43,344 bases of DNA from a virus, in IMG/VR virus record IMGVR_UViG_3300009073_000022, positions 1-43,344 of that record. One strand, 5' to 3'. Positions within the stretch are counted from its first letter, which is position 1. The number at the start of each line of letters is the position of its first letter. Both the position numbers and the translations under genes were made by a program. The notes below the pieces were generated by a model. It did no database searches. It saw only the letters and a list, made by a program, of their open reading frames with translations, and was not told the DNA's origin. This document shows positions 1-43,344 of this stretch, piece by piece.

Positions 1-1
1 A

Positions 2-547
2 GGATTCATTCAATCTTCAACTTCTAGATTGTTACATCGGCGCGAGCATTCTTCTGGTGGAACGGATACCGATATTAGCATGTATAATTCTCGTGTAGAT
101 GTTAATAAAGAAATGCGTGGTGTCGCCACAACGTCTAGTTCTAATGCCTTAGCATTCACTACAAAAGGCTACGTTGACGGTGATCGAGATTTGAAAGCCA
201 ATAATGGTGATGAAACAAATCCAAGCATTGAATTCACTAATGGATCAGGATTGTATTCTTCTGCTTCTACGCAAATTGCTATGAAGATCAACGGAACAAC
301 AGCGTTTGCATTTGGGAATACTGGAGCAGATGTTTCATTAACCATCAATGGTGGTACAGGTACTGGTGGTCGATTGAGAATGGGTGAGAAAAGTTCAAAC
401 GGTACAAACTTCTTGGAATTTAGGCCAGCAGACGCTATGGCTGCTAGTCATTTTTATATTTTTCCGTCGTCGGTTGGCAATGTTGGTGATAGTTTGAAAA
501 TTGCATCTAAATCTGGAAATGAAATAACACTTGAGTGGAGTGCTTAA
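2..547 (+). CDS. Tail-fibre-like structural protein, C-terminal part (cut by window start)
   Basis: The reading frame is open to the left edge, so the true start lies upstream and only about 181 residues of the C-terminus are seen. The segment TTKGYVDGDRDLKANN is the same kind of 'TKxYVD' block found in the two tail-fibre-like genes at 22567-24651 and 24882-26381, where it joins beta-rich repeats. The rest is rich in Gly, Ser, Thr and Asn, as expected of fibrous virion proteins. A T4-type late promoter candidate and a holin-like gene follow. I infer a third member of this fibre family; its receptor or position on the virion cannot be told. It could also be a baseplate or whisker component. 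Confidence 0.55.
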   Translation, partial: GFIQSSTSRLLHRREHSSGGTDTDISMYNSRVDVNKEMRGVATTSSSNALAFTTKGYVDGDRDLKANNGDETNPSIEFTNGSGLYSSASTQIAMKINGTTAFAFGNTGADVSLTINGGTGTGGRLRMGEKSSNGTNFLEFRPADAMAASHFYIFPSSVGNVGDSLKIASKSGNEITLEWSA

Positions 548-578
548 TAATTAATATCTGTAAATATACTATTAAAAT

Positions 579-586
579 AATAAATA
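579..586 (+). promoter_or_regulatory. T4-type late promoter candidate (AATAAATA)
   Basis: The octamer AATAAATA followed by C differs at one position from the T4 late consensus TATAAATA. It lies 31 bases before the holin-like gene in an intergenic gap. It would fire the holin and triplicate membrane genes late. Confidence 0.45.
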
Positions 587-617
587 CAAATATAATAATT
601 ACTAAGGTAGAAATAAT

Positions 618-1130
618 ATGGATTGGATAGCATTCTTATCAGAAAACTCTTGGATATTTGGTATTGTAGTGGCTGGTTCAATCGTTAACGTTCTAAAAAA
701 ATTAACGGAAGCCAGCAAAAGCAAGACAATAACAATTTCTAGATTAGAAGCCATATATGTGTTCATAGGAGCCATATTTAGTGGTGCTGTGTTCGCACTA
801 TTCGCAACTCATTGGGTTGATAGTCAACCTGTAATCGGCGCTCTAGCAGGCATGGGAGCATATCTTGGAGTTCGTGGTCTTGAGTCTGGATATGATTTAG
901 CACTTGGTGCAATCAGAAAAATGACACAACAAGATGCTAAATCAAAACAAGATAGACAAGATAAGCGTGAGCAACGTCAAGGACGATCTGATTCTGGAAG
1001 ACGTTCTCGTAGAGATAGATCTGATAATGATGATTGGAAGCAAGAAGAATCTCCAGATGATCATTATAACCCCAATCAAGAAACAGATGAGTGGAAAGTA
1101 GAAGAAACTCCCACAGAAAATAAGGAGTAA
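618..1130 (+). CDS. Putative holin (three membrane spans, charged tail)
   Basis: The 170-residue protein has three hydrophobic stretches (about residues 11-28, 45-66 and 71-92) followed by a long, highly charged, Arg/Lys/Asp/Glu-rich tail. Small size, multiple spans and a hydrophilic C-terminus are typical of phage holins. The segment GALAGMGAYLGVRGLE resembles the third span of LydA-like holins, but that is pattern recognition only. The start has an AAGG ribosome site, and a late promoter candidate lies just upstream. The stop is two bases before the first of three paralogous single-span membrane proteins, so the four genes probably form one late operon. The usual T4 holin (gene t) has one span, so this is not a T4 T homologue. 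No endolysin is visible in the window. Confidence 0.5.
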   Translation: MDWIAFLSENSWIFGIVVAGSIVNVLKKLTEASKSKTITISRLEAIYVFIGAIFSGAVFALFATHWVDSQPVIGALAGMGAYLGVRGLESGYDLALGAIRKMTQQDAKSKQDRQDKREQRQGRSDSGRRSRRDRSDNDDWKQEESPDDHYNPNQETDEWKVEETPTENKE

Positions 1131-1132
1131 CT

Positions 1133-1666
1133 ATGACACACACACACGCTGAAGCTGCTAAAAAGGCAGGTTTTAACAAAAATATTTGGAAATCAATAAT
1201 AATATTTGGTTTGATTATGTGGATTGCATCAATCGCTCAATATTGGTTGCCAGTGGTAATTTTACCACAGGAAGATATTATCGAGGTAACTGATGATTAC
1301 GCACTATTGAGTATGTCATTTGTCAAAATTCTTAATTGTCAATATGTAGCTGGTAGCGAACGTGGCTATGCTCGAATTAAAAATGGAAGGTGGGAACCTA
1401 TAACAGCATTTAAGTTTGAAGAACAAACTGATTTAGAATATACACACCCACGATCTTTTTTGAAACGAGCAAATTCGGGTTGGTGGCGCTGGGATTGGAG
1501 TGAAAATAAATTTAACGAATCATATGATGAAGTTACTATGTTCGTTCAACACTCTTGTGATGGCGGCGTAGAATATGTAGATTTAGATACTAATAATCCA
1601 AAAATTAATATTACTGGTGATTTACGATGGACAGAAGTAGGTCCATTTAAATTATCACAGGAGTAA
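1133..1666 (+). CDS. Single-span membrane protein, tandem paralogue 1 of 3
   Basis: Function is unknown. The 177-residue protein starts with a short basic segment, THAEAAKKAGFNKNIWKS, then one hydrophobic span (about residues 20-42) and a roughly 135-residue soluble domain. Positive residues before the span suggest N-in topology with the domain in the periplasm. The domain carries two cysteines conserved in all three copies (in the NCQYV and HSCDG segments) that could form a disulfide, a WRWDWSE block, and an ending of the form GDLRWxxxGPF. A strong AAGGAG ribosome site precedes the start. Position directly after the holin-like gene suggests a role in lysis timing or superinfection exclusion, but nothing in the sequence proves it. 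Confidence 0.75.
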   Translation: MTHTHAEAAKKAGFNKNIWKSIIIFGLIMWIASIAQYWLPVVILPQEDIIEVTDDYALLSMSFVKILNCQYVAGSERGYARIKNGRWEPITAFKFEEQTDLEYTHPRSFLKRANSGWWRWDWSENKFNESYDEVTMFVQHSCDGGVEYVDLDTNNPKINITGDLRWTEVGPFKLSQE

Positions 1667-1669
1667 AAT

Positions 1670-2215
1670 ATGTCAGAGTCAAAATCAAATACAAATACAC
1701 ATGCAGATGCTGCAAATAACGCAGGATTTGGTAAAAACATATGGAAGTCAATAATAGCTGCTTTCTTTATCATGTGGATAGCAATAGCTGTTGTAAAAAA
1801 ATTGCCTATTATTGTTTGGCAAAAGGCCGAAGTTGTTGAATTAACTGATACATCAGTTTCTCTTGCTGTGTCTGGAATTAAAATTCGAGATTGTGCTTAT
1901 GTTCCAAGTAGTCCAATTGGATTCGTAAGAACTGAGTTTGGTATACGAAAAATTACAGACTTTGGATATCCAGATATATCAGTTAATCGTTCAAGAGAAA
2001 GATCACCATTCAGAACAGACTTTGGTGTATGGCGTTGGGATTGGAGTGAAATACCAGAAATGAAAGATGAAACTGCATATGAAGTATTATTATTGTCGCA
2101 AAATGTATGTGGTACGGATGCCATCGTTGCCGAAGACAATGAACGTGGTGGTCATTCAATCACTGGTGATTTACGATTCTCTGTTATTGGTCCATTTAAA
2201 GTAAATCAGGAATAA
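1670..2215 (+). CDS. Single-span membrane protein, tandem paralogue 2 of 3
   Basis: This 181-residue protein is a clear copy of its neighbours. It has the same THADAANNAGFGKNIWKS amino end (preceded by a few extra residues), one membrane span at about residues 27-48, the cysteine-bearing IRDCAYV block, the WRWDWSE block, the second cysteine in SQNVCG and the GDLRF..GPF ending. The start follows a GGAG ribosome site, three bases after the previous stop. The copies have diverged well beyond a recent duplication, with most identity in the amino end and the tryptophan block. Function is unknown; see the entry for copy 1 for the lysis or exclusion idea. Confidence 0.75.
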   Translation: MSESKSNTNTHADAANNAGFGKNIWKSIIAAFFIMWIAIAVVKKLPIIVWQKAEVVELTDTSVSLAVSGIKIRDCAYVPSSPIGFVRTEFGIRKITDFGYPDISVNRSRERSPFRTDFGVWRWDWSEIPEMKDETAYEVLLLSQNVCGTDAIVAEDNERGGHSITGDLRFSVIGPFKVNQE

Positions 2216-2221
2216 TTAAAC

Positions 2222-2752
2222 ATGCCTAAGACCCATGCGACCGCAGCAAAAAAAGCTGGGTTTAATAAAAATATATGGAAAGCATTAATCGCAATGTTAT
2301 TGATTATGTGGTTAGCTGTATATATGGTTAGTAAGTTTCCTGTTATTATAAGTGTTAAAGTTAAAGTTGTCGAACAAACCGACACTTCAGTAACATACTC
2401 AGCATCAGGCATAAAAATACGAGATTGTGGTTTTGTTTTTAATAGTCCAGTCGGATACGTAAAAACAGACGACAGCCGATTATATCTTGCAAAATTTGAT
2501 TTTGTACGAGTGCCAAAGGTTTCATCTGATCCACGATCATTCTTTAGAACAGATATGAAGTTCTGGCAATGGGATTGGAGTGAAACACCAGAACTACAAG
2601 GTAAGACAGTTACTGAAGTTCGAGTAGTCTCACAGCACGTATGTGGTGATTATTTAATTGAACGAGATGACGATGAAGTTGGAACTCAACATATTAAATC
2701 TGGTGATTTAATATTTTCGATATATGGTCCTTTTGATGTTCCAAAAAATTAA
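2222..2752 (+). CDS. Single-span membrane protein, tandem paralogue 3 of 3
   Basis: The third copy is 176 residues long and repeats the family plan: THATAAKKAGFNKNIWKA, one span at about residues 19-40, IRDCGFV, WQWDWSE, SQHVCGD and a GDLIF..GPF ending. The first Trp of the WRWDW block is kept and only the Arg changes to Gln. It has an AGGA ribosome site and sits six bases after the second copy. A perfect TATAAATA late promoter follows immediately, so the membrane operon appears to end here. Copies 2 and 3 share more with each other in the domain (for example TDTSV and the IRDC block) than with copy 1, which suggests stepwise duplication. Confidence 0.75.
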   Translation: MPKTHATAAKKAGFNKNIWKALIAMLLIMWLAVYMVSKFPVIISVKVKVVEQTDTSVTYSASGIKIRDCGFVFNSPVGYVKTDDSRLYLAKFDFVRVPKVSSDPRSFFRTDMKFWQWDWSETPELQGKTVTEVRVVSQHVCGDYLIERDDDEVGTQHIKSGDLIFSIYGPFDVPKN

Positions 2753-2756
2753 TTCT

Positions 2757-2764
2757 TATAAATA
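2757..2764 (+). promoter_or_regulatory. T4-type late promoter (TATAAATA)
   Basis: A perfect match to the late promoter octamer recognised in T4 by the gp55 sigma factor. It lies in a short gap, 32 bases before the gene at 2797, with no sigma70 -35 hexamer upstream. Confidence 0.8.
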
Positions 2765-2796
2765 ATATAATAAACCATAGTTTTAGGATAAGAGGT

Positions 2797-3081
2797 ATGA
2801 AACTTAACGATTTAATTGAACAAACAAATTCAGCAGCATTTTCTAACAATGCACCAGATGGACTGCCAGATCATCTAAAGGCTAAATGGAAGTCTTGGGA
2901 TTTAAAAACCCGCAACCGAATATTGACAAATATTGTAATTGGTTCTGCTGAAAAAGCAGCAAAGAAAAATAAAGAAATGACAGCAAAAACTGCTGCATTT
3001 ATAACCAGAGCCAAAGCGCGTGAAAATCCACCTAAGAAACTACAGCCTAGAGAGCGAACATTTAGAGATAATATAGATTAA
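2797..3081 (+). CDS. Small basic late protein, possible internal head protein
   Basis: Not recognised by homology. The 94-residue protein is rich in Lys, Arg and Ala and begins MKLNDLIEQTNSAA. In T4, internal head proteins start with a short amphipathic capsid-targeting helix that is cut by the prohead protease after Leu/Ile-x-Glu; here Leu-Ile-Glu at residues 6-8 fits that cut site. A perfect TATAAATA late promoter drives the gene and an AGAGG ribosome site lies just before the start. Together these make a DNA-binding head-core protein a reasonable guess, but the tripeptide is short and could occur by chance. Confidence 0.5.
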   Translation: MKLNDLIEQTNSAAFSNNAPDGLPDHLKAKWKSWDLKTRNRILTNIVIGSAEKAAKKNKEMTAKTAAFITRAKARENPPKKLQPRERTFRDNID

Positions 3082-3106
3082 TATAGTGTTAATTAATCAT
3101 TACACA

Positions 3107-3114
3107 CATAAATA
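3107..3114 (+). promoter_or_regulatory. T4-type late promoter candidate (CATAAATA)
   Basis: CATAAATA followed by CTT matches the T4 late consensus with one mismatch at the first base. It lies 33 bases before the small gene at 3147. Confidence 0.55.
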
Positions 3115-3146
3115 CTTAACATTTAATAAATTTTAAGGAAAATAAC

Positions 3147-3332
3147 ATGAGTATTAATATTATAAGCGGCCCATTTAAGGGTAAAGAAGCAGTAATCGTC
3201 GCTGAAACAAAATCAAATGCACCAAGACTCTGTGGTGGACCAGCAAATAAACATAGTTTTTCTGTTTTAGTAAGGGGTATGCTATATCCAATCGAATTTA
3301 ACGTAAGTGAATTAGCTAAGATAGAAAAATAA
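3147..3332 (+). CDS. Small hypothetical late protein, possibly KOW/SH3-like
   Basis: A 61-residue protein with a strong AAGGA ribosome site and a late promoter candidate upstream. The beginning, IISGPFKGKEAVIV, has the spacing of a KOW motif (Gly-x-Phe-x-Gly followed by hydrophobics), as found in small SH3-like barrels that bind RNA or ribosomes. The rest is compatible with a short beta barrel (SFSVLVRG, YPIEFNV). The match is too short to name a function. It is the last gene before the gp32 transcription unit. Confidence 0.55.
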   Translation: MSINIISGPFKGKEAVIVAETKSNAPRLCGGPANKHSFSVLVRGMLYPIEFNVSELAKIEK

Positions 3333-3403
3333 GCAATGTATAATCGATGGTTTTTAAGAAATTAATTGCCATCGACTCCCTCCCAAAAAAATTCAAATTT
3401 AAT

Positions 3404-3432
3404 TTGACATAGTACCCAAAGTTGTCTATCAT
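3404..3432 (+). promoter_or_regulatory. Sigma70-type promoter for gene 32
   Basis: The -35 box TTGACA and the -10 box TATCAT are separated by exactly 17 bases. An AT-rich stretch upstream could act as an UP element. Transcription would start near 3439 and read gp32 and then uvsX. Confidence 0.8.
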
Positions 3433-3494
3433 CTGTTTTGAGATGTGAAACACAACTCAAATAGATTATAACTAGACATTTTGGAGACAATTAG

Positions 3495-4484
3495 ATGGCA
3501 CGAAAACAATTAGATATGGATGCACTAAAAAATGCATTCTCAGACGATAAAGGTAACGGTACTGGTGGTGGCGGCGGGGCTGGTAAGTATTATAACTTCT
3601 TTAATATGGGCTTTGATGAAAGCTGTACAGTTCGCTTTCTTCCCGACTTAAACGAAGATAATAACAAATTCTTTTTAGTCGAAAAGAAATCTCATAGACT
3701 TTACATTAATGGAAAAAATGAAAACATACCTTGCTTAACAATGTATGGCAAAGATTGCCCTATATGTGATGTTTCAAGAGGATTCTATGACGAAGATAAT
3801 AAGGACGAAGGTAAAAAGTACTACCGCAAAGTCCAACATATTGGTCAAGTTCTTATCCGCAAAGATCCTATGGAAGATGAAGATGGTGAAAGCTTAACTG
3901 GTCAAGTTAAAGCAATCAGTATCAACTGGCAAGTATATAAAATCATTCGTCAAGCATTCGCTGATGGTGAATTAGATGCTCATCCATATGACTTCGAAGA
4001 AGGAACCGATTTTATTATTAAAAAAAGTAAAAACGGAGAATGGGCTGACTATACGCTAGGAACAAAATTCGCTCGAAGGGATTCAGCACTTACTGACGAA
4101 GAAATGGAAGTCGTAGGTGAAGCGATGGTAGATCTTTCTGAATACCTACCAGATGAACCAAAATTAGAAATTGTAGAAGCTAAATTAGCTGCATCGCTAA
4201 ATGGCACCAGCTACAATGACTCTAAAGATGATTCTGATGACGATGATACTAAGGCTGAAGATAAAAAAGCAGCTAAAGCAAAGCCTAAGAAAAAGGCTAA
4301 GAAGGTCGTTGAAGATGAAGAAGAAACTGAGGAAGAAGAAACTGCTGCTGAAGTTTCTGCTAAATCAGAAGAATCTGATGATACTGACGATGACAATGAT
4401 GACAATGATGACGATGATGGAGATGACAATCCAGTATTGCGAAAGATTCGTGAGCGTCGAGCTGCACAGAAAAAGGCTTCTTAA
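3495..4484 (+). CDS. 32: Single-stranded DNA-binding protein gp32
   Basis: This 329-residue protein coats single-stranded DNA during replication, recombination and repair. The T4 gp32 layout is clear: a basic amino end (MARKQLDMDALKNAF) for cooperative self-association, a core with the structural zinc site His67, Cys80, Cys88, Cys91 (SHRLY and CPIC blocks), and a long acidic tail (about residues 235-310) rich in Asp and Glu that recruits partner proteins. The tail also holds a Lys-rich patch (KAKPKKKAKK) and ends with a basic segment, longer than in T4 (301 residues). A Gly-run lies at residues 24-29. It has its own sigma70-type promoter and a GGAG ribosome site. uvsX follows two bases after the stop, so the two recombination proteins are probably made together. 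Confidence 0.95.
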   Translation: MARKQLDMDALKNAFSDDKGNGTGGGGGAGKYYNFFNMGFDESCTVRFLPDLNEDNNKFFLVEKKSHRLYINGKNENIPCLTMYGKDCPICDVSRGFYDEDNKDEGKKYYRKVQHIGQVLIRKDPMEDEDGESLTGQVKAISINWQVYKIIRQAFADGELDAHPYDFEEGTDFIIKKSKNGEWADYTLGTKFARRDSALTDEEMEVVGEAMVDLSEYLPDEPKLEIVEAKLAASLNGTSYNDSKDDSDDDDTKAEDKKAAKAKPKKKAKKVVEDEEETEEEETAAEVSAKSEESDDTDDDNDDNDDDDGDDNPVLRKIRERRAAQKKAS

Positions 4485-4486
4485 TT

Positions 4487-5575
4487 ATGAGCTTTCTTTC
4501 TAAGCAAAAAAAGAATCTGGATAAGAAAGATATTACTAATGGAAAATCCAGCCCACCAGCTTATTGGGTTTCCACTGGTAATTATGCTCAGAATAAAGTT
4601 ATTTCTGGCTCTTTCTTAAATGGCATCCCACAGGCGCGTGTTACGTGTTTCTGTGGGCCTGCTGGTTCAGGCAAATCGTTCAACGTAGTTAATCTAATGC
4701 GCGAGACTCAATTAGCAGGCGGTATAGTAATCGCTGTTGATACAGAGAATGCATTGGATGATGGCTTCGTTGAAAAGCTGGGTGTTGATACAGATGAAGA
4801 AAATTATCTTCCAATATCAGTTAATACCATTGGCGAATGTAAAAAGGCCGTTTCGTCTATAGTCACTGACTATAAAAACGAATACAGTCCAGCCGATGGA
4901 CCAGATGCACCAAAGATTTCCATTTTTATTGACAGCTTGAGTATGCTTATGACAGATACTGAGCAAGAACAATTTAAGAAGGGAGAAAATAAAGGTGATC
5001 AAGGTCAACGCAACAAACAGTTGAAAGCAATGCTATCATCTTTCACTAACAATATAAAAAATACCAATATAACAATGGTTGTTACATCCCATGTTTATAA
5101 AAATCAAGATCTACTCAATGGTGAAGGTTTATATATTGTTCCTGATGCAATTAAATATGCTTGTTCGCAAATTGTATTAGTATCCAAGTTAACACTAAAG
5201 AATAAAGAAACCAAAGAAATTACTGGTATTCGGATGAAGTGTTATGGATATAAGACTAGATTTACTAGACCATTTCAATCAGTAACGATTGAAGTACCAT
5301 ACGAAGCAGGTATGGATCCGTATAATGGTTTATTGGATATCGCAGAAGATATCGGTGTAGTTAAAAAAGTCAGTGCGTGGTATACATTAGAATCTAGTGG
5401 CGAAAAATTTCAACGAAAAAACTTTCACACTGTTCAAGAAGAAGTATTAAAACAGTGTGAAGAAAAATCTGGCATTAGTCTAGAAGCTATTATTGGTGAA
5501 GATGAAGAAGAAGAAGTTGTAGAAAATAAATTTTCTTCTAAGAAACTTCGACAAGACAAAGCTGTAGGCGAATAA
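4487..5575 (+). CDS. uvsX: RecA-like recombinase UvsX
   Basis: UvsX is the phage RecA/Rad51 homologue that forms filaments on single-stranded DNA and performs strand exchange for recombination-dependent replication. The 362-residue length is close to T4 UvsX (about 390). The Walker A motif GPAGSGKS is at residues 57-64 and the hydrophobic Walker B strand ends in the ISIFIDSLSM block. The VVTSHVYKN segment matches the region after the L1 loop. The carboxy end is acidic (EDEEEEVV). It begins two bases after gp32 and uses an AAGG site inside the gp32 gene end. A perfect hairpin terminator follows. The co-operon with gp32 fits their physical partnership with UvsY, encoded at 15.7 kb. Confidence 0.93.
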   Translation: MSFLSKQKKNLDKKDITNGKSSPPAYWVSTGNYAQNKVISGSFLNGIPQARVTCFCGPAGSGKSFNVVNLMRETQLAGGIVIAVDTENALDDGFVEKLGVDTDEENYLPISVNTIGECKKAVSSIVTDYKNEYSPADGPDAPKISIFIDSLSMLMTDTEQEQFKKGENKGDQGQRNKQLKAMLSSFTNNIKNTNITMVVTSHVYKNQDLLNGEGLYIVPDAIKYACSQIVLVSKLTLKNKETKEITGIRMKCYGYKTRFTRPFQSVTIEVPYEAGMDPYNGLLDIAEDIGVVKKVSAWYTLESSGEKFQRKNFHTVQEEVLKQCEEKSGISLEAIIGEDEEEEVVENKFSSKKLRQDKAVGE

Positions 5576-5586
5576 ACGATAAGATG

Positions 5587-5610
5587 TTAGCCCACTTAAT
5601 TGTGGGCTAA
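5587..5610. terminator. Bidirectional hairpin terminator between uvsX and the topoisomerase gene
   Basis: The arms TTAGCCCAC and GTGGGCTAA form a perfect 9-bp stem with a 6-base loop. It sits between the stops of two convergent genes and would serve both strands. T-tracts on either side are weak. Confidence 0.75.
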
Positions 5611-5617
5611 TTAATGA

Positions 5618-7489
5618 TTAGTTACGTAACCATTCCTTTCTTAAATCTGGATCTGGACCAAATAATAATTCTAACGATTCTGAGAAATCACCTTCGTTGA
5701 TTATTGGAATAAATGTATCAGTCTCTCCTGACAGGATCATATCCCAATCAGTCTTACTCATACCACCAAGACCTTTCATATATTCAACATCCCAACCAGA
5801 GTATTTTTTCTTTTGCTTTTCAAACTCACTTAGATTTGGAATATGAATCCGCTTCTTTCCTTTTGATACAACCACATTAGGAGCAATCATTCTATAAAAG
5901 AATGGTGGATATTTTGGATCGAACAACTCAGGCCAAAACTGAAAGAATAAATTAACTAATAAAGTGGTTATATGATCACCATCCAAGTCAGCATCCGTTG
6001 CAAAACATACTTGACCATATCTTAATTCAGATCGCATCGCTCTCTTACCCGGCACAAGTCCGATTATAGATATAAGATCAGATACCTTACCCATCTTCAA
6101 AAGCTCCGCTACAGAGATACCATAGACGTTGTTAATCTTACCTTTTAGTGGATATGCAGCATCCGTAGGAGGATTTCTCGATTGTACAATATTAGCTTTA
6201 GCTGAGTTACCTTCTGTTACTAGCAATCGACAAGTATCGCGCTTCTTAGAGTTAGCTTCCATGAAACCATCAATAGGACCAAGCTTCTTTTTACTACCAG
6301 CCACAGCCTTTTTGGTTGCATCTGCATTACTTCGTTTAATTGCCTGATCAACAACGCTAGTTAACCAGTCTTTATATTTTCTAACAAACGCTTTCCATCC
6401 AGCTTCAACAATATCATCAAAGTCTTTTCGTAGTGATGGTCCAGTCATTTTTGTTTTTGCCTGTGAATCATATTGAGGATCACTGACTTTTAAATTACCT
6501 AACAATAACAATCCAGATCTAACATCGTTTCTATTAATTGTTACTTTCTTTCTTTTAGCTTCACGTTCAAGGTGACTCATTACTTTATCGAAAAAAGCAT
6601 TGGTAAACTGAGTATTACAAGAACCACCATCGTATAGCATAGAGCTATTAACCCAAGAAAATATTTGTTCTTCAGGTCTATTGTGAGTATCGAATACAAC
6701 AAAGAATTCTAATTCATCATTACCAAATCTATAATAATCACCAAAGTGTTGATTTAATAGTTGATCAAATCCACGCTTATAATTGTATTTGGTTCCATTG
6801 TAATCGACAGTAAGGCCGGGGTTTGTAGCAGCCATTTCGATAGCACGATTTCTAATTATTCGTTCTGGTAAAATAACACTAGAAAAAATATCATCCTTTA
6901 ATTTAAATTCAACTAACGTACCAGTATTTTTAGTTGTCTTTCTAGTGACTTTAGGTTTGCCGATCTTTCGAGTAGCATCTGTAAATACTTGTTCATATCG
7001 TTTATTATCACGATGTATCACTACTTTAAATTCTTCAGAGCATATCGCCGATAAAGATACACCCATACCATTAGTTCCAATTACACCAGCTTCTTTATCA
7101 TCTTTAAAGTTTCGCCCAGAGCGTAGTGTGGTGAAAACAACTTGTGGTGTGGGAACTCCAGTCTTGTGTTTACCAATTGGAACACCACGTCCATTATCTT
7201 CTACAGAGAATGTTGCATTAGCAACATCTGAATTAATTTTAATTAGTGGCTTGCGAGGTTTTGATTGAATCAATTCATCATTGGAGTTATCAACTACCTC
7301 AGAAAATAGTTTACTCACCGCTGGCACAAATGTTATTTCTTCAATGGAGAAATCTTCTCCAAAAATAGGAACCTGATAATTTGTCTCTCTCGTATTACCA
7401 AGATATACAGAGCTTCTTTTGTGTACATGTTCGATTTCACTGAGTACTTGGATATCAGCTTCGCTATAGGCAGTGTTCTTCTTTGTCAT
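5618..7489 (-). CDS. 39: Type II DNA topoisomerase large subunit (gp39-like)
   Basis: This is the ATPase and TOPRIM subunit of the phage type II topoisomerase, which relieves supercoils and decatenates DNA during replication. The GHKL ATPase is clear: SEVVDNSNDE (Glu64, Asn68), DNGRGVP at 98-104 and GTNGMGVS at 138-145. A GyrB-type transducer follows. The TOPRIM domain has VTEGNSA (Glu426) and DADLDGD at 499-505, the metal-binding residues. At 623 residues it covers both T4 gp39 (about 516) and the T4 gp60 segment, so it is the unsplit form. The gp52 partner is not in this window. It is transcribed leftward from an extended -10 promoter and ends at a shared terminator with uvsX. Confidence 0.94.
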   Translation of the reverse strand: MTKKNTAYSEADIQVLSEIEHVHKRSSVYLGNTRETNYQVPIFGEDFSIEEITFVPAVSKLFSEVVDNSNDELIQSKPRKPLIKINSDVANATFSVEDNGRGVPIGKHKTGVPTPQVVFTTLRSGRNFKDDKEAGVIGTNGMGVSLSAICSEEFKVVIHRDNKRYEQVFTDATRKIGKPKVTRKTTKNTGTLVEFKLKDDIFSSVILPERIIRNRAIEMAATNPGLTVDYNGTKYNYKRGFDQLLNQHFGDYYRFGNDELEFFVVFDTHNRPEEQIFSWVNSSMLYDGGSCNTQFTNAFFDKVMSHLEREAKRKKVTINRNDVRSGLLLLGNLKVSDPQYDSQAKTKMTGPSLRKDFDDIVEAGWKAFVRKYKDWLTSVVDQAIKRSNADATKKAVAGSKKKLGPIDGFMEANSKKRDTCRLLVTEGNSAKANIVQSRNPPTDAAYPLKGKINNVYGISVAELLKMGKVSDLISIIGLVPGKRAMRSELRYGQVCFATDADLDGDHITTLLVNLFFQFWPELFDPKYPPFFYRMIAPNVVVSKGKKRIHIPNLSEFEKQKKKYSGWDVEYMKGLGGMSKTDWDMILSGETDTFIPIINEGDFSESLELLFGPDPDLRKEWLRN

Positions 7490-7521
7490 GGTTTTATTTA
7501 TTTTGATTTGTTTGTGTGGTC

Positions 7522-7530
7522 ATTATACCA
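7522..7530 (-). promoter_or_regulatory. Extended -10 promoter for the topoisomerase gene
   Basis: On the minus strand the sequence reads TGGTATAAT, an extended -10 element (TGnTATAAT), about 33 bases before the start codon. The -35 position is poor, as is common with this promoter class. Confidence 0.6.
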
Positions 7531-7650
7531 TGAATAATTAATGTTATTTAATTTGATTATGATACAATGCACTGGTGAAAGAGAAATCAGACCATCATAT
7601 ATCATACGTTGCGATGCAGTAATATTGAAGTTATGAACGGTGTCACACAA

Positions 7651-7685
7651 CAAAATTAATAGTAAACTCACTATAATTAATTTTG
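7651..7685. repeat. Perfect 10-bp inverted repeat overlapping a possible -10 box
   Basis: CAAAATTAAT at 7651-7660 is repeated in inverted form as ATTAATTTTG at 7676-7685, with a 15-base centre. A TATAAT sequence at 7672-7677 overlaps the right arm. The direct repeat AGTAAACT occurs at 7661 and again 28 bases further on. This could be an operator or a promoter region for the oxidase gene at 7735; no good -35 box is present. Confidence 0.4.
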
Positions 7686-7734
7686 TAGTAAACTAACAGT
7701 ATTGAAAAATGATAACAATGGGAATTTATCAAAA

Positions 7735-10461
7735 ATGTATAAAAAAATATTTAGTGTGTTGATACTTTCAGCAATTTCTAGTGTTTGTTTCGCGCATGGA
7801 GCGGAAGAACATAATCTGGCTGAAATACCAGAGTATATAACTAGAGAAAAATCAGATGCCATCGTAGGTGGTGAATGGTCTGACGTTTATGATTGGCCTG
7901 TATTGGCTGTTCATGCAACTGTACTCCCAACAGGAAACGTTTTTGTATGGGATGCAACACCAGATGATTTTGATACTGAATTTGATGGTTCACCAACAAA
8001 CTTTCATGATTCACAGCGAAATCAAACTCGTGTGACTGTATGGAATCCCAAAACGAATCAACACATGCAAACATATAATCCAGAAGGTACTGGTGATTTG
8101 TTCTGTGCTGGCAGTGTTCATTTAACTGATGGACGAATTATATTTGTTGGTGGTGATTCTGGTGTAAGTGGAAAAAACGGCCCAACATCAAATAGTAACA
8201 TTTATGATCCTTATACTAATCAATGGTCAACAACAGATAACCTAAATGCCGCTCGATGGTATGCATCATCTGTTTCACTACCCAATGGTGAAATTTTAAC
8301 ATTGGGTGGAACTTACACACCAACACCATACGGTGAAATTTTAGAACACAATAAACAATATCGTGAATTCAACGGCGAATTGGATTCACCATTAGTTTTA
8401 TCTGGTGATTATGCATGGCTATCAGTAGTGTCAGATGGTTCTGTAGCTTATGTAGGGCCACACAATAGAGTTGATAGTTTATACACTGATGATACCTTTG
8501 AAAAAGATAAGTGGATAAATGGTCCTAGACGCGATATTAATGAGCTTGAAGGTGAGCTTGCTTCATATCGTGGTTATGGTAGTTACGCAACATACGATAC
8601 TGATAAAGTACTAATATCTGGTGGTGGATCATCTATTAAATCATCTGTAATTGTTGATACGAAGAATCGTAGTGTAACTGAAACATCACCAATGAATTTT
8701 GGTCGTCGCCAACACAACCTAACAATATTAGCTGATGGTTCTGTACTTGCAACTGGTGGTAACTGGTCTGGTGAAGATTTATATGATCCTAATGCTGGTG
8801 TAGTAACTCCAGAAATTTGGAATCCAAATACTGGTGATTGGACAATTATGAATGATATGAAAGTTGATCGCCAATATCATTCTGTTGCTTTGTTGTTGCC
8901 TGATGCCAGAGTGTTATTAGCTGGTAGTGGATATTGTGTTCCTTGTTTTACCTTCGATCATGAAGAACAAAATGCTGAGATATTCTCACCACCATATTTG
9001 TTTAAAGGTGAACGTCCTGTGATTTCTGGAGCACCAGAAAAAGCAAACTTCAATACTTATTTTAATATGAATGTATCTACTGATATTACAGAAGTTAATT
9101 TTATTAAATTAAGTTCGGTTACACATTCGCAAAGCCAAGATCAACGATTGGTTAAAGGTGAGATTATTAGTCAGGCTAATGGCGTTGCAACTATTGCTGC
9201 ACCCAAGTCTAGATTCTTAGCACCCCCCGGCCACTACATGGTTTTCGCTGTTAAGAATGGTGTTCCATCTGAAGCTGCAATAGTTAATTTTGGTGGCCCA
9301 TTGGTTGAGACTGGTGATGTAATGATTAACAATGCTAGACCTAATCATTGGGAGTATTACGAAATTAAAGGTAATGATGAACATACACTTACTGTTAACT
9401 TTAATACTAACTTAAATGCTGCATCGATTCATGTAAAGAATGGCTCGTGGCCCACTGATCCAAATAATAGCGGTTTTAATTCTTGTGCGAGTATCACTGA
9501 TGATCAACATCAGTGTGTTATATCAGCACAGAATGACACTAGTTGGTTTATCGGTGTTAATGGTAAAGCCAATACTGAATTTTCAATATCATTTGATGTT
9601 ACTACTGGCACCAATGCACAAGTAGTTAATTTTATTGCTAAGCCAGAAAATCTAACTTTAGCTAAATTAGGCGACGGTCGATTTGAAGTTGTCTGGAACA
9701 GTGTAGATGGTGCTAAAGAATATGAAATATTCAGGGATGGTCGATTGGTAAATAAATCAGATGATACTTATTATGTTGCTGATAATTTGCAGGCAATGAG
9801 AACATATTCGTTTCAAGTTCTTGCGATAGCAACTGATGGTTCACGTTCAACTTTGACTGATGCACAGCAAATAAGAACGTCAGATCAACCTTATATAATT
9901 GATCCTACGTCAGTATTTAATCCAGTGATTCCATCTACACCTGTAGATCTAAGAATGTATAAAACATCACCATCGGAAGGTACGTTGACTTGGGGCCGAT
10001 CTTATGATGATAAAGGTGTTAGTGGTTATATCATTTATAGAAATGGTGTGGAAATTGGCAGACGTAATGATGCTGGTATAGGTTTTAATCAATTTGAACT
10101 TGAAGCTGGACAGACATATGAATATGCAGTAGCTGCATTTGATTTTGATGGTAACACATCACCAAAGTCTGTTGTGTTTAGAACAACTGGTTCTACATTT
10201 GTTACAGATAGCAATATGGCACCAGCCCGTAAAAATCCTGATTTCAATCCTGTAGTTGATAATACTCCAGTAGTTGAAGTGCATATTGAAGTGCCTGTAG
10301 TGGAAACTCCAGTGGTTGAAGAACCGAATATAGAAGAAAACACCGCCACCAAATCTGGCAACGGTGCTCTATTCAGAGGATCAATCAATATGTTTATATT
10401 GATATCCCTACTTGGTAGTTTGCTGATCCGTTTAGGACAGCTTGCGAAGCTTCGCCAATAG
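7735..10461 (+). CDS. Secreted galactose-oxidase-like copper radical oxidase with FN3 domains and C-terminal anchor
   Basis: The 908-residue protein resembles fungal and bacterial galactose/glyoxal oxidases, which oxidise primary alcohols or aldehydes to give H2O2. I chose the ATG at 7735 because it starts a classic signal peptide (MYKKIFSVLILSAISSVCFA). A kelch propeller follows. The five active-site residues line up with galactose oxidase: Cys124 (LFCAGS) and Tyr176 (ARWYASS) for the thioether-linked radical cofactor, Tyr381-His382 (RQYHS) and His464 (THSQ) for copper. A DUF1929-like domain comes next, then two fibronectin III domains (about residues 640-830), a PVVETPVVEEP linker and a hydrophobic end with basic residues (SGNGALFRG then a span), like a GlyGly-CTERM sorting tail. 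The substrate is unknown. It is highly unusual in a phage. Its end overlaps the convergent GH16 gene by 30 bases. Confidence 0.88.
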   Translation: MYKKIFSVLILSAISSVCFAHGAEEHNLAEIPEYITREKSDAIVGGEWSDVYDWPVLAVHATVLPTGNVFVWDATPDDFDTEFDGSPTNFHDSQRNQTRVTVWNPKTNQHMQTYNPEGTGDLFCAGSVHLTDGRIIFVGGDSGVSGKNGPTSNSNIYDPYTNQWSTTDNLNAARWYASSVSLPNGEILTLGGTYTPTPYGEILEHNKQYREFNGELDSPLVLSGDYAWLSVVSDGSVAYVGPHNRVDSLYTDDTFEKDKWINGPRRDINELEGELASYRGYGSYATYDTDKVLISGGGSSIKSSVIVDTKNRSVTETSPMNFGRRQHNLTILADGSVLATGGNWSGEDLYDPNAGVVTPEIWNPNTGDWTIMNDMKVDRQYHSVALLLPDARVLLAGSGYCVPCFTFDHEEQNAEIFSPPYLFKGERPVISGAPEKANFNTYFNMNVSTDITEVNFIKLSSVTHSQSQDQRLVKGEIISQANGVATIAAPKSRFLAPPGHYMVFAVKNGVPSEAAIVNFGGPLVETGDVMINNARPNHWEYYEIKGNDEHTLTVNFNTNLNAASIHVKNGSWPTDPNNSGFNSCASITDDQHQCVISAQNDTSWFIGVNGKANTEFSISFDVTTGTNAQVVNFIAKPENLTLAKLGDGRFEVVWNSVDGAKEYEIFRDGRLVNKSDDTYYVADNLQAMRTYSFQVLAIATDGSRSTLTDAQQIRTSDQPYIIDPTSVFNPVIPSTPVDLRMYKTSPSEGTLTWGRSYDDKGVSGYIIYRNGVEIGRRNDAGIGFNQFELEAGQTYEYAVAAFDFDGNTSPKSVVFRTTGSTFVTDSNMAPARKNPDFNPVVDNTPVVEVHIEVPVVETPVVEEPNIEENTATKSGNGALFRGSINMFILISLLGSLLIRLGQLAKLRQ

Positions 10462-11949
10462 TTTGGTGATTTGAGCGATAATAACAGCAGCCGATTCAGT
10501 ATCGGTGGTTGGTTCATTTACTACTGGTTCATCTACAATATTAGATTTTGAATATTCGACTTTATTAGAATCAATAAATCTCTTACTAGATGGAGTAGCA
10601 GTTACATAATAAGTACCTTCTTTATAAGAATCAGGTATTGTAAAAGTAGTTCCTTTAACAGATTTTTTATATTCATTTTTATCAAATTTAATGTCATACT
10701 TGTTTTCATCATGAGTTTGATTCCATGTTAAAACATTTCCATTAATCTTCAATCCAAATTCAGAATCAGTATCTTCCATCACAAGTGGTTCAGCATCATT
10801 AGATGTAACTGGAGTAGCAGATGGAGTAGCAGCAACAGGCTTATCGCCAATAGCTTCAACACCTTCACCATTTCTCCAATTAGGAGCAATCCAATTACCG
10901 TCATGATCTTCATCTTGCCATACGCGAACATAATGAATAAGAGCTTCATCAGAATTAATTGTTTCTGCTGATTCGGTTCCTAAGTTATACGCATATAAAC
11001 CCGGATCGTTCTGAATAAACGGAGGTTGGGCAGTAACACCACCACCAGAGTTTGCACCAGAATTACCTTCTCGTGTTAGATATAGAGCCATCGCGATTTC
11101 AACTTTACAAACTAGATCTTCGCAAATTAAAACACCGTCTACATACCATCGAGTACCTTCAGTAGACCAATGAACAGCAATCGTATGATCGCCCTTAGTC
11201 ATATCAATTCCAAATGGACCTAAATCAACTGGTGGAATTTTCTTTGCATTAGCACCAATGTTTTTACATAGTAAAAGATTTCTTGAACTTGGAGTATTTT
11301 CATATTCCCATACATCTAATTCAACACCATTACCATCGTCATCATCGTATGTACCACCTACAAGTGATTTATTCTCATCGCTTGGATTAACAGCAGGTAG
11401 TAACCAACCGGATATTCTAAACCCCTCAGTATGTACATTTTCAAAATTAACTCCAAATTCTACGAAGCCATATCGAAAATAAAAGTTTGGTGAATGTTCA
11501 GAAGAAGGTCGAACGGCTCCATCTTCCCATGTCATCGCGTAAGTATCAATCCACGATGTATAAATTTTCTTTCTAAAATCCGCAGTTTTCCCATTACGTG
11601 GATGTTCATATGGGTGATGTGAATCTTTGATCGTTGGATCATCTTCATCAGATTTGTATCCACCCATAACCAAAGAACCATCGCGAATCTTTAGTGTTTT
11701 ATCTAAGTGCTTGTCGTACCACATAGCATGACGTTTACCCAAAGGGTATGCGCCATCTTTTTTATTGCCATCAGTATCGAAACCAAAAGTATTGGTTACA
11801 TGTTGAGACATTTGAGCACGATTGTCGTTATGATCAGGTAGGATTTTTTCAAATCGCCACTTGTCTTGGTTTAGTTCATTTTCATTAAATTCGCTATTCC
11901 AAATTAATTTGAAATTAGCTTTTGAATCTTTAAGATTTGGTTTAGCCAT
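10432..11949 (-). CDS. Glycoside hydrolase family 16 endo-glycanase
   Basis: GH16 enzymes cut beta-linked glucans or galactans such as laminarin, agar and carrageenan by a retaining mechanism. The catalytic motif ExDxxE is present as ELDVWE (Glu210 nucleophile, Asp212, Glu215 acid/base) inside a jelly-roll-type domain of about 370 residues. Trp-rich segments such as GWLLPA and RWYVDGV are typical of the cleft. A second beta-sandwich-like domain (about residues 395-480) and a DEPVVNEP linker follow. There is no signal peptide, and a GATAAATA late-type promoter precedes the gene, so it may be packaged on the virion as a depolymerase or released at lysis. The exact substrate cannot be read. A GGGAG ribosome site lies before the start. 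Confidence 0.88.
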   Translation of the reverse strand: MAKPNLKDSKANFKLIWNSEFNENELNQDKWRFEKILPDHNDNRAQMSQHVTNTFGFDTDGNKKDGAYPLGKRHAMWYDKHLDKTLKIRDGSLVMGGYKSDEDDPTIKDSHHPYEHPRNGKTADFRKKIYTSWIDTYAMTWEDGAVRPSSEHSPNFYFRYGFVEFGVNFENVHTEGFRISGWLLPAVNPSDENKSLVGGTYDDDDGNGVELDVWEYENTPSSRNLLLCKNIGANAKKIPPVDLGPFGIDMTKGDHTIAVHWSTEGTRWYVDGVLICEDLVCKVEIAMALYLTREGNSGANSGGGVTAQPPFIQNDPGLYAYNLGTESAETINSDEALIHYVRVWQDEDHDGNWIAPNWRNGEGVEAIGDKPVAATPSATPVTSNDAEPLVMEDTDSEFGLKINGNVLTWNQTHDENKYDIKFDKNEYKKSVKGTTFTIPDSYKEGTYYVTATPSSKRFIDSNKVEYSKSNIVDEPVVNEPTTDTESAAVIIAQITKLLAKLRKLS

Positions 11950-11968
11950 AATATTCTCCCTTGTACAT

Positions 11969-11976
11969 TATTTATC
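11969..11976 (-). promoter_or_regulatory. T4-type late promoter candidate (GATAAATA) for the GH16 gene
   Basis: The minus-strand octamer GATAAATA has one mismatch to the T4 late consensus and lies 20 bases before the GH16 start. The same variant occurs before the minus-strand gene at 26990-27433. Confidence 0.5.
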
Positions 11977-12025
11977 TAAAAACAGGAGGTATTTCACAGA
12001 TTAATTACTAGAAAAATAGTAGATA

Positions 12026-12034
12026 TGATATAAT
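12026..12034 (+). promoter_or_regulatory. Extended -10 promoter for the lipoprotein gene
   Basis: TGATATAAT matches the extended -10 element TGnTATAAT. No strong -35 box is seen. The start codon lies 28 bases downstream. Confidence 0.55.
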
Positions 12035-12061
12035 ATCGAATTATTTACACAATAGAGTAGT

Positions 12062-12988
12062 ATGTTTTCAATGAAATCAATAACATTGACATTTTTGATG
12101 GCCCTGACATTATCTGGATGTAATTGGGTTGATTCTACAGGCGTACAGGCTGGAGCCGTAGACGATTCAACTATTGACCAAACATCAATACCCACGTTTC
12201 CAGTAGCTCCAATTGGTGAGCAACGAGAGCTTATTCCTCGTGCTCGTTTTAATAATTGGATTGATGCTATGGCTGGCCCTGATTTACGTACTGGAATTTA
12301 TAAAGGAACAACACGAACATTTAATTCTCGTGTAAATGAAGTATTGGGAATAGAAGCAAGTTTGAAAGTGGAATGTGCAATAAACGAACAATCCCCGAAA
12401 ATTAATATTATTACTTACTATGATACTCCAGATGATTTGTTGCTCATGTATGCAACAGAAAGTATGATAGCTAATAGTGAAGCTGACTTCACTACTTTTA
12501 GTGTAGAAGAATCAGGGGGAATATATTCTAATACAATCAGAGAATCTGATACATTATATATGCTCCCGCAAATGCTCACTAATCGTATTTTTAGAATTTT
12601 ATTGATGGAAGATGGTGTGTCAATTCAATATGTATTCGATCTAGATGGATTTTATGATTCATTTAAATACGCATGTGAATGGCACAACGCAACAAATAAT
12701 TATGTTAACTTAGATGAGTCAATGATCGAAGAACCAGTTATAGAAGAACCTGTAGTTGAAGAACCTGTAGTTGAAGAACCTGTAGTTGAAGAACCTGTAG
12801 TTGAAGAACCTGTAGTTGAAGAACAAGAACCAGAACCAGTTTTTGTAGATAAAAATTGTGGTGATTTTGAAACACAATCAGAAGCACAGGAATTCTTTAT
12901 AGCCGCTAAAGAGGAAACTGGCGAACGCGATGCCCATTTCTTAGACAGTAATGGTGATGAAACGGTTTGTGAATATTTACCTGAATAG
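12062..12988 (+). CDS. Lipoprotein with PVVEE repeats and C-terminal Excalibur domain
   Basis: The 308-residue protein has a type II signal sequence ending in the lipobox LSGC (Cys20), so it should be lipidated and held in the inner or outer membrane. A globular region of about 190 residues follows and is not recognised. Then comes a Glu/Pro/Val linker of repeated PVVEE units (about residues 225-254) encoded by 15-bp tandem repeats. The end (DKNCGDFETQSEAQEFF then HFLDSNGDETVCEYLP) fits the Excalibur calcium-binding domain: two cysteines and an Asp-rich DxNxDxxxCE loop. Excalibur domains are best known from Gram-positive surface proteins, so this is odd in a phage of an apparently Gram-negative host. 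A membrane-surface or exclusion role is possible. Confidence 0.75.
   Translation: MFSMKSITLTFLMALTLSGCNWVDSTGVQAGAVDDSTIDQTSIPTFPVAPIGEQRELIPRARFNNWIDAMAGPDLRTGIYKGTTRTFNSRVNEVLGIEASLKVECAINEQSPKINIITYYDTPDDLLLMYATESMIANSEADFTTFSVEESGGIYSNTIRESDTLYMLPQMLTNRIFRILLMEDGVSIQYVFDLDGFYDSFKYACEWHNATNNYVNLDESMIEEPVIEEPVVEEPVVEEPVVEEPVVEEPVVEEQEPEPVFVDKNCGDFETQSEAQEFFIAAKEETGERDAHFLDSNGDETVCEYLPE
12734..12823 (+). repeat. 15-bp tandem repeat encoding PVVEE units
   Basis: Five exact copies of CCTGTAGTTGAAGAA run from 12749 to 12823, preceded by one diverged copy at 12734-12748. Each encodes Pro-Val-Val-Glu-Glu. Exact copies suggest recent expansion by slippage, so copy number may vary between isolates. 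Confidence 0.95.
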
Positions 12989-12994
12989 AATAAT

Positions 12995-13534
12995 ATGAAT
13001 ACTAACGATTTATTAGAAACTAATTTAATTTGTACAGTGCTTGAGGGTAGTCATGCATATGGAACAGTCATACCATCTTCAGATCTTGATATGCGCGGAA
13101 TTTTTTGTGGAAATCCAATTAATGTTAGAACACCATTTTTTCCTGTTAGGGAAATAGAGGTTGTTGAAGATGAAGATACTAAGTATTTTGAACTTAATCA
13201 CTTTATGCGCTTATTGCTGGATCAAAATCCAAATATTGTACAGATGTTATGGGTACGCAATCAGGACATTATAAAATCAACTGAAGCATATGAGCTATTA
13301 AGATCACGTAGGGACAATTTTTTATCATCCAAAATAGCTTTCACAACAGCAGGATATGCAGATTCTCAATTAAAAAGAATTAAATCATCAAAAAAACATG
13401 TAAACTACACCGATCAATTACATTCATTATCAACCGTTTTAACAAAAGCTTTGAAAGTGGGTGATATTGATCATACATGGATAAAAAACAATTGTGGTGA
13501 TCAAGTATTGGACTATATAAAAAATGAAAAATGA
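12995..13534 (+). CDS. Nucleotidyltransferase (RlaP/YcgL-like), amino-terminal half of a split gene
   Basis: This 179-residue protein holds the catalytic half of a Pol-beta-type predicted nucleotidyltransferase. The signature is EGSHAYGTVIPSSDLDMRG: the GS loop and the metal-binding Asp30 and Asp32. It continues with the family block LDQNPNIVQMLWV and the GYADSQLKRIKSSKK helix, which in intact relatives is followed by a linker and a helical C-terminal half. Here the frame ends after about 20 further residues, and a homing endonuclease gene begins inside its last codons. The missing half is the gene at 14509-15219. The family transfers nucleotides to unknown targets. The two halves may reassemble in trans; alternatively the gene is broken. 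Confidence 0.85.
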   Translation: MNTNDLLETNLICTVLEGSHAYGTVIPSSDLDMRGIFCGNPINVRTPFFPVREIEVVEDEDTKYFELNHFMRLLLDQNPNIVQMLWVRNQDIIKSTEAYELLRSRRDNFLSSKIAFTTAGYADSQLKRIKSSKKHVNYTDQLHSLSTVLTKALKVGDIDHTWIKNNCGDQVLDYIKNEK

Positions 13535-14546
13535 TGAGTTGTTATTTAGAATCAACAATGAATTAATTCGAAAAGATGGAAAATTAAATGCACCCCTTTT
13601 AAACTTAAACTCTAAATGTGGGGATTTAATTTCATCTATTATAAAACATACGCATTATTTAAATAGTGATGCGACTATAAGCCAAAGAATATGGCATATC
13701 ACAAAAAATGTTCACACTACACCAAAATGTTGGTGTGGGAAAAATTCGTTGTGGATAAATCCAAAATATTCAAAATATTGTTCTCAGGTTTGTGCAACTA
13801 CTTCATTAGAAGCAAGACAGAGAACTAAAAAACAATTTACAGGGGTTAAATTGTCAAAAGAACGCATAGATAAAATTATAAAAAGAAATACTGGTTCTAA
13901 ACGTTCTATCGAATGTAGGAAAAAACTTAGTGATGGTAAATTAGGCAAAAAAAATCCACAATACGGTAAAAAATCATGGAACGCTGGGCTGTATGGAACT
14001 GATAATCCAATGTTTGGAGTTAAAAGACCCGGCACCGGATTGAAGGGTAAAGACAATCCATCATATGGAAAATCACCTCCCCTCGGCACAGGCTTTGGAA
14101 TAAATGGAAAATTCAACGAAATACATTTTAGAAGTAGTTTAGAATTGTTGTATCTCATGTATTGGTATTCAACAAATATTATAGTAATTTCCGCAGAATC
14201 GTCAGATTTTAGAGTTAAATATTCCGATGATAAAAATGATATTAGAGCATATACGCCAGATTTCTATATACCATCGTTGAATACAGTTTATGAAATAAAA
14301 CCTGAAAAATTACAAAAAAATAAAATAGTTCAGTTAAAATTTAATGCATTAATTGAACATCATAGTAATTTAATATGTAAATTAATTGGATATTCTGAAA
14401 TAAGTGATTTTATTTTTTCAATTGATTTAAATTCCACTATTAATAATTATATTGATAGTGGAGTTCTTAAAATTAACAAAAAACAATTTGAGAGGTTGCA
14501 AAAAAATTATGGAGATATCATTAGAGAATCTGCTAAACAAGTATGA
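13524..14546 (+). CDS. Homing endonuclease with NUMOD3 motifs and PD-(D/E)xK-like nuclease domain
   Basis: The 340-residue protein looks like a free-standing homing endonuclease. A zinc-finger-like site (Cys69, Cys71, Cys86, Cys90) is followed by NUMOD3-type DNA-binding repeats at about 110-185 (SKERIDK..., GKKNPQYGKK, TDNPMFGVK, KDNPSYGK). The carboxy domain has the layout of a PD-(D/E)xK nuclease: Glu207, YTPDFYI (Asp246) and YEIKPE (Glu257, Lys259). The gene overlaps the end of the amino half and the start of the carboxy half of the nucleotidyltransferase, so it sits exactly in the break. It is A-rich compared with its neighbours (long Lys/Asn/Ile runs), consistent with separate origin. 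No intron core fits outside the frame. Confidence 0.8.
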   Translation: MKNDELLFRINNELIRKDGKLNAPLLNLNSKCGDLISSIIKHTHYLNSDATISQRIWHITKNVHTTPKCWCGKNSLWINPKYSKYCSQVCATTSLEARQRTKKQFTGVKLSKERIDKIIKRNTGSKRSIECRKKLSDGKLGKKNPQYGKKSWNAGLYGTDNPMFGVKRPGTGLKGKDNPSYGKSPPLGTGFGINGKFNEIHFRSSLELLYLMYWYSTNIIVISAESSDFRVKYSDDKNDIRAYTPDFYIPSLNTVYEIKPEKLQKNKIVQLKFNALIEHHSNLICKLIGYSEISDFIFSIDLNSTINNYIDSGVLKINKKQFERLQKNYGDIIRESAKQV

Positions 14547-15219
14547 TGCTCCAGATAATCATATTAATGATTGTTTGAAATTATGTATTCCGAGGCAAGA
14601 GTGTTATATTCATTTAATTCAGTGGTTCGCGGATAATAAAGTTATGCCGAATACATTTGATATAATGACATACAGCAATAATCATAGATTTATAAGTTAT
14701 GGAAATGATTTGTATGGAATGTACGACTGGAATAAATTTAAATTATTTAATCCAGATGGTTCGATTAAAGATAATTTTGATGGCTCAAGAGAATCACTGG
14801 GACAACCAAAGGCGATTGTTAAATTAAATAGATCTAAATGGACAGATGATAAAAATTTCTATGACAAATATTGGTTATGGAAAAAAAATAGAAATGAAAA
14901 ACGAGCTAAGTTAGAAGCTGAATTTTTTTATGATACAAAAAATGCTATGCATCTCGTCAGACTTCTCAGAATGGGCTACGAAACACTTACTACAGGACAA
15001 GTAAACGTGTTCAGAGATGATGCTTCAGAGCTGTTAGAGATTCGCAATGGCTCTCTCACATACGACGAAATATTAGCATATGCAGATACTATGGACATTA
15101 AAATAAAAGAAGCGTATGATAATACCGAACTGTCCCGCAAACCTAATGTTAAATTAGCGGCACAGACTATAATGGAAGTACAAGATTTAATTTGGAATTC
15201 AAATGACAATAACAAATAA
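14509..15219 (+). CDS. Nucleotidyltransferase (RlaP/YcgL-like), carboxy-terminal half of a split gene
   Basis: The 236-residue protein matches the second half of the same nucleotidyltransferase family: the WLWKKNRNEKRAKLE helix, then DTKNAMHLVRLLRMGYE, LTTGQVNVFRDDASELL, IRNGSLTYDEIL and AYADTMDIKIKEAYDNTEL. These are consecutive family blocks and none is present in the upstream half. The start at 14509 is preceded by a GAGAGG ribosome site inside the endonuclease gene, so this half has its own translation start. That argues for a functional two-part enzyme rather than debris. The frame also opens further upstream (14452), but without such a site. Its stop overlaps the start of the next gene by 17 bases. 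Confidence 0.85.
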   Translation: MEISLENLLNKYDAPDNHINDCLKLCIPRQECYIHLIQWFADNKVMPNTFDIMTYSNNHRFISYGNDLYGMYDWNKFKLFNPDGSIKDNFDGSRESLGQPKAIVKLNRSKWTDDKNFYDKYWLWKKNRNEKRAKLEAEFFYDTKNAMHLVRLLRMGYETLTTGQVNVFRDDASELLEIRNGSLTYDEILAYADTMDIKIKEAYDNTELSRKPNVKLAAQTIMEVQDLIWNSNDNNK

Positions 15220-15712
15220 AATTAATCATAAAATTGACATTCGTGAAAAACAGTATGATGATTACACACAAGAAATCTTTGAATTGATTTCGCCTATAAT
15301 AATAGGCGTCAATGAATTTTTATTTCATACTTCTATATTAAGTGATGGTGACGAACTAATATTAAATACTATTGATCCTGTCGAAGATGTGTATATCATC
15401 ACAGGATTTATAACTGCACCAGTCGGTACTGACATTCAATTGCAAGATGGTTCAATAGTAGAAATCAATGATATACAAGATCAATTTGAATATAGAAAGA
15501 AATTTCGAATTCAAGTACCATCTGATTTAATAGATGCTAATGATAGTGATGAAGTGTTTGAATATTTGGTAAATCATGCAGAGCCAAAAGCTAGAAAAAG
15601 AAAACATCTTAATTCGCTTAGAAAAGATGTTGCCGCTTCTATATCTAATGATATGGATGAAGAAGATATGAATGACATATTAGAAAATATGGATACAGGG
15701 GTAGCTCATTAA
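15203..15712 (+). CDS. Hypothetical protein upstream of uvsY
   Basis: Not recognised. The 169-residue acidic protein has a beta-rich front half (ELILNTIDPVEDVYIITGF, IQLQDGSIVEI) and a charged helical end (AEPKARKRKHLNSLRKD and then an acidic tail). It overlaps the nucleotidyltransferase half upstream by 17 bases and ends right before the uvsY start, so it is part of the uvsY-uvsW transcription unit. Position makes a DNA-metabolism role plausible but there is no motif to support one. A small perfect hairpin (15291-15308) lies within the coding region. Confidence 0.65.
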   Translation: MTITNKINHKIDIREKQYDDYTQEIFELISPIIIGVNEFLFHTSILSDGDELILNTIDPVEDVYIITGFITAPVGTDIQLQDGSIVEINDIQDQFEYRKKFRIQVPSDLIDANDSDEVFEYLVNHAEPKARKRKHLNSLRKDVAASISNDMDEEDMNDILENMDTGVAH

Positions 15713-16171
15713 ATGGCAGGAGATATTAATTTAGGACGGAAGTTTGAAAAGCTCCCAGATGTATTGGAATACTATGAAAACGAGTATGCTAATTTTGAAT
15801 CTGATTTAAAAATGAAAGGTAAGACTATCGAGCGCATCAGCACCGATATTCCAGCCTACTATGCTTTTTATTCTGAACGTCACAATGAATTAAAGAAAAT
15901 CCTATCCTATATGGAAGCCAGAGTCGCCCAAGTTAGAGGAAAATTATATAGTGGAATTAAGAAAAGCTCACAGGTTGCCCTCGGAGAAAGAGAGATAAAT
16001 AAATACATCGATGCAGATGATATTTACCTAGAAGTGCATGGATATATGCTAGAAGTAAGAGAGGTACACGACATGTATGCATCAGCAGTCGAAAGCTGGA
16101 GAGTCGCAGGATTTTCCATGAACAATATTGTTAAAGCGAGGGTAGCGGATGTTTCTGACATTACATTATAA
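15713..16171 (+). CDS. uvsY: Recombination mediator UvsY
   Basis: UvsY loads UvsX onto gp32-covered single-stranded DNA. The 152-residue size is near T4 UvsY (137). The protein is a set of charged helices with the family features: a YAFYSERHNELKKI helix, the VAQVRGKLYSGIKK block (which in T4 reads ...ARLDYYSGR), a central EINKYIDADDIYLEVHGYMLEV segment and a last helix with the SWRVAGFSMNNIVKAR block resembling the C-terminal multimerisation region. It directly precedes uvsW, the same pairing as in T4, which supports the call. It has no strong ribosome site of its own (AATGGCAGG follows the previous stop) and is probably translationally coupled. Confidence 0.78.
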   Translation: MAGDINLGRKFEKLPDVLEYYENEYANFESDLKMKGKTIERISTDIPAYYAFYSERHNELKKILSYMEARVAQVRGKLYSGIKKSSQVALGEREINKYIDADDIYLEVHGYMLEVREVHDMYASAVESWRVAGFSMNNIVKARVADVSDITL

Positions 16172-17694
16172 TGGATAAAAAATGCACTCTCGTAATCAAA
16201 GATGAAGTTAATTGTTCTGTACGTGGATTGCAAAACCAACACAAAGATAAATTAAAAGCTCAATACGCAATATTCTCACCCACCAGATTTTATAATATAA
16301 AATTTAAGCTCGGCCAATGGGACGGTAAAATCATGTTCTTTAAGGACAATGGTGACACCTATCTGCACTTATTAGATGAAATTGTTCCCTATCTTGATGA
16401 TGTTGGGTATGACATAGAACTTGTCGATAACAGACGTTCAAAAATTTGCGAACCGGATCCCATTGATAATCAGTACTTAAATTATATGACTGGGCCTGAT
16501 GGCAATCCTCTGATACTCAGGGATCACCAAGTGGACGTTATTAATACGTTAATTAAACATGGTAATGGCATCGGAAAAGCCAGCACCGGATCTGGTAAAA
16601 CTTACGTAACCGGATGCTTAACTAAAATATACGAAGAAGCATGTGGATTTAATGTTATCACAATAGTACCTAATAAAACATTGGTAAGGCAAACACACAA
16701 GGATTATGTGTTAATGGGAATAGATGCTGGAGTTTATTACGGAGATAAAAAGGAATTGAATCATATTCATTTAGTATCAACGTGGCAATCATTAAAAAAC
16801 AAACCAGAATTAATGGATCGTTTTCATGCGGTGATAGTAGACGAAGCGCATATGGTAAAAGGACCAATACTCCAAACACTTTTATTAAAACATGGAAGAA
16901 ATCTTCCAGTTCGGTTTGGTGTGACTGGAACAATGCCAAAAGAAGAAATAGATGAAATGACTGTACATATGGCATTAGGCCCAGAACGCATAGATATTCC
17001 AGCACACACTTTGATAGAAAAAGGATTATTGTCTAATCTTGATATTGAAATTTATGAGTTAGAACATGATCTAGCCATTCATTACGATGCGTATCTCGAA
17101 AGTTTTAGACCATCACTTGTAGAAAAGAAGCCAGTAACCTATAAACAATTTAGAGATACATTTCTACCAGACTATCAATCTGAAAAGAAATTTAATAATA
17201 ATTCAAAAGAACACATGGCATGGATAGCTCAAAAACTAGTTCATTACAGAGATAATTATGGAAATGTATTATGTTTAGTAGATGGTGTTAAATACGGAAA
17301 AGATCTAGCCAATATGATTGAAGGTGGAGTATTTCTTTCTGGTAGTGATAAAGTAAAAGATCGAGAGAAGATATATGCAGAATACGCAGACAGAGATGAT
17401 ATTATATTAATAGCAACATCTCAAATAGCAAGCACAGGCTTAAATATCAAACGTATATTCACACTAGCATATATTAATTTTGGAAAGTCTGGAATTAAAA
17501 CAGTGCAAAGTATTGGCCGTGGGCTTCGAATGGATGTGGATAAGAACAAAGTAAAAGTATTGGACATTTATGCTGATTTAAAATATTCTAGGAGACATAG
17601 TAGAGAGCGCATTAATTTTTATAAAGAGGCGAAGTATCCATACAAAAAACAAATCGTAAAATTCAAAGGGTTGGATTCAGATATATTTGATTAA
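16171..17694 (+). CDS. uvsW: DNA/RNA helicase UvsW
   Basis: UvsW is the phage superfamily 2 helicase that unwinds R-loops, branch-migrates recombination structures and rescues forks, similar in role to bacterial RecG. The 507-residue length agrees with T4 UvsW (about 503). Visible motifs: Walker A STGSGKT at 138-144, DEAH at 224-227, the motif III VTGTMPK, the motif V TSQIASTGLNI and the motif VI QSIGRGLRM. The amino end (about 1-95) carries the small UvsW DNA-binding domain (FKLGQWDGKIMFF). The start overlaps the uvsY stop. A sigma70-type promoter inside the gene end starts the next unit. Confidence 0.95.
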   Translation: MDKKCTLVIKDEVNCSVRGLQNQHKDKLKAQYAIFSPTRFYNIKFKLGQWDGKIMFFKDNGDTYLHLLDEIVPYLDDVGYDIELVDNRRSKICEPDPIDNQYLNYMTGPDGNPLILRDHQVDVINTLIKHGNGIGKASTGSGKTYVTGCLTKIYEEACGFNVITIVPNKTLVRQTHKDYVLMGIDAGVYYGDKKELNHIHLVSTWQSLKNKPELMDRFHAVIVDEAHMVKGPILQTLLLKHGRNLPVRFGVTGTMPKEEIDEMTVHMALGPERIDIPAHTLIEKGLLSNLDIEIYELEHDLAIHYDAYLESFRPSLVEKKPVTYKQFRDTFLPDYQSEKKFNNNSKEHMAWIAQKLVHYRDNYGNVLCLVDGVKYGKDLANMIEGGVFLSGSDKVKDREKIYAEYADRDDIILIATSQIASTGLNIKRIFTLAYINFGKSGIKTVQSIGRGLRMDVDKNKVKVLDIYADLKYSRRHSRERINFYKEAKYPYKKQIVKFKGLDSDIFD

Positions 17695-17716
17695 AATGTG
17701 ATGTGTGTGGTATAAT
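17687..17716 (+). promoter_or_regulatory. Sigma70-type promoter
   Basis: TTGATT and a perfect TATAAT are spaced by 18 bases. The -35 overlaps the last codons of uvsW. It would drive the genes from 17743, including the first DnaE-like half. Confidence 0.65.
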
Positions 17717-17742
17717 TCTTTTAACTACAAAGAGAATTAAAT

Positions 17743-18231
17743 ATGCTGGTATTTCAAGAATCACAGGCAGTAACAATGATAGATAATATCCGTCCTATTA
17801 TTATGGAAGAATATTTTTGGGTCATGGATTTAGATATGAAAGATTTCATAATTACACCATTAAATGTCATTGAAGCAACTACAGCACCGTCAATAGAATT
17901 GTTAATAGATGGTTTTAATTTTATTGTACCAGCAACATGGAATATATTAATTGTAGATCCAGAAACATCACAGCTTGATATATCAGAAGTAGGAGCGGTG
18001 TTGGGGAAACAATTTCATTGCTTTTGTTATGGTTTTAATAACTCAATGGTTGAAATGCACGTAATAGAAGCAGTGGATTATCATGCATCTGAAACATCGT
18101 TCTCTCCATCGATGAGTAAAAGTCATATGCTTTGTCATCCAATAGATCAAGATCGATGGATTAATTTATCTCCAGCCGATTCATATAACAAACATTTTAG
18201 AAACACATTATTATCAGGAGATTTTGTATGA
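17743..18231 (+). CDS. Hypothetical protein after uvsW
   Basis: Not recognised. The 162-residue protein is soluble, mixed alpha/beta, with hydrophobic strands (FWVMDLDMKDFIITPLNV, FIVPATWNILIVD) and a Cys/His-rich middle (QFHCFCYGF, MLCHPIDQDRW). The layout recalls a sandwich or barrel. The tryptophan and cysteine residues could bind a metal but no known motif is complete. It has its own sigma70-type promoter and an AGAGAA ribosome site. Its stop overlaps the start of the next gene (ATGA-type overlap), and the operon runs on into the DnaE-like half. Confidence 0.65.
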   Translation: MLVFQESQAVTMIDNIRPIIMEEYFWVMDLDMKDFIITPLNVIEATTAPSIELLIDGFNFIVPATWNILIVDPETSQLDISEVGAVLGKQFHCFCYGFNNSMVEMHVIEAVDYHASETSFSPSMSKSHMLCHPIDQDRWINLSPADSYNKHFRNTLLSGDFV

Positions 18232-18806
18232 CCGACAATGACGAGATTATCAGCAATTCAGAGGTTGGAAAGAAAGCCGTACCATCATTTAAAGATACAT
18301 TGAAAGAATCATTAAAGACTCCTGAATCTGATAAACCAAACATGCCAGTAAAGGTAAAAGCTGAGACTAAAAAGCCAGCAGCTAAAAAACGAGCACCACG
18401 CAAAAAAGCGAAACCAAAGGTTGAGGAAATATCTGCATCTGATTTAAAAACATGGATAGAAGGTGTTGAATCTATGCAAGATGATGATTGGCATCCATCA
18501 CCAGAGCAATGGCAAAAAATTAGAGATAAGATTGCATCACTGGAAACTACTCCATCGGTTGTGCAACAACCTGTTGCATCTAAAGTTCAACAAACATCAA
18601 CGCAACAAGTAATTCACGAAGCACCAGCTCAGCAAGCACCAGCCCAATCTTCATTGATCATTCATGAAGCACCACCAACACAAGCAGGGCCATCAGTGAT
18701 ATTGCCTAATGAAAATCCATTAAAGCCAGTTAATGCAGATGGACTTGTTGATGTTTCACCTAAAGTTAAACCTGACGGATCGTATGAATCATCATTCGGT
18801 TCGTAA
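18228..18806 (+). CDS. Low-complexity hypothetical protein
   Basis: Not recognised. The 192-residue protein has three parts: a Lys/Ala/Pro-rich basic stretch (about residues 45-65, KKPAAKKRAPRKKAK), a small conserved-looking helical domain (DLKTWIEGVESMQDDDW then EQWQKIRDKIASLE), and a Gln/Pro/Ala-rich disordered tail (QQVIHEAPAQQAPAQ, with IHEAP occurring twice). The basic stretch would bind nucleic acid. The last 23 bases overlap the start of the DnaE-like amino half in another frame, which implies translational coupling between the two. It may be a linker or tether protein for the neighbouring replication factors, but that is only suggested by position. Confidence 0.6.
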   Translation: MTDNDEIISNSEVGKKAVPSFKDTLKESLKTPESDKPNMPVKVKAETKKPAAKKRAPRKKAKPKVEEISASDLKTWIEGVESMQDDDWHPSPEQWQKIRDKIASLETTPSVVQQPVASKVQQTSTQQVIHEAPAQQAPAQSSLIIHEAPPTQAGPSVILPNENPLKPVNADGLVDVSPKVKPDGSYESSFGS

Positions 18807-19320
18807 TAGAATTGTTTGGTATGATGGGACCACTACTGTCCCATCGTCAGAGATAGAAGAATATATTCAGTATGCAAATACTGGAAAAGTGTTTGTGGAT
18901 GAAATGACTGATGATCTACGACAATATAATAAATTTGCATCAGACGCAAAAATCACAACACGCGAATCAGACTTATCAATAACACCTAAATGGTTATTGC
19001 CAAAATATTTTATTGATATGGATCTACAATCTCTTATAGATCAACAACTTGCAGACGAAATAGATAAATCTAACTTCTCTGACGATGAAACCAACAAAAG
19101 AATTGATAGAATTGATGAAGAAATGATCGCTTATCGAGAATTTAATTTAATTCCAGTATTACATGCTATTTTATATATAATAAATAGGTTTGAGGAAAAG
19201 GATATAGTCTGGGGTGTGGGCCGAGGTAGTTCGGTAAGCTCATACGTATTGTATTTAATGAAAGTCCATGATGTGGATAGTGTTGAATATGATCTAGATT
19301 TTAATGAATTTATAAGATAG
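18784..19320 (+). CDS. DnaE-like (Pol III alpha) palm, amino-terminal half
   Basis: This 178-residue protein ends with a segment that matches the start of the palm of bacterial DNA polymerase III alpha: RIDEEMIAYREFNLIPVL corresponds to the helix before it, then WGVGRGSSVSSYVLYLM matches GPGRGSaaGSLVAYaL, and VHDVDSVEYDLDFNEFIR matches ITdiDPLrfDLLFERFLN. In DnaE the very next residues are PERVSMPDFDxDF, the catalytic DxD. Here the gene stops, and the DxD opens the gene at 26410. There is no PHP domain and the first 90 residues are not recognised. I chose the ATG at 18784; longer upstream frames lack a ribosome site. Role unknown: a trans-assembled minimal polymerase fold or a decoy. Confidence 0.75.
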   Translation: MNHHSVRNRIVWYDGTTTVPSSEIEEYIQYANTGKVFVDEMTDDLRQYNKFASDAKITTRESDLSITPKWLLPKYFIDMDLQSLIDQQLADEIDKSNFSDDETNKRIDRIDEEMIAYREFNLIPVLHAILYIINRFEEKDIVWGVGRGSSVSSYVLYLMKVHDVDSVEYDLDFNEFIR

Positions 19321-19328
19321 GTCAAATC

Positions 19329-19745
19329 ATGAGTCGAAAACCAAAACATATTACATCTGCTGGTGTTGAAGTTAATTATGATCTTATACGTGCAAAGCAA
19401 CAAATGGCTGAAATGCCAGCATCTGCTGAAGTCCAAGAACGTCAGGAAAGAATTAATGCTAGACTTCGACGTAAGATGAATGCACTAGGTCCAACTCGAA
19501 AGAAAATTAAAAAAGATGAAGTAAAAACAAAATCAGAAAAACCAGAAGCTGAGAAGCGAATAATTAAAGAAGAAAAATTAGTCGAAGAAGTTGAAAGTAC
19601 TGATGTAGAAAATGAAAAAGAAGTTGTGAAAGATAGTGATGTTGATGTACAATCTAATGATAAGAAATCAACTAGGGGCCGCCAAAAAGCGAAGCCACCA
19701 ACTATTAAGAGAGATAAAGACGATGACAACAGCAGCGGATCTTAA
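19329..19745 (+). CDS. Charged low-complexity hypothetical protein
   Basis: Not recognised. The 138-residue protein begins with a short structured part (HITSAGVEVNYDLIRAKQQMAEMP, then an Arg/Gln-rich helix with RINARLRRKMNALG) and continues as a Lys/Glu-rich, probably disordered tail that ends DKDDDNSSGS. It starts nine bases after the DnaE-like half and overlaps the start of the GroES-like gene by 23 bases in another frame. Like the gene at 18228 it looks like a basic/acidic adaptor, and the phrase 'SAGVEVNYDLI' may be a small conserved phage domain. Confidence 0.55.
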   Translation: MSRKPKHITSAGVEVNYDLIRAKQQMAEMPASAEVQERQERINARLRRKMNALGPTRKKIKKDEVKTKSEKPEAEKRIIKEEKLVEEVESTDVENEKEVVKDSDVDVQSNDKKSTRGRQKAKPPTIKRDKDDDNSSGS

Positions 19746-20049
19746 ACCACTACACAATCAAATTTTTTTTAGATTTGAAGAAAAGACAGTAACAAACTCA
19801 AAAGGTCAAAAAATGTTCGAAACTCAAACAGACAATGGTATCGTTGTTATGGGTAATATCGAAGACTCCACATCCACACCTAAATGGGGAACAGTAATCG
19901 CCGTAGGCCATAAAACAAAAGAAGTTGTTGTTGGTGATAGAATTTTAATTGAACCTTTAATGTGGACAAATGGAATTAAATTAAAAAACGATGATACGTT
20001 CTGGAAAACAAACGAAGATAAAGTAATAGGCATAGATAAAGTAGTTTAA
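19723..20049 (+). CDS. 31: GroES-like co-chaperonin (gp31-type)
   Basis: The 108-residue protein fits the Cpn10/GroES fold: the start PLHNQIFFRFEEKTVTN is the first barrel strand, then a mobile-loop-like stretch followed by GIVVMGN, GTVIAVGHKTKEVVVGDRILIEP (a near-consensus GroES block: GxVxAVGxG....V..GD.V), and the closing strand ENKVIGI-type segment DKVIGIDKVV. T4 gp31 (111 residues) replaces GroES for folding the major capsid protein by GroEL. I chose the ATG at 19723, preceded by an AGAGAG ribosome site; longer frames run into the upstream gene. It lies upstream of the clamp loader rather than near head genes. Confidence 0.8.
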   Translation: MTTAADLKPLHNQIFFRFEEKTVTNSKGQKMFETQTDNGIVVMGNIEDSTSTPKWGTVIAVGHKTKEVVVGDRILIEPLMWTNGIKLKNDDTFWKTNEDKVIGIDKVV

Positions 20050-20053
20050 TATA

Positions 20054-20082
20054 TTGACATTAAATATACTCACCAGTATAAT
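20054..20082 (+). promoter_or_regulatory. Perfect consensus sigma70 promoter for gene 44
   Basis: TTGACA and TATAAT are separated by exactly 17 bases, an ideal sigma70 promoter. It lies in the gap before gene 44, giving a start near 20089 and a short leader. Confidence 0.9.
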
Positions 20083-20106
20083 TCAATGATTTACTGGTGA
20101 GTGTTC

Positions 20107-21048
20107 ATGCATAGAAAATTCAAAGAACTATGGGTTGAGAAGTATAGACCCAAGAAAATCGACGATTATATTTTTGAAAATGAGACTCACAAAGTCGCGT
20201 TTCAAACATTCATTAAAGAAAAATCAATTCCACATTTACTACTCACAGGTATTCAGGGTAGTGGTAAGTCAACAATATCTCAAATATTAATTGATTCGAT
20301 GAATGTTGACGAAGCCGATATTCTCACTATCAATGCATCTGATGAAAACTCAGTTGATATTATGCGCGAAAAAATAAATTCGTTTGTAATGTCATACGCA
20401 TTTGGTGATGGTACTAAAATAGTCTTACTTGAAGAAGCTGATTACATTACACCCAACGGTCAAGCAGTAATGCGTAGGTTAATGGAAGAATATGTTGACG
20501 AAGCAAGATTCATACTGACAGGTAATTACGAAAATAAAATTAAAGAGCCTATTAAATCAAGATGCCAGCATTTTAGATTTAAGGCAGCAGATCCTGATGA
20601 TATTGCAGAGTATGTAGCGAACATATTAGTTTCAGAAGAAATTGATTTTGATTTAGAACAACTTGATTTATATGTAGCAGCCAGTTATCCAGACATTCGA
20701 AAGATTGTTAATTCGATTCAACAAAGCATTGATGATGATAGTTTGATGGATATAGCAGCAAAAGCTGCAACAAGCACCGAGGATTTTCGTATAACGTTAA
20801 TGGGCCACATCACAAATGATGATTGGATTAAGGCTAGACAAGTTGTTTGTGGACATGCCTCTAATCAAGAGATAGAAGAAATATATACATTCTTGTACAA
20901 AAACTTAGATAAATCTAAGAAGTTCTCTAAACAAGATAAGTGGGAAGCTGGACAATTAAAAATCGCGGAATACTTATACACACATTCAATGGTGGCCGAT
21001 CCAGAAATAAATCTGGCAGCACTGTTCATCGAATTAAAGCAGGTATAA
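20107..21048 (+). CDS. 44: Sliding clamp loader large subunit gp44
   Basis: gp44 is the AAA+ ATPase that opens the ring clamp and loads it at primer ends, working with gp62. The 313-residue length is close to T4 gp44 (319). Motifs: the amino-end WVEKYRPKKIDDYI typical of RFC subunits, Walker A TGIQGSGKST (about residues 47-56), a Walker B with an LLEEADYI form, the arginine-finger SRC motif (IKSRCQHF) and the collar helices at the end. I chose the ATG at 20107 because GGTGAG lies at the right spacing; a GTG at 20101 sits inside that ribosome site. A perfect sigma70 promoter precedes it. gp62 follows two genes later. Confidence 0.95.
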   Translation: MHRKFKELWVEKYRPKKIDDYIFENETHKVAFQTFIKEKSIPHLLLTGIQGSGKSTISQILIDSMNVDEADILTINASDENSVDIMREKINSFVMSYAFGDGTKIVLLEEADYITPNGQAVMRRLMEEYVDEARFILTGNYENKIKEPIKSRCQHFRFKAADPDDIAEYVANILVSEEIDFDLEQLDLYVAASYPDIRKIVNSIQQSIDDDSLMDIAAKAATSTEDFRITLMGHITNDDWIKARQVVCGHASNQEIEEIYTFLYKNLDKSKKFSKQDKWEAGQLKIAEYLYTHSMVADPEINLAALFIELKQV

Positions 21049-21052
21049 CATA

Positions 21053-21349
21053 ATGACTACAAATGATCAAAAGCAGGCCGTAGAAACAGCTTCATCAAAG
21101 CCAGAAAAAGCTTCATGGAAACGTAAACAAAAAAATATCGATAAACTTCATGTAGAGTTAGAAGAATTAGAAGATAAAATCTTTGAGCTTATGGCAGAAA
21201 AAATAAAACTTATTGATAGAATAACTACAACCCGAGGGGTTATGGTTAATGAATGTATTCACCCACATGATATGTTAGTGGGTCAGGATGATGATTCAAT
21301 TCTATGTAAGTTTTGTAATAAATCTTTGGGTGTCGTTAAAAGACCGTAA
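21053..21349 (+). CDS. Small hypothetical protein with coiled coil and zinc-ribbon-like end
   Basis: Not recognised. The 98-residue protein has a basic amino part (KASWKRKQKNIDKL), a coiled-coil stretch (LHVELEELEDKIFELMAEKIKLIDRI) and an end with Cys-x-His and Cys-x-x-Cys (NECIHPHDM, LCKFCNK) that may bind zinc. It lies between the clamp loader subunits gp44 and gp62 in one tight operon, four bases after gp44. A regulator of replication or an RNA-binding role would fit the position, but the sequence does not decide it. Confidence 0.65.
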   Translation: MTTNDQKQAVETASSKPEKASWKRKQKNIDKLHVELEELEDKIFELMAEKIKLIDRITTTRGVMVNECIHPHDMLVGQDDDSILCKFCNKSLGVVKRP

Positions 21350-21363
21350 TTGGAGATTTTATC

Positions 21364-21825
21364 TTGCCAGATAAAAAAACATATAAGTTTGATATATTTG
21401 ATATTCTAAAACGTATATCATTAAAATCTAGAAGTTTTTCCGAAGAAGAAGAAAAGGCTATGCAGCCCATTGTAATTATGCGCTGGTTATCTGGAACAAA
21501 ATCCGAGCGACAGATATATCTTTTGAATCAAACAGTAAATAAATACATATTTGATTTCTATCATCATAAACAGTTATTAATTAATTTGATGAGTATATCA
21601 ACTAATGGAAAATATCAAAAATATAATTGGTTAAAAAGAACAAAGGAAGCACCAAAAACAAAACATATGATAACAGTAGTTTCCGAATACTATAACTATT
21701 CATCACGTAGATGCTCAGAAGTATTACCAATCTTAGATGATGATACATTTATAGAATTAGCAAACGATTTAGGAAAAACAAAAGAATTTATTAGAGATTT
21801 GAAAAAAGAATTAAAGACTAGATGA
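21364..21825 (+). CDS. 62: Sliding clamp loader small subunit gp62
   Basis: gp62 is the non-ATPase subunit that completes the T4-type clamp loader pentamer with four gp44 subunits. The 153-residue protein follows the short form of the family seen in cyanophage and vibriophage: FDIFDILKRISLKS, a MQPIVIMRWLSG segment, YLLNQTVNKYIFDFYHHKQLLINLMSI, the KYNWLKRTKE block and EYYNYSSRRCSEVLPIL. It is shorter than T4 gp62 (187). The start is TTG with TTGGAG in front, which is unusual here; the first internal Met is too far in. Its stop overlaps the start of the next gene. Position after gp44 supports the call. Confidence 0.8.
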   Translation: MPDKKTYKFDIFDILKRISLKSRSFSEEEEKAMQPIVIMRWLSGTKSERQIYLLNQTVNKYIFDFYHHKQLLINLMSISTNGKYQKYNWLKRTKEAPKTKHMITVVSEYYNYSSRRCSEVLPILDDDTFIELANDLGKTKEFIRDLKKELKTR

Positions 21826-22502
21826 AAACATTTAAATATAACTGCGCTTATTGCAACAAAAAGTATAAGATAGAAAAATACTTCCTAGCGCACGAATGTC
21901 CAACTAAGGCTAGAATCGATAGATCCAAAACTGCATTAGGTCAACGAGCATACGAATTGTATTGCAGATTTATGGAAATAAAATTTAATAATGTCCCACC
22001 ACTAGAAACATTTATAGAATCCAGTTACTATAAAGCTTGTTTTGAATTCATTCCATTTTCAGAAAAAGTGGGATTAGTTGATATCGATATATATCTAAAA
22101 GTGATGAGTAGTAAGGGACTAACGCCATCAGAATGGACTGATCCATTATCATATTCATATTATATTGATAACATCGATAAATTTATAAAACCTGAAAAAC
22201 AAATAGAAATATCAGTCACTACTATATTAGATTTTTGTGAAATGGTTGGTGTTGATACTTCTGAATTCTTTGATTTAATAACACCCGCCGATTTAGTTGA
22301 AATGATCACATCACGAGAACTTAGTCCGTGGCTCATCTTAAATAGTTCAAAATTTATGGAATTTTATAAAAATGAACTGAGTAATCATTTCAAAAAGCTT
22401 GTGAGTGAATTAATTGATGGGAAAACATGGAATTCTAAACTAAAAATTAATCCCAACATCCGAGCAACTGCCAAAGAATGTGTTAAAGAACTAATGCTAT
22501 AA
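21822..22502 (+). CDS. Hypothetical protein with amino-terminal zinc finger
   Basis: Not recognised as a named family. The 226-residue protein starts with a C2HC-type finger (YNCAYCNKKYKIEKYFLAHEC), followed by mostly helical sequence (ALGQRAYELYCRFMEIKF, SSYYKACFEFIPFSEKVG, DFCEMVGVD, EMITSRELSPWLILN). It overlaps the gp62 stop by four bases, so the two are translated together. In T4 the translational repressor regA follows 62, but this protein is twice the size and does not resemble RegA. A nucleic-acid-binding role is likely from the finger. A late promoter begins directly after its stop. Confidence 0.65.
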   Translation: MKTFKYNCAYCNKKYKIEKYFLAHECPTKARIDRSKTALGQRAYELYCRFMEIKFNNVPPLETFIESSYYKACFEFIPFSEKVGLVDIDIYLKVMSSKGLTPSEWTDPLSYSYYIDNIDKFIKPEKQIEISVTTILDFCEMVGVDTSEFFDLITPADLVEMITSRELSPWLILNSSKFMEFYKNELSNHFKKLVSELIDGKTWNSKLKINPNIRATAKECVKELML

Positions 22503-22514
22503 AAGTCATCAATC

Positions 22515-22522
22515 TATAAATA
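22515..22522 (+). promoter_or_regulatory. T4-type late promoter (TATAAATA)
   Basis: A perfect late octamer, 45 bases before the tail-fibre-like gene at 22567, in the gap after the replication operon. Confidence 0.8.
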
Positions 22523-22566
22523 AGAGTATTGAAATCAAGTAAAAGAACTCTTATGGGTAGAAATTA

Positions 22567-24651
22567 ATGACAATTTATTCAATTACATCAACAGATGCAT
22601 CAAAAACCATTGTAGTCAATGCAGGAACAACTAATGGTCCTGTTGTTGCTCCAGCCAATATCGATACGGATCTGATTCTATATGGACAAGGTTCTTTCAA
22701 TTGGGGTCAAGGAATTGAACAAAACTTGTTCAGAATCATGGAATCATTTGCTAGTCCAGCAAAAAATCCACTTCAACCAGACGAAGATCAAGTACCAGAT
22801 CCAGAACCAGTTGCCGCCAATCCAGATTTATATGGAATAAAAAATCCAGTTATAGGACAAACATGGTTTAATAAATCAAACAAACGTTTATACGTATGTA
22901 CCATCGCCGCCACAGAAACGGAAGATGCTGTGTGGAAATTAGATGGTGAAGGACGATTTTTAGATTTAAAGGGTGGTGAATTATCCGGAAATGTAAAAAT
23001 TATTCGACCGGCTGGTAATGGTGGAACTGGAATAGAATTAATTAGTAAAGATGAATTATCTCCAATGTATGTTCAATTTGAAGATTTATCTGCTGTTAAA
23101 GGGCGATTGTTTGTTGAGCAAGAAGCGGGTACGGGAGTAGATACGCTAAAATTTGAAAAACGTGTTAATGAAACAATTAAAAACTCTATACACATGCACG
23201 ATGGATATATCGAAACTCACGCCACTCAAGGTAAGATACGAACTCCATCCACCATAGCATCTGATACAGGCCAAACACTAGCAACCAAAAATTATGTTGA
23301 TTTTGAAATAGCAGCTAATGGATTTGATGATGGTATATTTGAAGATGATATTACAGTATCTAAACCGAATGCTGGATTTTATGCAAAATCAACTAATAAC
23401 ACAACAGATCCAAAATTTGTATTAGCAGATTCGTCTGGTAACAAAGGAAAATTTTGGTTGAGTCAAGAAGGAACTGCTGATGTTTTAGTTCTTAGTAAAG
23501 GTATTTTTAATGGTGCAGAGGTTACAGGAACCACACAAAATGAAATTAGAATGACTGATACTGGTGTAGATTTTACTAAAAATATTACATTAAAAAATGC
23601 ATTTCCTGTTATGACAATAGAATCAACAAGTCCAACATCTGGATCTATTTTATACTTTAAAGATAATCAAGCTGTGAAAGCTGAATTATCAATTTTACCA
23701 ATAAATGGATCTGGCAGTATTGATGATTTAGTTTTACAGAAAAAAGCTGGATCTAATATTTTAAGTGAACTTAGAATGAAAGATGGATTGACAACTATGA
23801 GTCAACCATTTGAAGTACTAAAATCAGATGATATTATTAGATTAAACCCAGCAGTAGATAGTGCAAATGTCTCATTAAGTTCAAATGCAGGGGCACGACT
23901 TGCTAAGTTTGGTTTAAATTCAGATGATTCAGCAGTGATTGAATACACTTCAGGCACTACTGATTCAAGAGTTACATTAGAGCAAAATGGCACAGTTACC
24001 ATTACAAAACCTAGAGCCACAGATCATGCCGATGTCGAAGTAACCGAAGATGAAAGACTAATAACTAAAAAATATGCTGATAGTAGGGGTTATATAGGTA
24101 TAGGTAGAAATGTAAGCCCTAATAGGCTAGCATTAGAGAAAAATGGTACGTCTTGGAGAACTTCATCCAATTTTGTTGACATTCCAACTTCAACTGCAAA
24201 TCTTAATTCGTTCCCTACTAATGGAACTAGTAATGCAGTAAATAAAACATATAGTACGGTAGCTGATATAAAAACATCTGGTTTAGCAACTGTATTAATT
24301 CGAATATCTTTTAGTTATGCATTAAGAGTAGCAGGCGGCGGTGAAGGGTCTAGTGGATTTTTTACATTTGCACCAGTGGATATACAATATCGAAGTTCTG
24401 CTGTTCCAGTAGGTGCATGGACAGATTTAGTATTGCCGGGTATTCCTATGGATACTTATCAGAATGTATATTCTGGTCAATATTTCGCTACAACCACGGC
24501 CCAAATAAACGCAGCTCAATCGGAAATAGAATTTAGATTCGGTAATACATCAAATGAATTTGTATTTGGTCCTATCAATAGAACAGGCACCATAGTTGAA
24601 AAATTTGATGCTGTTCTTATAGATAATGCAACATTTAACGTGGAATATTAA
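22567..24651 (+). CDS. Tail-fibre-like structural protein (694 residues)
   Basis: A long beta-rich protein under a perfect late promoter. The amino domain (about residues 1-140) carries the T4-like fibre blocks LILYGQGSFNWGQGIEQNLFRIMESFA and VIGQTWFNKSNKRLYVC. The same blocks occur in the gene at 24882. Repeats follow: a LDLKGGELSGNVKI block, ATKNYVDFEIAANGFDDG, then mixed Gly/Ser/Asn-rich stretches, and a second TKKYADSRGYIGIG. The last third has the unrelated beta-rich ending expected of a receptor-binding tip. I infer a virion fibre or fibre-like protein. Which fibre is not clear; it lies inside a replication region rather than with other tail genes. Confidence 0.7.
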   Translation: MTIYSITSTDASKTIVVNAGTTNGPVVAPANIDTDLILYGQGSFNWGQGIEQNLFRIMESFASPAKNPLQPDEDQVPDPEPVAANPDLYGIKNPVIGQTWFNKSNKRLYVCTIAATETEDAVWKLDGEGRFLDLKGGELSGNVKIIRPAGNGGTGIELISKDELSPMYVQFEDLSAVKGRLFVEQEAGTGVDTLKFEKRVNETIKNSIHMHDGYIETHATQGKIRTPSTIASDTGQTLATKNYVDFEIAANGFDDGIFEDDITVSKPNAGFYAKSTNNTTDPKFVLADSSGNKGKFWLSQEGTADVLVLSKGIFNGAEVTGTTQNEIRMTDTGVDFTKNITLKNAFPVMTIESTSPTSGSILYFKDNQAVKAELSILPINGSGSIDDLVLQKKAGSNILSELRMKDGLTTMSQPFEVLKSDDIIRLNPAVDSANVSLSSNAGARLAKFGLNSDDSAVIEYTSGTTDSRVTLEQNGTVTITKPRATDHADVEVTEDERLITKKYADSRGYIGIGRNVSPNRLALEKNGTSWRTSSNFVDIPTSTANLNSFPTNGTSNAVNKTYSTVADIKTSGLATVLIRISFSYALRVAGGGEGSSGFFTFAPVDIQYRSSAVPVGAWTDLVLPGIPMDTYQNVYSGQYFATTTAQINAAQSEIEFRFGNTSNEFVFGPINRTGTIVEKFDAVLIDNATFNVEY

Positions 24652-24652
24652 A

Positions 24653-24901
24653 ATGAATAGTATTTTAATTTATGAAAAAGATTCTGGAATTGTTCAATCA
24701 GTGGTGAACAATAATATATCAGATATAAAATCTGATAATTATAAAAATTCACTTAAATCTGTGGAATCTAAATTACCCAAAGGCTTTGCCGCTGTCTATT
24801 TTAAAATAGAAGGTAATGAAATGCCCACTAAAATAAAAGTATCAAAAGATAAAAAAGTTAAAGTAATGGAACTATGTGAATATGGCATACAAGATAAATA
24901 A
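24653..24901 (+). CDS. Small protein between two fibre genes
   Basis: Not recognised. The 82-residue protein is Lys-rich and contains two short beta-like parts (NSILIYEKDSGIVQSVVNNN and FAAVYFKIEGNEMPTKIKV). It starts one base after the fibre gene stop with a weak GGA site, and its end overlaps the next fibre gene by 20 bases, so it is coupled to both. In many T4-like phages small proteins between fibre genes help fibre folding or attachment; that is only a positional guess here. Confidence 0.6.
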   Translation: MNSILIYEKDSGIVQSVVNNNISDIKSDNYKNSLKSVESKLPKGFAAVYFKIEGNEMPTKIKVSKDKKVKVMELCEYGIQDK

Positions 24902-26381
24902 AACCAACCCATTTGCAGAAAATGCGACGATAAACATTTCTGAGTTTACCAGTAATGGGCCATTGCATCCATTGAGTCCAATATTGGATGATACCGCAAT
25001 AGCAGCTAATAGTAGCTTAATACTCTATGGTAAAGCGCATCCTAATTATGGTGAGCGTCTTTCAGAGAATATTCTTAATATACTAGAAAATTTTTCCGGT
25101 TCAACAGAACCATCTTTCGCCACCGAAGGACAGCAATGGAGTTGTAGAATTGATTTTATTTTAACCGATACTGAATGGTATGAATGGGATCCAGTAGGAA
25201 AGACTTGGAATGTAGCAGTAGTAACAACTGGAACACCGTCAGATTTTGTTCATGGTGAATTGTTTTTTGATAATAGTTCGAAGCAATTAACTCGTGTTGT
25301 TAATACAGCAAACAATGCATTATCACCATCTACAATTAAAATCAAACACACCACAACAGGTGCTTTCTCTAACCCAAATTCTGTGGGATTCTTACCAGAA
25401 GTCGTTACTATGGAATATAGAAATGGTGAATGGCGAGGCATCTGTAATATAACAGTTAGTAAAATAGAACCAACTAGTGCTGACGAAGGACGTGTTTGGT
25501 ATGACACTACCGCCAATAGATTAAAAATATATGTTGATGATGATTTCATTGAGTTAAATGATAATTTCTTAGATTTATCTGGTGGTACAATGTCTGGTGA
25601 TATTGATATGGCAACCAATTCTATTGTTAACTTGGGAACACCAAGTACCAATTTCGATGCCACTACTAAAAAATATGTTGATGATTTAGTTCTTGCAAGT
25701 TCTGTGGCTTCATCTAATGTAAATGATTTATCGAATGTCGATGATGGAACCGCTCCATCTACAGCCACACCATTTTTAAAATACAACACAACATCTAGTA
25801 AATATGAAGTTAAAGCCCTTCAATTAGCCGATCTACAAGATGTTTCAGTTTCCGCTACAGAAATAAACTATCTATCTGGTTTAACATCCAATGTTAAAAG
25901 TGCAGTTGATACATTAACAATTAATTTAGGAAATCAAGAACAGGCGTTTATGGTTGCAGAAGGAACTACATTTGTAGCCGTACCTTCTAACACCATTACC
26001 GTTGTTGATGGATCATTCACTACAATATATGATCCAGATTCTATATTCGATGCCACCACTGGTGAATTTGATTTAGATGATTTCCCTGCAATTGGTGGTA
26101 ATGCAGTTGTAGAGATTTCTGTTATGGTTAAATGGGAAACTGATGCAACCGCAGGTAGTTGGAGAAAGGTTGGATTATCAGTATCACCATCAGCATTGAC
26201 TTCATACGAAGATCTTCGTGAAATTATTACTGGTCAAGAAACTACTAATAGTATTAATACTGGCCCAGTTAGAATTGATGGAACAAGTACAATTGCGATT
26301 AATGTAGAGCATTCAGCATCATCAGCTCAAGATTTAACGTTTTTCTCAATTGGAATTAAAATTCTAGATAAATCTGCTTAA
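24882..26381 (+). CDS. Tail-fibre-like structural protein (499 residues)
   Basis: This protein shares the amino plan of the 694-residue neighbour: NGPLHPLSP, SLILYGKAHPNYGERLSENILNILENF, a GQQWSCRIDF block, and later GRVWYDTTANRLKIYVDDDF, then LDLSGGTMSGDIDMATN and the ATTKKYVDDLV block. The end is different (WRKVGLSVSPSAL and a beta-rich final domain), as expected for different receptors or positions. The start at 24882 is an ATG overlapping the previous gene; ribosome site weak. The pair suggests a duplicated fibre gene with variable tips. Confidence 0.72.
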   Translation: MAYKINKTNPFAENATINISEFTSNGPLHPLSPILDDTAIAANSSLILYGKAHPNYGERLSENILNILENFSGSTEPSFATEGQQWSCRIDFILTDTEWYEWDPVGKTWNVAVVTTGTPSDFVHGELFFDNSSKQLTRVVNTANNALSPSTIKIKHTTTGAFSNPNSVGFLPEVVTMEYRNGEWRGICNITVSKIEPTSADEGRVWYDTTANRLKIYVDDDFIELNDNFLDLSGGTMSGDIDMATNSIVNLGTPSTNFDATTKKYVDDLVLASSVASSNVNDLSNVDDGTAPSTATPFLKYNTTSSKYEVKALQLADLQDVSVSATEINYLSGLTSNVKSAVDTLTINLGNQEQAFMVAEGTTFVAVPSNTITVVDGSFTTIYDPDSIFDATTGEFDLDDFPAIGGNAVVEISVMVKWETDATAGSWRKVGLSVSPSALTSYEDLREIITGQETTNSINTGPVRIDGTSTIAINVEHSASSAQDLTFFSIGIKILDKSA

Positions 26382-26393
26382 AATAAATTGATG

Positions 26394-26402
26394 TGATATT
26401 AT
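26394..26402 (+). promoter_or_regulatory. Extended -10 promoter right before the second DnaE-like half
   Basis: TGATATTAT fits the extended -10 element. Transcription would begin about at the ATG of the next gene (26410), which has no ribosome-binding sequence. This would give a leaderless mRNA. Confidence 0.45.
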
Positions 26403-26409
26403 CTATGTC

Positions 26410-26997
26410 ATGGATATAGACATAGATACTAAAACAGGCTTCGATCCATCCACCGTATTTCCTGACATTGTGCAAGCCTCCATGCTTGTCGATGATGGGT
26501 ATAAGAAACATAACGTTGGTTGGTATTTCCAAAACATGCCCAGCGATCCAGTAACAAACCTTGCAGCAATCCCATATGACGAAGCAGAACAATATGGATT
26601 CTTTAAAATAGATTTCCTATCAATTAATGTATATGATAATTTTAATTCTAAATCAGAAATTAGAGAATTGCTTAAATTAGAACCAAACTGGGATTTGTTG
26701 TTGGATAAAGAGAACTATCTTAATCTATTCCAGATTCATCGCTATTTTGATGTAGTTAGCCGTATACGACCACGATCAATACCAGAGTTAGCAGATTGCA
26801 TTGCACTCATAAGACCCGGCCCACGCTCTCTCTTAGACTCGTATGTTAATTCTAATCCCGAAGATAGAATTAAAATTAGACCATTAATTTATGATGGGAA
26901 TTGGGAAGGGTTTTCATTTAAGAAAAGTCATGCCCATGCATACGCATTGACAATAGTATTACAGCTTCATTTAATTGATATGGATAAAATTATTTAA
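26410..26997 (+). CDS. DnaE-like (Pol III alpha) palm, carboxy-terminal half
   Basis: The 195-residue protein begins MDIDID, which fits the catalytic PDFDxD of DNA polymerase III alpha: Asp2 and Asp4 take the places of the two metal-binding aspartates. YGFFKIDFLSINVYDNF (Asp68) matches the third aspartate block KFDFLGLrtLtii. Then LFQIHRYFDVVSRIRP and ADCIALIRPGP match VFQLESRGMKdLIKRLkP and IALVALfRPGP, and GFSFKKSHAHAYALTIV matches GFNKSHsaAYalv. The regions between these blocks (most of the fingers) are deleted, and no tau, clamp or OB parts exist. The partner half ends at 19320. Convergent with the next gene, whose stop overlaps by eight bases. Whether it polymerises DNA is open. Confidence 0.82.
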   Translation: MDIDIDTKTGFDPSTVFPDIVQASMLVDDGYKKHNVGWYFQNMPSDPVTNLAAIPYDEAEQYGFFKIDFLSINVYDNFNSKSEIRELLKLEPNWDLLLDKENYLNLFQIHRYFDVVSRIRPRSIPELADCIALIRPGPRSLLDSYVNSNPEDRIKIRPLIYDGNWEGFSFKKSHAHAYALTIVLQLHLIDMDKII

Positions 26998-27433
26998 TAA
27001 ATTTTTCCGTTATGATCGTATTAGATGGTAAATTAATTTTTTTCCGCTTTTTCCGTTTAACAGTGGCTATAGCAACTTCAATTGCTGGTAATGGTCCAAT
27101 AACACGCTCAATAAAGTCTTTATTGAATGATCTATGTAAAACAGTTGTTTCGTTGGTCAATTGTAGCCGAGCGAACTCATAAGATATTGGAAAGTTCTTT
27201 CGTTCTGAATCAGACCATTCATAAGCTATATTTAATATAGTTTCTTCATCTATATTTTGAGGACCACATAAATCTAGTATATAAGCAGAAATAGTCTTCT
27301 CAGTAACACGATCAACGATGGTTAAAAACTTATCACCATTAAATTGAATGAGAGTTATAAATTTATACCCAGTATAATCAGGTGGGTATTCTTCTCTAAT
27401 TAATTTACTGATTTTTCGCGTTGACATAGCCAA
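26990..27433 (-). CDS. Hypothetical late protein on the minus strand
   Basis: Not recognised. The 147-residue protein is basic, with an amino part rich in Lys and Arg (STRKISKLIREEYPPD), a beta-like middle (KFITLIQFNGDKFLTIVDRVTEKTISAYIL), and a Lys/Arg cluster near the end (KRKKRKKINLP). The first Met could equally be the one two residues in. A GATAAATA late-type promoter lies 28 bases before the start. It stands alone on the minus strand among rightward genes. A role in virion assembly or DNA binding would be consistent with late expression and the basic ends. Confidence 0.65.
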   Translation of the reverse strand: MAMSTRKISKLIREEYPPDYTGYKFITLIQFNGDKFLTIVDRVTEKTISAYILDLCGPQNIDEETILNIAYEWSDSERKNFPISYEFARLQLTNETTVLHRSFNKDFIERVIGPLPAIEVAIATVKRKKRKKINLPSNTIITEKFIK

Positions 27434-27460
27434 TTTCTCTTATTATTGTTATTATATTTG

Positions 27461-27468
27461 TATTTATC
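27461..27468 (-). promoter_or_regulatory. T4-type late promoter candidate (GATAAATA, minus strand)
   Basis: GATAAATA followed by CAAAT on the minus strand has one mismatch to the late consensus and lies in the divergent gap 28 bases before the start at 27433. Confidence 0.55.
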
Positions 27469-27500
27469 TGTGTTTTTTAATGCTGTTATGACGAAAAGTT

Positions 27501-27508
27501 AATAAATA
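27501..27508 (+). promoter_or_regulatory. T4-type late promoter candidate (AATAAATA)
   Basis: AATAAATACA with one mismatch to the late consensus lies 34 bases before the gene at 27543, back to back with the minus-strand late promoter in the same gap. Confidence 0.5.
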
Positions 27509-27542
27509 CATTTAAATTTTGTATATTTCGAAGGAATACTAA

Positions 27543-28226
27543 ATGGCTCGCGAACGTCCAATTAAATTAATTTTAAATGAAGTCACCAAGAAGGAAGAGG
27601 CGAGAAATTTTTTAAGACCAATTTTTCGTCGTGGTGACATGCAAAAAGATGATGTAATAGCAGCTATGATGCAACGATTGAAAATAGCTAACAATACAGC
27701 TATAACGTATTACCATATGTTAGCTAAAGATTTAGGAGTTAAAGATGACGAAGAAGATAACAAAATGGGGGGTGGTGGATCAGGAGAAGAATCCGATGAC
27801 ATCGATCTATCAGACGAAGATGGAGAACTCGAAGATGACGAAGGTGGTTTTGGTTCTGAAGAAGATGATTTTGAAACCGCTGGAAACTTCGATACCGATG
27901 AAGACGGCAATGTTGTGGTCGATCCAGATGAACTCGAAGATGGGGAATTCGTAAAAAACGACGATCCAGACCGACAAGGTGTTATTAGAACAGTTAAAGG
28001 CGCTAAGCTAGTTTATAAAAGAGAAAATTCTCAAGGTTTGTACGATGAGATGTGGATTTTTAACATTCACACTACATTAAATAAAGAAACTGATATTAAA
28101 CAAGACATATTAGCTGGTACAGACATTCCACCCAGATCGACTAGATCAGAAGATGGCGTACAAAAGTACACATTAACGACTCTAGGAAATGCACAAATAT
28201 TATTAATTACAAATTTAAGTCAATAA
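27543..28226 (+). CDS. Hypothetical protein with helical amino domain and acidic linker
   Basis: Not recognised. The 227-residue protein has a helical amino domain (about 1-68) with a helix-turn-helix feel (DDVIAAMMQRLKI then TAITYYHMLAKDLGV), a very acidic linker of about 75 residues with Gly runs, and a basic/beta carboxy domain (IRTVKGAKLVYKRENSQGLYDEMWIFN). The acidic linker may mimic DNA charge or simply separate the two domains. A good AAGGA ribosome site and a late promoter candidate stand upstream. The opposite strand also has an open frame here because of the repeated GAA/GAT codons, but it is a shadow. Confidence 0.65.
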   Translation: MARERPIKLILNEVTKKEEARNFLRPIFRRGDMQKDDVIAAMMQRLKIANNTAITYYHMLAKDLGVKDDEEDNKMGGGGSGEESDDIDLSDEDGELEDDEGGFGSEEDDFETAGNFDTDEDGNVVVDPDELEDGEFVKNDDPDRQGVIRTVKGAKLVYKRENSQGLYDEMWIFNIHTTLNKETDIKQDILAGTDIPPRSTRSEDGVQKYTLTTLGNAQILLITNLSQ

Positions 28227-28231
28227 AGTAT

Positions 28232-28260
28232 TTGATTTATTGACTTAGTTATCATATTAT
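28232..28260 (+). promoter_or_regulatory. Sigma70-type promoter
   Basis: TTGATT and TATTAT are 17 bases apart in the gap before the gene at 28287. A second -10-like TATAAT overlaps three bases further on. Confidence 0.6.
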
Positions 28261-28286
28261 AATCACTTGACCATCTGGAGAGTGAT

Positions 28287-28589
28287 ATGCACGAAGAAGA
28301 AATTAATGAAGAACACGAATCTAAAGATTCTTTATTAAAAGAAGCAGCCTCTCAAGAATTAATTGCTCTCCTAGAATCAGGAAAAAATCTCAAAACTGAA
28401 ATAGAAGAATCATCCACTCGAACAAAAAAATCATATCTTCAAAAAAAGTTAGATAAAATTAATACTCAAGCTATCCAAATGATAGTGGCAATGGAAACAT
28501 TAGATGATATTGAACAGCGCAAAGCTGAATCTGATGTAGATATAGATGAAGAAGCAATACAAAAATCACTTGATGGAGTAAGTCAATGA
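28287..28589 (+). CDS. Small coiled-coil hypothetical protein
   Basis: Not recognised. The 100-residue acidic protein is almost all predicted helix: LLKEAASQELIALLESGKNLKTEIE, TKKSYLQKKLDKINTQAIQMIVAMETL. It has a GGAGAG ribosome site and its own promoter. It overlaps the next gene by four bases, so it belongs to an operon of small proteins ending with a P-loop kinase. Confidence 0.65.
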   Translation: MHEEEINEEHESKDSLLKEAASQELIALLESGKNLKTEIEESSTRTKKSYLQKKLDKINTQAIQMIVAMETLDDIEQRKAESDVDIDEEAIQKSLDGVSQ

Positions 28590-29020
28590 TTGAGAATAGC
28601 TTCTCAGACAGGATTATCATAAAACCCAATACATTAAAGCGCTTAGCTGGTTTGCCAGATACGCATAATGATATGTTGAATCAGGCAAGCGTTGATGATT
28701 TTTTCGATAACATTGGTACTGAAACAGTTTCTGTAGAAATAATCACTCTAAGTCAATTTAAATATGAAACTACTTTTGATTATGTGTTGGATAAACACAC
28801 ATCTAATTCATTCACAGTTGAACAGATGGCATCGGAAATAGAGAAAAATTTAAAACGATTCGATAATCTTGTTCCCCATATATTAATTGAAGAAGTTGGT
28901 ATTTTGGTAGTAATAGATACTGACAAAGTTGATCATGAAGATATAGAATATGTTTCGCAATTATTATCCAGACTTCCAAGTACAGATGTTGGTTTTGTTT
29001 GGCATTACCTAGAGGAATAA
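28586..29020 (+). CDS. Hypothetical protein
   Basis: Not recognised. The 144-residue protein is acidic and mixed alpha/beta: SVEIITLSQFKYETTFDYVLDKH, a helix (TVEQMASEIEKNLKRF), then HILIEEVGILVVIDTDKV and a final YVSQLLSRLP helix. The strand pattern may be a small ferredoxin-like fold. It is translationally coupled to the preceding gene by an ATGA overlap and lies three bases before the P-loop kinase gene, which hints at a shared task. Confidence 0.6.
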   Translation: MIENSFSDRIIIKPNTLKRLAGLPDTHNDMLNQASVDDFFDNIGTETVSVEIITLSQFKYETTFDYVLDKHTSNSFTVEQMASEIEKNLKRFDNLVPHILIEEVGILVVIDTDKVDHEDIEYVSQLLSRLPSTDVGFVWHYLEE

Positions 29021-29023
29021 ATT

Positions 29024-29650
29024 ATGTTGTTTGCAGTATCAGGAAGTCAAGGTAGTGGAAAGAGTACAACATTAGCAATGCTGGAAAGCTTTGGCTATAA
29101 CGTTTTAAAGCGAAAAATAAGTAGATCTATATTAGACGATTGGAATGTTACATTAAATGAAGTTAACACTGATATGGAATTAACATTAAAGTTTCAAGAT
29201 GAAATTTTAAAACGCAAAGCAGAAGATGAACTTATTGCAGCCAATTCAGATGATATATATTTTACCGAGCGTGTGTTTACCGATTCGTTTGTATACTATC
29301 TTTTTAGTTTTGGTAAAGTATCTGATATGGGTTCTAAAATTAATGATTATTACAGTCGATGCGTGGAATATAACAAATACTATGATGGTGTATTTCAACT
29401 ACCGACTGGTAAGTTTAAAACAGAAGATGATGGTGTGCGAAATGCAAATCCATTATACGGTGCATCCGTAGACGTTGTATTAAATCATTTTTTAGAAATT
29501 GAATTTAATAGAGAATTGGAATTTGATGGCGAAACATTCAAAACGCCTCGTTTATATAATGTCACTCCAATTGATGCTACCGAACGTGCAAATTTTGTCA
29601 GAGGAATTACAGAAAAAATTGTTTTTGAAAAACGTTACAATAATGCTTGA
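29024..29650 (+). CDS. P-loop kinase / AAA-type nucleotide-binding protein
   Basis: The 208-residue protein starts with a Walker A motif, SGSQGSGKSTTL (residues 6-17), followed by SFGYNVLKRKISRSILDDW. A TERVFTDSFVYYLFSFG segment sits where NadR-type and deoxynucleoside kinases have their second acidic motif. The size and layout suit a small-molecule or nucleotide kinase (AAA_28 group). The substrate is unknown; NadR-like ribosylnicotinamide or (deoxy)nucleoside phosphorylation are candidates. A GAGGA ribosome site precedes it. It closes the 28.3 kb operon, and a new sigma70 promoter overlaps its stop. Confidence 0.75.
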   Translation: MLFAVSGSQGSGKSTTLAMLESFGYNVLKRKISRSILDDWNVTLNEVNTDMELTLKFQDEILKRKAEDELIAANSDDIYFTERVFTDSFVYYLFSFGKVSDMGSKINDYYSRCVEYNKYYDGVFQLPTGKFKTEDDGVRNANPLYGASVDVVLNHFLEIEFNRELEFDGETFKTPRLYNVTPIDATERANFVRGITEKIVFEKRYNNA

Positions 29651-29675
29651 CAGTTCACAAAAGATATATTATTCT
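29647..29675 (+). promoter_or_regulatory. Sigma70-type promoter
   Basis: A perfect TTGACA overlaps the stop codon of the kinase gene and is spaced by 17 bases from TATTCT. It drives the small gene at 29736, which ends in a strong terminator, giving a monocistronic unit. Confidence 0.7.
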
Positions 29676-29735
29676 GTGCGGCATCACAAGTATTTAGTGA
29701 TTGATCAAAATTAATTTATTTCAGGAGAATATTCT

Positions 29736-29942
29736 ATGGCAAAATCTAAAAGTTTAGCTACACCACAAGCAGTAAAAGCAACATACCCATCCAGTCATAC
29801 AGTACGGTTTACATCTATTCGTAGTGCAAGCCGGTCACTGACAGGTAATGGTTCAGATGCTCTAAGCACCAGCATTCGCCGCCGATTGAAAGAAGGTGGT
29901 GGATACGTAGGCAATGACGTTTATGTAGAAGCTGTAAACTAA
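29736..29942 (+). CDS. Small basic protein in a monocistronic unit
   Basis: Not recognised. The 68-residue protein is Ser/Thr/Arg-rich and basic (SHTVRFTSIRSASRSLTG, STSIRRRLKEGGGY). It has its own TTGACA promoter, a strong AGGAG site, an adjacent AGAATATTCT palindrome just before the start, and a rho-independent terminator right after the stop. Such strong, isolated expression is common for small phage proteins that act early against host machinery. That is inference from context; no known inhibitor is matched. Confidence 0.65.
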   Translation: MAKSKSLATPQAVKATYPSSHTVRFTSIRSASRSLTGNGSDALSTSIRRRLKEGGGYVGNDVYVEAVN

Positions 29943-29970
29943 ACAATCTACTTGTTATGTAGTATCAAAG

Positions 29971-29995
29971 GGCGACTTTATTGGTCGCCTTTTTT
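29971..29995 (+). terminator. Rho-independent terminator
   Basis: GGCGAC and GTCGCC form a 6-bp GC-rich stem with a 7-base loop, followed by TTTTTT and more T. A textbook terminator. Confidence 0.9.
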
Positions 29996-30123
29996 GTTTT
30001 AGAAATAAAAATAAGCATAAGAGCGTTTTGTGAACAACACGTCAGAAAAAATTAATTACATAGTTCAGAATTACCGCACTGACAGATGACAACAAATTAC
30101 TACTACATAGGAATTAAAGATTT

Positions 30124-31428
30124 ATGAGTACAGCAACTAAAACAAAACCAATGGACGTTAATACTACATTGAATGACAAGATTGACTTTTGGATTGAACA
30201 TGATCTGAATGTATTGTTCACCGGCACACAGGGTGTTGGTAAATCAACCATTATGGAAGAATCCTTCCGTCGCAATAACGTCAACTATAAGTATTTCACT
30301 GCATCGTTGATGGATCCGTACCTAACACTAATCGGCGTTCCTAAAGAACAGAAGAACGAAAAGACTGGTGAATCATTTCTTGAATACATCAAACCTAAAG
30401 AATTTAGCACCGATGCTGACTATGGTGTAGAAGCTATTTTCTTCGACGAATTTAATCGAGCTGGTCCTGCCGTTCGAAATGCCGTTATGGAATTGATTCA
30501 ATTCAAATCTATCAATGGTGTTCGTCTTCCAAATCTTCGCTTTGTTTGGGCAGCTATCAACCCTGCCGATGATGAAGAAACATTTGATGTTCATGAACTT
30601 GATCCAGCACAAAAAGATCGATTCCATGTTCAATACGTTCTTGAGAACAAGCCTTGTCCTATTTATTTTAAAGATAAATTTGGTAGTCACATTGCTAAGG
30701 TAGCAATCAAGTGGTGGAACGCTATTCCAGAAGAAATCAACAAACACGTATCTCCACGTCGCTTAGACTACGCACTAGAAATGTATCAGCGTGGTGGTGA
30801 TGTAAGTGATTCACTAGTTCCAGATTCACGTCCAGCCGATCTTATTCGTAAGCTACAGGATATGACAGCAGGTGAAGGTTCCAACATTGATCGTTGGGCA
30901 TCTGATCCACAATCATTCTTGAATGAGATAACAGATCGAAATGATCCAATGCCTGACGATAAGGTTGTTGAAGCGTTTCGTGATCTTAAAAACTACTCTA
31001 TCGATATGTCGGTTGATTTGGTTGCAAGTCTGCTACCAGAACAGCTTCGAGCATTGACACAGCAGCACGATACTGTTGATATACTACTTCGTAACATGAA
31101 CGGTATTAAGAGTGAGACTGTTAAATCAGCGCTTGAAGAAGGTACTTGGTACGAGCAACACCGAGACTTTGTTTATGATCGTTGTGAAAAGGCATCATCA
31201 GCAGAATTCTCTAAAGCATTCAAAGATGGTGATCTTGATGGTATGTTACAACACAAAGGCACTGGTTATACGTATCAAGTGATCCTGATGTGGGCCAAAG
31301 ATAACATGGATGAATTTCCAATGGATATCATGCGAGACATGTACAAAGAGAAGCCAAAACTTCTTGTATACCTGACACAGTGGGATTATGAATTGTCAGC
31401 CAAACTGTTTGAAGCTAAAAGCGTTTAA
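30124..31428 (+). CDS. MoxR-family AAA+ ATPase
   Basis: The 434-residue protein is a MoxR/RavA-type AAA+ ATPase. Walker A is GTQGVGKS at 34-41, Walker B is AIFFDEFNRAG at 104-114, and the sensor and lid parts (FVWAAINPAD, DPAQKDRFH) match the family. The carboxy region (about 260-434) is helical and unassigned. MoxR proteins work with a VWA-domain partner to remodel or load cofactors into protein complexes; such a partner is the next gene (31572). The pair is preceded by a strong terminator and a 180-base leader with no clear promoter, and is followed by another terminator. In a phage this probably aids virion or metalloprotein maturation, but the target is unknown. Confidence 0.88.
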   Translation: MSTATKTKPMDVNTTLNDKIDFWIEHDLNVLFTGTQGVGKSTIMEESFRRNNVNYKYFTASLMDPYLTLIGVPKEQKNEKTGESFLEYIKPKEFSTDADYGVEAIFFDEFNRAGPAVRNAVMELIQFKSINGVRLPNLRFVWAAINPADDEETFDVHELDPAQKDRFHVQYVLENKPCPIYFKDKFGSHIAKVAIKWWNAIPEEINKHVSPRRLDYALEMYQRGGDVSDSLVPDSRPADLIRKLQDMTAGEGSNIDRWASDPQSFLNEITDRNDPMPDDKVVEAFRDLKNYSIDMSVDLVASLLPEQLRALTQQHDTVDILLRNMNGIKSETVKSALEEGTWYEQHRDFVYDRCEKASSAEFSKAFKDGDLDGMLQHKGTGYTYQVILMWAKDNMDEFPMDIMRDMYKEKPKLLVYLTQWDYELSAKLFEAKSV

Positions 31429-31460
31429 GCAGTAAGGGATAACCCATGTAGTAGTGCTGG

Positions 31461-31495
31461 AAGGGGCTGGAATCATTGATTCTCAGTCCCTTTTG
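31461..31495 (+). terminator. Rho-independent terminator after the MoxR gene
   Basis: AAGGGGCTG pairs with CAGTCCCTT (one G-U), and inside it GAATCA pairs with TGATTC around a one-base centre, so the whole element is an almost continuous long stem. It is followed by a T-rich tail. Confidence 0.85.
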
Positions 31496-31517
31496 GTTTA
31501 TGATACTTGAAACACAC

Positions 31518-31533
31518 AAAATTAATTAATTTT
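31518..31533. repeat. Perfect 16-bp palindrome in a promoter region
   Basis: AAAATTAATTAATTTT is a perfect palindrome lying where the -35 region of the next promoter would be; a TATAAT follows at 31537-31542. It may be an UP element or an operator for the 31572 gene. Confidence 0.55.
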
Positions 31534-31536
31534 CTA

Positions 31537-31542
31537 TATAAT
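31537..31542 (+). promoter_or_regulatory. -10 box (TATAAT) for the VWA partner gene
   Basis: TATAAT lies 29 bases before the start codon. No good -35 hexamer is present at 17 bases, and the site is occupied by an AT palindrome, so activator help is possible. Confidence 0.5.
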
Positions 31543-31571
31543 ACCCACATTACATAACGGGATACGAACAA

Positions 31572-32909
31572 ATGGCTTTAATGAAAAAAATTCCAAAGAA
31601 AGAACGAATGGCGATTATCGATCAGCTAGAAGAACGAAATCTATTCTTTCGAAAGTTTTGGGGTTGTTCAGATATATTCTGGACTGATGTAATTCCTACC
31701 GCTGCTGTTACTAGTGTAAATGGTAGAATTCAATTCCTATTCAACCCTGAGTTCTGGGAAAGCCTATCTGAACGTGCTCGATTGTTCGTGGTATGCCATG
31801 AGCAATTACACCTTTTGAATAATCACTTCAGTCGTATGAAGTTCCAAGAAGGTAACGCACAATTAAAAAACGTAGCTGCCGATGTAGCTATAAACGAATT
31901 GCTGGTTAGACATTTTGAATTTGAAAAAACCGATCTTCCTGACTGGAAAAACTATTGCTGGTTAGAAACTACGTTTAAAGATCCTAAGTTTGATTTTGTT
32001 TCTGATAATGAAACAGCAGAATACTATTACTCTATTCTTTTAGCTCAACAAGAAGAAAGACAAAAAGAGCTTGCAGAAAAAATTCGCAACGGTGAAGTCA
32101 AAGTAGTTCCCGGTGAAAGCATGGAAGGTGATGGTGAAGGTCTACCAATGCCTTTGGATGATCATCAGTTTTCAGCACAAGAACAAGATCAATTGTCTGA
32201 TGAATTGCGTGAAGCTATTGAAGAAGCACTTGAGGAATATGAAGAAAATAATCCAAAAAGTAAAGAAATCAAGCAAGCTGCTAAGCGAATAGAATATCGC
32301 AAAGGTAAAAAAGCTGGTAATGTTCATGGCTTGGATTCAATGCAATATAACTTTCCTGTACCTAAACGTAAAAGCTGGAAAGCTCTATGGTTGAAGCTTT
32401 GTAAAAGTGTGCATGATCAAAAACAACACGGCCATTGGGCTTTTATTGATCGTAGAATGGTTTTACTTAAAACTGGCGTTGATTTACCCGGCGAACATGT
32501 TAAAGAATTTACGAAAAAAACTAAAGTATTAATCTATCTTGATACTTCTGGGTCATGTGTTAATGACAGCGAGTTTTTCTTGAATAATGCAATGTCATTA
32601 CCAAGAGATTTGTTTGAAGTTAAATATTTTGGCTTTGACACTGAAGTATATTCAATAGCTAAAAACCCACCATATAACTTACAAGGTGGTGGTGGTACTT
32701 CATTCAACTGTATTCGTGATCATGTAGAAAACGAAAATGGTTATTATGATGCTGTATTTGTATTTACCGATGGATGTGCTGGTCGAACTACACCAGAATA
32801 CCCTAAGAAATGGGTTTGGTTTATAACTCCAGATGGCACAGAAGACGCAACATCTATTGGTAGTAAGGTTTATCGTCTAGGCGATAAAGGAATGGAGTGG
32901 AGAAAATAG
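31572..32909 (+). CDS. DUF2201-type HExxH / VWA-like partner of the MoxR ATPase
   Basis: The 445-residue protein has the two-part layout of DUF2201 proteins. The amino part contains CHEQLHLLNNH (HExxH at residues 76-80, third His at 85), a zinc-protease-like motif. A middle acidic helical part follows (EDQLSDELREAIEEALEEY and neighbours). The carboxy part is a VWA-like domain with the MIDAS sequence DTSGSC, a GGGGTSF block and VFVFTDGCAG, the metal-ion-dependent adhesion-site residues. These proteins typically pair with MoxR ATPases as here. The start is chosen from the first ATG near the -10 box. The partner gene is separated by a terminator, so the two could be separately controlled. Confidence 0.82.
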   Translation: MALMKKIPKKERMAIIDQLEERNLFFRKFWGCSDIFWTDVIPTAAVTSVNGRIQFLFNPEFWESLSERARLFVVCHEQLHLLNNHFSRMKFQEGNAQLKNVAADVAINELLVRHFEFEKTDLPDWKNYCWLETTFKDPKFDFVSDNETAEYYYSILLAQQEERQKELAEKIRNGEVKVVPGESMEGDGEGLPMPLDDHQFSAQEQDQLSDELREAIEEALEEYEENNPKSKEIKQAAKRIEYRKGKKAGNVHGLDSMQYNFPVPKRKSWKALWLKLCKSVHDQKQHGHWAFIDRRMVLLKTGVDLPGEHVKEFTKKTKVLIYLDTSGSCVNDSEFFLNNAMSLPRDLFEVKYFGFDTEVYSIAKNPPYNLQGGGGTSFNCIRDHVENENGYYDAVFVFTDGCAGRTTPEYPKKWVWFITPDGTEDATSIGSKVYRLGDKGMEWRK

Positions 32910-32910
32910 A

Positions 32911-33552
32911 ATGGCGATGAACTTTGAATTTATACTAGGTTTGGATTGTGAAACAACTGGAGTCTGTGTAAAGAACAATGATCCATTATATAACAAAAAA
33001 ACCAAAGAGAAACATCAAGCTCTCTCTTGGGGTTTTCTTGTTATTGATGCACTCACATATAAAGTGATTGAAAAATTGTATCTTGAAGTTAAGTGGAACG
33101 AGGAATCAATTCAACAAAAAGAAAAAGATCCTGAGTTTGGTCAATACGCAGTAAACATTCATGGTCTATCCCAAGATTATCTGGACGTAAATGGTGTCGA
33201 TGAAGAAGAAGCTGTAAGACAAATTGCTAACTTGATAATTAAATATTGGGGTACAAGCTCACCATTAAACTGTCTTGGACATAATGTACATTTTGATATT
33301 CGATTTTTACAGGATGTATTTGAACGTCACGAACTTACTCTTAGATTCAGTCAACGTCATGTAGATTCATTCTCGTTAGCACATCCACTTTGGAATGCTC
33401 ATAACTCTGATGAATTATTTAATTTATTGGTTGGTACGGAAAGGAAAGACCATAATGCTTTGGAAGATATCGAAATGACTTTGGAATCAATAAAAGTCAC
33501 TCGTGATCTATTCACTAAGTTTTTATCGGAAAATAATATCGAGCGACTATAA
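32911..33552 (+). CDS. DnaQ-like 3'-5' exonuclease
   Basis: The 213-residue protein has the three exonuclease motifs of the DEDDh class: LDCETTG (Asp12, Glu14), a middle HNVHFDIRFL and a late HNALEDIEMT (His and Asp). Members trim RNA or DNA 3' ends or proofread. The insertion NEESIQQKEKDPEFGQYAVNIHGL carries the family's His-Gly-Leu. It starts two bases after the VWA gene with GGAG upstream, so it is in the same unit. T4 DexA is a different exonuclease in the same superfamily; I cannot say this is DexA. Next follows a late promoter. Confidence 0.85.
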   Translation: MAMNFEFILGLDCETTGVCVKNNDPLYNKKTKEKHQALSWGFLVIDALTYKVIEKLYLEVKWNEESIQQKEKDPEFGQYAVNIHGLSQDYLDVNGVDEEEAVRQIANLIIKYWGTSSPLNCLGHNVHFDIRFLQDVFERHELTLRFSQRHVDSFSLAHPLWNAHNSDELFNLLVGTERKDHNALEDIEMTLESIKVTRDLFTKFLSENNIERL

Positions 33553-33555
33553 ATA
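33548..33555 (+). promoter_or_regulatory. T4-type late promoter (TATAAATACTAT)
   Basis: TATAAATA followed by CTAT is an almost perfect extended match to the T4 late promoter. It overlaps the exonuclease stop and lies 30 bases before the small gene at 33585. Confidence 0.85.
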
Positions 33556-33584
33556 CTATATAATTAATTATTATAGGTTTTATT

Positions 33585-33812
33585 ATGTCAGCATTAAAAG
33601 AATTATTATCTGAAGCTCGTAAGCGCAGAGTTGCCAACGTAGGCACTAAGGCTGAAAAGGATGAAGCTATGGGCGGTCGCACTAATAACTTCGTAGCCAA
33701 GAACTCACAGAACATGACAGGCGCTGGAGCGCACGAAGATAAAAATGGCAAGAAAGCATCCAGAAATCGCCAGAAGCGAGACTGGAAAAAAGAGGCCAAA
33801 TCAGAATATTGA
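33585..33812 (+). CDS. Small basic late protein, possible internal head protein
   Basis: Not recognised. The 75-residue protein is strongly basic and begins MSALKELLSEARKRR. The Leu-Ser-Glu followed by Ala at residues 8-10 is a good fit to the T4 prohead protease cut rule Leu/Ile-x-Glu, at the end of a short amphipathic helix such as the capsid-targeting peptides of T4 internal proteins (for example MKTYQEFIAEAR). The remainder (RTNNFVAKNSQN, KKASRNRQKRDWKKEAK) is Lys/Arg/Asn-rich, suited to binding packaged DNA. The late promoter is nearly perfect. The case is stronger than for the gene at 2797. Confidence 0.6.
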   Translation: MSALKELLSEARKRRVANVGTKAEKDEAMGGRTNNFVAKNSQNMTGAGAHEDKNGKKASRNRQKRDWKKEAKSEY

Positions 33813-33873
33813 ACCAGTCGAGGTTTTTCGTTAATTAAAAATTAATTTTAAATTAATTTTGTGAATTAATAGA

Positions 33874-33902
33874 TTGTCTCTCACTCCCGTATCATTTACA
33901 AT
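33874..33902 (+). promoter_or_regulatory. Sigma70-type promoter for rIIA
   Basis: TTGTCT and TACAAT are 17 bases apart. The upstream sequence is AT-rich with repeated AATTAATTTT, possibly an UP element. The start is about 33909, giving a short leader before the rIIA ATG. Confidence 0.6.
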
Positions 33903-33943
33903 GTCCGTATTGATATTAACAAGTAATAACAACGGGAAAAGAC

Positions 33944-36349
33944 ATGAAGATCAACAAGACGAAATCACAGGTTTTACGTGGAGGCGCAGTAGGCGCTGAA
34001 ACAAGTTTTTCACTAAATCAAAGTCAACACGCATTTGAAATTCTAAGTTCTGGTCTATACACAGACTCTGTAAATGCGATTGTTCGAGAATTATCATCAA
34101 ACGCATACGATTCACATCGTATCAACGGTAACGCCGATGAGCCGTTTGAAATTCATATTCCAAGTACACTAGAACCATACTTCTCTATTCGAGATTTTGG
34201 TACTGGTCTTTCACCCGAAGATGTAAAGGGTTTATATTCAACTTATTTTGAAACAACTAAATCTGCATCAAATGATTTTATTGGTGGATTTGGTCTTGGT
34301 TCAAAAACTCCATTTTCTTACACAGATAATTTTCAAGTCACATCTTACATGGATGGTACTGCCTACATGTTTGCAGTATTTGTTGAAGATGGTTATCCTA
34401 AGATTGCTGAAATGGGTTCAAAAGATACTCCAGAGCGCAACGGTCTTGATGTTCGTATATCTTCTTCTGAGACAGAGCGATTCGTAACAGCGATTGAACA
34501 CTTCACCGCATACTTTACCGTTCGCCCTACAATTAAAAATTACAGCGAAACAATGTATGATGAAGATAATGTTCGTAATAAATCAGATTCAAACTTAAAC
34601 GATCCTGATGGTGAATGGATGTTTGCTTCTAGATTGTCTGGTTGGGGTAACGACAATAAAGTTGGTGCCATATACGGTCAAGTTCCATATCCTGTAGATT
34701 ATTCTTTGGTTCAGCAACAACTAGAGAAGCGTATTTCAGAAGAAGCATTAACAATGTATAAAGCACTTGCACCATATGTAGTGTTCTTGTTCGATGTTGG
34801 TGAAATATCAGTTACAGCTAACCGCGAAGATATGAAGTATGATGATGTTACGATTAAATCATTTGCATCTAAAATCAAAAAACTGCATAAGTTTTTTAAT
34901 GATACTGTTCGTGAGACTGTTGAGAATTACGAAAAGAATAATTCATTGACTGCTATATATACGCATTTAATGGATAATGTATTCCCTGATTCTGAGTATC
35001 TTGGATTTATCGATTATGACAGCATAGATTGTCCTGAGTTTTCACAGGTCAAAGATATGCTTGGTGGTTACAATAAAGATTATATTAATCGTTCTATCAA
35101 CCACATCCCAGATGAAATTATGACTACGATCTTCAAAGGATTTTCTTTGTCGTATCTTAAAGAATCAACTTCTAGAAAAACTCATGAAAATCTTGTATCA
35201 GTAACATCTAAGTTGCCTAGTAATAGATTACTAGAGGGTCAAGGAACGCAATTTCAGTTTATCGTTGTAGATGAACATAGACTTGGTGTTGCCAAAGCAA
35301 AACAATATGCTCTTGACAACTATGATGAAGTTGGTCATTTTGTTTTGATCAAAGCCGATAACAAAGATGCATTAGAATCTGTTGATTATCCACAAAAAAT
35401 CGAAGCTATTCGTAACTGGTTGTTGAATCCAGAATTATTGTTTGTTAGTAACATGACATACACTAAGCCTGAAAGAGTCAAATCAATTACCACAAGCAGT
35501 GGCAAACAGCGTGTGGTTAGTGGTGCAACATATCAGTCAGATTACAATATTAGTAGCTGGCATGTTCGTGATTCTTCTATTGATATGGAGAAGGGCGGCG
35601 TATATGTATATGTAGCTGGTGGGAACAATGTGTATTTTGGTAGTAAAGCAAAACCAGAATTTGCAGCAGCATATAAACTTCCAGAATATACAAAGACTAA
35701 AGCATTGGTTACGCTTTACAATGACTCAAAGAGTGACACTTCAGATCATATAGAAACGTCTGACATTATAGGTGTATCAGCAGCCGATATTAAATTGTTT
35801 GATGCGGATGAAAACTGGACGAACATCTTTGATGTGATTCGTCCACAGGCTACAAGCGATATAGAAAGATATGCTGATATGAATTCTGAATATTTTTCTT
35901 TGAAATCTTCTGCTTTGGGATTTACAACTGTGCAGTTTAGTTATTCACATGATACGAATAATGAAATTATAAAGTTTGCTTCATATCTTGCTGATACGAT
36001 TGTAAATGGTGATACATTAGTTGATGATTTTCCTAATTTAGCACATACTACATTAATTAAAAATGCTAAATTGCTGGCCGCTAATATCACCCGAAGAACT
36101 GAATTGGAAAATTATGCTGAAGGGGAATTTTTCAAAACAGTTAAAGGCTTGTGTACCACCAACACTAGCGATATTGAATCGAATACTAGTAACCCAGATT
36201 ACATTACTTCTTTCATTGATAATATGATAGAAGACACTGCAAAGGCGTATCCAATGATGCGATATATGAACAGTGTTCACACAACTGAACTTAGATTAGT
36301 GTTAGAATACGCTGATATGATCGAAACCAACAAATTGAATAAGGGATAA
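33944..36349 (+). CDS. rIIA: rIIA-like protein
   Basis: The T4 rII proteins are membrane-associated factors that control lysis behaviour and growth on lambda lysogens. The 801-residue protein (T4 about 725) carries the GHKL ATPase fold known for the family: VRELSSNAYDSH (Glu49, Asn53), DFGTG at 84-88 and GGFGLGS at 114-120. A second alpha/beta region (SVTANREDMKYDD) and a long helical end follow. rIIB is next, five bases on, as in T4. A sigma70 promoter lies upstream. The exact biochemical role is unknown in T4 as well. Confidence 0.9.
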   Translation: MKINKTKSQVLRGGAVGAETSFSLNQSQHAFEILSSGLYTDSVNAIVRELSSNAYDSHRINGNADEPFEIHIPSTLEPYFSIRDFGTGLSPEDVKGLYSTYFETTKSASNDFIGGFGLGSKTPFSYTDNFQVTSYMDGTAYMFAVFVEDGYPKIAEMGSKDTPERNGLDVRISSSETERFVTAIEHFTAYFTVRPTIKNYSETMYDEDNVRNKSDSNLNDPDGEWMFASRLSGWGNDNKVGAIYGQVPYPVDYSLVQQQLEKRISEEALTMYKALAPYVVFLFDVGEISVTANREDMKYDDVTIKSFASKIKKLHKFFNDTVRETVENYEKNNSLTAIYTHLMDNVFPDSEYLGFIDYDSIDCPEFSQVKDMLGGYNKDYINRSINHIPDEIMTTIFKGFSLSYLKESTSRKTHENLVSVTSKLPSNRLLEGQGTQFQFIVVDEHRLGVAKAKQYALDNYDEVGHFVLIKADNKDALESVDYPQKIEAIRNWLLNPELLFVSNMTYTKPERVKSITTSSGKQRVVSGATYQSDYNISSWHVRDSSIDMEKGGVYVYVAGGNNVYFGSKAKPEFAAAYKLPEYTKTKALVTLYNDSKSDTSDHIETSDIIGVSAADIKLFDADENWTNIFDVIRPQATSDIERYADMNSEYFSLKSSALGFTTVQFSYSHDTNNEIIKFASYLADTIVNGDTLVDDFPNLAHTTLIKNAKLLAANITRRTELENYAEGEFFKTVKGLCTTNTSDIESNTSNPDYITSFIDNMIEDTAKAYPMMRYMNSVHTTELRLVLEYADMIETNKLNKG

Positions 36350-36353
36350 GAAC

Positions 36354-37415
36354 ATGAACTCATTTATAATGACAGGCACTGGAATCACCGTCTTTCTAGC
36401 TGATAGCGGTGAAACTCACACAGTTGATTCAAACCATACGAATTTTAACCAAATCTGTAAAGCAGTTTCGGCTGGCGAGTTTGATGATGTACTCGCTATG
36501 ATTAGTCCTAAAGCTGCTATGGAGAAGTTCACTTATAACTCTCCTGAATTTAAAATTGAAGGTGGACAGGTCTTCTATAAAGACCGTCTTATTAAAAACT
36601 ATGCCTGTGACATTATGATCGAAATGGCTATGAAAGATATGGATGTTTCATACATCGAAAAATTTCTAGCAAATTTGTATGATAATCCATCACGAAAAGC
36701 AGTGAATGATTTATACAAATTCCTTGAAAAAGGTCAATTGCCAATCACTCCAGATGGTCATTTTGTCGCATACAAAGTGATAACTGAAGATTTTAAGGAT
36801 TGCCGAACAAGCACATTCGATAACAGTATAGGCTCTATCGTAGAAATGGAGCGTAATGAAGTTGATGAAGATGCAGACCGTTTATGTTCTTATGGATTAC
36901 ATTTTTGTTCTCTTGAATATATTGGTTGGTTTTCCAATAAGCGAAATCGAGTAGTTGCAGTTAAAATCAATCCTCGTGATGTTGTTGCTATTACACCAGA
37001 TCATAATGAATCTAAAGGCCGCTGCTGCAAGTACGAAGTATTGCGTGAAATGGATGGTTACTATGATCCAGAAGCAGCAGATCGAGAAGATGCTGAGCGC
37101 GAAGCTCGACAGCGAGAAGAACTGCATCATCAAACTATCTATGGATATGACGATGATGAATATGAAGAAAATAATCTCGATGAAGATGAATGCTACGCAT
37201 GTGGTGAAACAGAAGAATATTGTGATTGCCATGAAGAAGAAAATGATAATGACGATGAAGTTATCATTGCAATTAATACTGCAAATGGTGTTGAATACGA
37301 ATACGGCGATGTAGAAGAAGCATCCGATCAGACTGGTATTAGAGCAGATATTATAGAAGAAGTTCTAGCAGATAATCTTGAAACTGCATTAGGCTATACA
37401 TTCGAGTGGAGATAA
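36354..37415 (+). CDS. rIIB: rIIB-like protein
   Basis: This 353-residue protein pairs with rIIA (T4 rIIB is about 312). Recognisable parts: FLANLYDNPSRKAVNDLYKFLE, the HFVAYKVITEDFKDCRT block, LCSYGLHFCSLEYI, and VVAVKINPRDVVAITPDHNESKGRC, which match the conserved family middle. The carboxy end (about 235-353) is very acidic with a Cys-rich patch (ECYACGETEEYCDC) that could bind zinc and ends with an EYGDVEEASDQTGI helix; this tail is longer than in T4. It starts five bases after the rIIA stop, so both are co-translated. A hairpin terminator/promoter element follows. Confidence 0.9.
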   Translation: MNSFIMTGTGITVFLADSGETHTVDSNHTNFNQICKAVSAGEFDDVLAMISPKAAMEKFTYNSPEFKIEGGQVFYKDRLIKNYACDIMIEMAMKDMDVSYIEKFLANLYDNPSRKAVNDLYKFLEKGQLPITPDGHFVAYKVITEDFKDCRTSTFDNSIGSIVEMERNEVDEDADRLCSYGLHFCSLEYIGWFSNKRNRVVAVKINPRDVVAITPDHNESKGRCCKYEVLREMDGYYDPEAADREDAEREARQREELHHQTIYGYDDDEYEENNLDEDECYACGETEEYCDCHEEENDNDDEVIIAINTANGVEYEYGDVEEASDQTGIRADIIEEVLADNLETALGYTFEWR

Positions 37416-37428
37416 TCCAATTTAATTC

Positions 37429-37457
37429 TTGACCGCTTTGTTAGCACGTAGTAATAT
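37429..37457 (+). promoter_or_regulatory. Sigma70-type promoter for the PRPP synthetase gene
   Basis: TTGACC and TAATAT are 17 bases apart, and a TATAAT overlaps at 37455-37460. The start of transcription (near 37463-37467) falls inside the left arm of the following hairpin. Confidence 0.65.
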
Positions 37458-37492
37458 AATGGCTCATCAAATAGATGGGCCATTATTGTTTT
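37458..37492 (+). terminator. Hairpin terminator overlapping a promoter
   Basis: AATGGCTCATC (37458-37468) pairs with GATGGGCCATT (37474-37484) across a 5-base loop with one G-U, followed by a TATTGTTTT tail. It would end rIIB transcripts. New transcripts from the overlapping promoter start within the left arm, so they cannot form the full stem. Confidence 0.7.
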
Positions 37493-37510
37493 AACCAGCG
37501 AGAAAAGCAC

Positions 37511-38482
37511 ATGCCATTAGACAACAACGTTACTTTCTTCACCGGAACTTCAAATCCAGAACTAGCATTAAAAATAATTAAACAATTACCACTGCCAGCA
37601 GAATTAGGCAAAATGAGTTTATCAAAATTCTCTGATGGAGAATTAAGTTGTAAAATAGAAGAAAACGTTAGAGGCTCAAACGCTTATATAATTCAATCAA
37701 CCTGTGCTCCAGCAAACGATTCAATCATGGAGATAATGGTTATTGCAGACGCTCTATTCAGAGCATCAGTTAATAGCATTACATTAGTAGTTCCTTATTG
37801 GGGATACGCAAGACAGGATCGCAGACCACATCGAGAACGAACTGCCATATCATCTAAGATGGTCGCAACAATGATGGCATCAATTCCCTGCATCACTCAA
37901 ATTATTATTATGGATATCCACTCTGATCAACAGGGTGGATTTTTCGTTTGGCCGATGATCGATGTTCATGCCACAACTATTTTTGTAGACGATATTAAAC
38001 GTCGATATTCATTGGCAGAGCAGAAAAAAATAACATTCGTATCTCCTGATATTGGTGGAGTTGTTAGAAATAGAAAAGCAGCAAAAAAATTAAATGCAGA
38101 GTTGGCTATTATTGATAAACGCCGACCTAAAGAAAATGTAGCAGAAGTGATGAACATCATAGGTGATATAGACGGTCGCCATTGCGTTCTGCTGGACGAT
38201 ATGATTGATACGGCTGGCACAGCATCTAAAGCAGCAGCAGCGCTTAAACAAGCTGGTGCTCTCAGTGTCGTTATGTATGCTACACATCCTGTATTGTCTG
38301 GTTCTGGTTATGAGACAATTGATCAATCTGGCATGGATAAATTAATTGTTACCGATACAATTCCTTTGCGACCTGATCGAATTTGTGATAAGATCGAGGT
38401 TCTTTCGGTAGCGGAATTAATGGCAAAGACTATTAGCAGAATCCTACTGAATGGTTCAGTGGGAGAACTTGATGAAAGTTAG
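37511..38482 (+). CDS. prs: Ribose-phosphate pyrophosphokinase (PRPP synthetase)
   Basis: Prs makes PRPP from ribose-5-phosphate and ATP, the precursor for purine, pyrimidine and NAD synthesis. The 323-residue protein aligns with class I enzymes throughout: KFSDGE, the VVPYWGYARQDRRP catalytic loop, MDIHSDQQGGFF, VSPDIGGVVRNRKAAK and the PRPP-binding DDMIDTAGT at 229-237. I chose the ATG at 37511; the longer frame from 37475 would start inside the hairpin. In known phages prs is usually paired with nadV for NAD salvage; no nadV is in the window. A weak GAGAAAA site precedes the start. The next gene starts inside its last codons. Confidence 0.96.
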   Translation: MPLDNNVTFFTGTSNPELALKIIKQLPLPAELGKMSLSKFSDGELSCKIEENVRGSNAYIIQSTCAPANDSIMEIMVIADALFRASVNSITLVVPYWGYARQDRRPHRERTAISSKMVATMMASIPCITQIIIMDIHSDQQGGFFVWPMIDVHATTIFVDDIKRRYSLAEQKKITFVSPDIGGVVRNRKAAKKLNAELAIIDKRRPKENVAEVMNIIGDIDGRHCVLLDDMIDTAGTASKAAAALKQAGALSVVMYATHPVLSGSGYETIDQSGMDKLIVTDTIPLRPDRICDKIEVLSVAELMAKTISRILLNGSVGELDES

Positions 38483-39197
38483 GATACCAGTACCCGGCGT
38501 TATATTAATTTCTGAAGAAACACAATTTGATATTGCGTATGCATTTATGCGTATGCAGGAATTTTATGAGCATCGAGATATTTCTCGACAGGGAAAATTC
38601 TATTCATTAGATGAAGTAATAGAAAACTACGCATCATTTGGCCCAGACAAAGATAAGAAATTTTCATATCTAGAATCGTGGGCAGGATTTAATGTAAATG
38701 GGAATGTTGTAGATAAATTCCGTGATATGTACAAACCAGACTTCACTGATCGCGAAGCTAAACTATTTGATGCTATTGATAGAACATTAGAACAAGAAGA
38801 AGATGCAACATATAAAGGCAAGTACTATGTCATAGGTACATGCTCAGACCTTTATTTGGATCACGAACTATGTCATGGACTTTTTTACTTATATCCAGAA
38901 TTTAAAAAAGACTCTTTAAAATTAATCAACTCTTTACGTCAAGATCAATATAAAGCTGTTGAAAAGATGTTAATCGATGGTGGATATGCAGCTAATGTCA
39001 TTGATGATGAAATTAATGCTTACATTTCCACTTCAGACATGTATTATATAAAAGAGACAGTATTTGAAGAATTAACAGAAGCACAAATGAAGCATTTTAA
39101 CTGGAATAAAATTTATAAACTAGTTGAAAACTATTGGACATTTAAAGAAGAACACGAGCTTGAAGAAGAAGATCAAATAATCACACTTACAGAGTAA
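38472..39197 (+). CDS. HExxH-containing hypothetical protein (metallopeptidase-like)
   Basis: Not identified with a named family. The 241-residue acidic protein contains HELCH at residues 131-135 inside DLYLDHELCHGLFYL, which fits the zinc-protease HExxH motif. A third ligand is not obvious: an EINAYI segment about 36 residues later could supply a Glu. The rest is helical (QFDIAYAFMRMQEFYE, LKLINSLRQDQYKAVEKM). The ATG at 38472 follows a GGGAG site and overlaps the prs end by 11 bases, so the two are coupled. If active, it may process a phage or host protein; a structural zinc site is the alternative. Confidence 0.65.
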   Translation: MKVRIPVPGVILISEETQFDIAYAFMRMQEFYEHRDISRQGKFYSLDEVIENYASFGPDKDKKFSYLESWAGFNVNGNVVDKFRDMYKPDFTDREAKLFDAIDRTLEQEEDATYKGKYYVIGTCSDLYLDHELCHGLFYLYPEFKKDSLKLINSLRQDQYKAVEKMLIDGGYAANVIDDEINAYISTSDMYYIKETVFEELTEAQMKHFNWNKIYKLVENYWTFKEEHELEEEDQIITLTE

Positions 39198-39202
39198 TTA
39201 AA

Positions 39203-40369
39203 ATGAATTTAGATTTAGAGCCAATGCAGGAAGTATTCCCAACCCTATATAAAAAGGACAGCACTGGAAAGACACGCATTTGGTGTATGGAATTAAATGG
39301 TAATACTTATCGCACAATCGCAGGCGTAAAAGATGGACAGTTAGTTACATCGGAATGGACTACGTGTGCTGAAAAAAATGTAGGCAGAGCCAACGCTACT
39401 ACAGCCGAAGAACAAGCATTGGCAGAAATTGAAGCTCAGTATAAAAAGAAATTGTCGGTTGATTATTTTGAATCGGAAGATAATATTGATGAAGTTAAAG
39501 TATTCAAACCAATGTTAGCTGTTGATTGGATGAAGCGAAAAGCAAAGCTTAAATGGGAACCAGATGCAGGAACAATGATTCAACCTAAATTAGATGGTAT
39601 TCGTTGTATTGCATCTAAGCATGGTTTATTTTCCCGCAACGGAAAACCAATTGTAGCGGTTCCACATATAGAAGAATCATTAATACCGTTTTTCAAATTA
39701 TATCCAGATCATGTACTGGATGGTGAATTGTATAATCATGATCTAAAGGCTGACTTTAATAAAATCGTATCATTGGTTCGTAAGACAAAACCAAAAGCAG
39801 CCGATCTTGTAGAAACATCTGAGAAGGTTCAATATCATATTTACGATGTTGCTGCTGGTGAAGCTGGAGATTTTAGATCAAGAGATGAATTTTTATCTTT
39901 GGCACTATTAATTCGCGATCCTATGATTGCTACTGAAGAAAGTATGCTTAGAGTAGTACCATCTGATTTAATTTTCGATGAAGAAGCTTGTGATCAAATG
40001 CATGGCAAATATATTGCCGATGGTTACGAAGGATCAATTATTCGATTAAACACACCATATGCAGTGGGTAAACGATCCAATAATTTAATGAAACGAAAAG
40101 ATTTCGACGATGAAGAAATGAAGATTGTTGGATATGAACTAGGAAATGGTAATTTTGCTGGCCTACCAAAAGTATTAAAAGTAGATATGGGTGATGGAAC
40201 AATCGCCGATGCAACAATGACTGGAACTAGAGAATATTTAAAAGAAGTTCTGGATAATTTCGGTGATTACATTGGGAAAGAAGCTACTGTACAATACTTT
40301 GGAAAGACTCCCAGTGGAGCTTTACGGTTTCCAGTAGTTAAAGCCTTACATAAAAATTCACGCATATAA
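39203..40369 (+). CDS. ATP-dependent DNA ligase with amino-terminal WGR-like domain
   Basis: The ligase seals nicks using ATP. The adenylated lysine is Lys129 in the motif I sequence QPKLDGIR. Motif III appears as LDGELYNHDL, motif IV as DGYEGSIIRL and motif V as LMKRKDFDDEEMKIV, followed by an OB-like end (GTREYLKEVLDNFGDYIG and ATVQYFGKTPSGALRFP). The 388 residues make it shorter than T4 ligase (487). The first 90 residues (KTRIWCMELNGNTYRTIAG, EWTTCAEKNVGRAN) look like a WGR-type nucleic-acid-binding domain in front of the catalytic core, a less common arrangement. It lies five bases after the HExxH gene. Confidence 0.9.
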   Translation: MNLDLEPMQEVFPTLYKKDSTGKTRIWCMELNGNTYRTIAGVKDGQLVTSEWTTCAEKNVGRANATTAEEQALAEIEAQYKKKLSVDYFESEDNIDEVKVFKPMLAVDWMKRKAKLKWEPDAGTMIQPKLDGIRCIASKHGLFSRNGKPIVAVPHIEESLIPFFKLYPDHVLDGELYNHDLKADFNKIVSLVRKTKPKAADLVETSEKVQYHIYDVAAGEAGDFRSRDEFLSLALLIRDPMIATEESMLRVVPSDLIFDEEACDQMHGKYIADGYEGSIIRLNTPYAVGKRSNNLMKRKDFDDEEMKIVGYELGNGNFAGLPKVLKVDMGDGTIADATMTGTREYLKEVLDNFGDYIGKEATVQYFGKTPSGALRFPVVKALHKNSRI

Positions 40370-40378
40370 GACTTTTGA

Positions 40379-40386
40379 TATAAATA
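40379..40386 (+). promoter_or_regulatory. T4-type late promoter (TATAAATA)
   Basis: A perfect late octamer followed by AAAG, 26 bases before the gene at 40412. Confidence 0.75.
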
Positions 40387-40411
40387 AAAGTATTAAAACA
40401 GTGTAAATTTT

Positions 40412-40798
40412 ATGAATTTAATTAAAGTAATAAATGACAATATGAAGCTAAATGCTGAACTCGATGCCGAAATCGAAGCTGATAATGAGCGCGAGCGTGA
40501 GCAAGAAGCAAATATAGCAGCATCATTTCCGTTAATGAATTATTTAAGTGACGAAGATGAAGACGAACCAGAAGAAGTTCTTGGTGAATTCTTTGGTTTT
40601 GATTTTGGTCGTGCAAAGAAGCGGAAGCAAAAAGCATTGGAATATGCTCGCTCTAAAGGAAAAAGCGGTAGAGTGAATAAGAATAAATTTAATGATGAAT
40701 ATATTACAGGCGGCGATCAAGCTCGTAAAGATACTGAAAAAAAGATAAAAAAGGATATTGCAGCCGAACAGAATGCATTAAAACAAAAAAAGAACTAA
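40412..40798 (+). CDS. Charged late protein, possible head-core protein
   Basis: Not recognised. The 128-residue protein has a helical, acidic front (LNAELDAEIEADNERERE) and a Lys-rich back (FGRAKKRKQKALEYARSKGKSGR, then KKIKKDIAAEQNALKQKKN). Leu-Asp-Ala-Glu and Leu-Gly-Glu offer possible Leu-x-(x)-Glu sites, only one of which (Leu-Gly-Glu, near residue 59) fits the T4 prohead protease rule. A perfect late promoter drives it. A scaffolding or internal head role would suit the strongly charged, helical sequence but is not shown. Confidence 0.55.
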   Translation: MNLIKVINDNMKLNAELDAEIEADNEREREQEANIAASFPLMNYLSDEDEDEPEEVLGEFFGFDFGRAKKRKQKALEYARSKGKSGRVNKNKFNDEYITGGDQARKDTEKKIKKDIAAEQNALKQKKN

Positions 40799-40813
40799 GT
40801 ACACAATTTAAAT

Positions 40814-40874
40814 GGAGTGCTTGAGAAAGCACCCTTTAAGTGACCTACTCAAGTACTCCCTAATTCTCAGGGAG
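40814..40874 (+). promoter_or_regulatory. Structured leader with two competing hairpins over the ribosome site
   Basis: Hairpin A: GGAGTGCTTGAG (40814-40825) pairs with CTCAAGTACTCC (40848-40859), 12 bp with one G-U. Hairpin B: CTCCCT (40856-40861) pairs with AGGGAG (40869-40874), 6 bp with a 7-base loop. They share 40856-40859, so only one can form. AGGGAG is the ribosome site for the ATG at 40881. A therefore frees the site and B hides it: the arrangement expected of a translational switch. Confidence 0.6.
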
Positions 40875-40880
40875 AATAAA

Positions 40881-41087
40881 ATGGAAGATAATAATTTAGA
40901 ACTATTGGAATCATGCTTAGCACGATTGCAGAAGATTGGTGCGCGTGAACCATTACCAACACAGTACTTTTTCAAAGAAGCACAGGAAATCATACGTGGT
41001 TCTGTAGATGAAGCGTATAAGGCTGGTGTGGCCGATGGAAAGTCAGGTGCAAAGAAGCCATCTGTTAGTGAGTACATTATTAAATAA
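40881..41087 (+). CDS. Small hypothetical protein behind a structured leader
   Basis: Not recognised. The 68-residue protein is one or two helices (LELLESCLARLQKIG, YFFKEAQEIIRGSVDEAYKAG) with a Gly/Lys end. I chose the ATG at 40881 because AGGGAG lies at ideal spacing. An in-frame ATG at 40812 would add 23 residues but has no ribosome site and would cover the hairpin leader. The unusual feature is upstream: the ribosome site is paired in one of two exclusive hairpins. A GC-rich structured region follows the stop. Confidence 0.55.
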   Translation: MEDNNLELLESCLARLQKIGAREPLPTQYFFKEAQEIIRGSVDEAYKAGVADGKSGAKKPSVSEYIIK

Positions 41088-41091
41088 GATT

Positions 41092-41166
41092 TTCGCGCAA
41101 ACTTAGCGCGAACGATGGGTAAGATTAACATTAACTGGTTAATCCCAACAATTATGGGGATTGTTG
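41092..41166 (+). ncRNA. Structured intergenic region, candidate non-coding RNA
   Basis: Three perfect 7-bp hairpins stand in a row: TTCGCGC/GCGCGAA (41092-41112), GATTAAC/GTTAATC (41123-41144) and CAACAAT/ATTGTTG (41146-41166). An alternative AATCCC/GGGATT pairing (41141-41146 with 41157-41162) conflicts with the second and third. No protein frame covers it and no T-loop sequence supports a tRNA. A riboswitch-like or small regulatory RNA is possible; it is upstream of the gene at 41221. Confidence 0.45.
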
Positions 41167-41184
41167 AGAATCGGAGCCGAGGGA

Positions 41185-41214
41185 TTGAGGGGGCATCTGA
41201 TATTGTGTTAGAAT
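41185..41214 (+). promoter_or_regulatory. Sigma70-type promoter candidate
   Basis: TTGAGG and TAGAAT are 18 bases apart. The predicted start falls at about the ATG of the next gene (41221), which has no ribosome site. Confidence 0.4.
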
Positions 41215-41220
41215 AGTTGT

Positions 41221-41547
41221 ATGAAGTCAAAGTTTAATACCTTTAGAATTAGAGTAGACTTAATATCTGAAAAAAATCCAGAAAAAGATAGTTATCCATA
41301 CACATACAATACTGCAAGAGATAGCATTTTAAAAATGTCGGATTTCCAATATAATAGTTTAAATACTGCAAGAGCGGAAACATCTATAATAAGTTTAGAA
41401 ACAACAGAAATCATGTTTGAACAAATTAAATCTGATCCTGAATTTACAAATGCATTTACTAATTTTAGAATTGAAATTGATGTAAACGGCGAATGGTTTG
41501 AAATTGAATATTTAGATTCTTTAATAGAAGATCTGGCCGCAATTTAA
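41221..41547 (+). CDS. Hypothetical protein, possibly leaderless
   Basis: Not recognised. The 108-residue protein begins with a strand-like stretch (FNTFRIRVDLISE), continues with NTARDSILKMSDFQYNSLNTARAE (NTARxS/E occurs twice) and ends with a strand (FRIEIDVNGEWFEIEYLD). An amphipathic alpha/beta fold is likely. There is no ribosome site before the ATG, and a promoter candidate ends seven bases upstream, so translation may be leaderless or depend on the upstream RNA structure. It is followed by a fresh promoter for the GMP reductase gene. Confidence 0.6.
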   Translation: MKSKFNTFRIRVDLISEKNPEKDSYPYTYNTARDSILKMSDFQYNSLNTARAETSIISLETTEIMFEQIKSDPEFTNAFTNFRIEIDVNGEWFEIEYLDSLIEDLAAI

Positions 41548-41550
41548 TGC

Positions 41551-41579
41551 TTGATTAACGATTACCTTTTCTATATTAT
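41551..41579 (+). promoter_or_regulatory. Sigma70-type promoter for guaC
   Basis: TTGATT and TATTAT are 17 bases apart. ATTACCTTT in the spacer and AAAGGTAAT before the start codon form a 9-bp inverted repeat that brackets the -10 box; only the right half is in the mRNA. Confidence 0.65.
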
Positions 41580-41606
41580 CTTCAATTAACATAAAGGTAA
41601 TAGAGA

Positions 41607-42665
41607 ATGCGGATTGTCCACGAACCAGCTTTAGATTTTAGTGATGTATTAATTCAACCCAAGCGATCATTTGGAATAGAGTCCCGCTCTCAAATTAAAG
41701 TTAATCGTCCTTTTAAATTTCTCCATAGCGAAACAGAATACGATAGTATTCCCATCATCGCAGCAAACATGGACACTGTTGCAACCACGTCAATGGCATC
41801 TGCCCTGTTAAAGCACAATATCAGTACAGCTCTCCACAAGCATTATTCATCGAAAGAATTAATTGAATTCTTTACAGGTTATAACAATAAAAGAAGATCG
41901 CAATTATCAATCGCTCCGATTTTTTATACAATGGGAACATCCACAGGAGAGTATGATAAATTTACAGAATTAACTAATCAAACCCACATCCCATATGTTT
42001 GCATTGATAATGCAAATGGCTATACTGAAAAATTTAATGATTTCATTAAATACTTTCGAGAAAATAATCCTACAGTTACAATCATGGCTGGCAATGTAGT
42101 CTCACCAGAGATGACAGAACAGTTATTGATTTCAGGTGCTGATATAGTTAAATGTGGCATCGGAAGTGGCAGTTCTTGCATTACTAGAAAAGTAACAGGA
42201 GTAGGTCTACCACAACTATCTGCAACAATCGAATGCGCAGATGCTGCCCACGGAATCAGAGGTCACATTTGTTCGGATGGTGGAATGACATCAAGTGGTG
42301 ATATTGTTAAAGCCTTTGCTGGTGGAGCAGACTTTGTAATGCTTGGTGGGATGTTATCAGGCCACAAAGAAATAGGATTACCTGAAATAGTAATAGACGA
42401 TAAAGAATTTTATGAATTCTATGGAATGAGTTCATCTAGTGCAATGGAAAAACATGTTGGGCATGTTGCCTCTTATAGAGCACCAGAGGGAAAGCGAGTT
42501 TTAATTCCAGCTAAGGGATCGGTTGATAAAACAATCAATTCTATTTTAGGTGGAATACGTTCTGCATGTACTTATGTTGGTGCCAGCGAACTTAAAGAGT
42601 TAAGTAAGTGCACAACATTCAGACTAGTTAATAATCAACTAAACACAATTTACGGAGACAGCTAA
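41607..42665 (+). CDS. guaC: GMP reductase
   Basis: GuaC deaminates GMP to IMP with NADPH, letting guanine nucleotides be turned back toward adenine nucleotides. The 352-residue protein tracks the bacterial enzyme (347 in E. coli) end to end: FSDVLIQPKRS, PIIAANMDTV, STALHKHYS, VCIDNANGY, the catalytic Cys191 in GIGSGSSCITR (E. coli Cys186), DGGMTSSGD, GGADFVMLGGML, FYGMSSSSAM, and the final GGIRSACTYVGAS. It is a GMP reductase rather than an IMP dehydrogenase because it lacks a CBS domain and keeps the short form. A purine-shifting enzyme suits an AT-rich genome. It has its own promoter and an AAGG site. Confidence 0.95.
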   Translation: MRIVHEPALDFSDVLIQPKRSFGIESRSQIKVNRPFKFLHSETEYDSIPIIAANMDTVATTSMASALLKHNISTALHKHYSSKELIEFFTGYNNKRRSQLSIAPIFYTMGTSTGEYDKFTELTNQTHIPYVCIDNANGYTEKFNDFIKYFRENNPTVTIMAGNVVSPEMTEQLLISGADIVKCGIGSGSSCITRKVTGVGLPQLSATIECADAAHGIRGHICSDGGMTSSGDIVKAFAGGADFVMLGGMLSGHKEIGLPEIVIDDKEFYEFYGMSSSSAMEKHVGHVASYRAPEGKRVLIPAKGSVDKTINSILGGIRSACTYVGASELKELSKCTTFRLVNNQLNTIYGDS

Positions 42666-42726
42666 TGTGACTTTTTAAATAATGATTGTAAATCATCCGA
42701 TTAATTACATATAAGGCGAAGTAAAA

Positions 42727-42828
42727 ATGAACACCAATAGGAAAAACATTAATGAATACACCAACAATGATAAACGAAGAACAACCAATGAAATTCAAGC
42801 TAGAAGGATTTCTAGTAGATCATCTTAA
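42727..42828 (+). CDS. Possible 33-residue small protein
   Basis: A short frame starts at an ATG with a good AAGGCGAAG ribosome site and encodes a basic peptide (MNTNRKNINEYTNN then DKRRTTNEIQARRISSRSS). It overlaps the next gene in a different frame. It may be a real small protein or a leader peptide that couples translation of the gene at 42752, whose own site is weaker. Confidence 0.3.
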   Translation: MNTNRKNINEYTNNDKRRTTNEIQARRISSRSS

Positions 42829-43009
42829 AAATCGATCATCTATGGAAGAAGGTGAGCGTGAATCTAACCGAGAAGTTGAGCGACTGTTAACGCTTGGTAA
42901 ATACCAAGAAGCATATGATCTATATGAATCTGATGGATATGCTGACGAGCTAATGGATTATGAAGAATTTGTGAATTCTCGCACACTTTCAGAGTCTAAC
43001 TTAGATTAA
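42752..43009 (+). CDS. Small acidic hypothetical protein
   Basis: Not recognised. The 85-residue acidic protein is helical (FKLEGFLVDHLKNRSSMEEGERESNREVERLLTLGKYQEAYDLYESDGY and on) and its second half resembles a TPR-type helix pair (TLGKYQEAYDLYE). The ATG at 42752 has an AGGAAA site; a Met at 42788 (MKFKLEGF) is an alternative start. It lies after the GMP reductase gene with a small unit between. Confidence 0.5.
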   Translation: MNTPTMINEEQPMKFKLEGFLVDHLKNRSSMEEGERESNREVERLLTLGKYQEAYDLYESDGYADELMDYEEFVNSRTLSESNLD

Positions 43010-43039
43010 AATTAATTATTAACTAAAACGGGAAATTCG

Positions 43040-43344
43040 ATGTTTGTACGGAAAATATTATTCTTATCAGTTCTACTAGTGTTGACTGGATGTAATGGTG
43101 AAGCATTAGATCTTAGTATGGGTTCAAAATACGACGACACTGAATTAGATAAAGAAACAGTTAATAATGAAATAATTGTTAAAGGTTCTGATGGATATTT
43201 TTTCGTATCGAATGGAACGTGCGCGATGCTATCTTCATTGGCACATGGCTATACTCCAGAAGAATTTGATGAAGCTTGCACCAATGAAGATGCAAAGCAA
43301 ATTGATTTATCAGTTATGACTGATTTGGTTGAACAGTCTAATAT
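43040..43344 (+). CDS. Lipoprotein, amino-terminal part (cut by window end)
   Basis: An open frame starts at an ATG preceded by GGGAA and runs off the right edge (101 codons seen). The amino end is a lipoprotein signal: MFVRKILFLSVLLVLTGCNG, lipobox LTGC with Cys at residue 18. The visible mature part is acidic (SKYDDTELDKETVNNEI) and has two cysteines (NGTCAM, EACTNED) that could pair in the periplasm. It is the second lipoprotein in the window, after the Excalibur one at 12062. Function unknown. Confidence 0.75.
   Translation, partial: MFVRKILFLSVLLVLTGCNGEALDLSMGSKYDDTELDKETVNNEIIVKGSDGYFFVSNGTCAMLSSLAHGYTPEEFDEACTNEDAKQIDLSVMTDLVEQSN

Follow-up and report, generated by a model that had tools for sequence, protein, structure and literature searches.

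The window analysed here, a virus record of 43,344 bases, carries T4-type genes for a ssDNA-binding protein, a topoisomerase large subunit, rIIA, rIIB, a clamp loader, an ATP-dependent DNA ligase, a PRPP synthetase and an IMPDH-like dehydrogenase. An exact scan for TATAAATA, which is named as the T4 late promoter (PMC3014915), located the motif four times on the plus strand (2757, 22515, 33548 and 40379), each time 5' of a gene, and not at all on the minus strand of the window. The copy at 40379 is the nearest late promoter able to transcribe the gene for a 68-residue protein. The leader of this gene (40881-41087) is located 3' of the ligase gene and is preceded by a gene of 128 residues (40412-40798). 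The stop codon of the 128-residue gene occupies 40796-40798, leaving a stop-to-start gap of 82 bases. The features of the locus are as follows, L002 being a related contig:

40379-40386, plus strand: exact T4-type late promoter motif TATAAATA, identified by motif scan, preceding the upstream 128-residue gene.
40412-40798, plus strand: upstream gene of 128 residues, syntenic with the 221-residue gene of L002, with an alignable N-terminus.
40806-40841, plus strand: hairpin D with its extension (core 40817-40822 with 40827-40832, GAGA loop; extension 40814-40815 with 40833-40834 and 40806-40812 with 40835-40841), absent from the initial annotation.
40814-40859, plus strand: hairpin A, 40814-40825 with 40848-40859, 12 contiguous pairs including one G-U, loop of 22.
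40856-40874, plus strand: hairpin B, 40856-40861 (CUCCCU) with 40869-40874 (AGGGAG), six Watson-Crick pairs, loop of 7.
40863-40877, plus strand: hairpin C, 40863-40868 with 40872-40877, six pairs, loop AGG, also absent from the initial annotation.
40869-40874, plus strand: ribosome (Shine-Dalgarno) site AGGGAG, 6 bases 5' of ATG 40881.
40881-41087, plus strand: gene for the 68-residue protein; L002:4582-4812 holds a homologue, and the gene order agrees.

Hairpins A (12 bp) and B (6 bp, including AGGGAG) were present as the initial annotation had described them, in both coordinates and pairing. The accompanying claim that only one of the two can form was borne out, since 40856-40859 is common to both and their coexistence is impossible. 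The 3' arm of B is the ribosome site itself. With A in place, hairpin C also forms and occupies half of the ribosome site in its stem. In the presence of B, A gives way to hairpin D, built from the 5' arm of A and the sequence immediately 3' of the upstream stop. RNA folding predicted two exclusive states of near-equal energy, with A and C (state 1) at -25.0 kcal/mol and B and D (state 2) at -24.3 kcal/mol. Four parameter sets were run at 10-42 C, and both states were populated in all 12 of these settings, with P(A) ranging from 0.22 to 0.77. In longer transcripts (401-829 bases), P(A) was 0.47-0.62, and it was 0.22-0.58 when the pairing span was limited. In a series of growing transcripts, D was the best fold until the 3' arm of A was complete.

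The leader at 40799-40880 folds to -25.0 kcal/mol, compared with a shuffle mean of -13.3 kcal/mol (sd 2.9), and none of 2000 dinucleotide shuffles was as stable. The fold of 40780-40930 had a z of -3.9. Most of the stability of the leader is carried by A alone, with a stem of -16.9 kcal/mol. When the whole 43 kb was shuffled 30 times, two of the shuffles reached this value; in the real window, six plus-strand stems reach it. Of 5000 shuffled leaders, 19% had some six-pair stem over AGGGAG and 0.3% had one that matched B in strength. When A was held fixed and the 9-base spacer alone was shuffled, a stem as strong as B arose in 8% of 5000 sequences. Hairpin B alone is thus much less special, and by itself is weak evidence. 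The between/within state ratio was matched by none of 300 shuffles and by none of 300 random window positions; on the between-state distance alone, the matches numbered 0-1 among the 300 shuffles and 4-6 among the 300 random positions. As modelled, the leader RNA is a real and unusually balanced structure, of ordinary predicted strength and of a known general kind.

The predicted cost of freeing AGGGAG was 4.1 kcal/mol with A and C versus 8.3 kcal/mol with D and B, the site being paired in both states, weakly in the former and strongly in the latter. Because A takes up 40856-40861, the strand that otherwise pairs with the ribosome site, it would act as an anti-sequestering hairpin that opposes burial. 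In transcripts starting at 40808 or 40812, A was predicted to form at ~100% with C, at an opening cost of 4.0 kcal/mol; in those starting between 40820 and 40856, where the 5' arm of A is lost, B was predicted at ~100%, at ~8.3 kcal/mol. Masking of 40799-40807 lowered the ensemble-average cost slightly, from about 4.7 to 4.0 kcal/mol. The opening cost of the full leader was 4.9 kcal/mol, the median of a hand list of 41 leaders (21 of the 40 others cost more) that omits some ORFs, among them those with starts at 7702, 14452, 18733, 24626, 24876 and 38451, and also two minus-strand genes. Shuffles of the leader itself averaged 7.7 kcal/mol to open, placing the real sequence at 95 of 100, on the more open side. 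Of the 41 hand-listed leaders, six ranked no higher than 5 among 100 shuffles, against an expectation of about 2. The initial annotation had proposed that the choice of hairpin would turn translation of the 68-residue protein on or off. The two exclusive states, ~4 kcal/mol apart in freeing the ribosome site, are consistent with that proposal; however, the switch is not a clean one, as the site is still paired, by C, in the state with A, and the opening cost is ordinary among leaders.

A sole homologue of the 68-residue protein was found, on one contig (L002), with 50% identity over the alignment. The gene order of this contig matches that of the window (ligase, 221-residue gene, homologue, IMPDH), and the start of the homologue aligns with ATG 40881, not with the in-frame ATG 40812. 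A direct protein search with the 68-residue protein gave no match in viral contigs, and a protein search of bacterial and archaeal genomes gave none. A search of viral contigs with the two-sequence alignment returned two loci, L099 and L100; L099 is simply the L002 contig, and L100 was rejected as a chance match inside a 590-residue protein. Neither homologue had a match in 50,697 phage records. The neighbouring genes were used as bait, namely the IMPDH-like gene (80 loci kept of 405 relatives), the ligase and the 248-residue gene. For the profile search, 121 loci were loaded and L001, the window itself, was left out; over the 120 loci, the 68-residue profile recovered one contig alone, present in five loci, with a next best E-value of 2.1. 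A DNA pattern for the arms of A led to one unrelated G+C-rich phage (L101), which was discarded.

Neither the stem of A nor that of B was found in the leader of L002, the single homologous leader. In the two-row alignment, 72.7% of the cells in the A-stem columns were paired, no better than in shuffles that redealt the 3' letters. The L002 leader instead has TATAAT with TTGCTT (three of six positions of TTGACA) 17 bases 5', an arrangement that was not seen in the window. The initial annotation expected a stem to be conserved in homologous leaders if its proposal held; as far as a sample of one relative can tell, this expectation failed. Most likely, the leader is either a lineage-specific one that couples the 68-residue gene to its upstream neighbour, or a structural hairpin.

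The upstream genes of the two genomes (window 40412-40798; L002 3846-4511) have in common the N-terminus MNxIKxIN and, ahead of a basic tail, the motif LxEFFG. The LxE of this motif resembles T4 prohead protease cleavage sites, and by analogy the 128-residue gene and its L002 counterpart may encode internal head proteins. In the two genomes alike, the stretch that follows the 68-residue gene has strong structure (window 41088-41220, -34.4 kcal/mol; L002 4813-5000, -58.2 kcal/mol), and GGGTAAGATT is present in both stretches. No Rfam match above chance was found in the stretch after the 68-residue gene.

We tentatively propose, as the favoured reading of the predicted folds though well short of an even chance, a lineage-specific two-state leader that would couple the 68-residue gene to translation of the upstream 128-residue gene. 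In state 1, A would sequester 40856-40861 and leave the weak hairpin C over the ribosome site; in state 2, D would capture the 5' arm of A, and B would close the ribosome site firmly. The likeliest selector would be translation of the upstream gene, which is co-directional and whose terminating ribosome would reach the leader structure. The upstream stop abuts the D strand 40799-40812, and A was favoured when that strand was removed. A ribosome ending at 40796-40798 would cover the 5' strand needed for D (40799-40812), masking 40799 to about 40808 given the size of its footprint. With D blocked, the RNA would be pushed to state 1, and the 68-residue gene would be translated better while the 128-residue gene is being translated. 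The computation gives the stems and their near-equal energies; that the RNA folds so in the cell, that the genes are coupled and that protein output changes is inferred.

This coupling is favoured by the population of both states, by the shift to A on masking, and by a bistability that exceeds that of shuffles and random positions. It is weakened by the absence of both stems from the homologue, the small effect of masking, the ordinary accessibility of the site and the 8% frequency of a stem like B given A. In its favour, coupling by RNA unfolding is on record, one example having a spacing of +52 (PMC12548453). Against it, the gap here is 82 bases, and the same paper states that coupling works best over short intergenic stretches and that structure immediately 3' of the upstream stop reduces it.

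Hairpin A might instead be a plain structural intergenic hairpin, with a role in mRNA stability, end protection or processing, in which case its overlap with B would be incidental and downstream translation constitutive and moderate. We rate this on a par with the coupling, short of an even chance: most of the stability resides in A, stems like B arise fairly often once A is fixed, the site costs no more to open than in the median leader of the phage and there is no conservation, but two clearly separated states are rarer than expected by chance, and in one of them a full six-pair stem closes the ribosome site. A was rejected as a transcription terminator, since the plus strand has no T run 3' of it; the minus strand offers a weakly terminator-like site, but no likely minus-strand gene was seen nearby, the ORFs listed there all overlapping plus-strand genes. 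Alternatively, A or D could serve as an operator at which an RNA-binding protein of the phage lowers or raises translation, in the manner of T4 genes 32 and 43. A is a stable, isolated hairpin adjoining the ribosome site, and T4 uses operators of RNA-binding proteins just 5' of ribosome sites (PMC3014915); such an operator is nevertheless quite unlikely here, the leader sequence having only short, chance-level matches elsewhere in the window or the relative.

Two other selectors suggested in the initial annotation found little support. ATG 40812 is in frame with ATG 40881, as stated there, and the frame is open, so that translation from it could give a leader peptide of 23 codons that opens A as in a classical attenuator, or a 91-residue protein. 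No ribosome site lies 5' of this ATG, however, and the 23-residue extension has no counterpart in L002. Furthermore, because opening A strengthens B, translation from ATG 40812 would repress and switch the gene off, and we regard this explanation as very improbable. A metabolite-binding riboswitch is hardly credible: the two-state arrangement is like that of riboswitch expression platforms, but there is no conserved aptamer, Rfam gave no match over the whole window at the gathering threshold, and around the leader at E ≤ 10 the only match was a chance lncRNA on the other strand. Read-through occlusion of the T4 style, with a promoter inside the hairpin, a free site in short transcripts and silenced long ones, is improbable at this leader, even though the architecture is enriched in this phage and its relative. 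No plus-strand promoter was found in the leader (40799-40860) by sigma-70-like and TATAAATA scans; a start between about 40862 and 40869 would be needed, and one within 40820-40856 would bury the ribosome site deeper.

The enrichment was seen in a set of 50 genes whose starts have a promoter-like site nearby (21 in the window and 29 in the relative). In seven of these, at p ≤ 0.05, the 40 bases 5' of the predicted start point raised the opening cost of the ribosome site relative to shuffles (window 2/21; relative 5/29), an excess with a Fisher p of 5e-5 for a test that was devised after the window examples had been seen, so that the window half is partly post hoc, that used loose sigma-70 promoter calls, and in which one of the five relative cases (L104 2008) had been seen beforehand. 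The clear cases in the window were 20107 (clamp loader), with TTGACA-17-TATAAT within a 13-pair stem, and 22567 (TATAAATA); those in the relative were L103 13936, L103 2169 (minus strand), L103 3014 and L104 2008. For the IMPDH-like gene, occlusion was supported in the relative (p = 0.010) and weak in the window (p = 0.24). Hairpins with the ribosome site in the 3' arm and a promoter (TATAAT or TATAAATA) in the 5' arm or loop were located as follows:

Window, 20066-20104 (gene 20101/20107).
Window, 22515-22567.
Window, 17711-17743.
Window, 28255-28287.
Window, 41562-41602.
Relative, L103 13880-13936.
Relative, L103 2169, minus strand.
Relative, L103 3014.
Relative, L104 1955-2008.

By this model, the ribosome site would be accessible on short transcripts and shut on long ones, the arrangement of T4 e and I-TevI. 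T4-style hiding of the ribosome site, as predicted from folding, recurs in this phage and its relative, but not at the present leader. The excess of promoter-spanning hairpins is shared by two uncultured T4-like phages, extends to sigma-70-like promoters, and may be the more useful lead.

The start of the 248-residue ORF is probably at 38472, where its homologue (L002:1929) begins. A 10-pair hairpin (window 38442-38464) lies over the likely ribosome site of this ORF, and the L002 homologue has a stem of other sequence with TATAAT at its base. Strong terminator-like intergenic hairpins were observed in the window at 5586-5611 (between convergent genes), 29967-29993 and 31456-31497.

In ermC-type translation attenuators, 1:2 versus 2:3 segment pairing buries or frees the ribosome site. 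The present leader is similar in that alternating segment pairing is predicted to govern burial of the site; it differs in having no evident leader peptide, and in that opening of 1:2 would repress, not activate. The available text of PMC3014915, PMC2988022 and PMC12548453 does not describe this leader. Read-through occlusion of the ribosome site is known for the T4 genes e, soc, 49 and I-TevI (PMC3014915, PMC2988022), and the leader resembles these in belonging to a T4-like phage and in having the ribosome site of the downstream gene paired in long transcripts. In the T4 cases described there, use of a late promoter leaves the 5' arm out of the transcript, and there is one stable inhibitory hairpin; the present leader lacks a promoter of this kind, and its inhibitory hairpin faces competition from a second. 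In seg43 of Aeromonas phage 25, a hairpin lies just 5' of the ribosome site and does not cover it (PMC2988022). That leader is alike in having a very stable hairpin a few bases 5' of the ribosome site, and unlike in that the available text describes no competing structure. Translational coupling by RNA unfolding, as for rpmI-rplT at +52 and f1 VII-IX (PMC12548453), likewise involves a downstream ribosome site in structure and a co-directional neighbour that ends upstream; here, by contrast, the ribosome would act at a distance, removing the competitor D, and not by melting the inhibitory stem. It is unlikely that the leader represents a new arrangement of phage translational switch, in which a strong anti-sequestering hairpin and a rearranged 5' hairpin would be balanced within 1 kcal/mol and ribosomes ending one late gene would set translation of the next, 82 bases away. 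Leader RNA control is known from T4 and little mapped elsewhere in that phage group, and, if this leader does switch, it would offer a compact example from nature of coupling that works by removing a competitor hairpin.

Follow-up and report, generated by a model that had tools for sequence, protein, structure and literature searches.

A predicted three-hairpin RNA element in an intergenic gap of a T4-like phage, conserved in one relative

Introduction

What is the role of a dense run of hairpins lying in a gap between two phage genes? This question is raised by a 133-base gap in the IMG/VR record IMGVR_UViG_3300009073_000022, which we analyzed over its whole length of 43,344 bases (hereafter the window). 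The source is an uncultured phage, T4-like by its gene content. The window carries the genes rIIA, rIIB, PRPP synthetase and ATP-dependent DNA ligase, together with genes for UvsX, single-strand binding protein, topoisomerase II, UvsY and clamp-loader subunits. To our knowledge, few structured RNAs have been described in T4-like phages besides tRNAs and start-site leaders. A preliminary description of the gap, made from the DNA letters alone, favored a small RNA or a riboswitch-like control element over a terminator.

Results

Hairpins and gene setting

The gap is bordered upstream by a 68-aa gene (40881–41087, plus strand), for which protein family searches matched no family, and downstream by a 108-aa orphan gene (41221–41547, plus strand) that directly follows the element and has a gene-like codon score. 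As noted previously, this gene starts (ATG 41221) without a Shine-Dalgarno sequence. Further downstream lies a guaC-like gene of the GMP reductase/IMPDH family (41607–42665, plus strand; Pfam IMPDH, E 9.8e-67), whose product shares 54% identity with Salmonella guaC. The gap was also said to be richer in G and C than its surroundings, which holds against the following gene (about 41% versus 25–29%) but not against the preceding stretch 40950–41079 (43%). An imperfect inverted repeat, GGAGTGCTTGAG/CTCAAGTACTCC, is found at 40814–40873, just 5′ of the ribosome site of the 68-aa gene. Elsewhere in the window, short ORFs at 18733–19320 and 26410–26997 match separate DNA polymerase parts (PHROGs 11127 and 11778), and these sequence matches suggest that the DNA polymerase is divided among several genes lying about 7 kb from each other. 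A gene for an RlaP-like nucleotidyltransferase (12995–15219) appears as two fragments that flank a NUMOD3 homing-endonuclease ORF; an Rfam search detected no intron family there.

Four hairpins are predicted in the gap on the plus strand. P0 (41092–41112) is a perfect 7-bp stem, TTCGCGC/GCGCGAA. P1 (41123–41144), also a perfect 7-bp stem with a loop of 8, appears in both the MFE and the centroid fold with a pair probability of about 0.88, followed by P2 (41146–41166; 7–8 bp, pair probability about 0.77). P3 (41170–41201) consists of 6 bp, one bulged base (41195), 3 bp and a G-rich GA...GGG loop, and its pair probability of 0.84–0.99 is the highest among the four. An 11-nt block, TGGGTAAGATT (41116–41126), precedes P1, its last four bases being the start of that hairpin. 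The three perfect 7-bp hairpins in a row first described at 41092–41166 are indeed present and were equaled in 0 of 5000 dinucleotide-preserving shuffles of 41088–41220, with two hairpins reached in 3 of 5000. The folding energy of the plus strand is only mildly low (z about −2.0).

A DNA search gave a single copy of the element in each of the two contigs that carry it, and a repeat family was dropped on these grounds. ARAGORN detected neither tRNA nor tmRNA in the window, and a tRNA reading was likewise abandoned. Another group of three 7-bp hairpins is located at 24646–24737 within a 91-aa ORF (fold z −2.1); no relation to the element at 41116–41201 was found.

A related phage carries the same module

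The only relative found with the element is the 44-kb IMG/VR contig IMGVR_UViG_3300002054_000061 (L002). It shares with the window a gene order of 248-aa gene (59% identity), ligase (60%), small gene, a gene homologous to the 68-aa one (56% identity across 54 aa) and guaC (62%). The small gene between the L002 ligase and the 68-aa homologue looks unrelated. In L002, a 188-base gap separates the 68-aa homologue from guaC, and the 108-aa gene is missing there. This gap contains TTGGGTAAGATT and begins with three successive hairpins in both the MFE and the centroid fold. Its folding energy z ranges from −4.1 to −5.9, the latter value for the whole 188 bases. The order P1–P2–P3 emerges independently from each phage's own MFE fold. 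The TGGGTAAGATT block is identical at L002 5831–5841, and the 9-mer GGGTAAGAT is found a single time in either contig.

In this one related phage, the element appears to be conserved more in its pairing than in its sequence. All 46 countable cells of the model-fitted alignment of the two sequences are standard pairs. Eight of the 22 shared pairs are changed on both sides (two in P1, one in P2, five in P3), a count that represents one comparison of two homologues in an alignment fitted to the window's structure. Compensatory support was lost altogether when the structure was slid by 1–3 columns as a control; MAFFT alignment alone leaves P2 and P3 unaligned. P1 additionally shows one wobble change and is extended in L002 by an inner helix, and P2 is kept. 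The architecture of P3 is the same in both phages, with 6 bp, a one-base 3′ bulge, 3 bp and a loop that starts with GA and finishes in G's. P0 has no counterpart at L002 5813–5830. The unit must hence be redrawn from its first description, which included the non-conserved P0 and missed P3, the hairpin richest in compensatory changes. Since compensatory changes maintain the stems at the syntenic place in L002, a structured RNA between the two genes is well supported.

Covariance models connect the two sites reciprocally. With a model from the window only, the best match in the 44 kb of L002 was the syntenic gap (21.8 bits, E 0.0017, next match 0.13), and with a model from L002 only, the best match in the window was 41114–41205 (20 bits, E 0.011, next match 0.91), all of these E-values being rough. 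Limited to one strand of the 188-base syntenic gap, the former E-value becomes about 4e-6 by our own arithmetic on the rough figure. A chance match of that score at the syntenic place is unlikely. A contrary reading is that the gap holds no RNA element at all, its hairpins being inverted repeats acting as operators on the DNA level, part of a 33-aa peptide gene, or accidental. In line with this, a promoter-like site overlaps the element, as does an open frame of 33 codons (41115–41216), which stops 4 bases short of the 108-aa gene; 3% of shuffles contain a frame of this length. However, half-site sequences differ among P1, P2 and P3 and between the phages while pairing is kept, which argues against this reading. 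The frame, for its part, qualifies the earlier statement that the region codes for nothing, but it scores as non-coding (−0.11 versus +0.18 to +0.26 in real genes) and is closed by a stop in L002. Altogether, we regard the absence of an RNA element as extremely unlikely.

Further homologues were sought in viral contigs with both flanking genes, guaC, the ligase, the 248-aa gene and two DNA patterns as queries, in GTDB genomes with the 248-aa gene, and in a phage collection by DNA and protein; none but L002 was found in these sets. Roughly 780 kb around guaC and ligase genes of other phages gave no covariance-model match. Pattern matches besides L002 were judged to be chance, for the first pattern by fold and sequence only, and for the second with two of four loci read as coding. 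Model matches in Xanthomonas phage XacN1 (19.3 bits) and contig L145 were rejected since the conserved 5′ block or P3 was missing or the match lay within an ORF, and contig L119 was set aside as a spurious protein match.

Strand and transcription signals

Five wobble pairs, two in the window and three in L002, are G-U on the plus strand and A-C mismatches on the minus strand. Plus-strand folds agree between the two phages, whereas minus-strand folds disagree. On its minus strand, the window features look-alikes of a promoter (41230–41202) and of a terminator, formed by the P0 stem (41112–41092) followed by AATCTTATTT; both are missing from L002. Because of the wobbles, the agreement of the folds and the lack of these minus-strand signals in L002, the predicted RNA is placed on the plus strand. 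A small RNA of the minus strand, running from the weak promoter to the terminator-like stem with its T-rich tail, would match the lower folding energy of that strand in the window (z −4.0). Yet with P0 and promoter absent from L002, minus-strand folds that differ and wobbles valid on the plus strand only, it is very improbable.

On the plus strand, no T-run follows the first stem, as was correctly noted. Neither the window scan nor L002 revealed a terminator or T-run behind the element on this strand, in agreement with the earlier view that it is not a terminator, and an intrinsic terminator was dropped as an explanation because a GC-rich stem with T-run is found on the plus strand of neither phage.

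T4 late promoters have the sequence TATAAATA (PMC3014915). Four exact copies are present in the window (2757, 22515, 33548 and 40379), all on the plus strand and at gene ends. That at 40379–40386 stands at the head of the element's gene run and has its L002 counterpart at contig position 30813; the copies at 22515 and 40379 both have counterparts in L002, at gene junctions that appear to be equivalent. In L002, an exact TATAAATA is located just 5′ of the element, overlapping the end of the 68-aa homologue. In the window, the nearest exact copy is the one at 40379, and beside the element there is only ATTAAATA at 41079 with two mismatches. Both phages also have a possible sigma70-like promoter, TTGAGG-18-TAGAAT (41185–41214, plus strand) overlapping P3 in the window and TGGACA-17-TATAAT 3′ of the element in L002, although at 9/12 and 11/12 these are consensus matches and as such weak evidence. 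From the window site, the 108-aa gene could possibly be transcribed as a leaderless mRNA.

These signals bear on two further readings of the element. It might be a 3′-end or intercistronic structure that stabilizes or processes the upstream mRNA of the 68-aa gene and is no leader. The 68-aa gene is the neighbor common to both phages, ending 18–28 nt before the conserved block, and the downstream neighbor differs between them. However, the L002 late promoter overlaps the end of the 68-aa homologue, which suggests an RNA starting there. No terminator was found either, and we consider this reading quite unlikely. The main rival is a free small RNA that acts in trans and is produced late in infection, with a 3′ end generated by processing and the unpaired TGGGTAA block as seed. 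Its own late promoter in L002, the compact structure and the conserved unpaired 5′ block would all suit such an RNA, as would a position relative to guaC that is not fixed, the 108-aa gene intervening in the window. Against it stands the lack of an intrinsic terminator behind P3 on the plus strand of either phage, and a free small RNA hence seems unlikely.

Discussion

Our comparison of the two contigs demonstrates conserved structure, strand preference and synteny. We propose that 41116–41201 encodes a structured RNA module of the plus strand that belongs to a late transcript and is most likely a cis-acting 5′ leader or intercistronic element, and give this explanation about an even chance of being correct. 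From 5′ to 3′, the module would comprise the 11-nt block, P1, P2 and P3, and the T4-like phage would transcribe it as part of a late message. In L002, no more than about 20 nt would separate it from the start of an RNA made from the TATAAATA late promoter. Because no terminator follows the element, the RNA probably continues downstream, in the window into the 108-aa orphan gene and guaC, and in L002 directly into guaC. As a stable structure acting in cis, the module might either shield the late message from decay or offer P3, with the G-rich loop, for binding by a protein. A point against a leader is that both phages have a sigma70-like promoter that follows or overlaps the element and from which the downstream gene could be transcribed without it. 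We may also speculate about an unreported class of phage regulatory RNA in which P3 senses a ligand or a phage or host protein and times a late purine-metabolism gene, but find this improbable.

Metabolite control of the purine gene guaC by a riboswitch is more doubtful still. In L002, the element is located upstream of guaC, the start region of which is buried in strong structure, and CCCCC at the guaC start could pair alternatively with GGGGG near P3. This pairing, however, has no counterpart in the window, where an unrelated gene parts the element from guaC. Moreover, no Rfam match was obtained, and the element is missing from those guaC loci of other phages that match best. The competing AATCCC/GGGATT pairing described earlier does exist in the window (41141 with 41157 or 41181), but with probabilities of about 0.08 and 0.0 it is a minor state, at most 8% populated, and it is absent from L002. 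Of the original proposal, the structured RNA thus stands with its stems conserved in L002, whereas the switch is neither thermodynamically favored nor conserved, which leaves the riboswitch-like part with no specific backing.

The guaC start deserves mention in its own right. At L002 5942–6009, a three-way junction (z −3.65) encloses it, with the ribosome site GGGGGA paired to CCCCC. The strong L002 sigma70-like promoter would start an RNA just past CCCCC and thereby free the ribosome site, as in T4 gene e (PMC3014915). This arrangement resembles the T4 start-covering leaders, but is a module separate from P1–P3. Upstream of the guaC ribosome site of the window, AAAGGTAA, lies its perfect complement, TTACCTTT, with a promoter-like site in between (41560–41610). 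With a fold z of −0.5, this is possibly a weaker version of the L002 device.

With its defined boundary, its strand assignment and a pairing model backed by compensatory changes, the element is open to direct probing. If it controls the stability or translation of late mRNA, it would add a further RNA-level layer to the timing of phage expression.

How does the element compare with known systems? No Rfam 15 family was matched at the gathering threshold, and the best matches (E up to 10) are far under the cut-off and cover mostly flanking bases. Purine-gene riboswitches share with it a structured RNA upstream of a purine gene, as seen in L002, but the element has neither a conserved switching pairing nor a known aptamer match, and a gene intervenes in the window. 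T4 RNAC and RNAD, two small RNAs with no known role, come from the tRNA region of T4 (PMC3014915). They are alike in being phage-encoded small RNAs without known function and are set apart by this origin; no tRNA genes were found in the window, unlike the T4 region encoding them. T4 also has structured translation-initiation leaders in genes e, soc, 49 and I-TevI (PMC3014915), and the likeness here is a leader RNA structure in a phage tied to TATAAATA late promoters. In the T4 leaders, however, a helix covers the Shine-Dalgarno sequence or AUG (PMC3014915), whereas P1–P3 cover no ribosome site. P3 ends at 41201, 19 nt 5′ of ATG 41221, and the element is thus no Shine-Dalgarno-sequestering leader. 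The three-hairpin element is a novel, if modest, extension of the set of structured RNAs known from phages.
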